DNA from: Gayadomonas joobiniege G7
GTDB taxonomy: Bacteria; Pseudomonadota; Gammaproteobacteria; Enterobacterales; Alteromonadaceae
DNA length: 64,000 nucleotides
NCBI RefSeq assembly: GCF_000300815.1
Contig: NZ_AMRX01000001.1
Span: 310,001-374,000, forward strand
Reading direction: 5' to 3'
Shown here: positions 1-64,000 of the stretch, in pieces
Position numbering within the stretch: the stretch's first letter is position 1
Layout: every line of letters starts with the position of its first letter
Program-made: the position numbers and the translations under genes
Notes under the pieces: generated by a model
Seen by the model: only the letters and a program-made list of their open reading frames with translations
Database searches by the model: none
What the model was told of the DNA's origin: nothing

Positions 1-27
1 ATTAAACTTGAATTATACCGCTAGCGA

Positions 28-61
28 GCTAATATACTGGTAATTTTAACAGTATATTAGC
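28..61. promoter_or_regulatory. Perfect inverted repeat with LexA-like box before recG
   Basis: Two perfect 12-base arms (28-39 and 50-61) are separated by 10 bases, ending 4 bases before the recG start codon. The inner part reads CTG, 10 bases (AT-rich), CAG, which fits the spacing of gammaproteobacterial LexA boxes (CTGT-N8-ACAG), although the fourth base is G rather than T. A possible -35 TTGAAT lies at 8-13 and a -10 TAATAT at 30-35, inside the left arm, so a bound repressor would block the promoter. No Shine-Dalgarno is visible before recG. SOS control is an inference; the arms could also form an RNA hairpin next to the start codon. Confidence 0.5.
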
Positions 62-65
62 GCCT

Positions 66-2138
66 ATGTCTTTAAGCCGACTCGCCAGCCAGCCTTTAAC
101 TTCATTAAAAGGGGTTGGCCCTAAAATTGCCGAAAAGCTAAAACGACTCAATCTTTTTTCAGTTGAAGACCTGCTATTTCATTTGCCGCTACGGTATGAA
201 GATCGCACCCGGATAACCGCAATTACCGACCTTCAACCTGATAGCCACGCCACAATCTGCGCCGAAGTTGTGCATGCCAATATAGTGATCCTAAAAAAAC
301 GTCTATTAACAGTGAGAGTCAGCGACGGCAGCGGCCAACTGACAATGAAATTTTTTGCTTTTTCCGCGGCCCAAAAAAAACAATTCCATGAGGGCCTTAA
401 ACTCACTATTTATGGCGAAGTAAAACGCGGTCGTGATGGCCTAGAAATGATCCATCCGGATTATCACAGCCAGCAAAATAAACCACTAGATGATACTTTT
501 ACGCCCGTTTATCCAACAACAGAAGGACTAAAACAATCAAGTTTACGCCAGCTAACCGAACAAGCATTGAACAAATTGGCAGCGAGCGAAATAGAAGAAT
601 TATTACCGGCACATTTAACACCAGGTTGCCTTAGTTTGCCACAAGCGTTGCAAATCTTGCACAGACCACCATCCGAAGTTTTATTAACCGAGCTTGAAGC
701 TGGCAGACATCCAGCTCAACAGCGCTTGGCACTAGAAGAGTTAGTCGCTCACAACCTAAGCATGCAGAAAATCCGCGCGGCTGTACAAGCTCACCAAGCC
801 TACGCCATGCAACCCGACAAAGAGCTGGTTTTACAATTTTTAAAAAGCCTTAGTTTTCAGCCCACTCAAGCACAACTCAGAGTGAGCAGTGAAATCAAAC
901 AAGATATGCTTAATAGCTACCCTATGATGCGCTTGGTGCAAGGTGATGTTGGCTCAGGCAAAACGCTCGTTGCAGCGCTGGCCGCCTTGACTGCACTTGG
1001 CAATGGACATCAGGTTGCGCTCATGGCGCCCACTGAAATTCTGGCCGAGCAGCATGCAGTTAATTTTGCCAACTGGTTTACACCACTTGGGATAAAAGTA
1101 GACTGGCTGGTGGGCCGCTTAACCAGCAAACAAAAACGAGAAGCCAGCGAGCGCATTGCCAGCGGTGAAAGCCAGATGGTCATAGGCACCCATGCTCTTT
1201 TTCAGGCCTCCGTCGAATTTAAATCTCTGGCCCTGATCATAATTGACGAACAGCATAGGTTTGGTGTTCATCAAAGGCTTAGTTTACGTGAAAAAGGCCA
1301 ACAACAAGATATTTTTCCGCATCAGCTCATTATGACAGCCACCCCCATCCCGCGTACCTTGGCGATGACAGCTTATGCCGATTTAAACACCTCAATCATT
1401 GATGAGTTACCGCCAGGGCGTACCCAAGTACAAACGCTCGTAGTACCAGATAGCCGCCGCGAGGAAGTGATTCAGCGTGTTGCCGATGCCTGTCACAAAG
1501 ATAAACGTCAGGCCTATTGGGTTTGCACTTTAATAGAAGAATCTGAAGCCTTGCAATGCCAGGCGGCTGAAGAGACCGCCAGCCAATTACAGAATCAGCT
1601 ACCTCAATTAAGCATAGGTTTAGTTCATGGCCGTATGCGAGCGGCAGAAAAACAACAGGTAATGGATGCATTTAAAAATAATCAAATAGATTTATTAGTT
1701 GCCACCACAGTCATAGAGGTTGGTGTAGATGTTCCAAATGCCAGTTTGATGATTATTGAAAACCCTGAACGTTTAGGGTTGGCTCAGTTGCACCAATTGC
1801 GTGGTCGTGTCGGTCGGGGCAGTGTCGCAAGCCACTGCCTATTAATGTATAAAACCCCTTTGTCTGATATCGGCCATAAACGTCTGGGCGTGATGCGAGA
1901 AAGCACCGATGGTTTTTATATTGCACAAAAAGATTTAGAGATCCGCGGTCCCGGTGAGCTATTAGGCACTCGGCAAACCGGTGATATGGCATTTAAAATT
2001 GCCGACTTAATGCGTGATCAAAAGCTTATTGAGCCGGCTCGCGAGTGCGCCAATGCGCTATTACAAAATGCACCAGCGCAGGCGGATAAAATAATTCACC
2101 GCTGGACCAGCCATAACGAAGACTACAGTCAGGCATAG
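66..2138 (+). CDS. recG: ATP-dependent DNA helicase RecG
   Basis: RecG remodels stalled replication forks and branch-migrates Holliday junctions and D-loops in the cytoplasm. The 690-residue product has the family's normal length. The N-terminal part (about 1-240) carries the helix-hairpin region with GVGPK near the start and the OB-fold wedge domain. The superfamily 2 helicase core has Walker A GDVGSGKT at 293-300, the DEQH box at 394-397, TATPIPRTL in motif III, and GRVGRG in motif VI. In enterics recG follows gmk-rpoZ-spoT-trmH. Here it lies on the opposite strand and converges on that block, with sbcDC and two other genes between. The ATG follows the perfect palindrome at 28-61 and lacks a clear ribosome binding site. 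Confidence 0.97.
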   Translation: MSLSRLASQPLTSLKGVGPKIAEKLKRLNLFSVEDLLFHLPLRYEDRTRITAITDLQPDSHATICAEVVHANIVILKKRLLTVRVSDGSGQLTMKFFAFSAAQKKQFHEGLKLTIYGEVKRGRDGLEMIHPDYHSQQNKPLDDTFTPVYPTTEGLKQSSLRQLTEQALNKLAASEIEELLPAHLTPGCLSLPQALQILHRPPSEVLLTELEAGRHPAQQRLALEELVAHNLSMQKIRAAVQAHQAYAMQPDKELVLQFLKSLSFQPTQAQLRVSSEIKQDMLNSYPMMRLVQGDVGSGKTLVAALAALTALGNGHQVALMAPTEILAEQHAVNFANWFTPLGIKVDWLVGRLTSKQKREASERIASGESQMVIGTHALFQASVEFKSLALIIIDEQHRFGVHQRLSLREKGQQQDIFPHQLIMTATPIPRTLAMTAYADLNTSIIDELPPGRTQVQTLVVPDSRREEVIQRVADACHKDKRQAYWVCTLIEESEALQCQAAEETASQLQNQLPQLSIGLVHGRMRAAEKQQVMDAFKNNQIDLLVATTVIEVGVDVPNASLMIIENPERLGLAQLHQLRGRVGRGSVASHCLLMYKTPLSDIGHKRLGVMRESTDGFYIAQKDLEIRGPGELLGTRQTGDMAFKIADLMRDQKLIEPARECANALLQNAPAQADKIIHRWTSHNEDYSQA

Positions 2139-2221
2139 AAGGTTTGACCCTAATACAAAGGCAAGGATAGAATAGTATTCAGGGTGGCTGAAAAACAGTC
2201 AAAAAACAAGGAGAGATAAAA

Positions 2222-2914
2222 ATGTCAACCACAGGCAAGCGCGCACGTACAGACGAAGCTAAAAACCAGAAGCGAGAACGCATTTTACAAGCGGCCTCAG
2301 ACTTATTTGATCAAAATCCAGACGCATTGCCTACATCATCTGAGATTGCTCAGCACTCTGGTGTTGCTAAAGGCACAGTATATTTATATTTTAAAAGCAA
2401 AGAAGAAATCTTTTTAGCCATGCTAAAGCGTCATTATCAAGCTTGGTTTAACGATATCAATGAAGCGCTGCAGGATGATAAACCTAACATAGAACAATGG
2501 ATTAATGCCCTTTGCCACTATATAGAACAACAACCACAATTTTTTTCATTAGCCAGTTTAAGCACCTCCATCATTGAAAAAAATGTCGCAGCAGAACGAC
2601 TGACCGAATTTAGGCAAGCACTGTCTGAAATGCTTAACCAATGTGCAAAAATACTTGCCACAAAAATCAACCAAGACAACCCTGTTAATTGTGCCCAGCT
2701 ATTAATGCGCAGTTATGCCTTACTGCTAGGTATTTGGCAAATCAGTCATCCAGCCGAACCCAAAACGCAAAATTTTAGCCTGATCCAACCTGATTTTAAA
2801 CAAGAGTCACGGCAGGCGTTAGAACAACTATGGCGGGGTTATATTGACGATAAAAGCGAGCGCAGCGGTTCTAGATTCTGGGGACTTAGCAATATTTTTG
2901 CAAAAACTGACTGA
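2222..2914 (+). CDS. TetR/AcrR family transcriptional regulator
   Basis: This is a 230-residue one-component regulator. Residues about 12-60 form the TetR helix-turn-helix: a helix of the form RERILQAASDLFDQ, then SEIAQHSGVAKGTVYLYFKSKEEI, the classical recognition helix and the conserved YxYFxxKEEI end. The remaining helical domain would bind a ligand and dimerise and cannot be matched to a ligand from sequence. An AAGGAGAG ribosome binding site lies about 8 bases before the ATG. It sits alone between recG and the DUF1820 gene on the same strand, with 83 and 60 bases on either side, so it may be transcribed with either. The target is unknown. Confidence 0.9.
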   Translation: MSTTGKRARTDEAKNQKRERILQAASDLFDQNPDALPTSSEIAQHSGVAKGTVYLYFKSKEEIFLAMLKRHYQAWFNDINEALQDDKPNIEQWINALCHYIEQQPQFFSLASLSTSIIEKNVAAERLTEFRQALSEMLNQCAKILATKINQDNPVNCAQLLMRSYALLLGIWQISHPAEPKTQNFSLIQPDFKQESRQALEQLWRGYIDDKSERSGSRFWGLSNIFAKTD

Positions 2915-2974
2915 CGCAGTGCATCAGCTTGATTAAAATAGTGCTTTTGTAATTAGCACAATTAACGAGTTTTT

Positions 2975-3307
2975 ATGAGCGATAAAAATCAACCTTTATA
3001 TAAAATTCAGTTCATCAACAATGGCGAGCAGTACGAAGTTTATGTAAAAAGCCTATCAACTAGCAGCTTATTTGGTTTTATAGAAATTGGTGACTTCGTA
3101 TGGAACACCCATAGCAGCCTGGTATTAGATACCAGCGAAGAAAAACTAAAGTCTGAGTTTGAAAATGTTGAACGAACCTATTTGCCAATGCACAATGTGC
3201 TTAGGATCGATCAGGTACAAAAACAAGGCACGGCTAAAATAACCAGCTTGTCAGACAAGGTTACGCAGCTAAACCGTCCCGTTTATACACCGAGCCCTAA
3301 AAAGTAG
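2975..3307 (+). CDS. DUF1820 family protein
   Basis: A 110-residue protein matching the DUF1820 family, a small group of soluble gammaproteobacterial proteins with no known function. The conserved stretch runs from KIQFINNGEQYEVYVK through GFIEIGDFVWN to ERTYLPMHNVLRIDQV. There is no signal peptide, membrane segment or cysteine. Its stop codon lies 7 bases before the TTG start of sbcD, so co-transcription with sbcDC is likely. The association with the repair nuclease may be no more than operon convenience. The family call rests on recalled sequence pattern and not on a search. Confidence 0.85.
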   Translation: MSDKNQPLYKIQFINNGEQYEVYVKSLSTSSLFGFIEIGDFVWNTHSSLVLDTSEEKLKSEFENVERTYLPMHNVLRIDQVQKQGTAKITSLSDKVTQLNRPVYTPSPKK

Positions 3308-3314
3308 ACTTATT

Positions 3315-4511
3315 TTGCGAATTTTACATACTTCAGACTGGCATTTGGGACAAAACTTTTATAACCGCAACCGTAGTGCCGAACATCAGGCATTGATAGA
3401 CTGGCTAATAAAAACGGTACGTGATCAGCAAATAGATCTAGTATTAGTTGCGGGCGACATCTTTGATACGGGCGCACCTGCAAGTTACGCCCGCAAAATG
3501 CTAAACCAGTTTGTTGTTCAACTCAGTCAGCTAAATTGTCAGCTAATTTTATTAGCAGGCAACCATGACTCTGTCGCTGTGTTAAACGAGTGCCAGTCGT
3601 TATATGCGGCGCTAAATTGCCGTTTAGTCACCACAGCGCAAGCAAGCGCTATTCAAGAACAGATTTTCACGTTACAAAACGCCCAAGGCGAGCCTGCGGC
3701 TGTCTTTTGTGCCGTCCCGTTTTTACGGCCAAGAGATATTTTATCTGCAAGCGAAAGCAGCCATCAGGATCTGCAACACGCCATAAGTCGTCATTATCAA
3801 GCTTTATTTGAGCGAGCACAGGCCCTCAGCCAGCAAGTTGGAATAGCGTCTTTGCCTATCATCGGCAGTGGCCACTTAACTTTATTAAACTCTAAAAAAA
3901 CCAACTCTGTTCGAGATATTTATATCGGCAGCTTAGAAGCCTTGCCTGCGTCTGTTTTACCCGATTTTGACTATTTGGCACTTGGCCATATCCATCAACC
4001 ACAAGCAATCGGCCCAACGGGCAAAATACGCTATTCAGGCTCACCGTTAGCGATGAGTTTTGATGAAAAAAGCAGTGAAAAATCTGTGGTTATATACGAC
4101 ACTTTAGCAGCAGATCCTATTCATTTATTAGCAGTGCCTGAATTTCAACCTCTTAAACAAATCTGCTGTAGTTTACAGCAGTTACCGGCAGAGCTCGCCG
4201 CATTACCTGCACATAAGCTGCCCTATTGGTTAGACATTGAAATCTCAGCCACCGACTATCATGCAAAAGTACAACAGCAGGTGCATGAAATTGCGGCCGA
4301 TTATCCGGTTGAAGTACTGCTGGTTCGGCGTGCCCGCAAAGCCGCTCAACTAGATCCCGCTTTTATCCAAACCAGCTCGTTAACCGAATTAAAAGTCACC
4401 GATGTGTTTAATCAACGGCTCACAGAAATCGAGCTGGATTCTGAGCAAAGTCGAGCTTTGCAAACTCGGTTTTTACAATGCCTAGAACAAGTGAATAAAG
4501 AACCACTTTAG
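3315..4511 (+). CDS. sbcD: Exonuclease SbcCD, nuclease subunit SbcD
   Basis: SbcD is the Mre11-type metallophosphoesterase of the SbcCD complex, which cleaves DNA hairpins and protein-blocked ends. The 398-residue product shows the metal-binding motifs in order: HTSDWHLGQ at the N-terminus, GDIFDTG near 48, LAGNHDS near 93, SGHLTLL near 191 and LGHIHQPQ near 223. The start codon is TTG at 3315. This choice puts the canonical MRILHTSDWHLG at the N-terminus, and no ATG in frame would keep that motif. The gene ends 2 bases before sbcC, so the two subunits are translationally linked. Confidence 0.96.
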   Translation: MRILHTSDWHLGQNFYNRNRSAEHQALIDWLIKTVRDQQIDLVLVAGDIFDTGAPASYARKMLNQFVVQLSQLNCQLILLAGNHDSVAVLNECQSLYAALNCRLVTTAQASAIQEQIFTLQNAQGEPAAVFCAVPFLRPRDILSASESSHQDLQHAISRHYQALFERAQALSQQVGIASLPIIGSGHLTLLNSKKTNSVRDIYIGSLEALPASVLPDFDYLALGHIHQPQAIGPTGKIRYSGSPLAMSFDEKSSEKSVVIYDTLAADPIHLLAVPEFQPLKQICCSLQQLPAELAALPAHKLPYWLDIEISATDYHAKVQQQVHEIAADYPVEVLLVRRARKAAQLDPAFIQTSSLTELKVTDVFNQRLTEIELDSEQSRALQTRFLQCLEQVNKEPL

Positions 4512-4513
4512 TT

Positions 4514-7500
4514 ATGAAAATTTGTCGTATCCGTTTTACCAACTTAAATGCTCTAAAAGGAGACTGGCAAATAAACTTTGAGCAAGAGCCTTTTGTCAGC
4601 AATGGGTTATTTGTGATTTCTGGCGCGACAGGTGCAGGCAAGAGTACCTTGCTCGATGCTATTTGTTTAGCCCTTTACCATGAAACGCCCAGACTCCAAG
4701 TGTCACAGTCACAAAATGAGCTTATGACTCGGCACACAGCACACTGCTACGCCGAAGTTGAGTTTGCCATTAAAGGTCAGCATTACCAAGCTAGCTGGCA
4801 ACAAAAACGTTCAAGGGGTAAATCAGATGGCCGCCTACAACCGCCAAAAGCAGAGTTAAAATCCCTGTCAGAAGGCAAAATTTTGGCTGACAAGTTGCCG
4901 GAAGTAAAACGCCAAATAGAATCTCTAAGTGGTTTAAACTTTAGCCGATTTACCCAATCCATGATGTTATCTCAGGGCCGCTTTGCCGAGTTTTTAAACG
5001 CCAAAAGTAATGAAAAAGCCGAGTTGTTAGAAGAACTAACCGGCACAGAAATTTATAGTCAGATCTCCAAACAAGTACACCTGAATCATAAAAATAGCGA
5101 ACTTGAATTAACACGTATAAAAGACCAGCTCGATAATATTCAATTGTTAGGTGAACAAGACAAACAAGATATAGAGCAAGCTTTAGCCGATAAACAAAAT
5201 CAAGCCCAGCACCTTAAACAGCAACAAGAGCAACTAAATGAAATCCTCAATTGGCGTCAGCAAGCACAAAAATTACAACAACAAATAAGGCAAGCACAAA
5301 CTGAGGTTAATCAAAACCAACAACACTGGCAAACAAGCGAGCACCAGCGCCACTTATTACAAGCAGTACAACAAGCCGCCGAATTGCAGCCAAGCTGGCA
5401 AAAAACGCAAGAGTTAGCAGAACAACTGAACAAAACCCGCGAGCAAGTCTCGCTAACCCAGCAAAAAATCTTGCATTGTGAGCAATACAAAGAGCAAGCA
5501 GCTGAGCAATTGACCTTAGCCGAGCGACAGAGTCATCAGCTAAACGATTTACATCAGCAGCAAAAACAAATGCTGCAAGATCAAGCAGAGCCACTGAATA
5601 AACAAATTATTGAAATCACGACTGAGCTAAACGCCTTATCCCAACAACAAAAAAAAATAACGTTCGAACAGCAAAAGGCAGAACAAAAACAGCAGCCAGT
5701 GCAACAAACCCTGCAAAATAATCAACAGCGCTTAAAACAAATTGATGAGTGGCTACAAAAACATGCTCAAGACGAGCAATTAAATCAGGATAAAATCAGT
5801 TACTGGCAAGAACAGGCTCATAGTATTAAACAGCTGCAAAACACTATCCAACAACAGCAACAAGCACATCAGCAGGCCAGTGACCAGCAGCAAAAACTCT
5901 GGCAGAACCGCAACAAGCTCGTAGAGCAATATCAGCTTTATCAGCAGCAACAGCAGCAGCTATTCAATAAAAACCAACAGCAAGAAAAAACCATCAGTGT
6001 GCTGAAAAATCAACTGCATTGGCCCAGCCTTACTGCGACTCAATTATTAACATTGGCATACCATATTCAGCAATTAGATGATTCGAATACGCAACTTAAA
6101 CACCACCAAAAAGATCTTGTAGAACAGCAAGCACAGCAACAAAACTTGCAGCAGCAAGTAGCTCAAATGGAGCAAGAATTAGCAACAATGCGACAACAGG
6201 TTAGACAAAAAAATATCCATGTTGCCGACTTAAACCGCCTCATTCAACAAAGTCAAAAAATCGAACGACTGGAAGCTGAACGCGCTGAACTGATGGCCGG
6301 GCAAGCTTGCCCTTTATGTGGTGCGACCGAACACCCATTTGCAAATGACCTACCAGCCAACCCTGTCGCCGAGTACCAACAACGCCGACAGCAATTAGAG
6401 CAAGAAATTGCCGAGCAAACTGAACAAGGCGTGCAACTTAAAGGTGACCAATCGGCGAAGCGCCAGCAAATTACCCAGTTGCAAACAGAACAAGATCGCC
6501 TGCAACAGCGATTAACTCTATTGCAAAACCGCAGTCAGCAAATTGTCAACCAAGTACAAGAATATTTGCCCGAGTTAGCGCTGACTTTGGCAACCGAGAT
6601 CCCGAAAGACCTACAACAGCAAATTGAACAAGACAAACACTGCCACCAACAACTTGAGCAATGTCAAAGCGAGCTAAAAGATCAGCAGCAAGCTCAGCTT
6701 GAATGTCAGCATCAGTTGCAGCACAACCAGCAAGCTCAACAGCACAATAAAATACAGCTTGAGCAAACTGAGCACCAGCTGCACACGCTTGAAGCCCGAA
6801 TGACTCAATTGCAAACTGAAGCAGAGCTGCAGCAACAAGCGCTGGCACAACAATTAATGGCTTTTGGCATAAATACTGACAGGCAAAATAACTGGCCTCA
6901 AATACTCACTGAACGCTGGCAAGCTTATCAGCAGCAATTTTCAGCACAACTTAAAATTCAACAAGAAACTGAACAACTCTCTCAGCAAGCACAATATTTA
7001 ACTGAACAACTGACTGAGTTAACCAGCAAACATGCAGAGCTAAACCAACAAGTTGAAAATGCTCAGCAAAAACAACAAAAATTGCAACAATCGCTGGATC
7101 AGTTATTAACAGGTTTAAGCATCACCCAGTGGCGTGCAAAGATGCAGCAAGATGCACAGCAACAACTGCAAGCTATGCAACAAGCGCAAAACCATCATAA
7201 CCAGTTAAGCAACGAATTATCTGGCTTACAAAGCCGCCAATCGATATTAGAGCAACACCTCAGCGAACTTGATGAAACATACCAGAACGCGCTAAAACGC
7301 TGGCAAAATGCGTTAGAAGCGAGCCCTTTTAGTGACCAACAAACATGGCAGCAAGCCTGCTGGCCAGCAGAAAAGATAAAACGACAGGAAACTGAGTTTG
7401 CAAAAATGCAAAACAATTTGCAGCAAAGTGAACAACAACTCTCATTCTACCAGCACGCTAATCAGCAGCACCAAGCTCAACAGCCAGCCCATTACAAAGA

Positions 7501-8194
7501 AACGCAATACACTGATTTAACGGCCGAAGCCGAACAACTCAGTCAAAAATATCAAGAATGTTTACAGCATATTGGTCGGTTCAGTGAGCAGTTAAAAGCC
7601 GATTCGGTTAATCGTCAGCGCCATGCTAAGCAATTAGAACAATGGCAGCAACGACAAACAGATTGGCAACATTGGACCCGCTTAAATAGTTTAATCGGTT
7701 CTGCCGACGGCAATAAGTTCAGACGTTATGCCCAAAGTTTAACGCTTCAGCAATTGGTTTTGCTGGCAAACCAGCACCTGTTACAACTGCACGAGCGTTA
7801 CCAATTAGCCCGTAAACCGGAAGACAATTTAGAACTATCTATCATTGATACTTGGCAAGCCGATACGGCTAGAGATACTAGAACTCTGTCTGGCGGTGAA
7901 AGCTTTTTAGTGAGTTTAGCACTGGCATTAGCTTTGTCTGATTTAGTCAGTCATAAAACCCAAATCGAATCTCTCTTTTTAGATGAAGGTTTTGGCACTT
8001 TAGATGCCGATACGCTGGATATAGCGCTTGACTGTTTAGACAGATTGAATGCAAGCGGCCGCATGATAGGGGTGATAAGCCATATAGAGTCATTAAAAGA
8101 ACGGATACCTGTACAAATTAAAGTACATAAAAATAACGGCTTGGGTTATAGCCGTTTAGATCCTGAGTTTGCTGTTAAAGTACCCGCCGGTTAG
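4514..8194 (+). CDS. sbcC: Exonuclease SbcCD, ATPase subunit SbcC
   Basis: SbcC is the Rad50-like SMC-family ATPase partner of SbcD. The 1226-residue protein has an N-terminal ATPase half with Walker A GATGAGKST near residue 40. A long antiparallel coiled coil follows, interrupted by the zinc hook CPLC at 599-602. The C-terminal half carries the signature LSGGES and Walker B SLFLDEGFGTLD. The coiled coil is exceptionally rich in glutamine, with many QQ and QQQ runs coded by mixed CAA and CAG, so much of the gene looks low-complexity at the DNA level. It is somewhat longer than the enteric protein (about 1050). It converges on trmH with 5 bases between. Confidence 0.95.
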   Translation: MKICRIRFTNLNALKGDWQINFEQEPFVSNGLFVISGATGAGKSTLLDAICLALYHETPRLQVSQSQNELMTRHTAHCYAEVEFAIKGQHYQASWQQKRSRGKSDGRLQPPKAELKSLSEGKILADKLPEVKRQIESLSGLNFSRFTQSMMLSQGRFAEFLNAKSNEKAELLEELTGTEIYSQISKQVHLNHKNSELELTRIKDQLDNIQLLGEQDKQDIEQALADKQNQAQHLKQQQEQLNEILNWRQQAQKLQQQIRQAQTEVNQNQQHWQTSEHQRHLLQAVQQAAELQPSWQKTQELAEQLNKTREQVSLTQQKILHCEQYKEQAAEQLTLAERQSHQLNDLHQQQKQMLQDQAEPLNKQIIEITTELNALSQQQKKITFEQQKAEQKQQPVQQTLQNNQQRLKQIDEWLQKHAQDEQLNQDKISYWQEQAHSIKQLQNTIQQQQQAHQQASDQQQKLWQNRNKLVEQYQLYQQQQQQLFNKNQQQEKTISVLKNQLHWPSLTATQLLTLAYHIQQLDDSNTQLKHHQKDLVEQQAQQQNLQQQVAQMEQELATMRQQVRQKNIHVADLNRLIQQSQKIERLEAERAELMAGQACPLCGATEHPFANDLPANPVAEYQQRRQQLEQEIAEQTEQGVQLKGDQSAKRQQITQLQTEQDRLQQRLTLLQNRSQQIVNQVQEYLPELALTLATEIPKDLQQQIEQDKHCHQQLEQCQSELKDQQQAQLECQHQLQHNQQAQQHNKIQLEQTEHQLHTLEARMTQLQTEAELQQQALAQQLMAFGINTDRQNNWPQILTERWQAYQQQFSAQLKIQQETEQLSQQAQYLTEQLTELTSKHAELNQQVENAQQKQQKLQQSLDQLLTGLSITQWRAKMQQDAQQQLQAMQQAQNHHNQLSNELSGLQSRQSILEQHLSELDETYQNALKRWQNALEASPFSDQQTWQQACWPAEKIKRQETEFAKMQNNLQQSEQQLSFYQHANQQHQAQQPAHYKETQYTDLTAEAEQLSQKYQECLQHIGRFSEQLKADSVNRQRHAKQLEQWQQRQTDWQHWTRLNSLIGSADGNKFRRYAQSLTLQQLVLLANQHLLQLHERYQLARKPEDNLELSIIDTWQADTARDTRTLSGGESFLVSLALALALSDLVSHKTQIESLFLDEGFGTLDADTLDIALDCLDRLNASGRMIGVISHIESLKERIPVQIKVHKNNGLGYSRLDPEFAVKVPAG

Positions 8195-8199
8195 CTGCT

Positions 8200-8901
8200 T
8201 TAAGCCGGTGTTTGTACTGCTTGCATTTTTTGCCACCAGTCATCATCCGCCTCGATTTCGCCTTCTTGATTAATGTATGGATAAGGCAAACCTTTGCGAA
8301 TGCAAAGTTCGGCAAAAACCGGATGACCCCGTTCAAATAACAATCTTTGTTGCTCGGCTTCATCAAGTGTACAGCGGCCATATAATCCGGCTTTTTCACG
8401 TTGAGCCTGAGCTTCATACAAAATTAAAGCAGACGCGACCGAAACATTAAGTGACTGCACCATGCCAACCATTGGGATCATTATGTGCTGATCGGCAGCG
8501 GCGAGCGCTTGCTTAGAAATACCGTATTTTTCTTGGCCCAATAAAATTGCAGTGGGTTTAGTGTAGTCAACCTCTCTAAAATCAATCGCGGTATCCGATA
8601 AATGAGTGGCGACTAACTGCATACCTTGTGCTTTAAAAGTTTGTAGCGCATCTGATAACTGATCATGTTTATGCACGTTAACCCAGTTTTGAGTGCCTCG
8701 GGCGGTGCCTGTGCGTAGGCCACTGCGTAGCGGATTATCAAGCGCCATAATAGCATGTACATTATGTACCCCGACAGCATCGGCAGTGCGAACAATAGCA
8801 GACAGGTTATGGGTTTTATGGACATGCTCCAGACAAACGGTTAAGTCTGTCTGGCGGTTGTCAAAAAATCGCTTTAAGCGCGCAAGTCGGGCTGGTGTCA
8901 T
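8200..8901 (-). CDS. trmH: tRNA (guanosine(18)-2'-O)-methyltransferase TrmH
   Basis: TrmH, a SPOUT-class enzyme, methylates the ribose of G18 in the D-loop of tRNAs using S-adenosylmethionine. The 233-residue length fits the enteric enzyme. The N-terminal motif FFDNRQTDLTVCLEHVHK contains the Asn and Arg of SPOUT motif 1 and is followed by NLSAIVRTADAVGV. The knot region has LLGQEKYGIS (motif 2) and IPMVGMVQSLNVSVASA (motif 3). The start codon overlaps the ridA stop as TAATG, so the two are translated together. This keeps the spoT-trmH neighbourhood of enterics, with ridA inserted. Confidence 0.95.
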   Translation of the reverse strand: MTPARLARLKRFFDNRQTDLTVCLEHVHKTHNLSAIVRTADAVGVHNVHAIMALDNPLRSGLRTGTARGTQNWVNVHKHDQLSDALQTFKAQGMQLVATHLSDTAIDFREVDYTKPTAILLGQEKYGISKQALAAADQHIMIPMVGMVQSLNVSVASALILYEAQAQREKAGLYGRCTLDEAEQQRLLFERGHPVFAELCIRKGLPYPYINQEGEIEADDDWWQKMQAVQTPA

Positions 8902-9293
8902 TAGTTGATCCCTGGAATCTCCATTACCCCATCGATCTCAATTTGCGCACCTTTTGGCAGTTGGTTAATACCAATTGCTGCTCGTGCTGGATAAGGTTTA
9001 GCAAAATATTGCGACATGATTTCATTCACTTGCGCAAAATTGGCCAAATCAGTTAAGTAGATGTTCACTTTTGCTAAGTCGTTTAAAGAGCCACCAGCGG
9101 CTTCACAAACGGCTGCTAAGTTTTTAAATACCTGATGCGCTTCATCGGCAAACCCAGTGGTGACCATTTCCATATCTTCTGCTCGCAAAGGAATTTGCCC
9201 TGAAAGATAAACGGTTGAACCCACTTTAACAGCTTGACTATAAGTGCCTATCGCTGACGGAGCACTGTCGGTAGAAATGACTTGTTTGGACAT
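8901..9293 (-). CDS. ridA: RidA family 2-iminobutanoate/2-iminopropanoate deaminase
   Basis: RidA hydrolyses reactive enamine/imine intermediates released by pyridoxal-phosphate enzymes such as threonine dehydratase, which protects other PLP enzymes. The 130-residue protein has the full family pattern: [52 protein letters not shown], and the active-site Arg in [22 protein letters not shown]. It is 18 bases downstream of spoT and overlaps trmH by one base. It is therefore part of the same minus-strand operon, and the spoT-ridA link is seen in many Alteromonadales. Confidence 0.95.
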
Positions 9294-9311
9294 AAATAAA
9301 ATCCTTAACGG

Positions 9312-11420
9312 TTATTTTCTGTGGCGCACAATGCGCTGAACTTCATCAATATGGCGCACTTTTTTAATAATTTGCGCCAAGTGTTTGCGGTCGTTAACGG
9401 TTAAAATCAAGTCAACGATATAAATATAACTATCTTTTTCTTCAGAATATAAACTTTGAATGTTTGAACCCATTTTGGCAATGGCACTGGTGACCTGAGC
9501 CAGAGCACCATGCACATTATGCAGCTCAATACGTAGTGCGCAGGAAAATTCTTCGGACGGCGAATTATCCCAGCTCACATTAAAATACTTTGATGGCTCG
9601 ATATGCTGATCGCGCTGAACGTTATGGCAATTATCAACATGAATCACTATGCCTTTACCTGGACTAACATGACCAATGATAGGATCGCCTGGAATCGGCT
9701 GACAGCACTTAGCGTAAGACACCAACATGCCTTCTGCGCCTTTAATACTGACTTTACGCTCATCAAAAAGGGGATCTTTTTCTTCTTTAACTTCAGTTTT
9801 TAACAGTTTACGGGCAACCACAATACTCATTAAGTTGCCCAAACCAATTTCGGCTAATAATTGGTGAACAGTCGCAACTTTGGTTTCTTTTAACACATCT
9901 TCAATGTTTTGGTCTGGGATATCATTCAGTTCAACATCCCCCAACGCCACTTTTAATAAGCGCTTGCCGAGCTCAACTGATTCTTCTGCTTTGAGCTTTT
10001 TTAAGTAGTTACGAATGCGCAAACGGGCTCTCGGTGTGATCACAAAATTAAGCCAATTAGCATTTGGGCGTGCACCCTTTGAGGTGACAATATGTACAGT
10101 TTGACCACTTTGCAACGCTTGGTTTAATGGGATGGGCTTACGATCTACGGTCGCGCCAACACAGGTAAAACCAATATCTGTATGCAAAGCAAATGCAAAA
10201 TCGACAGATGTGGCACCTTTGGGTAATTCAATAATTCGCCCTTTCGGCGTAAACACATAAATTTCTTCAGGAAATAAGTCTGATTTTACGTTTTCTATAA
10301 ATTCAAACGAGTTGCCAGCACTTTGCTGTAACTCAAGCAAAGTATTCATCCAGCGCTGAGCTCTTACCTGCGCTGTAGTACCGCTGTCCCCAGCGCCTTT
10401 ATACATCCAATGTGCTGCCACCCCACGGTCTGCCGTCAGCTCCATATCTTGTGTTCTGATTTGAATTTCAACCGGAATACCATGCGGCCCAATCAGAGAT
10501 GTATGCAGCGACTGGTAACCATTAATTCGTGGGATTGCAATATAATCCTTAAATCGGTTGCCAATGGGTTTATATAAATTGTGCACTATGCCAAGTGTGC
10601 GGTAACAAGTGTCCACATCTTTAACGATAATTCTAAACGCATAAATGTCCATAACATCGTTAAACATCAGCTCTTTGTTTTTCATCTTTTTATAGATGCT
10701 ATACAAATGCTTTTCGCGCCCTTTAACTTGGCATTCGATCTGGGTTTCAGAAATACGCTTACGAATTTCATTGCCGATTTTTTCAATCACATCTTTGCGA
10801 TGGCCACGAGAACTTTTTACCGCCGATAACAAAGCCTTGTAACGCATTGGGTACATGGCTTTAAACCCTAAGTTTTCTAACTCATTTTTAGCATCGTGAA
10901 TGCCTAAACGGTGAGCAATTGGCGAGTATATCTCAAGTGTTTCGGTGGCAATGCGGCGACGTTTATCGGGTCTTAACGCATCTAGGGTACGCATATTATG
11001 TGTGCGGTCAGCGAGTTTTATCAAAATAACCCGAATATCCTGCACCATCGCCATAATCATTTTGCGAAAGTTTTCGGCTTGCGCTTCTTGTTTGCTATTA
11101 AAGTGGATTTTATCCAGCTTACTAACGCCCTCAACTAACTCGGCAATCACAGGGCCAAAGTCTTCTGCCAATTCGTCTTGGGTAATAGGGGTATCTTCAA
11201 TTACATCGTGCAGTAGTGCGGCACACAGAGTTTCATAATCTAAGTGCATGCCAGCTAAAATACGGGCAACCGCCACTGGATGCGTAATATAAGGTTCACC
11301 ACTGGACCGCTTTTGTGGTTTGTGTGCTTCTTCAGCAACTTGATACGCTTTTTCGATAAGCGCAACCTGATCTTCAGGCAAATAATCAAGTGCTTTCTGT
11401 AAATCGATCCAATAGTCCAC
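9312..11420 (-). CDS. spoT: Bifunctional (p)ppGpp synthetase/hydrolase SpoT
   Basis: SpoT sets the level of the stringent-response alarmone (p)ppGpp. Domain order from the sequence: HD hydrolase (about 40-190, with HPVAVARIL, HDVIEDT and ADRTHNMRT), RelA/SpoT synthetase (about 235-350, with YRTLGIVHNLY and GYQSLHT), TGS (about 390-450), a helical and CYS-containing conserved region with SYAKCCQPIPGD, and a C-terminal ACT domain. The open frame extends to a TTG at 11441. The GTG at 11420 is preferred because AGAGGA lies 6 bases before it, and the resulting 702 residues equal the usual length. It lies between rpoZ and ridA, as expected for this locus. Confidence 0.96.
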   Translation of the reverse strand: MDYWIDLQKALDYLPEDQVALIEKAYQVAEEAHKPQKRSSGEPYITHPVAVARILAGMHLDYETLCAALLHDVIEDTPITQDELAEDFGPVIAELVEGVSKLDKIHFNSKQEAQAENFRKMIMAMVQDIRVILIKLADRTHNMRTLDALRPDKRRRIATETLEIYSPIAHRLGIHDAKNELENLGFKAMYPMRYKALLSAVKSSRGHRKDVIEKIGNEIRKRISETQIECQVKGREKHLYSIYKKMKNKELMFNDVMDIYAFRIIVKDVDTCYRTLGIVHNLYKPIGNRFKDYIAIPRINGYQSLHTSLIGPHGIPVEIQIRTQDMELTADRGVAAHWMYKGAGDSGTTAQVRAQRWMNTLLELQQSAGNSFEFIENVKSDLFPEEIYVFTPKGRIIELPKGATSVDFAFALHTDIGFTCVGATVDRKPIPLNQALQSGQTVHIVTSKGARPNANWLNFVITPRARLRIRNYLKKLKAEESVELGKRLLKVALGDVELNDIPDQNIEDVLKETKVATVHQLLAEIGLGNLMSIVVARKLLKTEVKEEKDPLFDERKVSIKGAEGMLVSYAKCCQPIPGDPIIGHVSPGKGIVIHVDNCHNVQRDQHIEPSKYFNVSWDNSPSEEFSCALRIELHNVHGALAQVTSAIAKMGSNIQSLYSEEKDSYIYIVDLILTVNDRKHLAQIIKKVRHIDEVQRIVRHRK

Positions 11421-11546
11421 CGCACTTCCTCTAAATAACAAGTTGATTGAAATTAAGGCCGGACAGCCTGCAAGTCTGGGTCCCTTTACGCTGATTAAAT
11501 TTAGCGAAAAAACGTCAGTACTGAATTAGAAATCGTTAGCAGAACA

Positions 11547-11570
11547 ACCGACCTGTCGGCACAGGTCGGT
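11547..11570 (-). terminator. Strong hairpin between rpoZ and spoT
   Basis: Two perfect 10-base arms (11547-11556 and 11561-11570) around a 4-base loop form a G+C-rich hairpin 8 bases after the rpoZ stop. On the minus strand it is followed by a modestly T-rich stretch, TTGTTCT, which is weaker than a standard terminator tail. It may attenuate transcription from rpoZ into spoT. It could also be a copy of a dispersed palindromic repeat. Confidence 0.4.
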
Positions 11571-11578
11571 ACCTATGT

Positions 11579-11854
11579 TTATTCGCGATTCTGTGCAAAC
11601 GCGGCAACCGCAGCAATTTCTGCCGCTTCTTGCGCTTGAGTTTCGCGTCTTTCTTGCTCATCCATAATCGCTGAGCTCATTAAACCTTCTTCAATTTCAC
11701 GAAGGGCTACTACTGTGGGTTTATCATTATCAATATCGACTAAAGGCTCTTTGCCTTCAGAAGCGATCTGACGAGCGCGACGCGCTGCAACCAGAATCAA
11801 ATCAAATCGGTTACCTACTTTATCTACTGCATCTTCGACAGTTACGCGAGCCAT
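11579..11854 (-). CDS. rpoZ: DNA-directed RNA polymerase subunit omega
   Basis: Omega is the small subunit that assists folding and assembly of the beta-prime subunit and forms part of one ppGpp site on RNA polymerase. The 91-residue length and the sequence [28 protein letters not shown] and the later [10 protein letters not shown] match the family closely. It lies between gmk and spoT, the conserved order in gammaproteobacteria. The gap to spoT (about 160 bases from the chosen start) contains the hairpin at 11547-11570, so spoT may also have its own promoter. Confidence 0.97.
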
Positions 11855-11912
11855 ACTTACTCCGCTATTCGTTGCTTAAACTGGAAAAAAGGGTAAATAG
11901 TGTACTGAATTC

Positions 11913-12545
11913 TTAGCCGTTCGCCAATAGTTCAGCAAACAATGTCTGATACTTTTTGCTCTGACGAGCACTGCGACACCGATTTGCCCGCAAAATGGAC
12001 GCTAAATCGGCCAATGCGGTATCAAAATCGTTATTTACAATAATATAGTCAAACTCTTGATAGTGCGACATTTCACTTTGTGCTTCGGCCATACGTTTTG
12101 CAATGACCTCTTCGGAATCTTGTCCTCGGTTTTTTAACCGCCGCTCTAATTCATCGCGCGAGGGGGGCGCAATAAAAATTGTGCGGCTGTCTGGTGCGAG
12201 TTCGCGAACTTGGCGGGCTCCTTGCCAATCTATGTCTAAAAATACATCTAAACCCGCATCTAATAAGTCAGCAATGGCTCTTTTAGAAGTGCCATAATAA
12301 TTACCAAACACCTGCGCCCACTCAAAAAAATCTTGCTGTTCGATCATCTGTTTAAATTGCGTGGAGTCAACAAAGTGGTAATGCACCTGGTTTTCTTCTC
12401 CCGGCCGAGGTGCACGCGTAGTATGTGAGACAGATACAGCGGCCTGTCCCTTATGTGACTGCAGATAAGCTTTGATTAAACTGGATTTACCTGCGCCGCT
12501 AGGCGCGGAAACAACATATAGCGTACCTTTAAAAGACATCAGCAT
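11913..12545 (-). CDS. gmk: Guanylate kinase
   Basis: Gmk phosphorylates GMP to GDP in the cytoplasm and feeds GTP and (p)ppGpp synthesis. The 210-residue protein has the P-loop [10 protein letters not shown] near residue 13-22, the GMP-binding [11 protein letters not shown], and the HYHFVD and DIDWQGA motifs. Two ATG codons, at 12545 and 12539, are possible starts and differ by two residues. Neither has a strong ribosome binding site. It is first in the gmk-rpoZ-spoT block. Confidence 0.96.
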
Positions 12546-12595
12546 AACCCGTAAAGAAAACGGTTATTTTACCCTTGTCGAGACCAATTGAGCAA

Positions 12596-14083
12596 CTATT
12601 CTTCCTCAATTGGTGAAAAGGCAAAATTATCTAAATGCACAATTGCGCCCTTTTTAAGATGAACACTGATATCAAAATGGCTACGTTTAACCAGTTCAGC
12701 TGGCACACGGGCTGTTACTTTAACCAGACCGTCATCCCCCACTTGCGACTGTGTCATCGCAAATCCGGATGCTGGCCAGCTGGGGATAGTCAACGACTCA
12801 CCGCCTCGAGGGCGAATTTCAAACGAAGCGTTACCATGCACCACCCTCACATCAAAGGTCAGCCAATAGGTTTCAACTTCGGGCAAATCCGATAAATCAA
12901 ACGCCCAGTGTAAAAATTTAAGTTTCATTTCACCGGGGTAAGAGTCAACATACAAACCATAGCGCCCATCTATAGCCGCAGCCTCATTCACTTCAACAAA
13001 CGCTTGGCTCTCGTAACCTGGGTATAATTTTTCAACCAAATAAGGGGTCTCTTGACCTGACTCAAAACCGGCATTGTCGCCGCGCAATAAATTTTTGTAA
13101 CGCGCAACATGGGTTAGCTCAATATTATCCAGCAGCCATTCTTGACCTGCGACTCTAAAATTAATTTCTAAACGGTTATGCGAAGGTGGAAAGTTTTCAA
13201 CCCAAATCAGCCGTTCAAACTTTTGCCATGACTTTTTATGGGCATTAAACCAGCGGCCTTGAACACTGCGATAATACTGGTGATTACTCATGTGACTAAT
13301 ACGTGAGAAGCCGCCAAATACATTCTCTTTCGCCGACAGGTTTTTAATGTCAAAGCTTAACCGCAGTGGTGTTTGCCCTTTTAAAAATGACTCTGGTAAC
13401 ATTATTCCAGATAACAATAAATCAGCTTTGCCAGCTAAGGTATTGACATAAATACCATACTGGCCGGTTTTGCCCGCATTTCGACGCACTTCGGCAAAAC
13501 CAACACTATCGTCAGTGACTTGCCAATTGGCCATATTCCCTTGCTCAAAATACGCATCTTCGGCTGGTAATAAGTTCCCTTCGCTAACAACCTCAAAGCG
13601 GCTCAGACTCATTTCACTGTCTATTAGGCTGTCTGTTTTTGTTTTAGCGGTGTGCTGGTTATTTATTTGCGCTAACTGGCTGCTATCATTCGTTGTACTT
13701 GCATTCAATTTCTGCTGATGTTCAACCGGCTCTGGCTGATGGTTATTTTGCTCAGTATTTTTAACTAAGGTTTGTGTTGACTGCGGCGGCAAAATAGCGT
13801 TTGTTAAACTCACCACAGCGACCAGAACTAAACAGGCTGCAACTGCCACCGCCCACCAAGGTCTGTTCGTCGCAGATTGTTGTCTTAAACGAGCGCTGAC
13901 CTGAGCTGTAAATTCATTCTCACTCACGGCTGATAGCTGATGTTTAATTAAACGTTGGGCGACTTTATCACGTGCCAGCTCTTCAATTAAATGCGGGTTG
14001 TTTTTAATCGCCGCCATAACTTCAGGATCATCTCGCTGACCGCTTAAATAAAGTTCGATTAACCTGATTTGTTGCTCGTTCAT
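12596..14083 (-). CDS. Membrane anti-sigma-like protein with two carbohydrate-binding-like domains
   Basis: The 495-residue protein starts with a short cytoplasmic helical region (1-75) of anti-sigma type without a zinc motif. A single membrane segment follows at about 76-97, then a Gln/Asn/Thr-rich linker (100-165). Two similar periplasmic modules come next (about 170-325 and 335-490). Each opens with a FEQGN or GFESGQ turn, continues with GQYGIYVNT or GRYGLYVDS, and ends in LLDNIEL or HLDNFAF. This is the pattern of CBM4/9-type galactose-binding-like jelly rolls. The ATG overlaps the sigma gene stop (ATGA). By analogy with clostridial RsgI proteins it may sense a polysaccharide and release the sigma factor. 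That role is inference. Confidence 0.7.
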   Translation of the reverse strand: MNEQQIRLIELYLSGQRDDPEVMAAIKNNPHLIEELARDKVAQRLIKHQLSAVSENEFTAQVSARLRQQSATNRPWWAVAVAACLVLVAVVSLTNAILPPQSTQTLVKNTEQNNHQPEPVEHQQKLNASTTNDSSQLAQINNQHTAKTKTDSLIDSEMSLSRFEVVSEGNLLPAEDAYFEQGNMANWQVTDDSVGFAEVRRNAGKTGQYGIYVNTLAGKADLLLSGIMLPESFLKGQTPLRLSFDIKNLSAKENVFGGFSRISHMSNHQYYRSVQGRWFNAHKKSWQKFERLIWVENFPPSHNRLEINFRVAGQEWLLDNIELTHVARYKNLLRGDNAGFESGQETPYLVEKLYPGYESQAFVEVNEAAAIDGRYGLYVDSYPGEMKLKFLHWAFDLSDLPEVETYWLTFDVRVVHGNASFEIRPRGGESLTIPSWPASGFAMTQSQVGDDGLVKVTARVPAELVKRSHFDISVHLKKGAIVHLDNFAFSPIEEE

Positions 14084-14637
14084 GCTTCGCCTGTTTTACC
14101 TGTTACACATTTGCGCAGCAGATCTCGGATCCTATATAAGCGCATTGTCATTGTTGAATGTTTAACCTGAAGCTGCTTTGTAAGTTCACCTACGGTATAA
14201 CCTTCGACATAGTGCATAATTAAAAGTTGTTTATATTCACCATCCAGCTCATCAAGGCAGGCTTTTAAAGCCGCACCACGTGATCCCATGCTATCTACCG
14301 AAGCAATTTTTTCTATAGCAGACTCCATTAAACGCTCGATCTCGTTGGTTTCATCCACTAATACGGGTTTGGCTTTACGCATATAATTTCGCATTAGGTT
14401 TGCAGCAATACCCATAACCCACGGCTTAAACGCTTTATCTTGACTGAACTCATTCAGCTTTTGGAACGCAACAATAAAAGCTTCTTGAGCTAAATCTTCT
14501 GCTTCGTCTAAATCTTGCATTCTTGAGGCTAAAAAATAGCGTACATCACCCTGATATTTTGCCACTAAACGCGAAAACGCTTTAACGTCCCCACGCCTTG
14601 CTTTATTTAACCAGTGATTATCGTCCGCGATTGTCAA
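14080..14637 (-). CDS. ECF RNA polymerase sigma factor (Rhodopirellula/Verrucomicrobium-like)
   Basis: A 185-residue extracytoplasmic-function sigma factor. Region 2 (about 15-85) contains FSRLVAKYQGDVRYFLASRM, DEAEDLAQEAFIVAFQKL and FKPWVMGIAANLMRNY. Region 4 (about 125-180) contains ELDGEYKQLLIMHYVEGYTVGEL and a helix-turn-helix ending in RLYRIRDLLRKC. The sequence style recalls the planctomycete-type ECF group often found beside sulfatases. It overlaps the anti-sigma-like gene by 4 bases and is divergent from the sulfatase at 14802. A GTGTCAT element 40 bases upstream is repeated before the sulfatase gene, which suggests shared control, possibly by this sigma factor. Confidence 0.9.
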   Translation of the reverse strand: MTIADDNHWLNKARRGDVKAFSRLVAKYQGDVRYFLASRMQDLDEAEDLAQEAFIVAFQKLNEFSQDKAFKPWVMGIAANLMRNYMRKAKPVLVDETNEIERLMESAIEKIASVDSMGSRGAALKACLDELDGEYKQLLIMHYVEGYTVGELTKQLQVKHSTMTMRLYRIRDLLRKCVTGKTGEA

Positions 14638-14676
14638 ATGTGACCCTCTGTTTATAGTTGTTACTTGCGCCGGTTA

Positions 14677-14683
14677 ATGACAC
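14677..14683 (-). promoter_or_regulatory. GTGTCAT element upstream of the sigma gene
   Basis: On the minus strand the sequence reads GTGTCAT, then 14 bases, then AACAACTATAAAC. The same arrangement occurs on the plus strand upstream of the sulfatase gene (14738-14744, 13 bases, AACAATATTTATA). It could be the -35 element of an ECF promoter used by the neighbouring sigma factor, or the half-sites of another regulator. This is inference from two sites. Confidence 0.35.
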
Positions 14684-14737
14684 TCAACGGGCAAAAAAGA
14701 AAAATACAAATAAAGTTAAAAAAATACAGTTAACAAT

Positions 14738-14744
14738 GTGTCAT
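14738..14744 (+). promoter_or_regulatory. GTGTCAT element upstream of the sulfatase gene
   Basis: This is the plus-strand partner of the element at 14677-14683, 57 bases before the sulfatase start. Downstream similarity (AACAAT then an AT-rich stretch) supports a common promoter type for the divergent sigma and sulfatase genes. There is no experimental or comparative support within the window. Confidence 0.35.
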
Positions 14745-14801
14745 ATACAACCACTGCAACAATATTTATATACATGTTAATAAAATTAAGTGCTTAAAAC
14801 T

Positions 14802-16661
14802 ATGAAAAAATTAATCCGTGGTGCGCTAATGACCACAGTTGTATTAAGCTCGGCCTTGCAAATACAAGCTGCAAATATTAAACAGCCCAATATTTTGTGG
14901 ATAATTACCGATGACCAAAGGGCTGACTCAGTAGCAGCCTATAACCAAGCTGTATTTGGTCAAAAAAACAGCCCAATCGGGTATGTCGAATCACCTAATT
15001 TAGATAAATTAGCCCAAGAAGGGGTATTATTCACTCAGGCATTTAACAACTCACCCGTTTGTGGCCCTTCCCGTGGCTCTATGCACTCTGGCCGCTACCC
15101 GTTTAGAAATGGCCATTACGCCTTTGAACTTACGCATCAAAACCCTGATTTTATTAAACCAACCGTCTCCCAAAACATGCGTGATGCCGGTTATGAAACG
15201 GCAACTTTTGGCAAAGAAGATGCTTACATCTTTAAATGGGGGCCGGGCCAAGGTTTTCATGATGCTAACCTATACGATAAAAATGTTCATTTTAAACACG
15301 ACTTGCAAAAAAATGGCTTTGGCGATCTTTTTACCAAAGCCGAATATGAACATATCGGCGGCCAATATAAGATGACAGGTACAGTCGAAAAAGTGATTTA
15401 TCCAGATGGCAGCAGCCGTAAATATTATTTACGGCGCAAAGAAGGCCAACTGACGAGTGCGGACCGCGAAGGGTTTGAGCAATCAAATAAAGAATTTAGC
15501 TTGTTACGTTCTTATACCCGCGCTAACCCAAATCTAATTATCGGCGGTGAAAACCCTCAGCCGGCCGGCAAAACAGTGGATGCTTACATTGTTGATGAGT
15601 TTATCAATCACTTTGCAAACGCCGGTAAAACATATAAAACCATGTATGGTGAGGTTATGCAGGGGGCTGATCCAAATAAACCTCAATTTGTACACTTGGG
15701 TTTCCACCTGCCACATACGCCAGTATTACCGCCCAAAAGCTTTCGCGATCGTTTTAAAAAACACACTTATAAAGTCCCTGCGTTTGATAAAACCGAGGTC
15801 GCAAAAATGCCAGATCAACTGCAACGCTTATACAAAGCCATGAAAGCCGAAGGGTTAACACCGGCTGAACGCCAACAAGCAATTGCTGATTATTACGCAT
15901 TTTGTGCTTATGGTGACCAGTTAATTGGCGAAGCGATAGATGCCTTTAAAGCCTATAACAAAAAATATAATCAAGAGTATCTGATCATTGTTACTGTTGG
16001 CGATCATGGCTGGCATTTAGGCGAGCAAGGCATTATAGCGAAATTTGGTCCTTGGAATCAGTCTATAGCCAACGCGGCGATTGTGGCAGCCTCTGACAAA
16101 AATTTAATTCCGGCGAATAAAGTTAACCGAGATATAGTTGAGTTTGTTGATTTTGCTCCCACTGTTCTGCAAGCCGCAGGTTATAAAGTTAACGATAAAA
16201 AGTTTGACTATTTAGATGGTTATAGCTTAGTGGATGTAATTAATGGCAACGCACCTAAGCGTGAATATGCGTTAGGCGAAGTGAATATCGTTATTGGTCC
16301 ACGCGCTTACATGGTAACTGACAGATTCAGATTTTCGATGCGCACCCGCCCATTTAACAACTGGGTGAAGGAAAATCAGCTTGGCAAAAACCTGCAATGG
16401 GCGTTAACCGCACCGGTCGAAAAAGCAGAGTTAGCCTTATATGACCTTAAATACGATCCTATGGAGCGCAACAACGTGGCTAACGATCCTGAATATCAAA
16501 AATTAGCCGCGTGGTTTAGACAAAAACTAGGCAATATCGTTTTAGGAGATGGCCGCGCAGAAGCCGACTGGTCAAAAGCCAACAGCTATCATATTAGTAA
16601 TTTTGCAAAAGGTGCAGATGATAAAAAAATCGATATTCCAGCAAATATTCTGCCTAAATAA
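14802..16661 (+). CDS. Secreted sulfatase (formylglycine-dependent, S1-type)
   Basis: This arylsulfatase-type enzyme would remove sulfate esters from a glycan or other sulfated substrate in the periplasm or outside. The N-terminus [17 protein letters not shown]...QIQA is a signal peptide. [13 protein letters not shown] supplies the metal-binding Asp pair. CGPSR begins at residue 87, and its Cys would be converted to formylglycine (CxPSR type). [10 protein letters not shown] and [13 protein letters not shown] provide further active-site residues. The 619 residues are normal for the family. An in-frame GTG lies 12 bases upstream; the ATG is preferred because it gives the standard signal peptide. 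It is divergent from the ECF sigma and carbohydrate-binding-like anti-sigma pair, which probably control it. The substrate is unknown; marine algal polysaccharide is plausible. No formylglycine-generating enzyme gene is in the window. Confidence 0.93.
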
Positions 16662-16731
16662 AAGTGCCATAGTAATTTAATAAAAAGGCGTTTATGATGG
16701 CGGCAATTTAACGGACCAAGGTAACTAAACC

Positions 16732-17106
16732 ATGACTGATAAAATTGCCGCCATGCAAGCTTTCGCCGAGCAAGTACGCAGCTCGCAAACCCTATGGGGA
16801 TTAACCGCAGATCCTGCCGAAGAAGATTGGGTCGTTGTTGATTCTCAATCCTATGAAGACACCGAAGTTTTATTAGTTTGGCACAGCCAAGAAGCGGCCG
16901 CAGCCACTTGCACCGAAGAATGGTCAAATTATAAACCGAGTGCTATCCCGTTAGCTGAATATTTTGATTTTTGGTTAGAAGAACTTGGCCAAGATGGCGT
17001 TATGATTGGTCTGAACTGGCAAGACAACGGCGAAAATATTGAAGTTGAAATGGTTGAGCTAGCCCGAGTTCTGGCAGAAAGTGGAGTATACAAGGAAGCC
17101 GAATAA
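16732..17106 (+). CDS. DUF2750 domain protein
   Basis: A 124-residue acidic cytoplasmic protein of the DUF2750 family, whose function is unknown. Recognisable parts are FAEQVRSSQTLWGL near the start, VLLVWHSQEAAAATC in the middle, and PLAEYFDFWLEELGQDGVMIGLNW toward the end. There is no signal peptide or membrane segment. The stop codon overlaps the start of the DUF72 gene as TAATG, so the two are translationally coupled. Family assignment is from remembered pattern. Confidence 0.8.
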   Translation: MTDKIAAMQAFAEQVRSSQTLWGLTADPAEEDWVVVDSQSYEDTEVLLVWHSQEAAAATCTEEWSNYKPSAIPLAEYFDFWLEELGQDGVMIGLNWQDNGENIEVEMVELARVLAESGVYKEAE

Positions 17107-17975
17107 TGCCCTTGATACACCTAGGCTGTGCCATGTGGACGTTACCACAATGGCGCAGCACTTTTTTTCCTGCCGCTTTGTCTGCAAACCAACATCTAAG
17201 CTACTACAGCCAGCACTATACAAGCGTTGAAGGTAACTCAACTTTTTACGCACTGCCATCGGACGAAACCTTTAAAAAATGGTCAAACAGCGTCAGCGAA
17301 GGCTTTAAGTTTTGTTTTAAACTGCCGCGCGAAATTACCCACGAACGCCATTTACATGATGTTGCCGAGTTAATGCAAGCATATTTAACAAGACTGTCTC
17401 CCCTCATCCAAAAACAACAACTAGGAAAAGTTTTTGTGCAATTACCGCCTAACTTTTCTGCTGCACAATCGCCGGCTTTGGTTGAATTTATTCAAACTTA
17501 CAAAAAACAATTACCGCTCGCTGTTGAAGTGAGGCATCCTGAGTTTTTTAACAAAAGCGAGAGTGAACGTGAGCTCAATCGACTATTAATGGCGCATAAC
17601 ATTGATAGAGTGATGATAGACACACGCCCAGTGCATACCGAAAAAGCCGATAACCCAGCCACCATAGATGCGCAAAAGAAAAAACCAAAACTACCAGTGC
17701 ATGTATTGGCAACCGGGCAACACCCAATAGTACGCTTTATAGGGCAAATGCAAACCGAACAAAATATGGCTTTTATTCAACCTTGGCTTGCACATTTTAA
17801 ACAATGGATCGCCCAAGGCCGGCAGCCTTTTTTATTTATTCATAGCGCGGATAATGCTAACGTGCATGCATTAGCGGCACTATGGCAGCAGATGTTGCAA
17901 CCAATACTTGAACAACAACCGTTTGCCAACGACTTTAGTTCACTAGTGCCAGCCACCCAGAACAGTTTATTTTAA
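17106..17975 (+). CDS. DUF72 (YecE-like) protein
   Basis: A 289-residue protein of the YecE/DUF72 family, TIM-barrel-like proteins with no established reaction. Family features seen are LGCAMWTLPQWRSTFFP at the N-terminus, HYTSVEGNSTFYALPS, FKFCFKLPREITHE, LGKVFVQLPPNFS and VEVRHPEFF. The C-terminal part has VRFIGQM and FLFIHSADN. It overlaps the DUF2750 stop by one base and precedes srkA by 18 bases, so the three are probably one transcript. Confidence 0.9.
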   Translation: MPLIHLGCAMWTLPQWRSTFFPAALSANQHLSYYSQHYTSVEGNSTFYALPSDETFKKWSNSVSEGFKFCFKLPREITHERHLHDVAELMQAYLTRLSPLIQKQQLGKVFVQLPPNFSAAQSPALVEFIQTYKKQLPLAVEVRHPEFFNKSESERELNRLLMAHNIDRVMIDTRPVHTEKADNPATIDAQKKKPKLPVHVLATGQHPIVRFIGQMQTEQNMAFIQPWLAHFKQWIAQGRQPFLFIHSADNANVHALAALWQQMLQPILEQQPFANDFSSLVPATQNSLF

Positions 17976-17993
17976 CATTAGCGAACCCCTGAT

Positions 17994-18986
17994 ATGCAAA
18001 ACCAACAGGATTTTAGTTTTTCAAACTTAACTCCAGATCTTATTTTAGACGCGATCGAGTCCCTTGGTATTTACCCAAGTTCAGGTTTGATCCCATTAAA
18101 CAGCTACGAAAATCGGGTTTATCAGTTCGTTGCCGATGACAATAAAAGATACGTGGTAAAATTTTATCGGCCACAGCGCTGGAGTAATGCACAAATATTA
18201 GAAGAGCATGAATTTGCGCTCCAGCTAGCTGAAAATGAAGTGCCGTTAGTTCCCCCAATAGTTTTTAATGGGCAAACGCTATTTGAACATCAAGGCTATC
18301 GTTTTACTTTGTTTCCGAGTGTTGGTGGACGTTCGTTTGAAAACGATAATTTAGATCAACTTGAATGGATGGGCCGCTTTATCGGCCGCCTGCACTTAAC
18401 GGCAAAAAAACAAAACTTTGTTGAACGACCCGCTATTGGACCAGCCACCTATTTAGATGCAGCGCGCGATGCCATAATACAAAGTGAGATGTTACCAGAT
18501 AACTTAACAACCGCCTTTTTTGCGATTTTAGATCCGCTCATTAAACAGACTAAAAGTGTATGGCATGCACAGAGTTTTAACAGTCAAAGATTGCACGGCG
18601 ACTGCCACGCTGGCAATATTCTATGGCGCGACGGCCCCTTTTTTGTTGATTTAGATGATGCCCGCAGCGGCCCAGCTATTCAGGATATCTGGATGATGTT
18701 ATCGGGCAGCCGGGATAATCAAATGTTACAACTAGATACTATGTTAGAAGGCTACCAAGAATTTAGTGAGCTTGACGCCAAGGAACTTAAATTAATAGAA
18801 CCTTTGCGAGCTATGCGAATGGTTCACTACATGGGATGGATTGCTAAACGCTGGCAAGATCCAGCGTTTCAGCATAGTTTTTCTTGGTTTGCTGAGCAAA
18901 AATACTGGGAAGGCCAAATTTTAGCCTTTAAAGAGCAGCTTGCACAGCTCGATGAGGAACCTTTACGCTTGATGTCTGGTCTATGA
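17994..18986 (+). CDS. srkA: Stress response kinase A (YihE/RdoA)
   Basis: SrkA is a eukaryote-like Ser/Thr kinase of the aminoglycoside-phosphotransferase fold. In enterics it counters stress-induced death and is induced by the Cpx envelope response. The 330-residue protein has NSYENRVYQF in the nucleotide loop, YVVKFYRP with the catalytic Lys, LHGDCHAGNILW as the Brenner catalytic loop, and FFVDLDDARSGPAIQDIWMM with the metal-binding Asp. It lies 49 bases upstream of dsbA. The same srkA-dsbA pair occurs in E. coli, which supports the call and a link to periplasmic folding. Confidence 0.95.
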   Translation: MQNQQDFSFSNLTPDLILDAIESLGIYPSSGLIPLNSYENRVYQFVADDNKRYVVKFYRPQRWSNAQILEEHEFALQLAENEVPLVPPIVFNGQTLFEHQGYRFTLFPSVGGRSFENDNLDQLEWMGRFIGRLHLTAKKQNFVERPAIGPATYLDAARDAIIQSEMLPDNLTTAFFAILDPLIKQTKSVWHAQSFNSQRLHGDCHAGNILWRDGPFFVDLDDARSGPAIQDIWMMLSGSRDNQMLQLDTMLEGYQEFSELDAKELKLIEPLRAMRMVHYMGWIAKRWQDPAFQHSFSWFAEQKYWEGQILAFKEQLAQLDEEPLRLMSGL

Positions 18987-19035
18987 TCAGGTAATTTTTT
19001 AACTAAAATATTAATTATCAACTGGATATATCCAT

Positions 19036-19653
19036 ATGAATAAACTTAAAAGCTTATTATGGGCCGTTATTCTAATGCCTTTAGCAGCCTGTGCCGATAA
19101 CTTTAAAGCCGGCGAACACTACGAAGTACTGAGTAAACCCGCCACCGCAAAACCCGAAGTAAAAGAGTTTTTCTCATTTTACTGTCCGCACTGTTTTTCG
19201 TTTGAGCCTATTATGGACGACATAAAAAAATCACTGCCGGCAGACGCTAAATTTGTCAAAAGCCATGTTGATTTTATGCCTCGTAACAACCGTGAAGTGG
19301 CCGAAGGCTTAGGCAAATCATTAGCCGCATTAGAACTGTTAAAAAAAGAAGAGGATGGTGTCGCTGTTTTATTTAAACATCTCCACGTTGACCGTAAATC
19401 TTTTAACAGCATGAATGATGTGCGCAGTGTATTGATTCAAAAAGCCGATATAGAACCATCAAAATATGATAATGCTTATAACAACTTTATGACTGCAGGC
19501 CGTGCAAAACAAATGAGCAACGAGCAAAAGTCGTATAAAATTACCAGCGTACCTACCTTAGTTATCAATGGTAAATTTAAAGTTAAAGCAGGTTCGGTAA
19601 AATCTGAAAAAGAATACGTAGAATTAGTTAACTACTTATTAAAGCAGAAGTAA
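19036..19653 (+). CDS. dsbA: Thiol:disulfide interchange protein DsbA
   Basis: DsbA introduces disulfide bonds into exported proteins in the periplasm and is reoxidised by DsbB. The 205-residue precursor has an N-terminal signal of 18-20 residues, the active site CPHC at 50-53, and the cis-Pro loop SVPTLVINGKF near the end. The signal ends in PLAAC-A-D, which reads as a possible lipobox (Leu16-Ala17-Ala18-Cys19) as well as an AxA signal peptidase I site (ACA). It could be a membrane-anchored lipoprotein form, which would be unusual. It follows srkA and ends at a bidirectional terminator. Confidence 0.95.
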   Translation: MNKLKSLLWAVILMPLAACADNFKAGEHYEVLSKPATAKPEVKEFFSFYCPHCFSFEPIMDDIKKSLPADAKFVKSHVDFMPRNNREVAEGLGKSLAALELLKKEEDGVAVLFKHLHVDRKSFNSMNDVRSVLIQKADIEPSKYDNAYNNFMTAGRAKQMSNEQKSYKITSVPTLVINGKFKVKAGSVKSEKEYVELVNYLLKQK

Positions 19654-19681
19654 TGATAAATTAGTTTTAATTGATTTTATT

Positions 19682-19724
19682 AAAAAGCCGCCAAAGGTCT
19701 TCCTTGACGGCTTTTTTATTTTTT
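19682..19724. terminator. Bidirectional terminator between dsbA and the glyQS-lipoprotein operon
   Basis: The outer stem AAAAAGCCG (19682-19690) pairs with CGGCTTTTT (19708-19716), with additional internal pairing CAA/GG and CCTTG. A T-rich tail follows on the plus strand, and A-runs before it give a T-tail on the minus strand. It serves dsbA (+) and the lipoprotein gene (-), which converge here. Confidence 0.8.
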
Positions 19725-19742
19725 ATGCTCAGTTTGAGTAAA

Positions 19743-20228
19743 TTAAAGCGTTGGCACTAAACTATCAAACAAACCAGGTTCTGCCGGTTCTATCCAAATT
19801 TCAGGGGTCTCTGGGTTGTCAAAGTCGATGAAAAAATCGTATTCACCCGTTTTTTTCGGTACAAAGATAAAAGGCTCAAACTTAGCTTTGCAATTGGCCG
19901 TTGACTTGCTGCCAATAGTAACCACTTGCTCGGCTTTTTCTAAATAGCCACAATTAGCGCCCAAGCTCCAATTTTCATCGGCAAATTTGAACTCGTATGG
20001 CTGCCCGTCGGCAATTAATTCAACTGTCGACTTATACGTATTACCTTCTACGTGTTTTACTTTGGCGTGTTCTTCGATATCCCACCAAGTGAAGTTACCT
20101 CGTAAGTACAAATAGTTTTCACGATCATCACTGGTACTGCTGTCGTTATTCACCTGTGGTGTCATACTACAGCCTGCTGCCACTATAGCGGCGAACAGAC
20201 AGCAGACCCCTTTGCTGACTGTTTTCAT
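19743..20228 (-). CDS. Lipoprotein with starch-binding/pullulanase-like domain
   Basis: A 161-residue predicted lipoprotein. The signal ends in AIVAAGC (lipobox A-A-G-C, Cys near residue 20), followed by a Ser/Asp-rich linker. The remainder resembles the small beta-sandwich found in secreted pullulanases and amylases: YLYLRGNFTWWD, YKSTVELIADGQPYEFKFADENW, then GEYDFFIDFDNPETPEIWI. Two cysteines (in ANCGYL and TANCKAKF) could form a disulfide. It starts 12 bases after glyS and is probably co-transcribed with it, an odd partner for a tRNA synthetase. The domain relationship is tentative, and no catalytic domain is present. Confidence 0.65.
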   Translation of the reverse strand: MKTVSKGVCCLFAAIVAAGCSMTPQVNNDSSTSDDRENYLYLRGNFTWWDIEEHAKVKHVEGNTYKSTVELIADGQPYEFKFADENWSLGANCGYLEKAEQVVTIGSKSTANCKAKFEPFIFVPKKTGEYDFFIDFDNPETPEIWIEPAEPGLFDSLVPTL

Positions 20229-20240
20229 AAGCTTTCCTTT

Positions 20241-22310
20241 TTAGTTTTGCAGTACCGAGATATCTGCAACTTTTAAGAACAGGTTACGCAGTTCAAACAA
20301 AATTAACAAGCGGTTTAAACGTACAGCTTCATCTTCAGCCATAACCATCACGTTATCAAAAAACGCATCCACAGCACCGCGCAACTCAGCCAATTGACTC
20401 AATGCCCGCTGATAATCATTTTGTGCAAATACAGGGGCTAACTCAGTTTGCAATTGAGAAACCTGAGCATACAAAGCTTTTTCTTCGTCTTGCTCTAATA
20501 ACTCAGAGTTTACACTAGCCGGTAATTGCGCTGGGTTTTTAGCTAAAATATTGCTTACCCGTTTGTTGGCGGCCGCTAATGCTTCAGCTGCATCTAGCTT
20601 TTTAAACTCAGACACGGCTTTGACACGCGCATCAAAGTCAACTGGTTCTGCTGGGCGCTGCTCTAACACTGCTTGAATAATCTCAACTGGATAACCTTGG
20701 TCTTGATACCAGCTTCTAAAACGGGCAAAAATAAAGTCAGTTATATCTTCTTTCGCAGATGCATTGTCGAGCTTATTGCCAAATTCAGCTAATGCTCTAT
20801 CAACCAATTGATTGATATCAAGTGGCAGTGCGTTTTCGACAATAATCCGCAGTGCACCTAAAGCCGCTCGGCGTAATGCAAAAGGATCTTTATCCCCTTT
20901 AGGCAATAAACCTATGCCAAAGATACCTGCGAGTGTATCAAACTTATCGGCTAATGCGACAGCACAGCTAACACCACTTTGCGGCAAAGTATCACCGGCA
21001 AATTTAGGTTTGTACTGCTCATTCATGGCCAACGCAACGGCTTCGGCTTCGCCGTCGTGGCGAGCATAATGCATGCCCATCACACCCTGCACTTCGGTAA
21101 ATTCCATTACCATTTCTGTCATTAAATCTGTTTTACACAACAGACCTGCCCGTTTTGCCTGATTGACATCAGCGCCAATTTGCTCAGCGATATAACCTGC
21201 TAATTGGCTAATACGTTCTGATTTTTCATATAACGTACCTAGCTTTTGTTGAAACAACACAGTTTTTAAGCTGTCTAAACGGCTTTCTAACGTCTTTTTA
21301 CGGTCAGTATTAAAAAAGAATTCAGCATCGGCTAAACGAGGACGAACAACTTTTTCATTCCCTTGAATCACCTGGCTTGGATCTCGGCTTTCAATATTAG
21401 AAATAAAAATAAACTTGTTCATTAACGCGCCATTTTTATCTAATACCGGAAAATATTTTTGATCGCCTTTCATGGTGTAGATCAGAGCTTCATCTGGTAC
21501 CGCCAAAAACTTTTCTTCAAATGAAGCAACTAAAACCACAGGCCATTCAACCAAACCTGTAACTTCTTCTAAAAGATCTTCATCAACATCAGCTACCCCG
21601 CCTAGCTCAGCTGCTTTGGCTTCTACCTGTGCTTTAATTTGCTGTTTTCGCTCATTAAAGTCAGCAACGACATAAGCTTCTTTTAATATATTAACGTATT
21701 CATCTGCATGCTGAATAGTGACTAAACCATTGGCATGAAATCTATGACCTAATAATTGATTGCTCGTTTCAACGCCTAATAAGTTCGCTTTGATCGCTTG
21801 CTCGCCATAAAAAATAGTGGCTGTATGCACAGGACGGATAAACTGAACGTCGCTGCTTCCCCACCGCATAGGTTTAGGTATAGGCAACTTAGCTAACGCT
21901 TGTGCAGCTATCTCTGGGATCAAATCGGCCACTGGCTGACCGCTAACTTGGGCTTTGTATAATAACCAAGCCCCTTTTTCTGTTTCGAGTGTTTCGGCTT
22001 GTGAAAGTTCAATACCATTGCCCCGCGCCCAACCGAGCGCTGCTTTGGTTGGATTACCGTCTTTATCATACGCGGCGGCAATTGCAGGGCCACGTTTTTC
22101 AACAACTTTATCTTCTTGTTTATCGGCCAGGGCAATCACTTTCACGGCTAATCGACGTGGGCTAGCCAACCATTGAACACTGTCATAAGCCAGCTCGGCA
22201 CTGTTTAAACCAGCGGTAATATTTTGAGCAAAAGCTTCGGCCAGTTTACGCAAGGCTTTTGGTGGTAGCTCTTCGGTGCCTATTTCGATTAATAAATTTT
22301 CTTGTGTCAT
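20241..22310 (-). CDS. glyS: Glycine-tRNA ligase beta subunit
   Basis: GlyS is the large subunit of the heterotetrameric bacterial glycyl-tRNA synthetase, which charges tRNA-Gly. The 689-residue protein has the typical N-terminal [18 protein letters not shown], the central [32 protein letters not shown], and [15 protein letters not shown] followed by [12 protein letters not shown] (HD-like and tRNA-binding regions). The C-terminal anticodon-binding part ends in [18 protein letters not shown]. It lies 10 bases downstream of glyQ, the standard alpha-beta order. Confidence 0.98.
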
Positions 22311-22320
22311 CGGCTTAATC

Positions 22321-23232
22321 CTAAGAATCTTTTTGTTGTTTTAGCAAGGGGAAGCCGAGTGCTTCGCGCGCAGCATAGTAGGCTTCAGCACAGGCTTTGG
22401 CCAGTGTCCGTACCCGTAAAATATAACGCTGTCGTTCGGTCACTGAAATAGCGTGCCGAGCATCTAACAGGTTAAACGCATGGGATGCTTTCATCACTTG
22501 CTCATAAGCAGGTAAAGGCAAACCTGCTTCAATTAACTTAGCACTTTCTTTTTCGCACTGGTCAAATTGGGCAAATAAGGCATCAACATCTGCATATTCA
22601 AAGTTATAGGTAGACTGCTCAACTTCGTTTTGATGAAACACATCACCATATGTCACTTTACCCATAGGGCCGTCTGACCAGACTAAATCGTAAATGCTAT
22701 CGACACCTTGAATATACATAGCTAAACGTTCGATACCATAAGTAATTTCACCGGATACAGGTCGACACTCTAAACCGCCAACTTGCTGAAAATAGGTAAA
22801 TTGGGTGACTTCCATGCCATTTAACCAAACTTCCCAACCAAGCCCCCAAGCACCTAGTGTGGGCGATTCCCAATTATCTTCAACAAAGCGCACATCGTGA
22901 GTTTTAGTATCAAAACCAAGCATTTCTAATGAACCTAAATAAAGTTCCTGAATATTGTCTGGTGAAGGTTTTAAAATAACTTGAAACTGATAGTAGTGCT
23001 GTAAGCGGTTTGGGTTTTCGCCATAGCGCCCGTCGGTCGGCCGACGGCAGGGCTGTACATAAGCACAATGATGGGGTTCAGGACCTAGGGAGCGCAAAAA
23101 GGTCATTGGGTGGAAAGTACCCGCACCTACTTCCATATCTAATGGTTGAACAATCACACAGCCTTGCTGCGCCCAGTAATCCTGCAGAGCTAAAATCATG
23201 CCCTGAAATGTCTTGATGTCGTACTTAGCCAT
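22321..23232 (-). CDS. glyQ: Glycine-tRNA ligase alpha subunit
   Basis: GlyQ carries the class II catalytic core of heterotetrameric glycyl-tRNA synthetase. The 303 residues equal the family norm. Conserved stretches are [57 protein letters not shown], and [10 protein letters not shown]-type motif 3 ([12 protein letters not shown]). The ATG lies inside one arm of a 13-base inverted repeat (23227-23239 with 23289-23301), so the leader mRNA could mask the start codon. A -10 TATAAT lies at 23304-23309 on the minus strand, giving a leader of about 65 bases. Confidence 0.98.
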
Positions 23233-23301
23233 TTGGGATTGAGTACCTTATTGATTTAATTTGCTTTAAACAGGGATTGGCAGAGACCATCCCAAATGGC
23301 T
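23227..23301 (-). promoter_or_regulatory. Inverted repeat in the glyQ leader covering the start codon
   Basis: AGCCATTTGGGAT at 23227-23239 and its exact reverse complement at 23289-23301 are 49 bases apart. In the glyQ mRNA the downstream arm contains the ATG and second codon, and the upstream arm lies at or near the predicted 5' end (-10 TATAAT at 23304-23309). Pairing of the two would hide the start codon, a plausible translational switch. This is seen in sequence only. Confidence 0.5.
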
Positions 23302-23335
23302 CGATTATAACTGACTGAGGGCACTGCAACCAGTG

Positions 23336-23578
23336 TTAAAACGCCTTAAGGCCTAACCCTATTAAGGTTTTTAATAAAAAAGGTCGGCTGGCAACCAGTC
23401 CTGTCACACCGCCTGCGGTAAAACTTAGCGCATGTCCTTGTGGGGTATTTAAATCTTTTTTAAGTCGTTCTTTTAATAAGGTTTGATATTGCTGTTGGCG
23501 TGTTTCATCAACGGCCAAACGGATTTTTAACTGTTTTAGTTGTTTTTTCTCTTTATATAAAAACCATGAAATCAACAT
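23336..23578 (-). CDS. Small membrane-associated protein downstream of YqjE-like gene
   Basis: An 80-residue hypothetical protein. It is highly basic and helical in its first half (KEKKQLKQLKIRL, RQQQYQTLLKERLKKDL), with a Gly-rich hydrophobic segment near the end (FTAGGVTGLVAS, LIGLGLKAF). A strong GGAGAAGG ribosome binding site precedes the ATG. It is last in a three-gene minus-strand operon with a phage-holin-like (YqjE-like) and a DUF883 (YqjD-like) gene. It therefore occupies the place of YqjK in E. coli. Similarity to YqjK itself is weak, and the function is unknown. Confidence 0.65.
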   Translation of the reverse strand: MLISWFLYKEKKQLKQLKIRLAVDETRQQQYQTLLKERLKKDLNTPQGHALSFTAGGVTGLVASRPFLLKTLIGLGLKAF

Positions 23579-23604
23579 CTTCCTTCTCCTGAATGATTAA
23601 ACAC

Positions 23605-24003
23605 TTATCGTGAAATAAAGCAGTCTAAGGTTTCTTTAAACCCTATTTCTTTGATCAGTTTGAGAATGGCACGCGCCGAAACAAATAACATCAGCAGGTT
23701 TAAACCAATAAATATGACAATCGATAGCCAAAGCGGAGCAGCTAACTGGTGAAGTCCCCATACAATTGCAGACATGATTCCCAACCAAGATAAGGTTGCA
23801 AAAACAATTACCATGACTGAAAGTATTAACACAGCCCATAAACTTTTTATATTTAAGTTGAGTTCTGTGTGAAATATAGCACCAACATCGCGAGCCTGGT
23901 CGCGAAAAGACTCCCTAATTTTAAGTATTAGGGTACGGCAGGCTTCAAACGAGGAATTATCCTCGCCTGAAGCAGGCTGTGCGGCTTTGTTGCTCGCATC
24001 CAT
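23605..24003 (-). CDS. Phage holin family/YqjE-like membrane protein
   Basis: A 132-residue protein with an N-terminal cytoplasmic region and two hydrophobic segments (about 55-78 and 85-112), ending in a basic helix. This fits the holin superfamily III/YqjE-type proteins found beside YqjD-type proteins. In E. coli the yqjCDEK genes are stress-induced and YqjD binds ribosomes at the membrane. An AGAGGT ribosome binding site precedes the ATG. It is 12 bases after the DUF883 gene. It is not a phage gene despite the family name. Confidence 0.75.
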   Translation of the reverse strand: MDASNKAAQPASGEDNSSFEACRTLILKIRESFRDQARDVGAIFHTELNLNIKSLWAVLILSVMVIVFATLSWLGIMSAIVWGLHQLAAPLWLSIVIFIGLNLLMLFVSARAILKLIKEIGFKETLDCFISR

Positions 24004-24015
24004 GTCGCTTACCTC

Positions 24016-24333
24016 TTACCGCTTGGACAGTAAAGAAGTTAACAAAGCACCGGCAGCAAATGCAATGCCCACGGTTGCTAACGGATTTTCTTTTGCCAAT
24101 GTACGGGCTGAATCCACTGACTGATTGATTTGTTTTTGCAATTGCTCTTGCTTTTCATGTAACGCTTCGCTTGCATGAGCGGCCTTGCTTCGCAGCTTGC
24201 TTTCGGCTGGAGAGGCTTTCTGATTTAACTTTTCAACTGCTTCGTGTGCGGCCTTGGTAGCGGCTTCAGTAATTGATTTTTGAATATCAATATCCTGTGC
24301 ACGTGAATTACTGGTTTGAGTTGAATTAGCCAT
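24016..24333 (-). CDS. DUF883 family (YqjD/ElaB-like) protein
   Basis: A 105-residue protein with a long Ala/Lys/Glu/Gln-rich amphipathic helix (15-75) and a C-terminal membrane anchor. The anchor region, AKENPLATVGIAFAAGALLTSLLSKR, is of the form typical for YqjD/ElaB. In E. coli such proteins tether inactive ribosomes to the inner membrane in stationary phase under sigma-S control. It is first of the three-gene minus-strand operon. GGAGGA lies just before the ATG. Confidence 0.8.
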   Translation of the reverse strand: MANSTQTSNSRAQDIDIQKSITEAATKAAHEAVEKLNQKASPAESKLRSKAAHASEALHEKQEQLQKQINQSVDSARTLAKENPLATVGIAFAAGALLTSLLSKR

Positions 24334-24756
24334 TATATCCTCCTAAAAACTTAGTTGCGGCTAAGCACCCTTTGCTTGCCGTCACTTTAGTTAGAGCAGA
24401 AAGCATGCCAACTCAAAACAAAAACATAAACCATTGATTTAAAATAAAAATAAATCCATTCCCTATATTTAACGGCACCCTGACGATTTTGTAAAAGTAA
24501 TTATTACAGTACCAAATATAAAACACAGGTAAAATTTACAGGTTAAATATTGAGCTTTAAAAAAAATGTGCTACTCAGCTTCACCTCGAATACAAAGGGT
24601 TAATCCAGTGAACAACAATAAACTGTGACTCAGTGCACATGTTTTTCGTTTTACAAAAAATAGACGGAATAAAAAGCCAAGCTACTTCGTTGAATAAGTG
24701 ACTTTGATGGCAAAACGCCATTATTAAAAAAAATCACAGTAAGCAGGAGAAAGCAG
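24334..24756. other. 423-base intergenic region with divergent promoters
   Basis: AT-rich region between the DUF883 operon (-) and the low-complexity secreted protein (+). It contains the ECF-type promoter at 24666-24693 and a small hairpin (TGGCAAAACGCCA with a following AT-run) near 24708-24722. No open frame with a convincing ribosome binding site and no RNA gene was recognised in the remainder. Confidence 0.6.
24666..24693 (+). promoter_or_regulatory. ECF-type promoter of the low-complexity secreted protein gene
   Basis: GGAAT (24666-24670), 17 bases, CGTTGA (24688-24693). It matches the promoters of the sigma gene (27924-27950) and the subtilisin gene (27871-27898) in both elements and spacing. 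The predicted start is about 57 bases before the ATG. Control by the sigma factor at 27983 is inferred. Confidence 0.55.
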
Positions 24757-25524
24757 ATGAAAACGTTAAACAAAACCTTAATCGCAAGCACCATGATTTT
24801 TACCAGTAGTTTTGCAGCTCAAACCTTCGCCGCTAACATTTCGGCTAGTGTAAACACTAACCAGCGCACTGAAGCTCAAACTGAAACAAGTCAAAATGGT
24901 GCTGTAAACACCTATGGCCAATCATCAACAGACAGCAGTATTATGGCCAATGCGACTCAAAATCAATCCAATGCTGGTGTCCAAAACCAGAATGCTCAAT
25001 CGACCAACACATCGGCTGAAGCATTAAATAGCATAAACGTGCAATCCAATCATCAACACACAGGCAGCGAGCAAAATACAGCTGAGCAGAATAATCAATT
25101 GCAAAACACGGCTAATACTCAAAGCCAAACTACGCAAACAAGCGGCCGGGCGCTTACAAGCAATTTATCACAAAGTGTGTCTGCAAATATTAACCAATCT
25201 GCCGACACAGCCACTGAACTTGGCAGTCAAATCAGCGGTCAAGTTGAATCATCAGTGAATGCAACGTTAAATACCGCACAAGATATTGAATCTAACGTCA
25301 GCTCTGTGGTTGACAGTGGTATCTCATCATCGCTTGAGACCAGCAATACCATTAGTGGCAATGTTGAAAGCTCAGTGACAGATACATTAGAAGCGGCTAC
25401 TCAAGCGAGTACTGAAAACAGTGTGCAGGGCGAACTGGATGCCACTTTAAACGAACAAGTTGAAGGCGCAGTCGAAAGCAACGCTGAAAATGCAATGAAT
25501 GTATCAAACTCAATAGGTTTATAA
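24757..25524 (+). CDS. Secreted Asn/Gln/Ser/Thr-rich low-complexity protein
   Basis: The 255-residue precursor has a clear signal peptide (1-25, cut after TFA). The mature part contains no Cys, Trp, Pro, Phe or Lys and is dominated by Asn, Gln, Ser, Thr, Ala and acidic residues. The first half is Asn/Gln-rich. The second half is amphipathic with a repeated unit (ISGQVESSVNATLNTAQ and ISGNVESSVTDTLEAATQ, about 40 residues apart). No family is recognised. The composition suits a disordered surface or matrix protein, possibly amyloid-forming, but curlin repeats are absent. CAGGAG precedes the ATG. It precedes an outer-membrane barrel gene and has its own ECF-type promoter. Confidence 0.8.
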   Translation: MKTLNKTLIASTMIFTSSFAAQTFAANISASVNTNQRTEAQTETSQNGAVNTYGQSSTDSSIMANATQNQSNAGVQNQNAQSTNTSAEALNSINVQSNHQHTGSEQNTAEQNNQLQNTANTQSQTTQTSGRALTSNLSQSVSANINQSADTATELGSQISGQVESSVNATLNTAQDIESNVSSVVDSGISSSLETSNTISGNVESSVTDTLEAATQASTENSVQGELDATLNEQVEGAVESNAENAMNVSNSIGL

Positions 25525-25549
25525 TAACAAGCTGATGCATCAATAGCCT

Positions 25550-25571
25550 GGGGGCCTTGCCCCCGCTTTTT
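25550..25571 (+). terminator. Rho-independent terminator after the low-complexity protein gene
   Basis: GGGGGC (25550-25555), a three-base loop and GCCCCC (25559-25564) are followed by GC and a run of five T. It lies 25 bases after the stop codon and separates this gene from the outer-membrane protein gene, although read-through is possible because no other strong promoter is obvious between them. Confidence 0.8.
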
Positions 25572-25625
25572 ATCACTCAATATAAATTTAATCATGGCCA
25601 AGCCCTATATGTTGGGAGTATCAAG

Positions 25626-26537
25626 ATGAACCCGTATAACTATTCTAAAATTTCATTATCAGCCCTAGCTTTAACGATCACTTGCCCTGTTTTGGCAGAG
25701 TTTTCGTCTGAGTTTAATAGTCAAGTGGGTGTGATCCACGATAGCCAGCTAACGATTGCTGAGCTTGATGGTACAAGCGAAAACCAAAGTGATACCGCGC
25801 GTCAACTGAAGGCTTCAGCTAAATTAAACTGGCAAAACGAACAACAAACAGTTCAAGCCAGCTATAGTTTTAACCAAAAAGACTATCAAAGCGCCAATGA
25901 CTACGATACCCAGTACCATTTAATAGGTGCCACCTATAGCCACAAACTTGCTGGTGTAAAATTAGCGGCGCGTTATAACTTTGCCGATATAAAACTGGCT
26001 GGAGATGATTTTTTAGACTTGAATATGCTGACGTTAGATGCTGGCTATCTATTTAACGAGCACTTTTATTTGCGCTTAGCCCATACGTTTCGCGATAAAA
26101 CGTTTGCTGAACCTTATGACAATCGTGATGCCTCTGCGAATATAAGCGCCGTTGACAGTTATTATTTTTTTAATAACAAACAATTTATTAATTTGAACTT
26201 AAGTTATGAAACTGAAGAAGCCGATGATCCCTTTTTTAATTTTGACCAACAGCAGTTAAAAGCAACTTTTAGTCAAGCTTATCAACTCTTTAAACAGCCA
26301 GGAAAAGCTCAGCTGGTTTTCCAATATCAGCAAAAAGACTATCAAAACTGGCTTATAGCGGATTCACAGCAACATAGAGATGATAATAGCCAAAGCATAA
26401 AGCTCATACTTGAGCAATCTGTCAGTCAATGGTTGAGCCTGAATACAGGTTTTGAGTATGCTGATAAAAGTTCTAATTTAGCAGCGGCCGATTATAGTGA
26501 GCGCCTGCTTGATATGAGTTTAACGGTGAGCTTTTAA
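25626..26537 (+). CDS. Putative outer-membrane beta-barrel protein
   Basis: A 303-residue precursor with a signal peptide ending near CPVLA. The mature part has alternating hydrophobic/polar strands rich in Tyr, Phe, Asp and Gln (for example VQASYSFNQKDYQ, VKLAARYNFADIKL, FINLNLSYETEE) and ends in SLTVSF, the C-terminal Phe of barrel proteins recognised by the BAM machinery. No specific family was recognised. The start is the ATG with GGGAG 8 bases upstream; an upstream in-frame start would lie within the terminator and is rejected. Its 3' end overlaps the convergent subtilisin gene by 18 bases. It may export or anchor the low-complexity protein, which is inference from position. Confidence 0.75.
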   Translation: MNPYNYSKISLSALALTITCPVLAEFSSEFNSQVGVIHDSQLTIAELDGTSENQSDTARQLKASAKLNWQNEQQTVQASYSFNQKDYQSANDYDTQYHLIGATYSHKLAGVKLAARYNFADIKLAGDDFLDLNMLTLDAGYLFNEHFYLRLAHTFRDKTFAEPYDNRDASANISAVDSYYFFNNKQFINLNLSYETEEADDPFFNFDQQQLKATFSQAYQLFKQPGKAQLVFQYQQKDYQNWLIADSQQHRDDNSQSIKLILEQSVSQWLSLNTGFEYADKSSNLAAADYSERLLDMSLTVSF

Positions 26538-27839
26538 AGACTCACCAATTCGCCCATAACCAAACTGCTTATCTTTACCGGGCTGGCCTAAATCTTTGGC
26601 TTGTCGGCTGAGTTTATTAAGCACTTTTGCGGACGCCAGTCCGGTTGCTCGTAAACATGCAAAATGCGCAGCTACAACAGGCGCTGCAAAGGAAGTTCCC
26701 GAAGCACTTATTGGCTCGCCATTGGCCTGCAGTACATTAACACTGACACCAAACGCAGAAAAATCCAAATGTTTGCCTTGGCTGGCAAATAGATAGCCTT
26801 GATCTTGCCAATTTACAGCTGTTACAGCAATCACTGATTGATACGCGGCTGGGTAAAGCTCTGCGGCGGCCGCCCCTTGATTGCCAACCGCCGCCACTAA
26901 CACTGCGCCTTTTTTATCAGCTGCTTGCACCGCTAACTGTAAGATCTGGTTGTGAGGACCCGTTAAACTTAAATTAATCACTGCAACTCGCTCGGCTAAC
27001 AACCAATCAATTGATTCAGCCAAACTGACCGCTGTTGCCCCTTGCTGACCATTCGGCCGCTGATAAAAGACGCCGGCTGAAAATAATTTAGCATTTGGCA
27101 ATAGCGGGTTTATCTGTTCGTCTTTGCCAACCAGCAGGCTGGCCACTTGAGTACCGTGTTCGAATGCTGCCGTTTGGGCGGGGGGTAAAAAACTTTTTGA
27201 GATAATGTTGGCTTGCTTAAAAGCGGCTAACTTGTGGTTTACCTGACTATCAATAAGACCAAATTTTAGCGGATCTGAACAAGCAGTTTGGTGTTTAAAG
27301 TGGCGCGCCTGACCACTATCAGCGGCTTGCGGCTGATAAATATGGTTGCGTTCTATAATCGTCTGTTCTGATAAATTAAGCGTTTTTTTAATCTGTTCAG
27401 CGCTGTCAAATTGAGGATTAACCCTCATTTTTACAATGTGCAAATTCAGCTCAGGTAAACGTTTAACATCAATATTTTGAACCCCATCTAACTTGAGTTG
27501 GGTAAACTTTTGATATTCATCATCAGTTAACAAAATCATCCATTCGAATGCAACAACCGCTTGCCCGTTTTCATCAAGTGCTTCGTGTACAAATGAGTCA
27601 AGCTGTTGCTCACCCAGTAGCTCGTTTAAACCCTCTACCGTCATGCCAACCAATTGTTCAGCGCTCACTTGCAACACTACCTCGTCGGATATTTGCTGGC
27701 TTATTTCATCAGCTAACTCTGTATTTTGTTCCACGACAGCATGAACATCATCAAGTACTCCGGTCAAAGCAAAGGCTGATGTACAGCTAAAAAAGGTCAT
27801 AGCTACCGTTATAATTTGTCTAAAACTTAGCTTAAACAT
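26520..27839 (-). CDS. Secreted S8 family serine protease (subtilisin-like)
   Basis: The 439-residue precursor has a signal peptide (1-24, ending SAFA), a long propeptide-like region (25-185) and a subtilisin catalytic domain (about 190-435). The catalytic residues are all present: Asp197 in GLIDSQV, His228 in FEHGTQVASLL, the oxyanion Asn320 in VAAVGNQGA, and Ser383 in SASGTSFAAPVVA. It acts outside the cytoplasm. The gene is divergent from the ECF sigma gene at 27983 and has a promoter of the same type (27871-27898), so the sigma factor probably controls it. Possible roles are processing of the neighbouring secreted protein or cleavage of the anti-sigma factor. Neither can be shown here. 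Confidence 0.9.
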   Translation of the reverse strand: MFKLSFRQIITVAMTFFSCTSAFALTGVLDDVHAVVEQNTELADEISQQISDEVVLQVSAEQLVGMTVEGLNELLGEQQLDSFVHEALDENGQAVVAFEWMILLTDDEYQKFTQLKLDGVQNIDVKRLPELNLHIVKMRVNPQFDSAEQIKKTLNLSEQTIIERNHIYQPQAADSGQARHFKHQTACSDPLKFGLIDSQVNHKLAAFKQANIISKSFLPPAQTAAFEHGTQVASLLVGKDEQINPLLPNAKLFSAGVFYQRPNGQQGATAVSLAESIDWLLAERVAVINLSLTGPHNQILQLAVQAADKKGAVLVAAVGNQGAAAAELYPAAYQSVIAVTAVNWQDQGYLFASQGKHLDFSAFGVSVNVLQANGEPISASGTSFAAPVVAAHFACLRATGLASAKVLNKLSRQAKDLGQPGKDKQFGYGRIGESLKAHR

Positions 27840-27870
27840 ACCTCATCTCCAAATTGGCTAAACTTTAAGT

Positions 27871-27898
27871 ACAACGGTTCAGCCTGCGATATAATCCC
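27871..27898 (-). promoter_or_regulatory. ECF-type promoter of the subtilisin gene
   Basis: On the minus strand: GGGAT (27898-27894), 17 bases, CGTTGT (27876-27871), about 32 bases before the protease start codon. TTGG precedes the -35 element here and in the sigma promoter (27924-27950), which strengthens the similarity. Confidence 0.5.
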
Positions 27899-27923
27899 AA
27901 GATAAAGTTTTTTAAAAAAAATT

Positions 27924-27950
27924 GGAATAAAAATCCCACTGCCACGTTAA
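27924..27950 (+). promoter_or_regulatory. ECF-type promoter of the sigma factor gene
   Basis: GGAAT (27924-27928), 16 bases, CGTTAA (27945-27950), about 33 bases before the ATG of the sigma gene. The GGAAT/CGTT form with a 16-17 base spacer is common for autoregulated group 4 sigma factors. It points to positive autoregulation. Confidence 0.6.
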
Positions 27951-27982
27951 TTAAAGGTAAACAGGTAAAACGAGCGATAACG

Positions 27983-28486
27983 ATGAAAGAACAATTAAAA
28001 TCTTTGCTGCCTCAGTTAAGACGCTTTGCTTTTGCATTAACCGGTGATGCGGATGATGCGGATGATTTATTGCAAAATACAGTGCTAAAACTGCTCAAAC
28101 AACCGCAAGATTTAGATGAACATAGTTTGATGAAATGGTCATTTCGAGTCTGTAAAAACTTATGGATCGACGAGTACCGCAACCGTAAGGTTCGCACACA
28201 AGCGAGCTATTCGCCAGAAGTACCAGAAGCAATTAGCACAGAAGATAGCGAGCAAGCACAAGAAAAGGCAAACACTCTAAAACAAGTTAATCATGCAATG
28301 GATCTGTTACCTGAAGATCAGCGCTCTGTACTAGCGTTAGTTGCTATGCAAGGGCTTTCTTACCGCGATACTGCCGAAGCCCTTAAATTACCGCTAGGGA
28401 CAGTGATGAGTCGATTGGCACGTGCACGAGCGAGTGTCAGCCAATCTTTAAAACAGCAGCAATTGGAGCCAAACCATGATATTTAG
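27983..28486 (+). CDS. ECF RNA polymerase sigma factor
   Basis: A 167-residue group 4 sigma factor. Region 2 (about 5-65) has LRRFAFALTGDADDADDLLQNTVLKLL and WSFRVCKNLWIDEYRNRK. Region 4 (about 105-155) has LPEDQRSVLALVAMQGLSYRDTAEAL and PLGTVMSRLARARASV, the -35-binding helix-turn-helix. It overlaps the anti-sigma gene by 11 bases. Three matching promoters in the window (before itself, the divergent protease and the low-complexity secreted protein) suggest its regulon is largely local. The inducing signal is unknown. Confidence 0.93.
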   Translation: MKEQLKSLLPQLRRFAFALTGDADDADDLLQNTVLKLLKQPQDLDEHSLMKWSFRVCKNLWIDEYRNRKVRTQASYSPEVPEAISTEDSEQAQEKANTLKQVNHAMDLLPEDQRSVLALVAMQGLSYRDTAEALKLPLGTVMSRLARARASVSQSLKQQQLEPNHDI

Positions 28487-29165
28487 TGAACAAGATTTAT
28501 CGGCTTTTTTAGATGCTGAGTTAGACGAAATTCAAATGCAAGCTATCCGAGAAGCTCTGATTGAAGATGAAGCTTTGGCACAGCGATTAGCCGATTTGGC
28601 TATGGTTGATGAACAAATTAAGCAGGTGTATTCGAGCATTAATAACAACAAGGTACCAGCAGAAATCGAAGCTTTATTAAACATAGATCAAGTACCGCAA
28701 AGCGCAAATGTTTATCAATTGTCGAATTGGTTTCGCCCAGCCAGTATGGCGGCCAGTGTTGCTCTGGTAGTGGGTTTATTGGTGGGTATCTGGTTACCGC
28801 AAAAAAATAATCTGAACTCTGCATGGCAGGCGCAAGTACAAGTACTAGACTCTAGTTTAAGTGGTGAAGCTGTAATAGATGAACAAGGCCGGACAATTCA
28901 GCCGCTGCTCTCTTTTGTGAACGCCGATGGAAACCTCTGCCGACAGTATCAAATTAGTGAGCCAGATCACAGTTCACAACACTTAGCTTGCCGTACTGAG
29001 CAAGGGTGGCGTAAACAACTAAGTCAGTTTGGCCTAGCCCCTCAAGTTGCAGAAGAATACGCAACCGCGTCGGGGCAGACGGATATCATGCGCCAAGCCA
29101 TTTCGCAAATGGCGGTCGGCGGCCTGTTAAATAAAACGCAAGAAGCAGAAAAATTAAACCGTTAA
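28476..29165 (+). CDS. Membrane anti-sigma factor
   Basis: A 229-residue protein. The N-terminal cytoplasmic domain (1-75) has the anti-sigma form DLSAFLDAELDE...REALIEDEALAQRLADL, without the zinc-binding His-Cys-Cys motif. One membrane segment lies at about 90-107 (MAASVALVVGLLVGIW), and a periplasmic domain follows (110-229) containing two Cys (LCRQYQ and LACRTE) that might be redox-sensitive. It overlaps the sigma gene and precedes a lipoprotein gene by 24 bases. It should hold the sigma factor at the membrane until a signal arrives. The name rests on architecture and coupling to the sigma gene. Confidence 0.85.
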   Translation: MIFSEQDLSAFLDAELDEIQMQAIREALIEDEALAQRLADLAMVDEQIKQVYSSINNNKVPAEIEALLNIDQVPQSANVYQLSNWFRPASMAASVALVVGLLVGIWLPQKNNLNSAWQAQVQVLDSSLSGEAVIDEQGRTIQPLLSFVNADGNLCRQYQISEPDHSSQHLACRTEQGWRKQLSQFGLAPQVAEEYATASGQTDIMRQAISQMAVGGLLNKTQEAEKLNR

Positions 29166-29189
29166 ACTTTGGATGCAGGAGAATACAAA

Positions 29190-29699
29190 ATGAAACCATT
29201 AATCGTTACTATGCTCATTGGAGTTTTATTATCTGCGTGTGCCAGCAAACCACCCTATCGCCCCGCTGAAGGCAATGGTTATGGCTACAAAGAAACACAA
29301 ATTACAAATAAAAAATATCGGGTTCAATTTAAAATTCGCAGCGAAGATAAAGGGGCTGCTATGAATTTTGCGTTATTGCGAGCTGCCGAGATCACAAAAA
29401 ACAATGGTTTTGATTGGTTCACGATAAACGACAGGCAAACCTTGGTCGATAACCAAAGAATTAATCAGGGCACTGGCGTGAGCGTGGGTCAAACCTATGG
29501 CCGCCGTTGCGGCTTATTGGGTTGCACAGATGCAGGCCCAAGCACCAGCGTAGGTTTATCTATGGATCTAAGTGGAAACGACAGTGACATAGAGAGCATA
29601 CTCGAGATCACCATGGGAAAAGGTGAATTGCCCGACAGCGATAACGCCTATCAGGCACAAGAAGTTTACGATAACCTATTAGAGTTAACCCGCCAGTAA
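29190..29699 (+). CDS. CC0125/CC1285-like lipoprotein
   Basis: A 169-residue lipoprotein with a signal ending LLSAC-A-S (lipobox Leu-Ser-Ala-Cys). The mature part PPYRPAEGNGYGYKETQI...YRVQFKI...RAAEITKNNGFDWFTINDR resembles the small CC0125/CC1285 lipoprotein family, of unknown function and often coded beside ECF sigma genes. An upstream in-frame start at 29169 exists, but AGGAG lies 8 bases before the ATG at 29190, which also gives a standard signal. It is third in the sigma/anti-sigma operon and may take part in sensing. It ends 4 bases from the convergent pckA. Confidence 0.75.
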   Translation: MKPLIVTMLIGVLLSACASKPPYRPAEGNGYGYKETQITNKKYRVQFKIRSEDKGAAMNFALLRAAEITKNNGFDWFTINDRQTLVDNQRINQGTGVSVGQTYGRRCGLLGCTDAGPSTSVGLSMDLSGNDSDIESILEITMGKGELPDSDNAYQAQEVYDNLLELTRQ

Positions 29700-29703
29700 A
29701 AGA

Positions 29704-31308
29704 TTAGGGTTTAGGGCCGGCCTTGATTAAGTCATGGCCGTGCTCTGTATCCGCGTACTGTTCAAAGTTGGCGATAAACATCTTTGCGAGGTTTTGAGCT
29801 TTATGTTGCCATTCACTTGCCGACAGGTAACTACTTCTTGGATCTAATACCGATGCAGCCACGCCGTTGATTTGGGTCGGGATCGCCAAATTAAAAACCG
29901 GTAACGTCTGGCAAGGTGCAGCGTCAGCTTCACCATTTAAAATAGCATCTATAATGGCTCTCGTGGCTTGAATCGAAATACGTTTACCTTGGCCATTCCA
30001 GCCGGTATTCACCAAATATGCGGTGGCGCCAGCCGTTTGCATACGCTGGTTAAGCACTCTACTGTATTGGGTTGGATGTAAAAATAAAAATGCCGCCCCG
30101 AAACATGCTGAAAACGTTGGCTGAGGCGCATTAATGCCACGCTCTGTTCCAGCTAATTTTGCAGTAAACCCAGACAAAAAATAATATTCGGTTTGTGCCG
30201 GATCTAATTTAGCCAGTGGCGGCAATACGCCAAACGCATCTGCAGTTAAAAATATAACTTTAGTTGCATGACCCGCTTTTGAAATTGGTTTAACAATATT
30301 ATGAATATGCTCTATTGGGTAGGATACTCGCCCATTTTGTGTTTTACTCGCATCGTTATAATCTACTTTGCCTTGCTTATCTAGCACCACGTTTTCTAAT
30401 AATGCATTGCGCCGGATTGCTTGGTAAATTTCTGGTTCGGCTTCTTTGTCTAAATTAAGCGTTTTTGCGTAACAACCGCCCTCAAAATTAAATACACCCT
30501 CGTCATCCCAGCCATGTTCGTCGTCACCGATCAGAGCACGCTTAGGATCTGTGGATAAAGTCGTTTTACCTGTCCCAGACAAACCAAAAAATAAGGCAAC
30601 GTCACCTTCTTCACCAACATTGGCGCTAGCATGCATAGAAGCAATGCCTTGCAAAGGTAGCCGGTAATTCATGACCGAAAATAAACCTTTTTTCATTTCC
30701 CCGCCATACCAGGTCCCGCCAATAAGCTGCATATTTTCGGTTAAATTAAACGCAACAAAATTTTCTGAATTCATACCAGCTTGCTGCCACGCTTTATAAC
30801 TGGTTTTGGAACCATTCAAAACGACAAAATCGGGCTTAAAATCGCTTAGCTCTTGCATATCAGGTCTAATAAACATGTTTTTGACAAAGTGTGCTTGCCA
30901 AGCAACTTCGGTCACAAAACGCACCGCTAAGCGAGTATTAGGGTTAGCGCCGCAAAATGCATCCACTACAAACAAAGTTTTACCCGACAACTGATCTGTG
31001 ACGGTTGTTTTTAGTTGTTCCCACAAAGCTTGGTCAATCGCTTTGTTATCATTTTTGCCTTGATGCGCCCACCACAAGGTGTTTTGAGTGGTTTCATCCA
31101 AAACTATGTATTTGTCTTTTGGCGAGCGGCCAGTAAAGATCCCTGTGTCTACCGCCACCGCCCCTGATTCAGTTAAAACGCCTTTTTCATAGCCGTCCAG
31201 ATCTGATTTTAACGTTTCGCTAAATAGCTGTTGATATGAAGGGTTGTAGATAATTTCATTGGCAGAGTCGATGCCGTATTTTTTTAAATCCGTGAGTATT
31301 TTTTGCAT
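29704..31308 (-). CDS. pckA: Phosphoenolpyruvate carboxykinase (ATP)
   Basis: PckA converts oxaloacetate and ATP to phosphoenolpyruvate, CO2 and ADP, the first committed step of gluconeogenesis. Conserved parts are [15 protein letters not shown] and the substrate region [18 protein letters not shown], the P-loop [16 protein letters not shown], the metal site [10 protein letters not shown], and FEGGCYAKT. The frame is open to a TTG 33 bases upstream. The ATG at 31308 is preferred and gives 534 residues. Spacing to an AGGA is rather long (11 bases). Confidence 0.97.
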
Positions 31309-31516
31309 AGAGTGTTCAATCCTGATGTGTCCGCTAACCAAAGTCCTAGTTAAGCTTAGTTCAAATTATGTTTATTGGACCTAATTTTGTGTAATAAATA
31401 TGCCTAAAAACCTGCTCGTAGACTTTGCTTTGTTTAGAACGGTCAGCCGTAACTTGCTATTTTAATAAATCAGGGTAATCTCAAAGACTTATCTATCAAA
31501 TATTGGAGCTTGTCAG

Positions 31517-34216
31517 ATGTCACCTAACCCAGTGACTTATATCCTGCTGATGTTAGCCTACCCGGCGGTTGGCATTTTGTTAGCTTCAACAGCCACCTCT
31601 GGCCAAGTCGTACCGATTTGGCTGCCAGCTGGCATTGCGCTGAGTGGATGTTATTTTTTGGGTTGGCGTTTTTTACCCGCTGTATTTTTTGGTTCGGCGA
31701 GTTTTAATTTATATGCTCAGTTAAGTATAGATTCAGAAGCCATAGCGTCTGTTAATGTCACTTTGCAAGCCTTTTTGATTGCGGCTGGTGCTACTATGCA
31801 GGCTGCAGTTGGGTCTTATGTTTTGTCAAAAATAGGTTCCTTGACCCGAGCCAGTAGTGAAAAACAAATTATTACATTTATTTGCCTGCCTGGTTTTTTA
31901 GTTAATATTATTTCGGCTTCTATTGGTGTTTTTGCATTAACACAATTTAATGACCATTATTTTATACAAGATTATTTTCACTATTGGCTCATTTGGTGGG
32001 CTGGTGACGCAATGGGAGTATTAATAACAACCCCTTTTTTAATATTTTTGTTAAATAAAAAACAAACGGGTCCTTACCCTCTGATGGTTCTGTTTTCGTG
32101 CGCTTTTATTTTTATCAGCATCACAATTTTTACCCTTTTATTTAAACAAATGAATAAAGATTCAGCGCGCCAGATTGCTAACCGACAGATGCAAATTATC
32201 GAAAGTAATTTAAACCAGTCGCTGCAAATGAGCTTAAAACAACTACACCAAGTCACCGCACATGTGCAAAATAACCCACAATTAAATCGCCAGGCATTCG
32301 AAACCTTTGTCGCTGAAACCACAGCAGAAGATACTGCCACGATAGCCTTTTCATGGAACCCAATTGTTGCAACCAATGAACTTGCTACATTTAAAAATGA
32401 GCTTGAAGCTATTTATCAGAAGCCGCTGACACTAAAAGGTAATTCAGTCATAGCCGGCGATTTTCATTCGTACGTAAAGTATTTATCTAATTATGAAACA
32501 CACCATAAAGTTTTAGGTTTTAATCTAGCTTCTGATCCCAACCGCCGCCATGCTATGTTAGCCGCCTTAAAAAACGAAGCACCGCAGGCAACCGAAGTGA
32601 CTATGTTATCTTCTGGGGTGACTGAGCTACCTGCGTATATTATTTTTGCGCCTGTCTACGAGTTTTTCAGCGAACAAAATGCCTTAAACATTCGCAAAAA
32701 CGTAATCGGCTTTATCGCAACAGGTGTTATTGCAGAGCGTGTAATGCAACAAAGTTTGCAAGAAAATAAAATAAAAAGTTTATTATATATTTTAAAAGAT
32801 ACAGCTGCCGATCAGGTCATCGCCAGCAACCTGTCAGAGCGACCTGATGAATTAAATGCCAGTTGGAAAACAAGTAATTATCAACTCGCGGGCCGGCAAT
32901 GGACACTGGCATTAAAAACCAATAACTCTTTTGTAAGCAACTACCACTCAAACAGTTTTACTGTTTTATTATTGTTCGAGTTAGTCATAGTTGCGTTAGC
33001 TATTTTGATTGTATTAATGAGTCAAAATAAACATAGATTATTAGACACTATGGTTAAACGGCGTACTCGCTCATTAAAAAAAGCCAAACAAAAAGCTGAC
33101 GAAGCGAATTTAGCCAAGAGCCGCTTTTTAGCCAATATGAGCCATGAGATACGAACACCCTTAAATGCAGTTTCTGGTTTTGCCCAGCTGGCCTCAAGCA
33201 CATCTGACACAGATAAAATTAAAAGTTATTTAAGCAAAATAAATCTCTCCAGTATTACTTTGCTTACGTTAATTAATGATATTTTGGATATTTCAAAGAT
33301 TGAATCAGATAAACTCTCTTTAGAAGCAATTCCGTTTGATTTAACTGAAATTTTGGATCGGGTGCGGGTATTATTTGAAGAAAGCGCTGCTGATAAACAA
33401 AATATCTGGCAAGTTGAAAATCAACTAGGCTCGCAACATTATTTTATTGGCGACCCTCTTAGAGTTGAGCAAATTCTCATAAACTTAACCAACAATGCCA
33501 TTAAGTTCACCCATAACGGGCAGGTGAAACTGGTTGCTCGGGTAATAGAGCAACAGCAGGATAAAAGCCTTATTTGTTTAGAGGTTTCGGATACCGGGAT
33601 TGGCATCAGTGCAAAAAATGCCGAGAAGCTGTTTAATGCATTTAATCAGGCTGATAATTCAACCAGTCGTAAATATGGCGGAACAGGGCTTGGATTGACG
33701 ATTGTTAAACAACTTTGCCTTATGATGCAGGGCGAAATTATTGTTCGCGAAAATAAGCCCCAAGGTTGCCGCTTTATCGCCCAAATTTGGCTCAACAATA
33801 GCCAGCAAAAGCCGCAAAAAATTCATCTCAGCAGAGCTCAGCTTAGCGCTGGTTTAAAACTGTTGGTCGCTGAAGATAATGAAATTAATCAGCTGGTGAT
33901 TGCTGAATCGCTAAAATTATTAAAGGTTAATTTTGATCTTGCTAATAACGGTCAAGAAGCAGTCACTATGGCCCAGCAAAACAACTATGACGCCATATTA
34001 ATGGATTGCCAAATGCCAGTGATGGACGGTTATGAAGCCACCCGAACCATTCGTGCGTTTGATTCATATATTCCTATTATTGCACTAACTGCAGATGCCA
34101 TGCCTGAAGACAAACAACGGGCTTTTGCTTGTGGTTGCAATAAACATTTAAGTAAACCGCTAGATATTAATGAATTAAGTCATACCTTAGCTGAGTGTAT
34201 TGAGAATAAAGTCTAA
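31517..34216 (+). CDS. MASE1-CHASE hybrid sensor histidine kinase
   Basis: An 899-residue inner-membrane sensor. The N-terminal MASE1 domain (about 10-215) has several membrane helices. A periplasmic CHASE-type domain (about 225-440) follows, then another membrane segment near 485. The cytoplasmic part has a HisKA domain with NMSHEIRTP (His543), an HATPase_c domain (NAIKFT, DTGIGI, GTGLGLTIV), and a C-terminal receiver domain (820-895) with MDCQMPVMDGYE (phosphoacceptor Asp830). No Hpt domain or response regulator gene is adjacent, so the phosphorelay partner is elsewhere. CHASE domains usually sense small diffusible ligands; which one is not evident. Confidence 0.94.
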   Translation: MSPNPVTYILLMLAYPAVGILLASTATSGQVVPIWLPAGIALSGCYFLGWRFLPAVFFGSASFNLYAQLSIDSEAIASVNVTLQAFLIAAGATMQAAVGSYVLSKIGSLTRASSEKQIITFICLPGFLVNIISASIGVFALTQFNDHYFIQDYFHYWLIWWAGDAMGVLITTPFLIFLLNKKQTGPYPLMVLFSCAFIFISITIFTLLFKQMNKDSARQIANRQMQIIESNLNQSLQMSLKQLHQVTAHVQNNPQLNRQAFETFVAETTAEDTATIAFSWNPIVATNELATFKNELEAIYQKPLTLKGNSVIAGDFHSYVKYLSNYETHHKVLGFNLASDPNRRHAMLAALKNEAPQATEVTMLSSGVTELPAYIIFAPVYEFFSEQNALNIRKNVIGFIATGVIAERVMQQSLQENKIKSLLYILKDTAADQVIASNLSERPDELNASWKTSNYQLAGRQWTLALKTNNSFVSNYHSNSFTVLLLFELVIVALAILIVLMSQNKHRLLDTMVKRRTRSLKKAKQKADEANLAKSRFLANMSHEIRTPLNAVSGFAQLASSTSDTDKIKSYLSKINLSSITLLTLINDILDISKIESDKLSLEAIPFDLTEILDRVRVLFEESAADKQNIWQVENQLGSQHYFIGDPLRVEQILINLTNNAIKFTHNGQVKLVARVIEQQQDKSLICLEVSDTGIGISAKNAEKLFNAFNQADNSTSRKYGGTGLGLTIVKQLCLMMQGEIIVRENKPQGCRFIAQIWLNNSQQKPQKIHLSRAQLSAGLKLLVAEDNEINQLVIAESLKLLKVNFDLANNGQEAVTMAQQNNYDAILMDCQMPVMDGYEATRTIRAFDSYIPIIALTADAMPEDKQRAFACGCNKHLSKPLDINELSHTLAECIENKV

Positions 34217-34285
34217 TGCGACTTAGACAGCATAATTTTGCGTAAAAATCAGTTAACAGCGTATAATACAACTTTTCTCTCGTGG

Positions 34286-34639
34286 ATGATGTCTATGTTT
34301 ATTCTGCCGCCTGAAACCGACGAAACCGCTGAAATTTTAGCTGAGATGGAAGCGGAAGGCATTGATTTAAGTCAGCCGGTGAAAATTGATTTTTTTGCCG
34401 TATTCGAATTTAAAGAACAAGCTGAAAAGGCGTTACCTAAAATTAAAAGTTTTACTTTAGGCAACTATAAGTTCAGTTCAGTCGTATTGCAAAAACCTGA
34501 ACAAGGTGGCGGATACGAAGTGATTGCCAGTTTAACTATGCTGGCGCAAAAAGATGCGCTGGATGAACTCGATCAAGCTTTTACCGCCTGTGTAGAAGGA
34601 GTGAAGGGTTATTCAGACGGTTGGGGCATAGGATTGTAA
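34286..34639 (+). CDS. RraB-family (RNase E inhibitor-like) protein
   Basis: A 117-residue acidic protein. The region [20 protein letters not shown]...[20 protein letters not shown] through [26 protein letters not shown] to YSDGWGIG has the layout of the RraB family. Members of this family inhibit RNase E in E. coli, and others are uncharacterised. The frame is open from a TTG at 34238; ATGs at 34286, 34289 and 34295 are the likely starts, and which is used is unclear because no strong ribosome binding site is present. It ends 1 base before trmL. Whether this copy acts on RNase E is unknown. Confidence 0.7.
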
Positions 34640-34640
34640 G

Positions 34641-35105
34641 ATGTTTCATATTGCATTATTTGAACCCCAAATCGCCCCAAACACGGGCAATATTATTCGT
34701 TTAGCGGCTAATAATGGCTGCCAACTCCATTTAATTGAGCCCCTTGGTTTTTCGTTTGATGAAAAAAAGGTCCGCCGAGCTGGATTGGATTACCATGATC
34801 TCGCAAAAATAAAAATGCATAAAAACTTTACCGAATTTAGCCAATATATGGCTGGTAAAAGGATTTTTGCCTGTACCACTAAAGGCACTAGAGCCCACAC
34901 TGAGGTTAACTACCAGGCTGACGATGTATTACTGTTTGGTGCAGAAACTCATGGTTTATCGGAACAAGCGATGAATTCTGTCGTCCCTGAACAGCGCATT
35001 AAAATTCCTATGATGGATAATAACCGCAGTTTAAATTTATCTAACTCGGTCGCTATTATCAGCTACGAAGCTTGGCGACAGCTGGGTTTTGCGGGCGCTA
35101 ATTAA
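34641..35105 (+). CDS. trmL: tRNA (cytidine/uridine(34)-2'-O)-methyltransferase TrmL
   Basis: TrmL is a small SPOUT methyltransferase that modifies the ribose of the wobble base in tRNA-Leu isoacceptors. The 154-residue length is standard. Motifs are [29 protein letters not shown] at the N-terminus, [15 protein letters not shown], and [19 protein letters not shown] for the knot. It lacks the extra RNA-binding domain of larger SPOUT enzymes, as expected. It follows the RraB-like gene by one base and converges on the hydrolase at 35117. Confidence 0.96.
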
Positions 35106-35116
35106 GCGCCTGACAG

Positions 35117-36106
35117 CTATTTAAAAAAGTGCGTGATCTCTTCAATAACGGGAGCTCTGATCGAATCTTTTTCCATTAAAATTTCGTGTTTGGCATCTGC
35201 TATCACTCTTTTGCTCACACCTTGGTTTTTTTGGCTCACTTTATCAAACCAGCGGTCTTGTGCCGATAGACTCACGATGAGGTCTTTTTCTGCTTGCAGT
35301 AATAAAATATCTAACGTCAGCTCAGCACTGATCGTCGGCAGAAGTTTGATGATTTTTAACGCTTCGTACAACCAACCAGCAGTAACCCCGCCCAGCTTGT
35401 GATCTTGTAAAATTTGCTGACTGAATTCGTAACGTGCTCGGCTATGTGTCAGTGGGTTTAATTCGAATAAGGTTTTATTATAACCGGCTTGACCAGGAAA
35501 ATAAGGGGATTCAGGGCAAATCTTATTCGACAAATTGTGCATAGTCCTGGCCACAGCTAAAGCGCTGCGCTGTGGCAATAAACCCGCATTAATGCCCAGC
35601 ATAGGCGCTGATAATACAAGTTTATCGATATTGTGCCGGTATAAGTACAGCCAGTTTAACGCAATCGCCCCACCCATTGAATGCGCGAGAATATGAGTCG
35701 GCAGATTAGTTTCTAAAAAGCCACATTGATCGAGCGCTAATTCAAGATCTGCTGCATAAGTATCAAAACTATCAATATGGCCTTTTTCTGGATCTTTTAA
35801 TAATCGGCTCGACTGCCCCTGCCCTCTATGGTCAATAGAAAATATATTGCAACCCTGGTGAAAAAAATCAAAACAAACTTCTTGGTACTTTAAATAACTT
35901 TCAACCCGACCTGGCAAGATAATTAAATTCATCTTTGGGGAAGGGTGATGCATTTCTAAGCAGTGGAGATCGACCTTAGGATCGGCTTGCACAACAAATT
36001 CATGCGCGTAGCTTTGCCAGAACGGACGAATGAAACGAGCGATAAAAGCTTGCCAAGAAGCTTCTCGCTCAGATAATTCAGGAACCGTATTAATGTGTGT
36101 GTTCAT
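35117..36106 (-). CDS. pldB: Alpha/beta hydrolase, PldB-like lysophospholipase
   Basis: A 329-residue alpha/beta hydrolase. IILPGRVESYLKYQEV forms the oxyanion region, FSIDHRGQGQSSRLL follows, the nucleophile elbow is AHSMGGAIAL (Ser), and LLLQAEKDLIV and DAKHEILMEKD supply the Asp and His. This sequence style matches lysophospholipase L2 (PldB), which hydrolyses lysophospholipids at the inner membrane. Substrate specificity is inferred from family resemblance. It is downstream of ntrC on the same strand with a gap of 55 bases. Confidence 0.85.
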   Translation of the reverse strand: MNTHINTVPELSEREASWQAFIARFIRPFWQSYAHEFVVQADPKVDLHCLEMHHPSPKMNLIILPGRVESYLKYQEVCFDFFHQGCNIFSIDHRGQGQSSRLLKDPEKGHIDSFDTYAADLELALDQCGFLETNLPTHILAHSMGGAIALNWLYLYRHNIDKLVLSAPMLGINAGLLPQRSALAVARTMHNLSNKICPESPYFPGQAGYNKTLFELNPLTHSRARYEFSQQILQDHKLGGVTAGWLYEALKIIKLLPTISAELTLDILLLQAEKDLIVSLSAQDRWFDKVSQKNQGVSKRVIADAKHEILMEKDSIRAPVIEEITHFFK

Positions 36107-36161
36107 AGACTCAGCTTTTAAAAGTAGATACCTTAAAAGCCTATCCGATAAACCACAAAAT

Positions 36162-37580
36162 TTAAATATCCAATTCCTTCATTTTTCGGGTAATGGTATT
36201 GCGTCCCCAACCTAAACGTTTGGCGGCTTCCTGTTTATGCCCCATCGTATGTTGCAGCGCACGTTTAAGCATGATAGTTTCAAATACCATGAGTGCTTCG
36301 TCTAAAATGTTATTTTTGCCGCTCGCTAACTGCTCATCAACCCACTGAGTTAATAAACTTTCCCAATCGCCACTGAGCACTTGTTCACTCGGACTGCTTG
36401 TCGTGCGTTCCGTTGCAGTGAGCTCTGGTGGTAAGTCTGAAATTAAAATTTCTTGACCACTGGCCATTACAGTTAACCAGCGACAGGTATTTTCTAACTG
36501 GCGCACATTCCCCGGCCATGATTGATTGCTAAGATATTCGGCGGCTTGAGGTGATAGTCGTTTTTCTTCTACGCTCATTTCTTCTGCGGCTCGTTTTAAA
36601 AACTGCGCAGGTAACTTAGGAATATCCTCTTTACGCTCATTTAGTGGCGGTAAATGAATACGAATAACATTTAACCGATGAAATAAATCTTCCCTGAATT
36701 TACCTTCAGCTACCAGTTTTTCTAAGTTCTGGTGAGTCGCGGCAATGATCCTCACATCGGCATTTAATGGCTGTCTACCCCCAACACGATAGAACTGACC
36801 GTCAGCCAGGACCCTTAGAAGGCGGGTCTGCACTTGCAATGGCATATCACCAATTTCATCGAGAAATAATGTGCCGCCATTAGCCTGCTCAAAACGCCCC
36901 TCACGAATAGTGTTAGCTCCAGTAAAAGCCCCTTTTTCATGGCCAAATAGTTCCGACTCTATGAGATCATTGGGGATGGCTGCCATGTTAAGGGCGATAA
37001 AAGTATTGTTTTTTCGCGGGCTATGTTTGTGTAAAGCACGCGCCACTAGTTCTTTACCTGTGCCTGATTGCCCGTTAATCAAAACACTGATACTGGAACG
37101 AGACAAACGACCTATCGCTCGAAATACCTCTTGCATTGCTGGCGCTTCGCCAATAATGTCAGTCGAAATAGGATCTTCAACCGGTTTGGCTCGTTGCTTT
37201 TTGCTGTTTTCTTTTACATGCGTCAGCGCTCGGTTAACTAAGCTCACAGCATCATCAATATCAAAGGGTTTCGGCAAGTATTCAAAAGCACCACTCTGGT
37301 ACGCGTTCACAGCCGAATCTAAATCTGAATGCGCTGTCATGATAATAACGGGTATTTCACTATCATATTCTTGCACTTGGGCTAATAGTTCCATACCATC
37401 CATTTCAGGCATACGAATGTCAGAAATGATCACATCTGGACTTTCTGATTTTAGCTGATGTAACAAGTTTAATGGGGATTCAAAACTTGTATTACTGATA
37501 TTTTCTGCATCTAATGCTTTTTCTAAAACCCATCGTATTGAGCTGTCGTCATCAACGATCCAGACTTTTGTAGTACTCAT
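36162..37580 (-). CDS. ntrC: Nitrogen regulation response regulator NtrC (GlnG)
   Basis: NtrC activates sigma-54 promoters under nitrogen limitation. The 472-residue protein has a receiver domain (1-120; VWIVDDDSSIRWVLE, phosphoacceptor Asp in DVIISDIRMPEMDGMEL). An AAA+ domain (about 140-380) follows with Walker A GQSGTGKELVARALH, the sigma-54-contacting GAFTGA, and Walker B GGTLFLDEIGDM. The C-terminal Fis-type helix-turn-helix ends in KQEAAKRLGWGRNTITRKMKEL. The ATG overlaps the ntrB stop by 4 bases. NtrC-like sites occur upstream of glnA and ntrB in this window. Confidence 0.97.
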   Translation of the reverse strand: MSTTKVWIVDDDSSIRWVLEKALDAENISNTSFESPLNLLHQLKSESPDVIISDIRMPEMDGMELLAQVQEYDSEIPVIIMTAHSDLDSAVNAYQSGAFEYLPKPFDIDDAVSLVNRALTHVKENSKKQRAKPVEDPISTDIIGEAPAMQEVFRAIGRLSRSSISVLINGQSGTGKELVARALHKHSPRKNNTFIALNMAAIPNDLIESELFGHEKGAFTGANTIREGRFEQANGGTLFLDEIGDMPLQVQTRLLRVLADGQFYRVGGRQPLNADVRIIAATHQNLEKLVAEGKFREDLFHRLNVIRIHLPPLNERKEDIPKLPAQFLKRAAEEMSVEEKRLSPQAAEYLSNQSWPGNVRQLENTCRWLTVMASGQEILISDLPPELTATERTTSSPSEQVLSGDWESLLTQWVDEQLASGKNNILDEALMVFETIMLKRALQHTMGHKQEAAKRLGWGRNTITRKMKELDI

Positions 37581-38638
37581 GATTTATCCTGTAACTTAAT
37601 CGGCAGAAAGACGGTAAATTCGGTGTGACCAGGCCAGCTTTCACAATGAATGCGCCCCTGGTGTTGGTTAACAAGTGTTTGGGCAATGGATAAACCTAAT
37701 CCAGTGCCGTCAGATTTGGTTGTGATCATGGGGTAGAACAAGGTATCTCTAATATGCTCTGGGATACCTGGACCATTGTCAGTGATTTTTATCACCGCAG
37801 CCAGTTTATGGCGTCTCCCATGTATTGTTTCTTGACTGGCAATACGAGTTGAAAACTTGATTTTACCATTGCGTTGCGGCTTTAATGCCTGGTAAGCATT
37901 GCGCACAATATTTAATACCGCTTGGTAGATCTGCTCTTCATCCATCGAAAATTCGGGGATACTTGGATCATAATCGCGTTCAAATTTAACTCGGTTGGCA
38001 TCAAACTCAAGCTCTATCAACTTTCTGACTTGCTCTAAAATTTTATGGACGTTTGCCAACGAGCGCTTAGGCATACGAATAGGACCAAGCAGTCGATCGA
38101 CTAAATTTCGCAACCGGTCAGATTGCGCAATAATTACTTGCGAGCATTCTTTAAGCTCTTCTTTTTCAACCATTTTATCAAGTAATTGTGCAGCCCCTCG
38201 GATCCCACCTAACGGATTTTTAATTTCGTGAGCTAACCCCCTAATTAAATCTCTTGACGCCAGCATTTGTGATTGCACAAAATTTTCCTGGCTGACCCGT
38301 TTAAGTTGATCGATAGTGTGGATCTCGATCAGCATATAACAATGGTTTTTTTGTTTAACTGGGCTAAACGTCAGCTCGGCCATCGCATGATGTTCGTCCA
38401 TAGTGACTAACGAAACTTCGGTTTCCGTAAAACCTTGCTGAATTGGGATCACCTGGCGAACCCGCTCCCAGTCAAACGAACTGTAGCGAAATAACTGAGC
38501 AAAATTTAGCTCTTGTAAACGGCGAACACTCAGCTTAAAAAAGCTTTCGGCTGCAGGATTTGCATAAATTATTTGTAATTCAGAGTCAGTGACTAACACA
38601 CAAGTACTCTGGTTATTTAAAATCAGGTCATTTAACAC
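37577..38638 (-). CDS. ntrB: Nitrogen regulation histidine kinase NtrB (GlnL)
   Basis: NtrB phosphorylates or dephosphorylates NtrC depending on the PII signal protein. The 353-residue soluble kinase has an N-terminal PAS domain (about 5-110, with IIYANPAAESFF), the H-box RGLAHEIKNPLGGIRGAAQLL, and an ATPase domain with NIVRNAYQAL (N box), ITDNGPGIP (G1) and TKSDGTGLGLSIAQ (G2). It overlaps ntrC. Two tandem NtrC-like sites lie 27-60 bases upstream, which would allow autoregulation as at the enteric glnL promoter. Confidence 0.97.
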   Translation of the reverse strand: MLNDLILNNQSTCVLVTDSELQIIYANPAAESFFKLSVRRLQELNFAQLFRYSSFDWERVRQVIPIQQGFTETEVSLVTMDEHHAMAELTFSPVKQKNHCYMLIEIHTIDQLKRVSQENFVQSQMLASRDLIRGLAHEIKNPLGGIRGAAQLLDKMVEKEELKECSQVIIAQSDRLRNLVDRLLGPIRMPKRSLANVHKILEQVRKLIELEFDANRVKFERDYDPSIPEFSMDEEQIYQAVLNIVRNAYQALKPQRNGKIKFSTRIASQETIHGRRHKLAAVIKITDNGPGIPEHIRDTLFYPMITTKSDGTGLGLSIAQTLVNQHQGRIHCESWPGHTEFTVFLPIKLQDKS

Positions 38639-38664
38639 TTTAGCCTCATTGCATTCGAGTTAAC

Positions 38665-38697
38665 GCACCAAAATAAAGCAGCGCACCGAAATGTAGC
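38665..38697 (-). promoter_or_regulatory. Two tandem NtrC-like sites upstream of ntrB
   Basis: GCACCAAAATAAAGC (38665-38679) and GCACCGAAATGTAGC (38683-38697) each match the NtrC consensus GCACCA-N3-TGGTGC at about 12 of 15 positions, 18 bases apart. They lie just upstream of ntrB. In enterics a single NtrC site at glnLp represses basal ntrBC expression; a like role is inferred. Confidence 0.4.
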
Positions 38698-38729
38698 ATG
38701 CTAAATGAAAAAGACCAATCTTATTAGTT

Positions 38730-39263
38730 TTATTTAGCCGTGTTTACGGTCGCGCGATGCATATAAAAGGTTCTGCTCTCAGAGGATGCAATAATCTTGC
38801 CGTTTGCATCTATAAGCTCTGCTTGAACTGAATGTTCGCCGCGAAAAATGTTATGTAATTGAAAAGTAGAAATAGCTTGTGCCTTGGTCACCACTTTACC
38901 GTCTAATAAAATGCGGGTTTTAAGGCCACTGGCATAAAGAGGTTTAACTTGCACTGTCACTTGTAAGTTTCCAGCATTGTTACGGAAGGTTTCTTGGTTA
39001 GCAGGGCGCATTAAACGAACGGTATATTCAACCTTTTCGACTTCGGCATCCTTTGGGTTGTTTGAGCTAAATTGGACTGCTGGTATATCTTGAATTTTAC
39101 TTTTTGCCGATATAACACTAGCGCCAGCTCTGGGCTGGTCGGTAAATACAGGTACTCCGTTTTCATCCTTGTAAACGTAAACTTGTGCGCTTGTTAAAAA
39201 GGTTGTGAGCACTAATACTAAGCTACAAGAGGTTAGTTTGACAGAGTTTAAACAACTAAACAT
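38730..39263 (-). CDS. DUF4124 domain secreted protein
   Basis: A 177-residue exported protein. A signal peptide (ending about TSAQ) is followed by VYVYKDENGVPVFTDQPRAGA, the hallmark start of the DUF4124 family of gammaproteobacterial periplasmic proteins often coded beside glnA and ntrBC. The C-terminal part (about 80-175) looks like an Ig-type domain (GNLQVTVQVKPLY, ILLDGKVV, IFRGEHSVQAELID). Function is unknown. It lies between glnA and ntrB on the same strand, downstream of the glnA terminator. Confidence 0.85.
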   Translation of the reverse strand: MFSCLNSVKLTSCSLVLVLTTFLTSAQVYVYKDENGVPVFTDQPRAGASVISAKSKIQDIPAVQFSSNNPKDAEVEKVEYTVRLMRPANQETFRNNAGNLQVTVQVKPLYASGLKTRILLDGKVVTKAQAISTFQLHNIFRGEHSVQAELIDANGKIIASSESRTFYMHRATVNTAK

Positions 39264-39333
39264 CTCTGCGATGATCCCTTCATCTATTGTAAATTAACGA
39301 TCACTTTACCCCCTATATTCAAATTTATCCATA

Positions 39334-39361
39334 AAAAAAGTCCGCCGAAGCGGACTTTTTT
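39334..39361. terminator. Bidirectional terminator after glnA
   Basis: AAAAAAGTCCGC (39334-39345), loop CGAA, GCGGACTTTTTT (39350-39361) is a perfect 12-base stem with a stable tetraloop and T-runs on both strands. It lies 17 bases after the glnA stop, so glnA is mainly monocistronic and ntrBC need read-through or their own promoter. Confidence 0.9.
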
Positions 39362-39377
39362 AACTAATCAGAGCAGT

Positions 39378-40784
39378 TTAAACACTGTAATAAAGCTCAA
39401 ATTCAACCGGATGAGGTGTTACACGCACCTGGTTAGCTTCTTCAGTTTTAAGCTCGATATAAGCGTCGATCATTTCGTCACTCATAACGCCACCAGCAGT
39501 TAAGAAAGCGCGGTCATTGTCTAATGCAGTTAACGCTTCTTCTAAAGAGCTAGCAACTTTTGGAATGTTAGCTTCTTCTTCCGGAGGCAGATTATATAAA
39601 TCTTTATCCATAGCTTCACCTGGATCGATCTTGTTCAAAATACCGTCAAGACCAGCCATCAGCATTGAAGTAAATGCTAAATAAGGGTTAGCTGTTGGAT
39701 CAGGGAAACGACATTCGATACGACGTGCTTTGTCGCTTGTAACGTATGGAATACGAATAGAAGCAGAACGGTTACGCGCAGAGTAAGCTAACATGATAGG
39801 CGCTTCGAAGTGTGGTACTAAACGCTTATATGAGTTCGTTGATGCGTTAGCAAAAGCATTGATTGCTTTAGCATGTTTGATGATACCACCAATGTACCAT
39901 AAAGCTTCTTGTGATAAACCTGCGTATTTGTCACCGGCGAATACGTTTTTACCGTCTTTCGCGATTGACTGGTGACAGTGCATACCTGAACCGTTATCAC
40001 CAACGATTGGCTTAGGCATAAATGTAGCTGTTTTGCCATAAGCGTGCGCTACATTATGGATAACGTATTTTTTAATTTGAATTTCGTCAGCTTTTTCAAC
40101 GATTGAGTTAAACTGAGTGGCAATTTCGTTCTGACCACAGGTTGCAACTTCGTGGTGATGTGCTTCAACAACTTGACCCATTTCTTCAAGAATCAAACAC
40201 ATTGCAGCACGGATGTCGTTCGCTGAATCTACTGGTGGTACCGGGAAGTAACCGCCTTTAACACGTGGACGGTGGCCTAAGTTACCATCTTCGTAGTCTT
40301 TACCTGAGTTCCAAGCCGCTTCTTCAGAGTCAACGCTATAGAAACCACCAGCCATTGATTGGCCGAATTTTACGTCGTCAAATAAGAAAAATTCTGGCTC
40401 TGGACCAAAATAAACGTCGTCACCGATACCAGTTGACTTTAAAAACTCTACAGCACGCTTAGCAATAGAGCGAGGGTCACGGTCATAACCCTGCATAGTA
40501 GCAGGTTCGATAATGTCACAACGAACAATCATTGTAGATTCTTCGGCAAACGGGTCCATAACAACAGTTGAAGCGTCAGGCATCAGGATCATGTCTGATT
40601 CGTTGATACCTTTCCAGCCGGCAATTGAAGAACCATCAAACATTTTACCATCTTCGAAGAAGTCTTCGTTTACTTGGTGAGCTGGGATAGAGACGTGTTG
40701 CTCTTTACCTTTAGTATCAGTGAATCGTAAGTCAACGAATTTTACTTCGTTGTCTTTTAACATATCTAGAATTTCTGCAGACAT
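39378..40784 (-). CDS. glnA: Glutamine synthetase type I
   Basis: GlnA makes glutamine from glutamate and ammonia with ATP, the main nitrogen entry point. The 468 residues match the dodecameric GSI-beta type. Seen are [61 protein letters not shown], and the adenylylation site [11 protein letters not shown] (Tyr near 397), so the enzyme is probably regulated by GlnE. GGAGGA precedes the ATG. Upstream are a sigma-54 promoter and two NtrC sites. Confidence 0.98.
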
Positions 40785-40846
40785 TGCATTCCTCCGGAAA
40801 ATTTTATTTTTAAAAACGTAACCTTCATTTACGCCTTGAAGCCTTT

Positions 40847-40865
40847 AAAGCAACTACCATGCCAA
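40847..40865 (-). promoter_or_regulatory. Sigma-54 promoter of glnA
   Basis: On the minus strand TGGCAT, 5 bases, TTGCTTT gives the -24 GG and -12 GC elements of the sigma-54 consensus (TGGCAC-N5-TTGC). It lies about 65-80 bases before the glnA ATG, with NtrC sites properly placed upstream. Confidence 0.75.
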
Positions 40866-40897
40866 TTACAAAAACAGTGCAATGGCAAGCATTTAGG

Positions 40898-40914
40898 TTA
40901 ACCATTGAGGTGCA
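40898..40914 (-). promoter_or_regulatory. NtrC site proximal to the glnA promoter
   Basis: TTAACCATTGAGGTGCA has the half-site pattern xxAACCA-N3-AGGTGCA of the NtrC consensus, with one good half. Its centre is about 68 bases upstream of the predicted sigma-54 start. It pairs with the better site at 40949-40965. Confidence 0.45.
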
Positions 40915-40948
40915 AATGCCTTACACTGCACCATTATAGCGCGCACAA

Positions 40949-40965
40949 AACACCATTTTGGTGCA
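40949..40965 (-). promoter_or_regulatory. NtrC enhancer site for glnA
   Basis: AACACCATTTTGGTGCA matches the NtrC consensus TGCACCA-N3-TGGTGCA at nearly every position. Its centre lies about 120 bases upstream of the sigma-54 start, the usual enhancer distance. A further half-site TGCACCA lies at about 40927-40933. Confidence 0.7.
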
Positions 40966-41103
40966 TGATAACGACTTTATCCCTAAAAAAAAGCATTAAA
41001 TAAAATACAGTATTGCCTATATTCAGGGCAATAGCTGACTGCTAATAATTAAAGAATATCGGTGAATTAATCAATTCAGGCGGTTTAGTGAACAGAATCA
41101 TGT

Positions 41104-41131
41104 TTGGTATACGGCAAACTTCACGTATAAT
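41104..41131 (+). promoter_or_regulatory. Sigma-70 promoter of typA
   Basis: TTGGTA (41104-41109), 16 bases, TATAAT (41126-41131), a perfect -10 box with a fair -35. The predicted start is about 63 bases before the typA ATG. Confidence 0.55.
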
Positions 41132-41200
41132 GCGCGCAAAGTTTTGGGCTTGCTAATGATAGTTGCGCTCAGTCACTCACTTAAAGAAGACCTCTGATTT

Positions 41201-43024
41201 ATGAATTTAGAAAAATTAAGAAATATCGCCATCATCGCACACGTTGACCATGGTAAAACAACTTTGGTTGACAAACTGCTTGAGCAGTCTGGTACATTAG
41301 AAAGCCGCGGTGATAGTGAAGAGCGCATTATGGATTCAAACGCTTTAGAAAAAGAGCGTGGGATCACTATCTTAGCTAAAAACACTGCAATTGATTACCA
41401 AGATTACCGCATCAATATCCTAGATACTCCAGGCCACGCCGATTTTGGTGGTGAAGTAGAACGTGTATTATCCATGGCCGACTCAGTACTTTTATTGGTC
41501 GATGCACAAGAAGGGCCAATGCCGCAAACTCGCTTTGTGACTCAAAAAGCTTTTGCTCACGGCCTTAAGCCAATTGTTGTTATTAATAAAATTGACAAAC
41601 CAGCGGCACGTCCGGATTGGGTTATCGATCAAGTATTTGATTTATTTGATAACTTAGGCGCAAGTGATGAGCAGTTAGATTTTCCGATCGTTTACGCTTC
41701 AGCCATTAACGGTTGGGCATCGACCGAAGAAGATGTGCAAAAAGACAATATGGACGACTTGTTTAGTGCCATCTTAGAGCACGTTGAACCACCAGCTGCT
41801 GATCCGCAAGGCAGTCTGCAAATGCAAATTTCTCAATTAGACTATTCTAGCTATGTTGGTGTTATTGGTATTGGCCGTGTTACCCGAGGCACTATCAGAG
41901 TCAATCAACAAGTTTCTGTGATCGGTGCCGATGGTAAAAAGCGCAATGGTAAAGTCGGTCAAGTATTAGGTTATTTAGGTCTGGATCGCTACGAGCAGCA
42001 AGAAGCACAAGCTGGCGATATTATCGCGGTAACTGGTTTAGGCGAGTTAAAAATATCGGACACTATTTGTGACCAAAATGCTGTTGAAGCTATGCCTGCT
42101 CTTGTCGTTGACGAACCTACAGTGACTATGACTTTCCAAGTGAATAACTCACCATTTGCCGGTAAAGAAGGTAAGTTTGTCACCTCACGACAAATTCTTG
42201 AGCGCTTAAACAGCGAACTGGTTCATAACGTGGCATTGCGCGTGCAAGAAACTGAAGATCCAGACAAATTCCGTGTATCTGGCCGTGGTGAACTACACTT
42301 AGGCGTACTTATTGAAAATATGCGCAGGGAAGGTTACGAACTTGCAGTTTCTCGTCCTGAAGTTATCTTGCGCGAAGTTGACGGTGTTAAACAAGAACCT
42401 TTTGAAACGCTAACCGTTGATATCCAGGAAGAGCACCAAGGTACCATTATGGAAAAGCTCGGTTTACGTAAAGCCGAGATGACAGACATGGTTCCGGATG
42501 GTAAAGGTCGTATTCGCATTGACTTTGTTGTTCCAAGCCGTGGTTTAATTGGTTTTAAAAACGAATTTATGACGCTGACGTCAGGCACAGGTTTGATGTA
42601 TCACTCATTTGATCATTATGCGGCTCATAAAGGTGGAGAAATTGGCCAACGCCAGAACGGCGTTTTAATTTCTAACGGTATGGGTAAAGCGGTTGCTTAC
42701 GCCTTGTATACGTTGCAAGATCGTGGTCGCCTATTTATTGAACATGGTACTGAAGTGTACGAAGGTATGGTCATTGGTATTCATAGCCGTGACAACGACT
42801 TAACCGTAAACCCATTAAAGGGTAAACAGTTAACTAACGTTCGTGCAGCCGGTACCGATGAAGCGTTAACACTAGTGCCTGCTATTAAATATACGTTAGA
42901 ACAAGCACTTGAATTTATCGACGACGATGAACTGGTCGAAGTAACGCCAGAAAACATCCGTATTAGGAAAAAATTCTTAAGCGAAAACGAACGTCGCCGC
43001 GCAGCGCGAGAAAGCGCTAAATAA
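41201..43024 (+). CDS. typA: Translational GTPase TypA/BipA
   Basis: TypA (BipA) is a ribosome-associated GTPase related to EF-G, needed for ribosome assembly and stress or low-temperature growth. The 607-residue protein has the G1 motif [10 protein letters not shown] near residue 15, the effector region [10 protein letters not shown]3 [13 protein letters not shown]4 [12 protein letters not shown] and G5 YASAINGWA. Domain II, the EF-G-like domains III and V ([34 protein letters not shown]) and the BipA-specific C-terminal domain follow. It stands alone between its own promoter and a terminator. Confidence 0.98.
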
Positions 43025-43041
43025 CCGCAACCCTAACTGCC

Positions 43042-43080
43042 CAAGCATGCCCTGTATTTAATTCGGGCATGCTTGTTTTT
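43042..43080 (+). terminator. Rho-independent terminator of typA
   Basis: CAAGCATGCCC (43042-43052) pairs perfectly with GGGCATGCTTG (43065-43075) around a 12-base AT-rich loop, followed by TTTTT. It starts 17 bases after the typA stop. Confidence 0.88.
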
Positions 43081-43172
43081 AACCTAACACTTTGCTCATT
43101 ATTTAAACAATATACAAACTAAATTTAATCCCTTATACTCATTTATACGTTAATTAAAAGGGGCATGAGCCG

Positions 43173-43424
43173 ATGCAAAATTATACGCCTGAAAAGCATA
43201 AACGGACAATTTATCGCAAACCAGATGAGTGGTGGGTGTTTTTATCAGTTGCTCAGCGTTTTGCCGCAAACACTCTATTTAGATACGGTTACCAGTTAGC
43301 ATTTATTCGCACGACCCTGCATGGAAAAATTGCCGTGTTAATGCGCGAGAATCAACATGAAATTGTCACTTTAGATGAGTGGGGCCATGTAGATACCTCG
43401 CCAGCCATTAAACTACGCAGTTAA
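43173..43424 (+). CDS. Small hypothetical protein
   Basis: An 83-residue basic protein that I do not recognise. It has no signal peptide, membrane segment or Cys. Visible features are a Lys/Arg-rich start (PEKHKRTIYRKPDEWW), a hydrophobic-aromatic middle and a hydrophilic end (EIVTLDEWGHVDT). An AGGGG ribosome binding site lies 10 bases before the ATG, which supports translation. It is alone between the typA terminator and the convergent cydB, which it overlaps by 4 bases. Confidence 0.65.
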   Translation: MQNYTPEKHKRTIYRKPDEWWVFLSVAQRFAANTLFRYGYQLAFIRTTLHGKIAVLMRENQHEIVTLDEWGHVDTSPAIKLRS

Positions 43425-44419
43425 TAATACCTAAGCTCTCTAACCTTGCCCCAAAATACTCGGTAAGAAAAAAAGGTATATGCCAAAATACAAGGCACCA
43501 CAATAATAGCGCCCCATAAAATAAACATGAGCGATTTAGCGGACGCTGCAGCCTCAAATATGTTAATTTTCCCTGGCACTATATCAGGGAAAAAGCTATA
43601 ACCTATGCCGCAAAAAGATAATAGAAATATCATAATAGCCGCCAAAAATGGTATCCAGCAGGCCGCATCGTTTTCCAGCGGCATACGTTTTAATAATCGA
43701 TCGACCACTAAAAATAATATAAAACAGAGTATCGGCATTGGCAGTAATAACATGACGCCAGGTAAACTAAACCAGCGTTCGAATACCGCGGGGTTAATCA
43801 CTGGATTAACGATAGAAACCAATACAACACCAGCAAAGCTAAAGCGCCCTGCTTTGCGTGCCCAACGAGTCGCTTTTTTTTGCAACTCACCCTCGGTTTT
43901 CATAACTAGCCAACAAGCACCTATATAGGTATAGGCGGCTAATACTCCGAAGGCACTAACCAGGGCAAATAAATGCGCACTATAACTCTCTTCAAAACCC
44001 ATTACATAAAGCCCCAGCATATAACCTTGACTTAGAGCCGCTAAAATTGAGCCAGTTTTAAATACTTTATTCCAGACTGCTCGATGAGAAAATGCAGCTT
44101 TCACTCGAAAATCGAAGGCCACGCCGCGCATAATTAATGCAATTAATAACACAGCGACAGGCAAATAAAGCTCTTTTAGAATAAAGCTATGCGCGGTCGG
44201 AAACGCAATTAATAGCACGCCGACGGCCAATACTAACCAGGTTTCATTCGCATCCCAAAATGGACCTATTGACGCTATCATCTGATCGCTTTTTTCACTA
44301 TCGCTAAGCGGCAGCAGAGCGCCAACACCAAGATCGTAACCATCTAACACTGCGTACAAAAATATAGCCAGCCCCATTAAGGCAATAAAAATTACAGACA
44401 GTGTATTTGCTTCAAGCAT
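43421..44419 (-). CDS. cydB: Cytochrome bd-type quinol oxidase subunit II
   Basis: Subunit II of the bd-family terminal oxidase, an inner-membrane protein that partners CydA. The start MLEANTLSVIFIALMGLAIFLYAVLDGYDLGVG is typical; FWDANETWLV and LIMRGVAFDFRVK follow, and eight or nine hydrophobic helices run to the end. The frame is open 15 bases further, but GAGGAG precedes the ATG at 44419, giving 332 residues. The start lies within the last 8 bases of cydA. Together with the short cydA it is probably a cyanide-insensitive (CioAB) type. Confidence 0.95.
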   Translation of the reverse strand: MLEANTLSVIFIALMGLAIFLYAVLDGYDLGVGALLPLSDSEKSDQMIASIGPFWDANETWLVLAVGVLLIAFPTAHSFILKELYLPVAVLLIALIMRGVAFDFRVKAAFSHRAVWNKVFKTGSILAALSQGYMLGLYVMGFEESYSAHLFALVSAFGVLAAYTYIGACWLVMKTEGELQKKATRWARKAGRFSFAGVVLVSIVNPVINPAVFERWFSLPGVMLLLPMPILCFILFLVVDRLLKRMPLENDAACWIPFLAAIMIFLLSFCGIGYSFFPDIVPGKINIFEAAASAKSLMFILWGAIIVVPCILAYTFFSYRVFWGKVRELRYY

Positions 44420-45779
44420 TGCCTTTCTCCTCACGCGGATTTAAATTTTGTCCTTCCAACTCGGCTTGTGAAATCTCTTCTATTTCAACAGCTCGCTTGG
44501 CCATTATTTTGACCGTATGCAAATAAGCAATTAACAGCGCTGTGTATACCACTAGATATAAAGTTAGCGATAAACCCACGTTGGCTGGCGCAATATCGGT
44601 TGCCGCTTCTTCTACCGTCAATACACCACTGACTAAATAAGGTTGGCGACCAATTTCAGTGACATACCAGCCAGCTAAGGTTGCTAACCAGCCAGAAAAG
44701 GTCATCGCGGTTAGAATTTTTAATGTCATTGGTTTCAGATGGCCCAATTTAAACAACTGAAGTCGCGCAAACCAAGCGACCAATATCATTAACAGGCCCA
44801 ACCCCACCATAATGCGAAACCCCCAAAATACTGGGAATACTGGTGGATGCGCCCCTTTAAATTCATTCAGCCCCTTTATCTCCCCGTTCCAATCATGAGT
44901 GAGTATTAAACTAGCAACGCCTGGCAGCGGCAGTTCATAATGGTTACTTCGGCTTTGTTCATCTGGTATCGCGAACAATAACAATGGAGCCCCTTGCTCC
45001 GTGTCCCAAACACCTTCCATTGCCGCTACCTTTTGCGGTTGATGTTCAAAAGTATTTAAACCATGCATATCACCAACAAATGCCTGTAGTGGTGTGACGA
45101 TAGCAGCAACAGTTAATGCAGTTTTTAACGCCTTCTTTGGGGCTATTTTGTTGTCTCCTCGCCATATCCGATAGGCACTTATCCCAGCGATTAAAAAAGA
45201 TGCGGTAATAAAAGAGGCCAGTAACATATGGCTTAATCGATACGGAAAAGACGGATTAAAAATAACATCGAACCAGTCGGTTACGTGCGCAACCCCGTCG
45301 ATCATTTCAAAACCCGCAGGGGTTTGCATCCAAGAATTAAGGGCTAAAATCCAAAATGCAGACAAACTAGTGCCCAACGCAACGATAAAGGTAGCTAAGG
45401 TATGAATCGCTGGGGCAACCCTATGTATACCAAACAGCATAATACCCAAAAAGGTTGCTTCTAAAAAAAAGGCAGTTAATACTTCATAACCTAACAAGGG
45501 CCCGGCTATATTTCCGACAGTCTCCATATAACCCGGCCAGTTGGTACCAAACTGAAAAGACATGGTAATGCCGCTGACCACGCCAAGCGCAAACGTCAAC
45601 GCAAATATCTTTACCCAAAAGCGGTAAATTCGCATCCAAACAGGGTCATTACTAAGGTTGTAACGCAGTTTAAAATAAAATAAAAACCACGCTAGCGCGA
45701 TCGTGATGGTTGGAAAAAGAATATGAAAGCTGATATTTGCAGCAAACTGTATCCGAGATAAAACCAGGGTGTCTAACAT
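44412..45779 (-). CDS. cydA: Cytochrome bd-type quinol oxidase subunit I (CioA-like)
   Basis: Subunit I binds the quinol and the b and d hemes in the inner membrane and reduces oxygen to water. The 455 residues begin SRIQFAANISFHILFPTITIAL with the heme-ligand His, and include FQFGTNWPGYMETVG and EVLTAFFLEATFLGIMLFG. The Q-loop region is short and the C-terminal part has EIGRQPYLVSGVLTVEEA. Both traits, with a length well under the 520 of enteric CydA, point to the CIO subgroup. It is 15 bases downstream of a GbsR/MarR regulator gene in the same operon. No cydX-like ORF was found after cydB. Confidence 0.95.
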   Translation of the reverse strand: MLDTLVLSRIQFAANISFHILFPTITIALAWFLFYFKLRYNLSNDPVWMRIYRFWVKIFALTFALGVVSGITMSFQFGTNWPGYMETVGNIAGPLLGYEVLTAFFLEATFLGIMLFGIHRVAPAIHTLATFIVALGTSLSAFWILALNSWMQTPAGFEMIDGVAHVTDWFDVIFNPSFPYRLSHMLLASFITASFLIAGISAYRIWRGDNKIAPKKALKTALTVAAIVTPLQAFVGDMHGLNTFEHQPQKVAAMEGVWDTEQGAPLLLFAIPDEQSRSNHYELPLPGVASLILTHDWNGEIKGLNEFKGAHPPVFPVFWGFRIMVGLGLLMILVAWFARLQLFKLGHLKPMTLKILTAMTFSGWLATLAGWYVTEIGRQPYLVSGVLTVEEAATDIAPANVGLSLTLYLVVYTALLIAYLHTVKIMAKRAVEIEEISQAELEGQNLNPREEKGNA

Positions 45780-45793
45780 AGGAGCCCCTTCAC

Positions 45794-46336
45794 TTATTTA
45801 CGATTGTTTAATAGCCTGTCTTTCATGTCTAAAACTTTACCTACACCGCTGCCCAGCTTCATCAGTTGTTCTAGCTTCTCTGGTCCCATTTTTGGCAACT
45901 CACTGGTAAAACGAGTAACTGAGTCTAAAAGTTCATGGATTTCATGTAATTTCTGCTGCGCATGAGCTTCTTGCTCGTTTTTAGCATCATCCAACAAAAT
46001 ATCTCTGAGCAAACTTAAGGTAGGGTCTACCTCGCGCTTTCGCCGCTCCTCAAACACACGAACCGCCATCTGCCAGATATCGCCAGAGGGTGCATAGTAT
46101 TCTTTTCGATCACCCGGTTTGTGGCGAATCTGGATCAAGCGCCAAGCTTGAAGCTCCTTAATGCCCATGCTGACATTACCGCGTGAAATATTTAATGCAT
46201 CAGATATCTCATTCGCAGATAAGGGGTCTTTAGAGATCACTATTAAACCGCACATTTGCCCTATGGTTCGGTTAAACCCCCAACGACTTCCCATTTCACC
46301 GCAGTGGTGTACAAAAGCTTTGATTTTTGGATTCAT
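45794..46336 (-). CDS. GbsR/MarR family transcriptional regulator
   Basis: A 180-residue winged-helix regulator: WGFNRTIGQMCGLIVISKDPLSANEISDALNISRGNVSMGIKELQAWRLIQIRHKPGDRKEYY covers about residues 18-80 and fits the GbsR subgroup. The rest is helical. It is first in an operon with cydAB, 15 bases before cydA, and probably controls them. Directly before its start codon lies a perfect 19-base inverted repeat (46337-46380), a strong operator candidate for autorepression. No ribosome binding site is visible. Confidence 0.88.
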   Translation of the reverse strand: MNPKIKAFVHHCGEMGSRWGFNRTIGQMCGLIVISKDPLSANEISDALNISRGNVSMGIKELQAWRLIQIRHKPGDRKEYYAPSGDIWQMAVRVFEERRKREVDPTLSLLRDILLDDAKNEQEAHAQQKLHEIHELLDSVTRFTSELPKMGPEKLEQLMKLGSGVGKVLDMKDRLLNNRK

Positions 46337-46380
46337 AGATATTTTAAAGTTTCAGTAATTTCTGAAACTTTAAAATATCT
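46337..46380. promoter_or_regulatory. Perfect 19-base palindrome abutting the GbsR-type gene start
   Basis: Arms 46337-46355 and 46362-46380 are exact reverse complements around 6 bases. Inner sequence: TTTCAG-N6-CTGAAA flanked by TTTAAA-like stretches. It ends at the base before the ATG (46336). It is likely the operator for the regulator of the cio/cyd operon. As RNA it would form a long AU-rich hairpin directly 5' of the start codon. Confidence 0.65.
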
Positions 46381-46475
46381 AAAACCATATTGCAAGCCTT
46401 CTTGCTCAGATAAACTTGCATGTTCTCTGATACGCTCATAAAGTTATTTATACTTAAGCAGAATTAGGGGCGAAT

Positions 46476-47729
46476 ATGATCAGTCGATACGAGCAAATCC
46501 AAGCCTTGTTAATAGCTAAAACAGGTTCAGACGCTAAAGCTTGCCAAGCCAAGTTAGAAAAAATGCAGATCAGCCCATTTTTTTTTATGCGTGGTAGCGC
46601 TGACTTATTTTATCAAGATATTGCAGCGGGTTTACTCCAGATCCCTGAGTCTTTATACCAGCTGCCCGCCACTTTTATTATGGGTGATTGCCACTTGTCT
46701 AATTTTGGTTTTTTTAGCGAAGAGGGCTCTCATGGCGATCATATAATTTTTGCCCCAAATGATTTTGACGATGCCTGTCACGGGCCTGCTATATGGGACA
46801 TCTGCCGCTTTTTAGTCAGTATTGAGCTCGCTGCAGCAGACTGTTTAGACATCAGCAAACGAATGAAAATAATGAGTTGTTTTTTGAGCTGTTATCGTAA
46901 AACATGTCAGCATATTTTAGACAAAAAAATAGATTATTATCAGGTAGTCACTGACTTTAAAAAAGTAAAAAGACTACATAAAAGATATCTAAAAGCCTGT
47001 AGACGGGCTGCATTTGGTGAAGACTTTTTAATCAAAAGCTCGTTAGCCAAAGCGGTTGATTTACAGCGATTCCCGCTTTCTTTTAAAAATATCGACGGGC
47101 GTTTTCAGCGTTTAGCAAAAGAGGAGTACCATGCACTTGAGCACACCTTTGCCCCGTATGTAAATGATACGATATTAGATATAGTTCAGCGTTTGGATGC
47201 AGGGACAGGCTCATTAAATATGTTACGCTATTATTTGTTGGTAGGGCCGAATGGTCAAATTAATCAGCAACAACTGCACCTAAACCATATTGTTGAAATT
47301 AAGCAACAAAGAGTTGCAGCACCGATAAATAGTTTTCCGGCGTTAAGTCCGATAAACCGCTTAAACCCAGCGCATTTAACCGTTTTAAGTCAACGTTATA
47401 TGCAGCGCAATCCTGATTTGATTTTAAATGACGCTATATGGCAAAAGCAGCATTGGTTAATTCGCTCTCGCCACCATGCCAGAGTTTCGATTGATCCAAC
47501 AGACGTGATCACTAATGATAAAGCGTTAAAATACTATGTTAAACAGTGTGCAATATCTTTGGCTCTCGCGCATGCACGCGGTGACCGCCGCAGCAATGCC
47601 TTTGAACAGGCGGTCTGCGATACAATGTCGAAAAAACTGAGCTCAGACTTAATCAATTCAGTGCGTGAATATTGCAGGCAACTGGTATCAGATCACCGAC
47701 TATTATCAGAACAAAGCGCTTGCTATTAG
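46476..47729 (+). CDS. DUF2252 family protein
   Basis: A 417-residue protein of the DUF2252 family, kinase-like-fold proteins of unknown function. Characteristic segments are FFMRGSADLFYQDI, IMGDCHLSNFGFF (resembling the HGD-x-HxxN catalytic loop of phosphotransferases), FAPNDFDDACHGPAIWDICRFLVS, and the late LAHARGDRRSNAFEQAV. AGGGG precedes the ATG. It is divergent from the GbsR/cyd operon across the palindrome region, so it could share regulation with it. No enzymatic activity is established for the family. Confidence 0.88.
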   Translation: MISRYEQIQALLIAKTGSDAKACQAKLEKMQISPFFFMRGSADLFYQDIAAGLLQIPESLYQLPATFIMGDCHLSNFGFFSEEGSHGDHIIFAPNDFDDACHGPAIWDICRFLVSIELAAADCLDISKRMKIMSCFLSCYRKTCQHILDKKIDYYQVVTDFKKVKRLHKRYLKACRRAAFGEDFLIKSSLAKAVDLQRFPLSFKNIDGRFQRLAKEEYHALEHTFAPYVNDTILDIVQRLDAGTGSLNMLRYYLLVGPNGQINQQQLHLNHIVEIKQQRVAAPINSFPALSPINRLNPAHLTVLSQRYMQRNPDLILNDAIWQKQHWLIRSRHHARVSIDPTDVITNDKALKYYVKQCAISLALAHARGDRRSNAFEQAVCDTMSKKLSSDLINSVREYCRQLVSDHRLLSEQSACY

Positions 47730-47819
47730 TCTGCTAGCTGACAATACAATGATCTGAATAATCGTTTTAGGCGTTAAACCAGATAACTGCGTTAATTGAT
47801 TTTATTCACTGGGAATCTT

Positions 47820-48356
47820 GTGCTTAAACCGGCCCGCCACCTAATTTTAACAGCGATATTATTCCAGGCTGTTTGGTTATTGTCTGCTTTTTATCAAAAC
47901 CAATATCTCTGGTTGACTGTGCCTTTTTGTTTAATCATCTTGATCGCAAGCCCTTTTAAACGGGACGAAGCTAAGCTAGTGCCAATAACCAGCGTATGTT
48001 TATTGCTAACCGATGTTTTTTTAGTTTGTTTAGATTGGATTGAAATAAAAAGCTCTGCTGGTTTTATTTTACCTTACTGGTTGTGGGTGATTTGGGTTGG
48101 TTTTCATTTAACCATTATGCCAATTTTATCAAAATTGTTCGCCTCCCCTAAGTTAGCGCCTGTGTTGTTTGCCTGTGGTGCTGCGTTTAATTATTGGAGT
48201 GGCATGAAAATAGGAGCAATCACGCCTAATCAACCCACAATTTTAATTTTGGCATATTATGCAGTTATTTGGTTTTTGTATGCATTGGTGTTGGCGCGGC
48301 AATTAAAAAAGGTTAATCAGATAAGCCATAACACAAAAAATGACGACAACAGATAA
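47820..48356 (+). CDS. DUF2878 family membrane protein
   Basis: A 178-residue protein with five or so hydrophobic segments, consistent with DUF2878 inner-membrane proteins of unknown function ([14 protein letters not shown] and [18 protein letters not shown] are the recognisable parts). The frame is open from a TTG at 47796. The GTG at 47820, with GGGA 9 bases upstream, is favoured, but this choice is uncertain. The end overlaps an extended reading of the coaD frame. Confidence 0.7.
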
Positions 48357-48414
48357 GGGGCTAGACAAGGCCAGCGAGTTGATTCATCATATTGCTTTTT
48401 ATTCGACTAACCCT

Positions 48415-48903
48415 ATGCAAATTACAGCGATTTACCCAGGCACTTTTGATCCAATCACTAATGGGCATTTAGATCTAATTAAACGCGCTGCACGTTTGTT
48501 TGATCAGGTGATAGTAGCAGTGGCCGCCAACCAAAGCAAAACACCGTTATTTGAGTTATCAGAGCGAGTTGAGCTCGCTCAAAAAAGCATCACGGATACC
48601 AGTGGTAAAATACAGGTTGTTGGTTTTAAGGGTTTGCTGGTTGATTTAGCTAGCCAATACCAAGCAAGTGTTCTTATCCGAGGTGTTCGTGCTGTTGCCG
48701 ATTTTGAATATGAGTTTCAACTCGCTAGTGTTAACCGCAGTCTCAACCCCAAAATCGATACTGTTTTTTTAACGCCGAGCGAAAACAATGGTTTTATTTC
48801 ATCAACCATTGTTAAAGAAGTAGCGCGCCATTCTGGTGATGTCACTCAGTTTGTTAGCCCAGTTGTGGTCACTGCGATCAATAAAAAGCTCAATAAAACC
48901 TAA
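48415..48903 (+). CDS. coaD: Phosphopantetheine adenylyltransferase
   Basis: CoaD makes dephospho-CoA from 4'-phosphopantetheine and ATP, the penultimate step of coenzyme A synthesis. The 162-residue product begins [22 protein letters not shown], with the nucleotide-binding (H/T)xGH motif as TNGH. It continues with [22 protein letters not shown] and [20 protein letters not shown]. The frame is open to an ATG at 48340 that would add 25 residues absent from the family, so 48415 was chosen even though neither start has a clear ribosome binding site. It converges on the gene at 48900 with a 4-base overlap. Confidence 0.96.
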
Positions 48904-49640
48904 TTATTGAACCTGAACTTATTCGCGTTTAAATGTGATTTTACTGGGTATAAGGTATGTTCGATTTCTTTTGCTAACCGAGATCTCAGTACATTTCTGC
49001 TGTCTACGCTGGCTTTTTCAGTTACTCGGTAAATATAGCGTAAAATGGTCCCGCCCTTTTTGGCATGTTGGCGCATTTTATAAGGACCGGACACTATCTC
49101 TAGGTCGTAGCCCATTTTAACTAAAACGTTGACCAATCTAGGTTCAGCAATAAGATAAAAGCTTTTGATATTTTCATGCCGAGCAATTGTTCTGCTGATT
49201 AACAATAAAGCATTGAACAGCAAAGAAGTGATTTTTACCTCGTTACAAATATACCGAAAGCTAGAACAAACTAATAACCGAGATATTTCCCATTCGTTTG
49301 GTGTTGCATGAAAATCATGAATATGGTCAGAGATAGGTAAGCGTCCATCCAAAGACTTTATTAAACGAACATAAGCGGCTGGTTTTTTTGTATCTTTATG
49401 TTCAATAACACAGTGTAGCGCTCGCTCGTCGTGTTCATCTTTTTCTATTTTTCTATCTGCGTAACGGGTGCCAACCCAATCGTTTTCTTCACAATATATT
49501 TTATACCGCAAGTTCAATACAGGGCCTAGTTGATCGGCGCTCACTATACGTATATTAAAGTGCTCAAAAAAATACGCACAAGGATCTATATCAATCTGTT
49601 TTGGTTGTTTTTGTTTTCTAGTACAAGCGCTAATTTGCAT
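48900..49640 (-). CDS. PEP-CTERM/exosortase-associated acyltransferase-like protein
   Basis: A 246-residue protein with the N-acyltransferase fold shared with acyl-homoserine-lactone synthases. [60 protein letters not shown] and [21 protein letters not shown] match the exosortase-system acyltransferase family. Genomes with this family usually carry an exosortase and PEP-CTERM proteins, none of which is in the window. The substrate is unknown. It could produce or transfer an acyl group to an amino-sugar or amine. It lies upstream of argA on the same strand but is probably a separate unit. Confidence 0.75.
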
Positions 49641-49860
49641 GTCAGCGTACCCAGTTTTATTGATTTAACCGTGACACGACCACTTAACGTGTATTTTGGG
49701 ATTCAAGTGGTAAAGTATAAGTCATCCAAAAATAATGTCTATAGAATTAGACCAAAGATTGCAGGACAGTAACATTTACCGACCCTAAAGTAACCTGAAG
49801 GTTGCAAAGAGATATATAAAAATGTGAAGTTCAACGCATTTTTTAAAACTAGGCGTCGAA

Positions 49861-51192
49861 TTATAATGGTAACACTAAAATTTTTGAGCGTCGTTGATAG
49901 TTATATAAAGCTTGTTTTTGAGAAGGCAGGTCTTCAACAGTCCCAAATTTAAAACCAAGCTCTAAAAACCAGTGTATGCTACGAGTTGTTAAAGCAAAAA
50001 TTTGTTTATAGTTGCGCTTTCTGGCTTTTAAAATAATGTGTTTTAATAACATTTGGCCACGATCAGCATCGCGGTATTTAGGGTGAACAGCTAAACAGGC
50101 AAACTCCCCCATCTGCTCATCTTCAAACGGGTATAGAGCAGCGGTTCCAATCACAAGCCCATCACGCTCAATTAATACAAAATGGTCAATTTCCATTTCT
50201 AATTGTTCGCGCGAACGTCGGACCAATAACCCTTGCTCTTCTAACGGCCGGATCAAATCTAAAATACCGTTAATATCACCGATATAAGCACTGCGTAGTT
50301 TTTCGGCCGGTTCAGTGACTATTTGAGTACCTATACCGTCACGAGAAAACAATTCTTGCAAGAGCGAACCGTTAATTTCATAACTGACCAAGTGACAACG
50401 CGGAACACCTGCACGGGCGGCCGTAATAGCAGCATTTAAAAATGCTAGTTTGCCAGAGCAGCTAACATCTTCTGGGTCCATTGACTGTAGGATTTGCTCA
50501 GCATCGTTTGGCAATAACTCAGCAATAATACTGCCATCTTCCCCTTCGATACCGTTAGAGTCACAAAAGCCTATCATTTTATCGGCTTTTAAGCGGATTG
50601 CTACTTGAGTGGCAATTTCTTCTGCGGTTAAGTTAAAGCTCTCACCGGTAATAGACGCAGCAATAGGGCCCATTAATACAATACCATTGCTGTCAAGCTG
50701 GCGCTTGATGCCTGTAACATCAATTCGTCGAACCCGACCGGTATGCTGGTAGTCAACCCCTTCATCTATACCAAGTGGTTGCGCCATAACAAAGTTACCA
50801 CTTATCACGTTAATTTGAGCACCTTGCATTGGAGTATTGCTGATACTCATAGATAAGCGTGCAGTGATGTCTAATAAAAGTTCACCCGCCACTTGTTTGA
50901 TGATGCGGATCACAGCATCGTCTGTGATCCGTATTCGTTTATGGTATTGACTCGTCAGCCCAGCTTCTGCAACGGCTTCGTTGTTTTGCGGCCGTGCACC
51001 ATAAACTAAAACAACTTTAATGCCTAAGCTGTTTAATAAAGCAATGTCGTTGATAATTTCGTCAAAACCAGGTTGGCGAATGGCTTCACCGCTTAACATC
51101 ACAACAAAAGTTTTACCTCTGTGTGCGTTAACATAAGGTGCTGATTGACGAAATCCGTCAACCAGCTCTGTAGTTCTGACTTGGTTATCCAT
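49861..51192 (-). CDS. argA: Amino-acid N-acetyltransferase (N-acetylglutamate synthase)
   Basis: ArgA acetylates glutamate with acetyl-CoA, the first step of arginine synthesis, and is normally feedback-inhibited by arginine. The 443-residue protein has an N-terminal amino-acid-kinase-like domain (about 20-290; VVMLSGEAI, VLVYGARPQ, GIVLMGPIAASITGE) and a C-terminal GNAT domain (about 300-440; IGTAALYPF, GEFACLAVHPKYRDADRGQMLL, RSIHWFLELGF). The ATG overlaps the argH stop as TAATG. In many Alteromonadales an acetyltransferase domain is fused to ArgH; here a full-length classical ArgA is separate and last in the operon. Confidence 0.95.
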   Translation of the reverse strand: MDNQVRTTELVDGFRQSAPYVNAHRGKTFVVMLSGEAIRQPGFDEIINDIALLNSLGIKVVLVYGARPQNNEAVAEAGLTSQYHKRIRITDDAVIRIIKQVAGELLLDITARLSMSISNTPMQGAQINVISGNFVMAQPLGIDEGVDYQHTGRVRRIDVTGIKRQLDSNGIVLMGPIAASITGESFNLTAEEIATQVAIRLKADKMIGFCDSNGIEGEDGSIIAELLPNDAEQILQSMDPEDVSCSGKLAFLNAAITAARAGVPRCHLVSYEINGSLLQELFSRDGIGTQIVTEPAEKLRSAYIGDINGILDLIRPLEEQGLLVRRSREQLEMEIDHFVLIERDGLVIGTAALYPFEDEQMGEFACLAVHPKYRDADRGQMLLKHIILKARKRNYKQIFALTTRSIHWFLELGFKFGTVEDLPSQKQALYNYQRRSKILVLPL

Positions 51193-52556
51193 TATTTATT
51201 AAACCGACTCAGCGCATGCGCAACTTGCTCTTTAGACGTGCCCCCTAGCGCAACTCGTTTTTCAAGGCAAGCTTCGATGGTTAGATGCTGATAAACATCC
51301 GCTTCGATAACCTCACTAAAGCTTTTTAATTGCTCAATAGATAAATCTTCGAGTGGCTTTTGAGCTTCAATTGCGGCGACTACAGCACGGCCAACAATAT
51401 GGTGTGCTTCGCGGAATGGAATGCCTTTTGCAACCAAATAGTCAGCTAATTCAGTGGCATTAGAATACCCTTGTTGCGCTGCTTTATAAGTGTTTTCGCC
51501 TTTAACTTCGATGCTTTCGATACATAAGATGGCCATTTTTAAGCAAATACTCCAAGTATCTACGGTATCAAATAAACCTTCTTTATCTTCTTGCATGTCT
51601 TTGTTGTAGGCCAGCGGCAGTGCTTTCATGGTCACCATCATGCCGGTTAACGAACCAACCACACGACCACATTTACCACGGATTAATTCCATCGCATCCG
51701 GGTTTTTCTTTTGTGGCATCAATGATGAACCAGAAGTCACCGCATCACCCATTTCTAAAAAGCCTGCTTCACCTGTATTGTAAAAGATAATATCTTCTGC
51801 CATACGTGATAAATGCACACTAGAAATTGAAGCAACTGATAGCAGCTCTAAAACATGATCGCGATCTGAGACCGAATCTAAGCTGTTACGTGTCGCTCTG
51901 GCAAAACCTAACTCTTTTGCTAAAGCTTCTCGGTCGATAGCATACGCGGTACCCGCTAATGCACCACAGCCTAGAGGTGAGGTATCCATTAACTTTAATG
52001 CATTGTTTAAACGAGCTAAATCGCGCTCAAACATTTCAACATAAGCCAAACACCAGTGGGCAAATGTGACAGGCTGGGCACGTTGCAAGTGGGTATAACC
52101 TGGTAATACGGTATCTTGATGTTTTTTAGCCAACTCAACCAGCGCGTCTAATAAGCCGCCTAACAATTCCGCTAAATTTTGCCCTTGCTCACGACACCAA
52201 AGTTTTAAATCGGTAGCAACCTGGTCATTACGGCTTCGACCTGTATGTAATTTTTTACCTAAATCGCCGACTGCATCAATTAACTTGCCTTCAACCCAGC
52301 TATGAATGTCTTCAGCGTCCGATTGTAAAACCAGCTCAGGATTGTCTTGAACTTGTTTTAACAGATCATTTAATGCGCTTTCTAACTCCCTCTGCTCATC
52401 TGAGGTTAGTACATTGACTGATGCTAACGCTTTTGACCAAGCGATTGAGCCAATAATATCCTGCTCTGCCATGCGGTAATCCACCGGCAGAGAGTCATTA
52501 AATTGCTTAAATAAGTCACTCGTTTGACCACTAAAACGGCCGCCCCAGAGTCCCAT
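51192..52556 (-). CDS. argH: Argininosuccinate lyase
   Basis: ArgH splits argininosuccinate into arginine and fumarate, the final step of arginine synthesis. The 454-residue protein has [20 protein letters not shown] at the start, [33 protein letters not shown], and the signature [19 protein letters not shown] with the catalytic Ser loop. There is no C-terminal acetyltransferase extension. It lies 2 bases after argG and overlaps argA by one base. Confidence 0.98.
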
Positions 52557-52558
52557 GT

Positions 52559-53782
52559 TTATTTCCCCGCTTTTTTAGCTGCTTCGTTTAGCGCGTGGAT
52601 ACGGCTAGATAAGCTGAATAAACGGATAAAGCCTTCAGCATCTTTTTGGTTATACACTTCGTCTTCACCAAAAGTTGAGAACTCTTCATTATACAGGCTG
52701 TTTTCTGAACGACGTTGAGTCACAGTGCAGTTACCTTTGTATAAACGAACAACAATATCTCCACTAATGCTCTCAGCAAATGAGGCGGCTGCGGCTAACA
52801 AAGATTTAGATAATGGAGTGAACCAACGACCGTCGTAAATCACGTGCGAAAACTCAAGGCCCACTTGTTCACGGAATTTAAGAGCGCTTTTATCTAAAAT
52901 CATAGTTTCTAAAGCTTTATACGCTTTCATTAACACAGTTCCGCCTGGTGTTTCATAACAGCCACGAGACTTCATGCCAACCAAACGGTTTTCTACTATG
53001 TCTACACGGCCGACACCATGAGCTGCTGCTTTTTTGTTTAAATACATCAAAGCATCGTAAGCAGACAGTTGCTGACCATCAACCGCAACCAACTCACCTT
53101 TATCAAAACTTAACTGAATGGTTTCTGACTCATCAGGTGCTTCCATTGGATCCACTGTCATGGTCCAAATACCTTTTGACGGCTCACACCATGGGTCTTC
53201 AATTTCACCACCTTCGTGGCTGATGTGCCATGCGTTTGCATCACGACTATAAATTTTAGTTAATGATGCAGAACAAGGAATATTACGTTCAGCTAAATAG
53301 TTTAATAAGTCTTCTCGTGAACGCATTTCCCACTCACGCCAAGGTGCAATCACTTTTAATTGTGGTGCGAGTGCAGCAAAACAAGACTCAAAACGAACCT
53401 GATCGTTACCTTTACCAGTGCAACCGTGACAAACAGCATCAGCACCTACTTTTAACGCCACTTCAACGTGTGCTTTAGCTATGACAGGACGAGCCATAGA
53501 AGTCCCTAATAGGTATTCACCTTCGTACACGGCACCCGTTTTAACAATAGGGAAGATATATTCTTTAACAAACTCTTCTTTAAGGTCAACTACGTGACAT
53601 TCAGATGCGCCAGAGGCAACGGCTTTTTCTTTGATACCTTCAAGCTCTTCATCACCTTGACCTACATCGGCACAAAAGGCGACAACTTCACAGTTGTTAT
53701 AGGTTTCTTTTAACCAAGGAATGATAGCTGAAGTATCTAAACCACCACTGTATGCTAATACGACTTTTTTGATCTCTGACAT
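52559..53782 (-). CDS. argG: Argininosuccinate synthase
   Basis: ArgG condenses citrulline and aspartate with ATP to argininosuccinate. The 407-residue protein starts with the ATP loop [65 protein letters not shown] and [17 protein letters not shown] follow, all conserved in the family. It lies 10 bases after argF and 2 bases before argH, within the argCBFGHA operon. Confidence 0.98.
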
Positions 53783-53792
53783 GAAAATGCTC

Positions 53793-54704
53793 CTACTTGC
53801 ACAATAGCGACATTAAAACCGCATTTTGTGCGTGCATGCGGTTTTCTGCTTGTTGCATCAATAATGATGATTCACTATCAACCACTTCGTCGGTGGCTTC
53901 TACGCCCCGATAAACGGGCTGACAATGCATAAAATATTTAGCGCCGAGTTTATCCATTAACGCAGCATCTGTTCTATAAGGGGCAAAAATACGTTTTATA
54001 TCGTCCAGTGATTTACTGTCACCCATAGAAACCCAAGTATCATTGTAAACGGCTTCAACACCAATTGCGTCATCTACATTATCACTTAGGGTAATTTTTC
54101 CGCCATATTGTTTGGCTAATACTTTTGCTTGTTCTGTAATGTGGGCATCTGGTGAATATCCAAGCGGCGTGATCACACGCACATCAACACCCAAAATAGC
54201 CCCTGCCAACATCAATGAATGGGTCACATTGTTTCCATCACCAATATACGCAATTGAGGCACCCGTTAATGAATTGCCGCGCGCTTCATATAAAGCTTGG
54301 TAGTCAGCCATCGCCTGACAAGGGTGATACAGATTACAAAGTGAATTAACCACAGGCACTGAACCGAATTCAGCTAGCTCTAATAAAGTATTATGATCAA
54401 ATACACGCGCAACAATCGCATCAACCCAGCAAGACAGATTTTTGGCAAAATCTTTAACAGATTCTCGTTTGCCAAGTGCCCCATTTTGCTGATCTAAATA
54501 GATGGCATGCCCTCCTAATTTAGCAATCCCGACATCAAAACTTACTCGGGTACGCAACGAAGGTTTTTCGTATATAGTTGCAACACTTTTGCCAGCTAGT
54601 GCTTGGCTGTACTTAGCTGGGTTTTGTTTACTATCCACTGCGAGTTTAATGATATCCATTAACTGCTGTGGTTGAAAATCTTTTACTGTGAGGAAGTTTT
54701 GCAA
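53793..54704 (-). CDS. argF: Ornithine carbamoyltransferase
   Basis: ArgF forms citrulline from ornithine and carbamoyl phosphate. The 303-residue protein has the carbamoyl-phosphate motif [21 protein letters not shown], and [14 protein letters not shown]. The ornithine site reads MHCQPVYRG in place of the HCLP of enteric enzymes, a variant also usual in marine gammaproteobacteria as far as I recall. Carbamoylation of ornithine rather than N-acetylornithine is inferred from the overall pattern. It lies between argB (15 bases) and argG. Confidence 0.94.
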
Positions 54705-54719
54705 AACTTAACTCCAAAT

Positions 54720-55496
54720 TTATTCGACTGGCTGCACTGTTGTGCCGCACGTTTGGCCATTCAGCCATTGTGATATTAGCTCTGGATGACGCCAATTCAT
54801 GATACCAATAGGGGCTTTTAAATCACTGGCGGTTTGTAAAGCAGTATTCACTTTAACCACCATACCATCTGTAATGACTTTATCGGCAATCAATTGGTCG
54901 GCTAGTTCACGGGTCATCTCAGCTATCACTTGTTTGTTTTCGTCTAAGATGCCATCTACGTCTGACAATAAGACCAATTGCCCGTTTAGCATACGAGCAA
55001 CCGCTTCCGCGGCCTGATCAGCATTAACGTTTAATAAATTACCTTGGCTATCAGTGCCAATTGAGCTGACTAACGGCAGATAACCGGACTCGATTAAGGT
55101 TGTTAACAAACCGGCATGCCCGTCACCAACCACACCTACGCAGCCTAAATCTGGATCTGAAACATGACAGTTAATTTCACCGCCATCTGCCAGCGATAAA
55201 CCAACCGCTTTATCGTTAACGGCTTTTGCCATAGCAACCATTTGTTTATTGGCCGTACCGGCAAGGCCACCAACAACATATGGAATATGTTCAGGTGGGG
55301 TGATCCTTAAACCATCTTTTTTTTCGCTATTCAGGCCTAGGTCTGCCAACAGCTGCTGAACTAAAGCACCACCGCCATGTACAACCACGACCGCTTGTTG
55401 TTCTCGAATTTTTTTTAGCTCGGTTAAAAATGCCTGTAGGCAGCTTTTGTCTTCTAATAAAGCACCGCCTACTTTAATGACTAAAGGTTTTTGCAT
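54720..55496 (-). CDS. argB: Acetylglutamate kinase
   Basis: ArgB phosphorylates N-acetylglutamate at the gamma carboxylate, the second step of the arginine pathway. The 258-residue protein begins LVIKVGGALLEDK with the catalytic Lys, followed by VVVVHGGGALVQQLL and the late LLSDVDGILDENKQVI. This short enterobacterial-type form lacks the N-terminal helix of arginine-inhibited hexameric kinases, so feedback control probably rests on ArgA. It lies 3 bases after argC. Confidence 0.96.
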   Translation of the reverse strand: MQKPLVIKVGGALLEDKSCLQAFLTELKKIREQQAVVVVHGGGALVQQLLADLGLNSEKKDGLRITPPEHIPYVVGGLAGTANKQMVAMAKAVNDKAVGLSLADGGEINCHVSDPDLGCVGVVGDGHAGLLTTLIESGYLPLVSSIGTDSQGNLLNVNADQAAEAVARMLNGQLVLLSDVDGILDENKQVIAEMTRELADQLIADKVITDGMVVKVNTALQTASDLKAPIGIMNWRHPELISQWLNGQTCGTTVQPVE

Positions 55497-55499
55497 TTG

Positions 55500-56513
55500 T
55501 TAAATAAGCCCTCGACTAGACTCAAAACCAAATCGGATGTTGGCACATTGTAAGGCCTGTGATGATGCACCTTTTAATAAATTATCAATGGCGCTAACAA
55601 CAATTAAATAACCTGTTTTTTCGTCTAATTCCCAATGCAAATCAACAAAAGGCGTACTTTCTACATCTTGAATTGATGGCCAGGCTTGACGTAAACGCAC
55701 TAACTTTTGCCCTTCATAAGCATCTTTAAACGCTTTAGTGACCTGAGTTGGGCGTGTACCATCCATTAGTTTTAAGGTAATGGTTGCCAAAATACCCCGT
55801 TTAAAATTCCCCAAGTGTGGGGTAAAAATAACAGGGTTATTTAAGTGCTCTGAAATTTCAGGCAAATGACGGTGGCTTAATACACCATACGGATTTAAGC
55901 TAACATTACAAAAAGTTGTTTTTAAATTCGCACTGCGGCCAGCACCAGAAACACCACTGGTTGCATTAATAATAGGCATCACGCTGTTATCGATTAAACG
56001 AGCTTCTTTAAGTGGCTTTAACGCACTTAATGAAGCCGTTGGATAACAGCCTGGCACTGAAATTAGGTTACTTTTGCGAATTTCGTTTTCATTCCACTCA
56101 GCTAAGCCATACACAGCTTCATTGAGCAAATCCGGAAATTTATGAGAAAAACCATAATAGTCTTTGATTACAGCTAAATCAGATAAACGATAAGCGCCTG
56201 ATAAGTCGAATACTATGCCACCCGCTTGGCTGATCCTAGCAACCATCTCAACACTGGCTTCGTGTGGTGTGCACAAAAAGATAGCATCACATTCGGCAAC
56301 AATTTTACTGATTTGGTTTTCACTAATAGGGATCAGAGTACGGTCGATCTGATAAGCATATTTACCATGGATCGCAGAAAAAGCTTTATAAGCGTCCGCA
56401 CTATTTTCGGAAACATATAAACCGGCGATTTCAAATTCTGGATGTTTGTGAATCAGGTTAGCCAATTCGGCTCCTGCATAACCACTTGCACCTACGATAG
56501 ATACTCTAATCAT
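55500..56513 (-). CDS. argC: N-acetyl-gamma-glutamyl-phosphate reductase
   Basis: ArgC reduces N-acetylglutamyl phosphate with NADPH to the semialdehyde. The 337-residue protein starts MIRVSIVGASGYAGAELANL, with the Rossmann GxxGxxG, and has the catalytic Cys in SVPGCYPTASLSALKPL and TSGVSGAGR. A longer frame (from 56552) is rejected because GGGAG precedes the ATG at 56513. It is first of argCBFGHA; the leader contains ARG boxes, a promoter and a terminator-like hairpin. Confidence 0.97.
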   Translation of the reverse strand: MIRVSIVGASGYAGAELANLIHKHPEFEIAGLYVSENSADAYKAFSAIHGKYAYQIDRTLIPISENQISKIVAECDAIFLCTPHEASVEMVARISQAGGIVFDLSGAYRLSDLAVIKDYYGFSHKFPDLLNEAVYGLAEWNENEIRKSNLISVPGCYPTASLSALKPLKEARLIDNSVMPIINATSGVSGAGRSANLKTTFCNVSLNPYGVLSHRHLPEISEHLNNPVIFTPHLGNFKRGILATITLKLMDGTRPTQVTKAFKDAYEGQKLVRLRQAWPSIQDVESTPFVDLHWELDEKTGYLIVVSAIDNLLKGASSQALQCANIRFGFESSRGLI

Positions 56514-56560
56514 TGTCCACTCCCGCACAAAAGCAAAGGCATATTGTAGCAATCAAACCA

Positions 56561-56612
56561 TAAAAAAATAAAGCGCACGCCCTGGAATGGTTAAATTTCC
56601 TAGGCAGTGCGC
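56561..56612 (-). terminator. Terminator-like hairpin in the argC leader
   Basis: On the minus strand GCGCAC (56612-56607) pairs with GTGCGC (56578-56573), with an imperfect inner stem GCC/GGC. A T-rich run, TTTATTTTTTTA, follows to 56561. It lies between a predicted argC promoter (-10 at 56627-56632) and the argC ATG. It may terminate metB read-through or attenuate the arginine operon; the sequence cannot decide. Confidence 0.5.
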
Positions 56613-56626
56613 ATCAAAGTGTCCAT

Positions 56627-56655
56627 ATAATAGACAATAGTCAGCGTCAGCACAA
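56627..56655 (-). promoter_or_regulatory. Candidate sigma-70 promoter of argCBFGHA
   Basis: On the minus strand TTGTGC (56655-56650), 17 bases, TATTAT (56632-56627). It lies just downstream of the ARG boxes and upstream of the terminator-like hairpin. A weaker alternative -10, TACAAT, lies at 56543-56548. Confidence 0.45.
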
Positions 56656-56660
56656 GCGCG

Positions 56661-56699
56661 ACGAATAATTATTCAATAAAAATGGATAATTATTTAAAT
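56661..56699. promoter_or_regulatory. Tandem ARG boxes (ArgR operator)
   Basis: GAAT-AATT-ATTCA (box within 56661-56678) matches the ArgR consensus TGAAT-W4-ATTCA closely. The second copy, TGGAT-AATT-ATTTA (56683-56696), has its centre 21 bases from the first, the standard spacing for paired ARG boxes bound by one ArgR hexamer. It overlaps the end of metB and sits just upstream of the argC promoter. Confidence 0.75.
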
Positions 56700-57851
56700 T
56701 TTAACCGCAGCTAAAGCCGTTTTAACCGCGTCAACTAATTCGTCTTTGTCTTCAATACCCACCGAAAAGCGAATTAGGCTCTGGGTAATGCCGGCTTTTA
56801 ACTGAGCGGCTTCGTCCATCGCTGCATGCGTCATAGTCGCTGGGTGGCAGACCAAACTTTCTGTACCACCTAATGATTCGGCTAATGAAAAATGCGCTAA
56901 TGCATTTATAAATTGAGTCACTTGGTCGGTACCACCCACCAACTCAAAACTTAGCATAGCACCAAAACCCTGTTGCTGCGTTTTAGCAATTTCATGACCT
57001 GGATGAGAAGGTAAACTAGGGTGATACACTTGTTTGACTGCCTGATGTCCATCTAATAGCTCAACTAATGCTAATGCATTTTCTAAATGCTGCTTCATTC
57101 TTGGCACCAAAGTTCGTACACCACGCAAAGTCAAATAGCTGTCAAACGCCGAACCTGTAATCCCAATACAATTTGCCCACCAAGCTAGCTCTTCGCCCAA
57201 CTCAGCGGTTTTAGTAATAACAACACCGCCAACCACATCACTATGACCATTTAAGTATTTAGTGGTTGAATGAACAACAATGTCAGCACCTAACGTCAGC
57301 GGCTGCTGGAAGACGGGCGATAAGAAGGTATTATCAACGGCCACTAAGGTATTATGCTGTTTTGCGCGCTGGCAAATATCTTTTACATCTGTAATGCGAA
57401 GCAATGGATTGCTTGGTGTTTCCACCCAAATCATTTTCGGCTGAGCAGCAAACGCTGCATCTAATTCAGCTGGGTTGGTTTGGTCGATGACTTGCAGCTT
57501 AAATGCACCACGTTTAGCTAAATTAACAAATAAACGATAGCTACCGCCGTAACAGTCGTGCGGCACAACCAATAAGTCGTCCGGATTTAATAATTGGCAG
57601 ACCAAATGCATGCCAGCTGTTCCTGTCGCTGTGACGATACCGTGCGCACCCTGCTCAAGTTCTGCCAAAGTATTGGCTAAAATATCACGCGATGGATTAC
57701 CACAGCGACTATAGTCGTATGGTCCTTTTTGGTCAAAACCATCAAATGCGTAAGTACTAGATAAATAAATAGGAGGTACTACGGCTTTATATTGGCCATC
57801 GCTTTCAATACCACCGCGAACCGCGATAGTTGCGAGATTTTTTTTACTCAT
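56694..57851 (-). CDS. metB: Cystathionine gamma-synthase
   Basis: MetB joins O-succinylhomoserine and cysteine to cystathionine in methionine synthesis. The 385-residue pyridoxal-phosphate enzyme has YSRCGNPSRDILANTLAELE, ATGTAGMHL, HDCYGGSYRLF, WVETPSNPLL, VAVDNTFLSPVFQQPL, and the Lys loop VVHSTTKYLNGHSDVVGGV, then SLGGTESLVCHPATMTHA. Synthase rather than lyase or sulfhydrylase activity is favoured by divergence from metJ. Its promoter is covered by met boxes. In enterics metL follows metB; here argC does. Confidence 0.93.
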   Translation of the reverse strand: MSKKNLATIAVRGGIESDGQYKAVVPPIYLSSTYAFDGFDQKGPYDYSRCGNPSRDILANTLAELEQGAHGIVTATGTAGMHLVCQLLNPDDLLVVPHDCYGGSYRLFVNLAKRGAFKLQVIDQTNPAELDAAFAAQPKMIWVETPSNPLLRITDVKDICQRAKQHNTLVAVDNTFLSPVFQQPLTLGADIVVHSTTKYLNGHSDVVGGVVITKTAELGEELAWWANCIGITGSAFDSYLTLRGVRTLVPRMKQHLENALALVELLDGHQAVKQVYHPSLPSHPGHEIAKTQQQGFGAMLSFELVGGTDQVTQFINALAHFSLAESLGGTESLVCHPATMTHAAMDEAAQLKAGITQSLIRFSVGIEDKDELVDAVKTALAAVKI

Positions 57852-57878
57852 ATATTATGCAGCCTGAATTATCATTTT

Positions 57879-57894
57879 AGACGTCTATACGGCT
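57879..57894. promoter_or_regulatory. Tandem met boxes (MetJ operator)
   Basis: AGACGTCT (57879-57886) is a perfect met box, followed directly by ATACGGCT (57887-57894) with 6 of 8 matches. Two adjacent 8-base boxes are the minimum MetJ operator. It covers the predicted transcription start of metB and may also affect metJ. Confidence 0.85.
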
Positions 57895-57896
57895 AA

Positions 57897-57925
57897 AATG
57901 TATCTTGTTGTGTACTTCTGGTCAA
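57897..57925 (-). promoter_or_regulatory. Sigma-70 promoter of metB
   Basis: On the minus strand TTGACC (57925-57920), 17 bases, TACATT (57902-57897). The start would fall within the met boxes immediately downstream, so MetJ with S-adenosylmethionine should block it. Confidence 0.6.
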
Positions 57926-58023
57926 GCAATTGTGCGGGATCAGATAAAGTAGTTGAATAAAATGCTGTAACAAGCTGCTATTATAAAGAAAATTTTAAAA
58001 ATTACTAAAACAGGCCGCCACGA

Positions 58024-58350
58024 ATGACTAAATGGGACGGAAACTATATTCACCCTTATGTAGAGCATGGTAAAAAAAGCGAAAAAGTAAAAAAAATCAC
58101 TGTCTCTATTCCCACTAATGTACTTAAAGTACTGACCGATGAACGCACTCGGCGCCAGATCAGCAATTTAAAACATGCCACCAATAGCGAACTGTTATGC
58201 GAAGCGTTTTTACATGCATTTACTGGCCAACCGTTGCCTACAGATGATGACCTAGCCAAAGATAGCCAACATAGGATCCCTTCAGAAGCGCGCAAAATAA
58301 TGGATCAAATGGGTATAGAATATGAAGAAGAGGATACCCTGCCTGAATAA
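58024..58350 (+). CDS. metJ: Methionine repressor MetJ
   Basis: MetJ is the S-adenosylmethionine-dependent ribbon-helix-helix repressor of methionine genes. The 108-residue protein has [27 protein letters not shown], the beta-strand that contacts DNA, then [40 protein letters not shown], all near-identical to the enteric family. It is divergent from metB, the classic arrangement, with its operator between. Confidence 0.98.
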
Positions 58351-58375
58351 CCTTAACGCTTTTTCAGGATAACCC

Positions 58376-60718
58376 TTGCACGCTTTCCTACTCACCCGAG
58401 ATAGCTTTGATTGTCCTCAGCGTGGCCTTTGCATTGAATACTGGTTTAACAGTGAGCAAGGTCAACAACAGCTGATTTTAACACAACAGCAGAGTTATTT
58501 TTTTATTCAACAGCAGTCGTTACAAAAAGCATTAGAGCAACTTGCTGACTTAAAAAACTCGTTAAGCTATCGGTCCATTGAGCATCTTGATTTTGCACAA
58601 AAACCAATGGTGATCCTTTATTTTAAGCAGCTTAAGATCCATCAACTGGCGGTAAAACGCCTGCAAAGTGCAGATATTGAGTGTTTTGAATACGATATTA
58701 GGCCACATGACAGATATTTAATTGATCGCCGCTTATATGGCTCTGTCTGGCTCGACCATACTAACCAGCAAAAGCCTTTGCAGCGGTTAAAAAAACCTTG
58801 GCAGCCCACATTAAAAGTGACCTCATTTGACTTAGAGTGCAGCGAAAAAGGCGTTTTATACAGTGCAGCTTTTTATAGCCCAGATTACCAAAAAGTGTTT
58901 ATGCGCGGCCCCGCGCCTGCGGGCACCATGCCCGACTACCTAGAATTTGTTGAAGATGAAGCCAGTTTAATTAAAGCTATCATAGCTTTTATCCAAAGCT
59001 ATGACCCTGATGTGATTATTGGCTGGAATGTAATTGGCTTTGACTTTAATTTATTCCAAAAACGCTGCGACAAACACCAAATACCCATGAATATTGGCCG
59101 TAATGGCCGCAGAGGTCGCTGGTTTAAGCGCAATCAACAAAATGAGCAAAAATCTATTAAGTTGGCAGGTCGAGTGATCATAGACGGAATAGAAGCATTA
59201 AAAAATGCTACTTATCAGTTTGCCAGCTTTTCACTCGAAAATGTCTCACAAACATTATTAGGTCGCGGCAAATTAGCCGATGATGTAAGCAACCGAATGG
59301 CCGAAATTAACCACAATTTTGCCCATGACAAACTCGCGCTAGCCAGCTACAACTTGCAAGACTGCGAACTGGTATATCAAATTTTTGCCAAAACTAAACT
59401 ACTGGATTATTTAATTTTACGCAGCCAATTAACGGGCTTAGAAATTGACCGCAATGGCGGCTCAGTGGCTGCTTTTACCAATTTATATTTGCCTTTTGTG
59501 CACCAGCAAAAATATATAGCGCCGAACTTGCCAGCCGACGGTGGTCTTGCAAGCCCTGGTGGCTATGTGATGAACTCTCAACCTGGTTTATATAAAAACG
59601 TATTGGTGCTGGATTTTAAAAGCCTGTATCCGTCGATTATTAGAACCTTTAAAATCGATCCAGTTGGTTTGATCGAAGGTTTAAAAGCACCGGAAGATGC
59701 CATTGACGGTTTTAAAAATGCCAAGTTTTCTCGCCAGACACACTTTTTACCACAAATGATTGATAGCTTATGGCAGCAAAGGGATGTCGCCAAAGCTGAA
59801 AAAAATCAGGCCTTATCGCAAGCCATTAAAATTATTATGAATTCTTTTTATGGTGTACTTGGTTCCGGCGGTTGCCGCTTTTATGACACCCGCTTAGCAA
59901 GTTCAATTACCTTGCGTGGTCATCAAATTATGCAGCAAACCGCCAGTTGGATCCAAGAGGCCGGTTATCAAGTAATTTATGGGGATACGGATTCAACCTT
60001 TGTTTGGTTAAACAAAGATGAACTCAATGCCTCAGATGCACAAGCGATTGGCCGAGAGCTTGAAAAAATGATTAATCTAAAATGGCAAAATACACTCGCC
60101 ACTGACTTTAATTTAGATTGTTTTTTAGAGCTCGAATTTGAAACCCATTTTAAGCGATTTTTAATGCCGACGATCCGAGGTCAGGAATCAGGCAGTAAAA
60201 AAAGGTACGCCGGTTTAGCTGCGGATATGCAGCATCAGCAAGCAGACAAACTAATCTTTAAAGGGTTAGAAACTGTGCGCAGCGATTGGACAGAACTCGC
60301 CCGTGAGTTTCAAACCCGCCTGTATGAGATGGTATTTAACGATCAGGATCCGCGCGATTATGTATTGCAAACGGTTGAACAAACCTATGCAGGCAAATAC
60401 GATAGCGCATTGATTTATCGCAAGCGATTACGCCGTAAGTTGGCCGACTATCAAAAAAATATTCCACCTCAAGTACGGGCTGCAAGGCTGGCTGATGAAA
60501 AAAACAAATCGTTAGGCCGTTCGCTAAAATATCAAAATAGAGCCTGGATCCGCTATTTAATTACTACAGTGGGCCCCCAACCTCTTGAATATTTGAGCAA
60601 TCCGATCGACTATCAGCATTATGTCGACAAACAGTTAAAACCTGTTGCCGATGCGATATTGCCGTTTATTAATACCTCGTTTGAGGAAATATGCTCACCG
60701 CAGTTAAAATTGTTTTGA
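58376..60718 (+). CDS. polB: DNA polymerase II (family B)
   Basis: PolB is the damage-tolerant family B polymerase with proofreading. The 780 residues match the family. The 3'-5' exonuclease has SFDLECSEKG (ExoI) and DVIIGWNVIGFDFNLF (ExoII). The polymerase motifs are DFKSLYPSII from Asp413 (motif A), KIIMNSFYGVLG (motif B) and YGDTDSTF with Asp537 and Asp539 (motif C). The start is TTG at 58376, with AGGAT 5 bases upstream. No LexA box was seen directly before it, although the gene is SOS-induced in E. coli. Confidence 0.96.
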   Translation: MHAFLLTRDSFDCPQRGLCIEYWFNSEQGQQQLILTQQQSYFFIQQQSLQKALEQLADLKNSLSYRSIEHLDFAQKPMVILYFKQLKIHQLAVKRLQSADIECFEYDIRPHDRYLIDRRLYGSVWLDHTNQQKPLQRLKKPWQPTLKVTSFDLECSEKGVLYSAAFYSPDYQKVFMRGPAPAGTMPDYLEFVEDEASLIKAIIAFIQSYDPDVIIGWNVIGFDFNLFQKRCDKHQIPMNIGRNGRRGRWFKRNQQNEQKSIKLAGRVIIDGIEALKNATYQFASFSLENVSQTLLGRGKLADDVSNRMAEINHNFAHDKLALASYNLQDCELVYQIFAKTKLLDYLILRSQLTGLEIDRNGGSVAAFTNLYLPFVHQQKYIAPNLPADGGLASPGGYVMNSQPGLYKNVLVLDFKSLYPSIIRTFKIDPVGLIEGLKAPEDAIDGFKNAKFSRQTHFLPQMIDSLWQQRDVAKAEKNQALSQAIKIIMNSFYGVLGSGGCRFYDTRLASSITLRGHQIMQQTASWIQEAGYQVIYGDTDSTFVWLNKDELNASDAQAIGRELEKMINLKWQNTLATDFNLDCFLELEFETHFKRFLMPTIRGQESGSKKRYAGLAADMQHQQADKLIFKGLETVRSDWTELAREFQTRLYEMVFNDQDPRDYVLQTVEQTYAGKYDSALIYRKRLRRKLADYQKNIPPQVRAARLADEKNKSLGRSLKYQNRAWIRYLITTVGPQPLEYLSNPIDYQHYVDKQLKPVADAILPFINTSFEEICSPQLKLF

Positions 60719-60748
60719 GCTTAACAAATAATTTTTAAGGACATCCTT

Positions 60749-61474
60749 ATGTTAAAAACGCTTTTATGGGCAACAAGTTTAATTGCGCTGGCGATGGTTA
60801 CATTACCAGGTTTGTTATATCAGTTTGAGTTAATTAATTTAGGCACTGCATTTAAAACCTTAAAAAGTAGCCACTTTGTCGTGTATGCCTCATCGTTTTT
60901 TATTGCAATTGCATTGTTTATCGCGATAGGTAAAAAACAAAAACACCTTTTGGTCAGTGCGCTAGTTTGTTTGTGCATTAGCTTAGTGGCGTTTGCAGGG
61001 CCCATTGTAATGTTTAACAATGCCAAAAAAGTGCCTGCCATCCACGATATTACAACAGATACGGTTAACCCACCTGAATTTGTTGCGATAAAACCACTAC
61101 GCAAAAATGCCCCCAACCCTGCTGAATATACTGGTGCCGAAACCGCGGCAAAACAACTTAAAGCTTACCCTGACCTTAAACCTTTATATTTTAAACAAGA
61201 TAAAAAAACGGTTTTTAATGCAGCGGTTGCTGCGATAAATGCACAAGGCATAAAACTGGTAGACAGTGACCTTGCAAGTGGCCGCATAGAAGGCGCAGAC
61301 AAAACCTTATGGTTTGGTTTTAAAGATGACGTAGTGCTGCGTATTAGTGAACAAAGTGGGCAAACTAAAGTCGATATTCGCAGTAAATCACGTTTAGGTA
61401 AAAGTGACCTAGGCAAAAATGCCGAGCGTATTATGCAAATTGGTGAGCGCATCAAAAAACAGTTAAAGGAGTAA
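60749..61474 (+). CDS. DUF1499 protein, copy 1
   Basis: A 241-residue protein with three N-terminal hydrophobic segments (about 5-25, 45-62, 68-90). A periplasmic or cytoplasmic DUF1499 domain follows: IHDITTDTVNPPEFV, NPAEYTG, VFNAAVAAI, LWFGFKDDVVLRI, VDIRSKSRLGKSDLGKNAERI. The family has no known function. AAGGA precedes the ATG. The next gene, 4 bases on, is a paralogue with a similar plan, so the pair arose by tandem duplication. Confidence 0.85.
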   Translation: MLKTLLWATSLIALAMVTLPGLLYQFELINLGTAFKTLKSSHFVVYASSFFIAIALFIAIGKKQKHLLVSALVCLCISLVAFAGPIVMFNNAKKVPAIHDITTDTVNPPEFVAIKPLRKNAPNPAEYTGAETAAKQLKAYPDLKPLYFKQDKKTVFNAAVAAINAQGIKLVDSDLASGRIEGADKTLWFGFKDDVVLRISEQSGQTKVDIRSKSRLGKSDLGKNAERIMQIGERIKKQLKE

Positions 61475-61478
61475 ACCC

Positions 61479-62198
61479 GTGTTAAAAATATTAACTTTGT
61501 CGGCCAGCACACTTGCTTTATTGTGTGTTATTTTAGCTGGCCCTTTATACAAGTATGAAGTCTTATCTTTAATTCCTGCAATGAAAGCCTTGCGCTTTGG
61601 CACTGTATTAGCGTTTGCGGCCATTGTTTTATTATTTATCGAGTTAGTATTTTATAAAAAAAGCCTAACTTGGGGTTTTAAAATCAGCAACCTAGTGATG
61701 GCTGGTATTGCGCTCGCGATCCCCTTGAGCATGATGTTAAAAGCCCAGTCGCTACCAATGATCCACGACATTACCACAGATACGCTAAACCCACCGGTCT
61801 TTGAGCAATTATTACCCGACCGCAAAAATGCGATGAATCCAGCCGAGTATCCAGGCAGTGAGGTCGCAGCGCAGCAAAAACAAGCCTACCCACAAATAGA
61901 GCCGTTATTATTGCAGCAAGACAAACGCGCTATCTTTAATGCGGCACTCGAGGCGGTTAAACAATTAGAGATTGAGCTGATTCATGCCGACTTTGACGCG
62001 GGTCTTATTGAAGCAACCGCAACCAGTTTTTGGTTTGGCTTTAAAGACGATCTAGTGTTCCGGTTAAGTGAACAAGGCGATTTGTGGCGTTTAGATATAC
62101 GCAGTAAATCGCGCGTCGGCAAAAGTGACTTAGGCAAAAATGCCGAGCGCATCGAACAGCTGCTCAAGCTGATCCAAAAAGAACTAGCGATAAAATAA
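61479..62198 (+). CDS. DUF1499 protein, copy 2
   Basis: A 239-residue paralogue of the preceding protein. The shared core is IHDITTDTLNPPVF, NPAEYPGSEVAAQQKQAYP, IFNAALEAV, FWFGFKDDLVFRLSEQ and DIRSKSRVGKSDLGKNAERIEQL. The membrane half is more diverged than the DUF1499 half. It starts with GTG (AAAGGAG 5 bases upstream) and is followed 7 bases later by the ModF-like gene, so all three may be one operon. Function unknown. Confidence 0.85.
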   Translation: MLKILTLSASTLALLCVILAGPLYKYEVLSLIPAMKALRFGTVLAFAAIVLLFIELVFYKKSLTWGFKISNLVMAGIALAIPLSMMLKAQSLPMIHDITTDTLNPPVFEQLLPDRKNAMNPAEYPGSEVAAQQKQAYPQIEPLLLQQDKRAIFNAALEAVKQLEIELIHADFDAGLIEATATSFWFGFKDDLVFRLSEQGDLWRLDIRSKSRVGKSDLGKNAERIEQLLKLIQKELAIK

Positions 62199-62205
62199 TA
62201 TAAAA

Positions 62206-63585
62206 ATGATCAATATAAAATCTTTATGCCACCCGCAGCTCAATATTAACCATTGGCAGCTTAACCCTGCTGAGTGCGCTGTGGTGTTTGGCTTAAACGG
62301 TGCCGGAAAACAATTAATAGACCAGCTGTTAACCGGCAAGTTTAATGACTTTAAAGCTGAAGCTGCCGAGCGGCCAACTGCCGACAAAGTGGCGCTGATT
62401 TCATTTGAAGCGCAGCAAAAAGTATATGAACATGAGCTAAAAATAGACCAGAGTGATATCACCAACGAAGTTGATCCTGGCACCTTAGCAAAAGACTTTT
62501 TGCCTCAAGATGCGTTAGATAACCCACTAATCGACCAGCTTAATTTACGCCACCGCATGCACACTGGCTATCGCCAACTGAGTACAGGTGAAGGTCGTAA
62601 GCTATTAATTTTACAAGCCATTCTGAATGGCTGTGAACTTTTGGTCTGTGATAACCCGTTTGACAGTTTAGACACCGCCAGTTGCCAAAACTTATCCGAA
62701 ACCTTACACCAGTTGGTTAAACAAGGATTAACGCTGGTTTTGTTATTATCCAATCAAACGGATATTCCAAACTGGCCGCACCAACTTTATCTGCTAAACC
62801 ACAACCAATTAGACAAAATTGAAAATAACGACTCACAGAGCCAAATATTGGCAAGTATCACTCAATTAAACCAAGGTTTGTTAACGCACCCATGGCCAAA
62901 ACCTCTGATTGAATCGACCACTTTGCCAACCAAACCGTTAGTTGAAATTAAAAATGCAGCCGTTGTATACGATGGCAAAGCCGTTTTTAGTGACATCAAC
63001 CTAACCATACAAGCTCAGCAACATACTTTAATCACAGGCGCAAACGGCTCGGGTAAATCAACTTTAGCTCAGCTGATCACAGGTGACTGTCCTCAGTGTT
63101 TTAGCAACCATGTTAAAGTATTTGGCTATTTGCGTGGCAATGGCGAAACCATTTGGGATATTAAAAAACATTTAGGCATAGTGAGCTCTGAATTGCATCG
63201 CAGTTATCGGGTGAGTTGTTCGGTATTAGAAGTGGTGCTTTCTGGTTTATACGATTCTATTGGTATTTACCAGCAGCCTAGCCAACCCGAAATCAATTTA
63301 GCACGTGCTTGGCTCAATAAAATAGGTTTAGCCGATAAAATTAAAAGTTCGTTTAAACAGTTAAGTTATGGCGAACAGCGGCTGGTACTCATTGCCCGAG
63401 GGTTAATTAAAAGCCCTTTGTTGCTGGTCCTTGATGAACCCACTCAAGGGCTGGACCAAGCCAATCGAGCGTTGATTTTGCACTTTTTACAGCAATTAGA
63501 AGCCCAGCAGCACTCGACTATATTATTAATCAGCCATCGTGAAGACGAACATTTACCATTATTTAAACAAAGGCTGGCGCTTTAA
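62206..63585 (+). CDS. modF: ModF/PhrA-like double ABC ATPase
   Basis: A 459-residue soluble protein with two ABC ATPase domains, the layout of ModF (PhrA) of gammaproteobacteria, which is linked to molybdate transport operons in E. coli but has no defined reaction. The second domain (about 245-455) is complete: GANGSGKST, LSYGEQRLVLIARGLIK and LLLVLDEPTQGLD. The first (1-210) is degenerate: GLNGAGKQ has Gln36 where Ser/Thr binds magnesium, and Walker B ends CDNP in place of DEP. No modABC genes are nearby; neighbours are DUF1499 genes and purC. Confidence 0.8.
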   Translation: MINIKSLCHPQLNINHWQLNPAECAVVFGLNGAGKQLIDQLLTGKFNDFKAEAAERPTADKVALISFEAQQKVYEHELKIDQSDITNEVDPGTLAKDFLPQDALDNPLIDQLNLRHRMHTGYRQLSTGEGRKLLILQAILNGCELLVCDNPFDSLDTASCQNLSETLHQLVKQGLTLVLLLSNQTDIPNWPHQLYLLNHNQLDKIENNDSQSQILASITQLNQGLLTHPWPKPLIESTTLPTKPLVEIKNAAVVYDGKAVFSDINLTIQAQQHTLITGANGSGKSTLAQLITGDCPQCFSNHVKVFGYLRGNGETIWDIKKHLGIVSSELHRSYRVSCSVLEVVLSGLYDSIGIYQQPSQPEINLARAWLNKIGLADKIKSSFKQLSYGEQRLVLIARGLIKSPLLLVLDEPTQGLDQANRALILHFLQQLEAQQHSTILLISHREDEHLPLFKQRLAL

Positions 63586-63590
63586 AATTG

Positions 63591-63620
63591 GCGGATAACA
63601 GTGAATTTGCTATTATCCGC
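63591..63620. repeat. Inverted repeat between the ModF-like gene and purC
   Basis: GCGGATAA (63591-63598) and TTATCCGC (63613-63620) are perfect 8-base arms with further AG/CT pairing inside. The repeat starts 5 bases after the ModF-like stop and 38 bases before purC. There is no T-run after it, so it is a poor terminator; it does not match the PurR consensus. Confidence 0.4.
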
Positions 63621-63657
63621 GTCAAATTTAGCGTTATTTTAATTTAGGAAAACTCTC

Positions 63658-64000
63658 ATGACTTTGGCGCACAGTGTTTTGGCTGTAAACGACGATTTAC
63701 CGATTAGAACCGATAAACCCGTTCATAGTGGAAAAGTCCGCTCTGTGTATTGGTTAACTGAAGCCGATAGCCGTCGCTTAATTGAAGAAAAAAATTACCC
63801 AGTAAAAGCCGATGCGCCGTTAGCTATTATGGTGATCAGTGACCGTATCTCAGCCTTTGATTGCATTTGGCATGGTGAAGGTGACTTGCAAGGGATCCCG
63901 GGTAAAGGCGCTGCGTTAAACGCCATAGCTAGCCACTGGTTTAAACAATTCAAACAACAAGGTTTAGCAGATAGTCACATTGTTGATATTCCGCACCCCT
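63658..64000 (+). CDS. purC: SAICAR synthase (purC), 5' part
   Basis: PurC catalyses the ATP-dependent addition of aspartate to CAIR in purine synthesis. The 114 residues present (cut by the window end) read [65 protein letters not shown] and [10 protein letters not shown]. These match the long (about 365 residue) PurC of Vibrio and Alteromonadales rather than the 237-residue E. coli type. TTAGGA precedes the ATG at 63658. Confidence 0.95.

Follow-up and report, generated by a model that had tools for sequence, protein, structure and literature searches.

A candidate autoregulated ECF sigma-factor module linking a low-complexity secreted protein, an outer-membrane barrel and a subtilisin in Gayadomonas and its relatives

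In a 64,000-nucleotide stretch of the Gayadomonas joobiniege G7 genome (the window), which places in the Catenovulum group, six neighboring genes encode a secreted low-complexity protein (LC), an outer-membrane barrel (BARREL), an S8 protease (SUBT), an ECF sigma factor (SIGMA), a probable membrane anti-sigma factor (ANTI) and a lipoprotein (LIPO), bearing out the gene descriptions of the initial annotation. The assignment of SIGMA, SUBT and LC-BARREL to one ECF regulon is well supported by comparison with related loci. We further consider it probable that these genes make up an autoregulated module whose abundant product is LC, with BARREL as its likely exporter or anchor and SUBT as its processing partner. 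The case is built by comparing sequences, and it draws on promoters, gene set, co-occurrence, an intergenic hairpin, barrel homology, a protease triad and a four-residue repeat.

The initial annotation had proposed that three copies of a GGRAT-N16-17-CGTT element link these genes and that the element lies nowhere else between genes. A window scan recovered all three putative promoters, each within 2 bases of its earlier placement: GGAATAAA..CGTT (GGAAT) with a spacer of 17 before LC (24666–24691, plus strand), a GGGAT form with a spacer of 17 before SUBT (27873–27898, minus strand) and GGAATAAA..CGTT (GGAAT) with a spacer of 16 before the SIGMA operon (27924–27948, plus strand). The other two window matches both fall inside stop-free frames, as the proposal would have it, one at 37956 (361 codons, opposite strand) and one at 63892 (120 codons, reaching the window end). 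By count alone the excess in the window is modest, since the 5 matches compare with a mean of 1.4 (sd 1.1) in 100 Markov-1 randomisations whose maximum was also 5. Across the whole genome, the short GGAAT-N16-17-CGTT form is not significant by itself because its 35 sites, 2 of which were inspected singly, compare with 68 for the reversed pattern. Both counts speak for the three motifs being chance matches, a reading that we nevertheless regard as very improbable, because the motif is kept at the same three genes across dozens of loci and scarcely anywhere else in them. Near gene starts in relatives, the strict motif precedes SIGMA in 54 of 71 cases, SUBT in 56 of 78 and LC in 47 of 69 (searching 750 bases for LC and 450 for SIGMA and SUBT), versus 0, 0 and 2 for the reversed motif near the same starts. 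It precedes BARREL in 1/65, ANTI in 0/67, LIPO in 0/49 and other genes of the related loci in 7/942. A genome search for the element thus gave no excess of the short form, but comparison across relatives supports it.

An extended motif, GGAATAAA-N13-14-CGTT, occurs at 27 sites in eight Catenovulum-group genomes (reversed control, 31), and 19 of these precede LC, SUBT or SIGMA; the remaining 8 overlap ORFs, one of them also lying 32 bp before a 155-aa ORF. In two Catenovulum genomes (G003 and G004) the LC-BARREL pair is located elsewhere, and it retains the element there. Eight genomes of other genera hold 28 extended sites versus 10 reversed. By position, 10 of the 28 belong to SIGMA or LC, 3 to genes for other ECF sigma factors or for DUF5666 proteins, and 15 lie elsewhere (10 inside ORFs of at least 100 aa and 5 not). 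The linkage of the genes by three promoters is supported, with an amendment for BARREL, which mostly lacks a promoter of its own and sits after LC and a hairpin. This terminator-like hairpin with its T-run lies between the two genes (25549–25565, plus strand), and its counterparts appear in 42 of 71 LC-BARREL gaps versus 5.8 expected. Because it separates LC from BARREL, LC would be made in excess over BARREL.

All six genes are present in each of the eight Catenovulum-group genomes. Among 80 SIGMA loci we recognised SUBT in 78, BARREL in 71, ANTI in at least 71, LC in 69 and LIPO in 48; these counts are lower bounds, as SIGMA, ANTI or LC is hidden behind longer antisense ORFs at several loci and the ORF filter missed SIGMA itself in 9. 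BARREL and SIGMA were found in the identical 30 of 147 family genomes, a coincidence whose weight is inflated by the relatedness of the genomes. A later set of 18 loci is not fully independent, since it partly repeats earlier genomes (L239 and L099, for example). We left out the joint LC-SUBT count from clustering, which had merged the two through low-complexity matches. There are exceptions: BARREL and LC were not found at two SIGMA loci that have SUBT and ANTI (L134 and L167), BARREL was not found at L172, and none of SUBT, ANTI, BARREL and LC was found at L171; conversely, in one genome (G056) the roughly 9 kb around BARREL gave no match to SIGMA, SUBT or ANTI. The expected co-occurrence of the gene set extends well beyond Alteromonadales, but the set is not always complete, as the LIPO count illustrates. 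Together, the kept promoters, gene order and co-occurrence support the proposal of a local ECF regulon, and we found no system with such a gene set described in the open-licence literature. The initial annotation also suggested that the module might serve in remodelling the surface matrix or the envelope.

SIGMA (27983–28486, plus strand) is a short protein of 167 aa with sigma regions 2 and 4 only, as in ECF factors; it matches Sigma70_r2 (45.6 bits) and Sigma70_r4_2 (50.8 bits) above the Pfam cut-offs and TIGR02937 at 85.5 bits versus a cut-off of 42.9. As is typical of ECF factors, its putative promoter is common to its predicted targets. ANTI (28476–29165, plus strand) overlaps SIGMA by 11 bp and contains a hydrophobic segment, and C155, C172 and W178 are invariant among 75 sequences. 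Its matches to anti-sigma models are weak and below cut-off (DUF3379, 21.2 versus 33.2 bits for the window protein; RseA_N, 21.2 versus 24 bits for the L031 protein). LIPO (29190–29699, plus strand) belongs to the CC0125/CC1285 lipoprotein family, scoring 147.5 bits on NF047637 against a cut-off of 40; in this setting it occupies the third position in an ECF operon. The arrangement resembles the RpoE-RseA and EcfG types in its two-domain ECF sigma factor, in the overlapping downstream membrane protein with a possibly anti-sigma-like N terminus and in an apparent promoter of its own of the GGAAT..CGTT type. The EcfG consensus is GGAAC-N16-17-CGTT. It differs from those types in that the predicted targets in the Catenovulum group are only LC-BARREL, SUBT and its own operon, and in that the periplasmic part of ANTI carries an invariant two-cysteine pattern and is matched only weakly by known models.

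SUBT (26520–27839, minus strand) is a 439-aa S8 subtilisin with a signal peptide, matching Peptidase_S8 at 102 bits versus a cut-off of 21.8. Among 82 sequences, D197, H228 and the oxyanion N320 are present in 100% and S383 in 99%. SUBT shares the S8 fold and triad with proteases such as mycosin and QhpE, but falls below the cut-offs for mycosin, QhpE and IteS, and differs from known subtilisin-like proteases in its variable N-terminal region, which in some relatives carries four-residue repeats. We rejected assignment to a defence system: SUBT is weak on the PADLOC IetS and 'subtilase' models (best, 42.5 bits) and reaches 34.4 versus 900 bits on the NCBIfam IteS model. SUBT is divergent from SIGMA, has the same type of putative promoter and is the most constant neighbor, and the two loci without detected BARREL or LC retain SUBT, SIGMA and ANTI. 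These features suggest another role, in which SUBT is mainly a part of the switch, a site-1 protease that cuts ANTI in a positive feedback, with LC as a sensor or competitor substrate. We think this rather unlikely as the main function, as SUBT carries repeat modules of its own, which suggests that its partner is LC, and note that it is compatible with the module we favor, the two not being exclusive.

BARREL (25626–26537, plus strand) is a 303-aa outer-membrane protein for which the AlphaFold model (pLDDT 85) predicts 14 strands, the first starting at residue 25. In profile comparison by hhalign it aligns across the complete barrel with TPR-barrel proteins (99.9%, E 2.3e-31, 276 columns), 3 of 11 of which match SlipAM. 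Among 26 barrels, SlipAM is matched by 12 and BBP2_2 by 16; the window's own BARREL matches neither. The 14 modelled strands and the SlipAM matches of relatives are those of a Slam-type DUF560 barrel, and the adjoining gene for a small secreted protein is a further likeness to Slam (type XI) systems. Two features set BARREL apart from these. Every Slam in the set reported in PMC5449769 had both a TPR domain and a barrel, whereas a Pfam-type profile search for a TPR domain in BARREL found none; and known Slam cargo, as described in PMC8406197, ends in a C-terminal eight-stranded barrel, which LC does not have. Searching the BARREL profile against sequences of solved structures gave nothing at E up to 1. 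Among solved structures, the window's BARREL is closest in fold to two passive channels, CymA (Z 22.9) and OmpG (Z 21.7). The end of BARREL also resembles EpsL (TIGR03014), whose model matches 6 of 7 barrels (best E 8.8e-12), and the TPR-barrel proteins include polysaccharide exporters, according to PMC8406197. On this basis BARREL might export or bind a polysaccharide, with LC and SUBT shaping the polysaccharide matrix, but the score lies far under the EpsL cut-off (39.2 versus 275 bits), and we give this reading little credence.

LC (24757–25524, plus strand) is a 255-aa protein with a signal peptide, rich in N, Q, S, T and A, that matches no Pfam or NCBIfam family above cut-off; matches to CheX, TFIIA and similar Pfam models were dismissed as below cut-off and compositional. 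For a secreted amyloid-forming subunit of the Fap or curli kind, the relevant observations are this residue composition and the absence of a family match. Its AlphaFold model (pLDDT 51) is half disordered, with a low-confidence helix at 105–254 and no predicted strands. Aromatics make up 0.9% of LC, and 60 of 65 LC proteins have no cysteine. This composition and disorder, together with the resemblance of BARREL to CymA and OmpG, would suit a periplasmic disordered shield or spacer against envelope stress. The regulon would then be genuine but would serve a stress response of the envelope instead of secretion, with BARREL acting as a passive channel and SUBT disposing of damaged protein. We regard that as unlikely, as substrate and machinery is the better fit to the constant pairing of LC with a dedicated TPR-barrel-related BARREL and to a terminator that would hold BARREL below LC.

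A four-residue hydrophobic repeat, located in the C-terminal part of the window's LC, is present in 62 of 65 LC proteins. The three LC proteins without it are those of L038, L170 and L173, and it is at these loci that the SUBT N terminus is most strongly repetitive. LC is absent at L224 and L225, where SUBT carries acidic four-residue repeats, and at L228, where those of SUBT are visible by eye; at L233 the SUBT repeat reaches only p 0.03, and at L226 and L227, which have no LC, it is not significant. Of 82 SUBT proteins, 22 carry a repeat at p ≤ 0.01, mostly alongside an LC repeat, and the exchange of the repeat between LC and SUBT is not strict. A more specific reading is that the (hydrophobic-x-x-x) repeat marks proteins for export through a 14-stranded translocon barrel that has no TPR domain, which would be a small, undescribed outer-membrane route with its own ECF switch. 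The repeat could then be a tag for both export and assembly, because it commonly lies on a separate LC and in other loci is built into the SUBT N terminus. We offer this reading tentatively.

For the module that we favor, we infer promoter recognition by SIGMA, an inducing cue, export of LC via BARREL and action of SUBT on LC. ANTI would keep SIGMA at the inner membrane until a periplasmic or surface cue releases it. Freed SIGMA would then transcribe three units from GGAAT-N16-17-CGTT promoters, namely SIGMA-ANTI-LIPO, SUBT and LC-BARREL, and a leaky terminator inside the last of these would make LC abundant and BARREL scarce. LC would cross the inner membrane by means of its signal peptide, and BARREL, as a TPR-less relative of Slam-type translocon barrels, would most likely export it or anchor it at the outer membrane. 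SUBT may act on the part of LC that bears the repeat, or together with it, so that LC is trimmed, released or removed.

Comparison across relatives can establish a promoter motif that is too short for significance in one genome. If the proposal holds, an unnamed, self-contained envelope module is spread across dozens of gammaproteobacteria from the sea and from soil, and translocon-like barrels would extend past the TPR-bearing Slams. A very regular four-residue protein repeat would gain a candidate role, its first, and the module would serve as a simple system for finding what an uncharacterised anti-sigma factor senses. The module would also provide a genetic handle, consisting of one sigma factor, three promoters and one abundant secreted product.

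Six genes lie in this part of the 3.9-Mb Gayadomonas joobiniege genome, encoding a low-complexity signal-peptide protein (LC, 24757-25524, +), an outer-membrane barrel (BARREL, 25626-26537, +), an S8 subtilisin (SUBT, 26520-27839, -), an ECF sigma factor (SIGMA, 27983-28486, +), a probable membrane anti-sigma factor (ANTI, 28476-29165, +) and a lipoprotein (LIPO, 29190-29699, +). Two small genes at 23605-24333 (-), back to back with the LC gene, encode a Phage_holin_3_6-like membrane protein and a DUF883_C protein with an ElaB/YqjD-like match. The initial annotation proposed that three matching promoters join the six genes into a local ECF regulon, and we found all three elements where it had placed them, to within 2 bases; that of SUBT is a GGGAT variant, which counts as a miss when scored strictly (GGAAT-N16-17-CGTT). 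By count alone the element is not above chance, with 5 matches in the window versus 1.4 expected, and the genome search for the short-form motif that the annotation had suggested gave 35 matches versus 68 for the reversed pattern, a genome-wide count that lends no support. Comparison of loci says otherwise.

The comparison used loci encoding a close relative of SIGMA, the top 80 of 395, from genomes titled Alteromonas, Marinobacter, Kangiella, Cellvibrio, Microbulbifer, Idiomarina, Pseudidiomarina, Rheinheimera, Alishewanella and others, and MAGs titled Marinicaulis and Hellea. The strict element was found near the start of SIGMA in 54 of 71 cases, SUBT in 56 of 78 and LC in 47 of 69, with the reversed pattern occurring 0, 0 and 2 times, respectively; many of the misses (17/71, 22/78 and 22/69) have CGTC for CGTT. 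An earlier count, which included three additional loci, scored strict and looser forms, finding the strict element 5' of BARREL in 1/65, ANTI in 0/67, LIPO in 0/49 and non-module genes in 7/942, and the looser form at SIGMA in 69/74, SUBT in 64/72, LC in 49/57 and other genes in 56/942. There, the element usually read GGAATTTTT at SUBT and GGAATAAA at SIGMA and LC. Another ECF sigma gene, in Kangiella taiwanensis (L221:8440-9468, G314:C1), has GGAATAAA..CGTT 63 bp 5' of its start and adjoins a small gene whose product is similar to zinc-finger-type anti-sigma factors.

The eight genomes of the Catenovulum group contain 27 GGAATAAA-N13-14-CGTT sites, 19 at LC, SUBT or SIGMA and the other 8 overlapping ORFs. 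Two of these genomes, G003 and G004 (loci L097 and L098), provide a natural test of the regulon: LC and BARREL do not adjoin SIGMA, and the element was located first and the missing pair then found behind it, ~13 kb off in G003 and on a separate contig in G004. In G006, the pair lies ~6 kb from SUBT. With the displaced pairs found, the six genes are complete in all eight genomes. Co-occurrence, which the initial annotation had put forward as a check, holds for BARREL and SIGMA in the family: at E ≤ 1e-30 for both proteins, BARREL is present in 30 of 147 genomes drawn from the family and SIGMA in the same 30, across 14 of 52 genera. In a class-wide sample of 274 genomes, the only strong BARREL hits were in the window's own genome and in G056; C17 of the latter (L189:9451-11024, -) encodes a BARREL relative preceded by a gene for a short protein with a signal peptide, and the 20 kb retrieved contain no match to SIGMA, SUBT or ANTI, so BARREL can be found away from the rest of the module. 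Of the 80 SIGMA loci, L134 and L167 encode SUBT and ANTI but neither BARREL nor LC, L172 is without BARREL, L171 is without SUBT, ANTI, BARREL and LC, and L103 and L146 are at a contig end or on a short contig. LIPO, a CC0125-family lipoprotein, was recognized in 48/80, and is therefore likely an accessory.

The AlphaFold model of BARREL (7 sequences, pLDDT 85) has 14 strands. Among solved structures, the model comes closest to CymA (Z 22.9, rmsd 3.3, 268 aligned) and OmpG (Z 21.7, rmsd 3.1, 244 aligned), matches that indicate fold rather than function, since many barrels give good scores. At E ≤ 0.01, 16 of 26 BARREL relatives match BBP2_2 and 12 match SlipAM; the window's BARREL has a sole match, OMP_b-brl, under the cut-off. 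Weaker class-wide relatives are longer proteins with TPR repeats N-terminal to the barrel (TPR_19 in 11/11, TPR_Slam in 4, SlipAM in 3), and profile comparison with these aligned the whole barrel (99.9%, E 2.3e-31, 276 columns). This alignment and the family matches identify BARREL, at the profile level, as a TPR-less relative of Slam-type barrels; since it lacks the TPR domain, we do not class it as a Slam. At locus L228, a gene divergent to BARREL (3991-6756, -) encodes a secreted protein of 921 aa that contains a long repeat rich in cysteine and acidic residues (ECDEDEEDCDDMR-like).

A, S, T, V, N, E and Q are abundant in LC proteins (n = 65), and aromatics make up 0.9%. Hydrophobicity in their last 60 residues is autocorrelated (mean 0.65, 0.69 and 0.64 at lags 4, 8 and 12), and the four-residue repeat is present in 62/65 (p ≤ 0.01, shuffle test); the LC model is poor (pLDDT 51), with the repeat as a low-confidence helix and the preceding part disordered. 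The LC-BARREL gap holds a terminator-like hairpin (25549-25565), weak on its own because the region scanned has 8 such sites versus 5.5 in shuffles; across loci, hairpins occur in 42/71 of these gaps versus 5.8 expected, an arrangement by which LC would be produced in excess over BARREL.

The SUBT catalytic triad is conserved, and 22/82 SUBT N-termini bear four-residue repeats (p ≤ 0.01). The strongest (VEDD-like) adjoin the LC-position proteins without a repeat, at L038, L170 and L173; L104 has the repeat on both proteins. The L038 protein (3984-6533, +) is a lipoprotein of 849 aa in which DUF5666 stretches occur ten times, and its gene has a strict element 158 bp upstream. Marinimicrobium agarilyticum has a second, sister module (L220:6992-12744, G315:C2) comprising ECF SIGMA, ANTI, BARREL, a SUBT whose four-residue repeats are acidic, and a DUF5666 gene; SIGMA and the DUF5666 gene are each preceded by the same type of promoter. 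A further set of 18 loci includes 12 whose LC bears the repeat and 6 that lack LC; of these six, the SUBT repeats are strong in L224 and L225, visible by eye in L228 (p 0.02 for the stretch tested) and weak in L233 (p 0.03), and testing found no SUBT repeat in L226 and L227. This pattern, a trend with exceptions and no rule, suggests that repeat and protease act together.

The promoters, gene set, co-occurrence, hairpin, barrel homology, repeat and triad are established by sequence comparison. The parts are of known kinds (ECF signaling, S8 proteases and translocon-like barrels); what appears new is their combination, with its promoter-defined boundaries and repeat-protease link, which we did not find in the open-licence literature, and ECF classification may list such a context in some ECF group. 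We infer that SIGMA recognizes these promoters and is restrained by ANTI, and that LC would traverse the outer membrane by way of BARREL or together with it and be acted on by SUBT.
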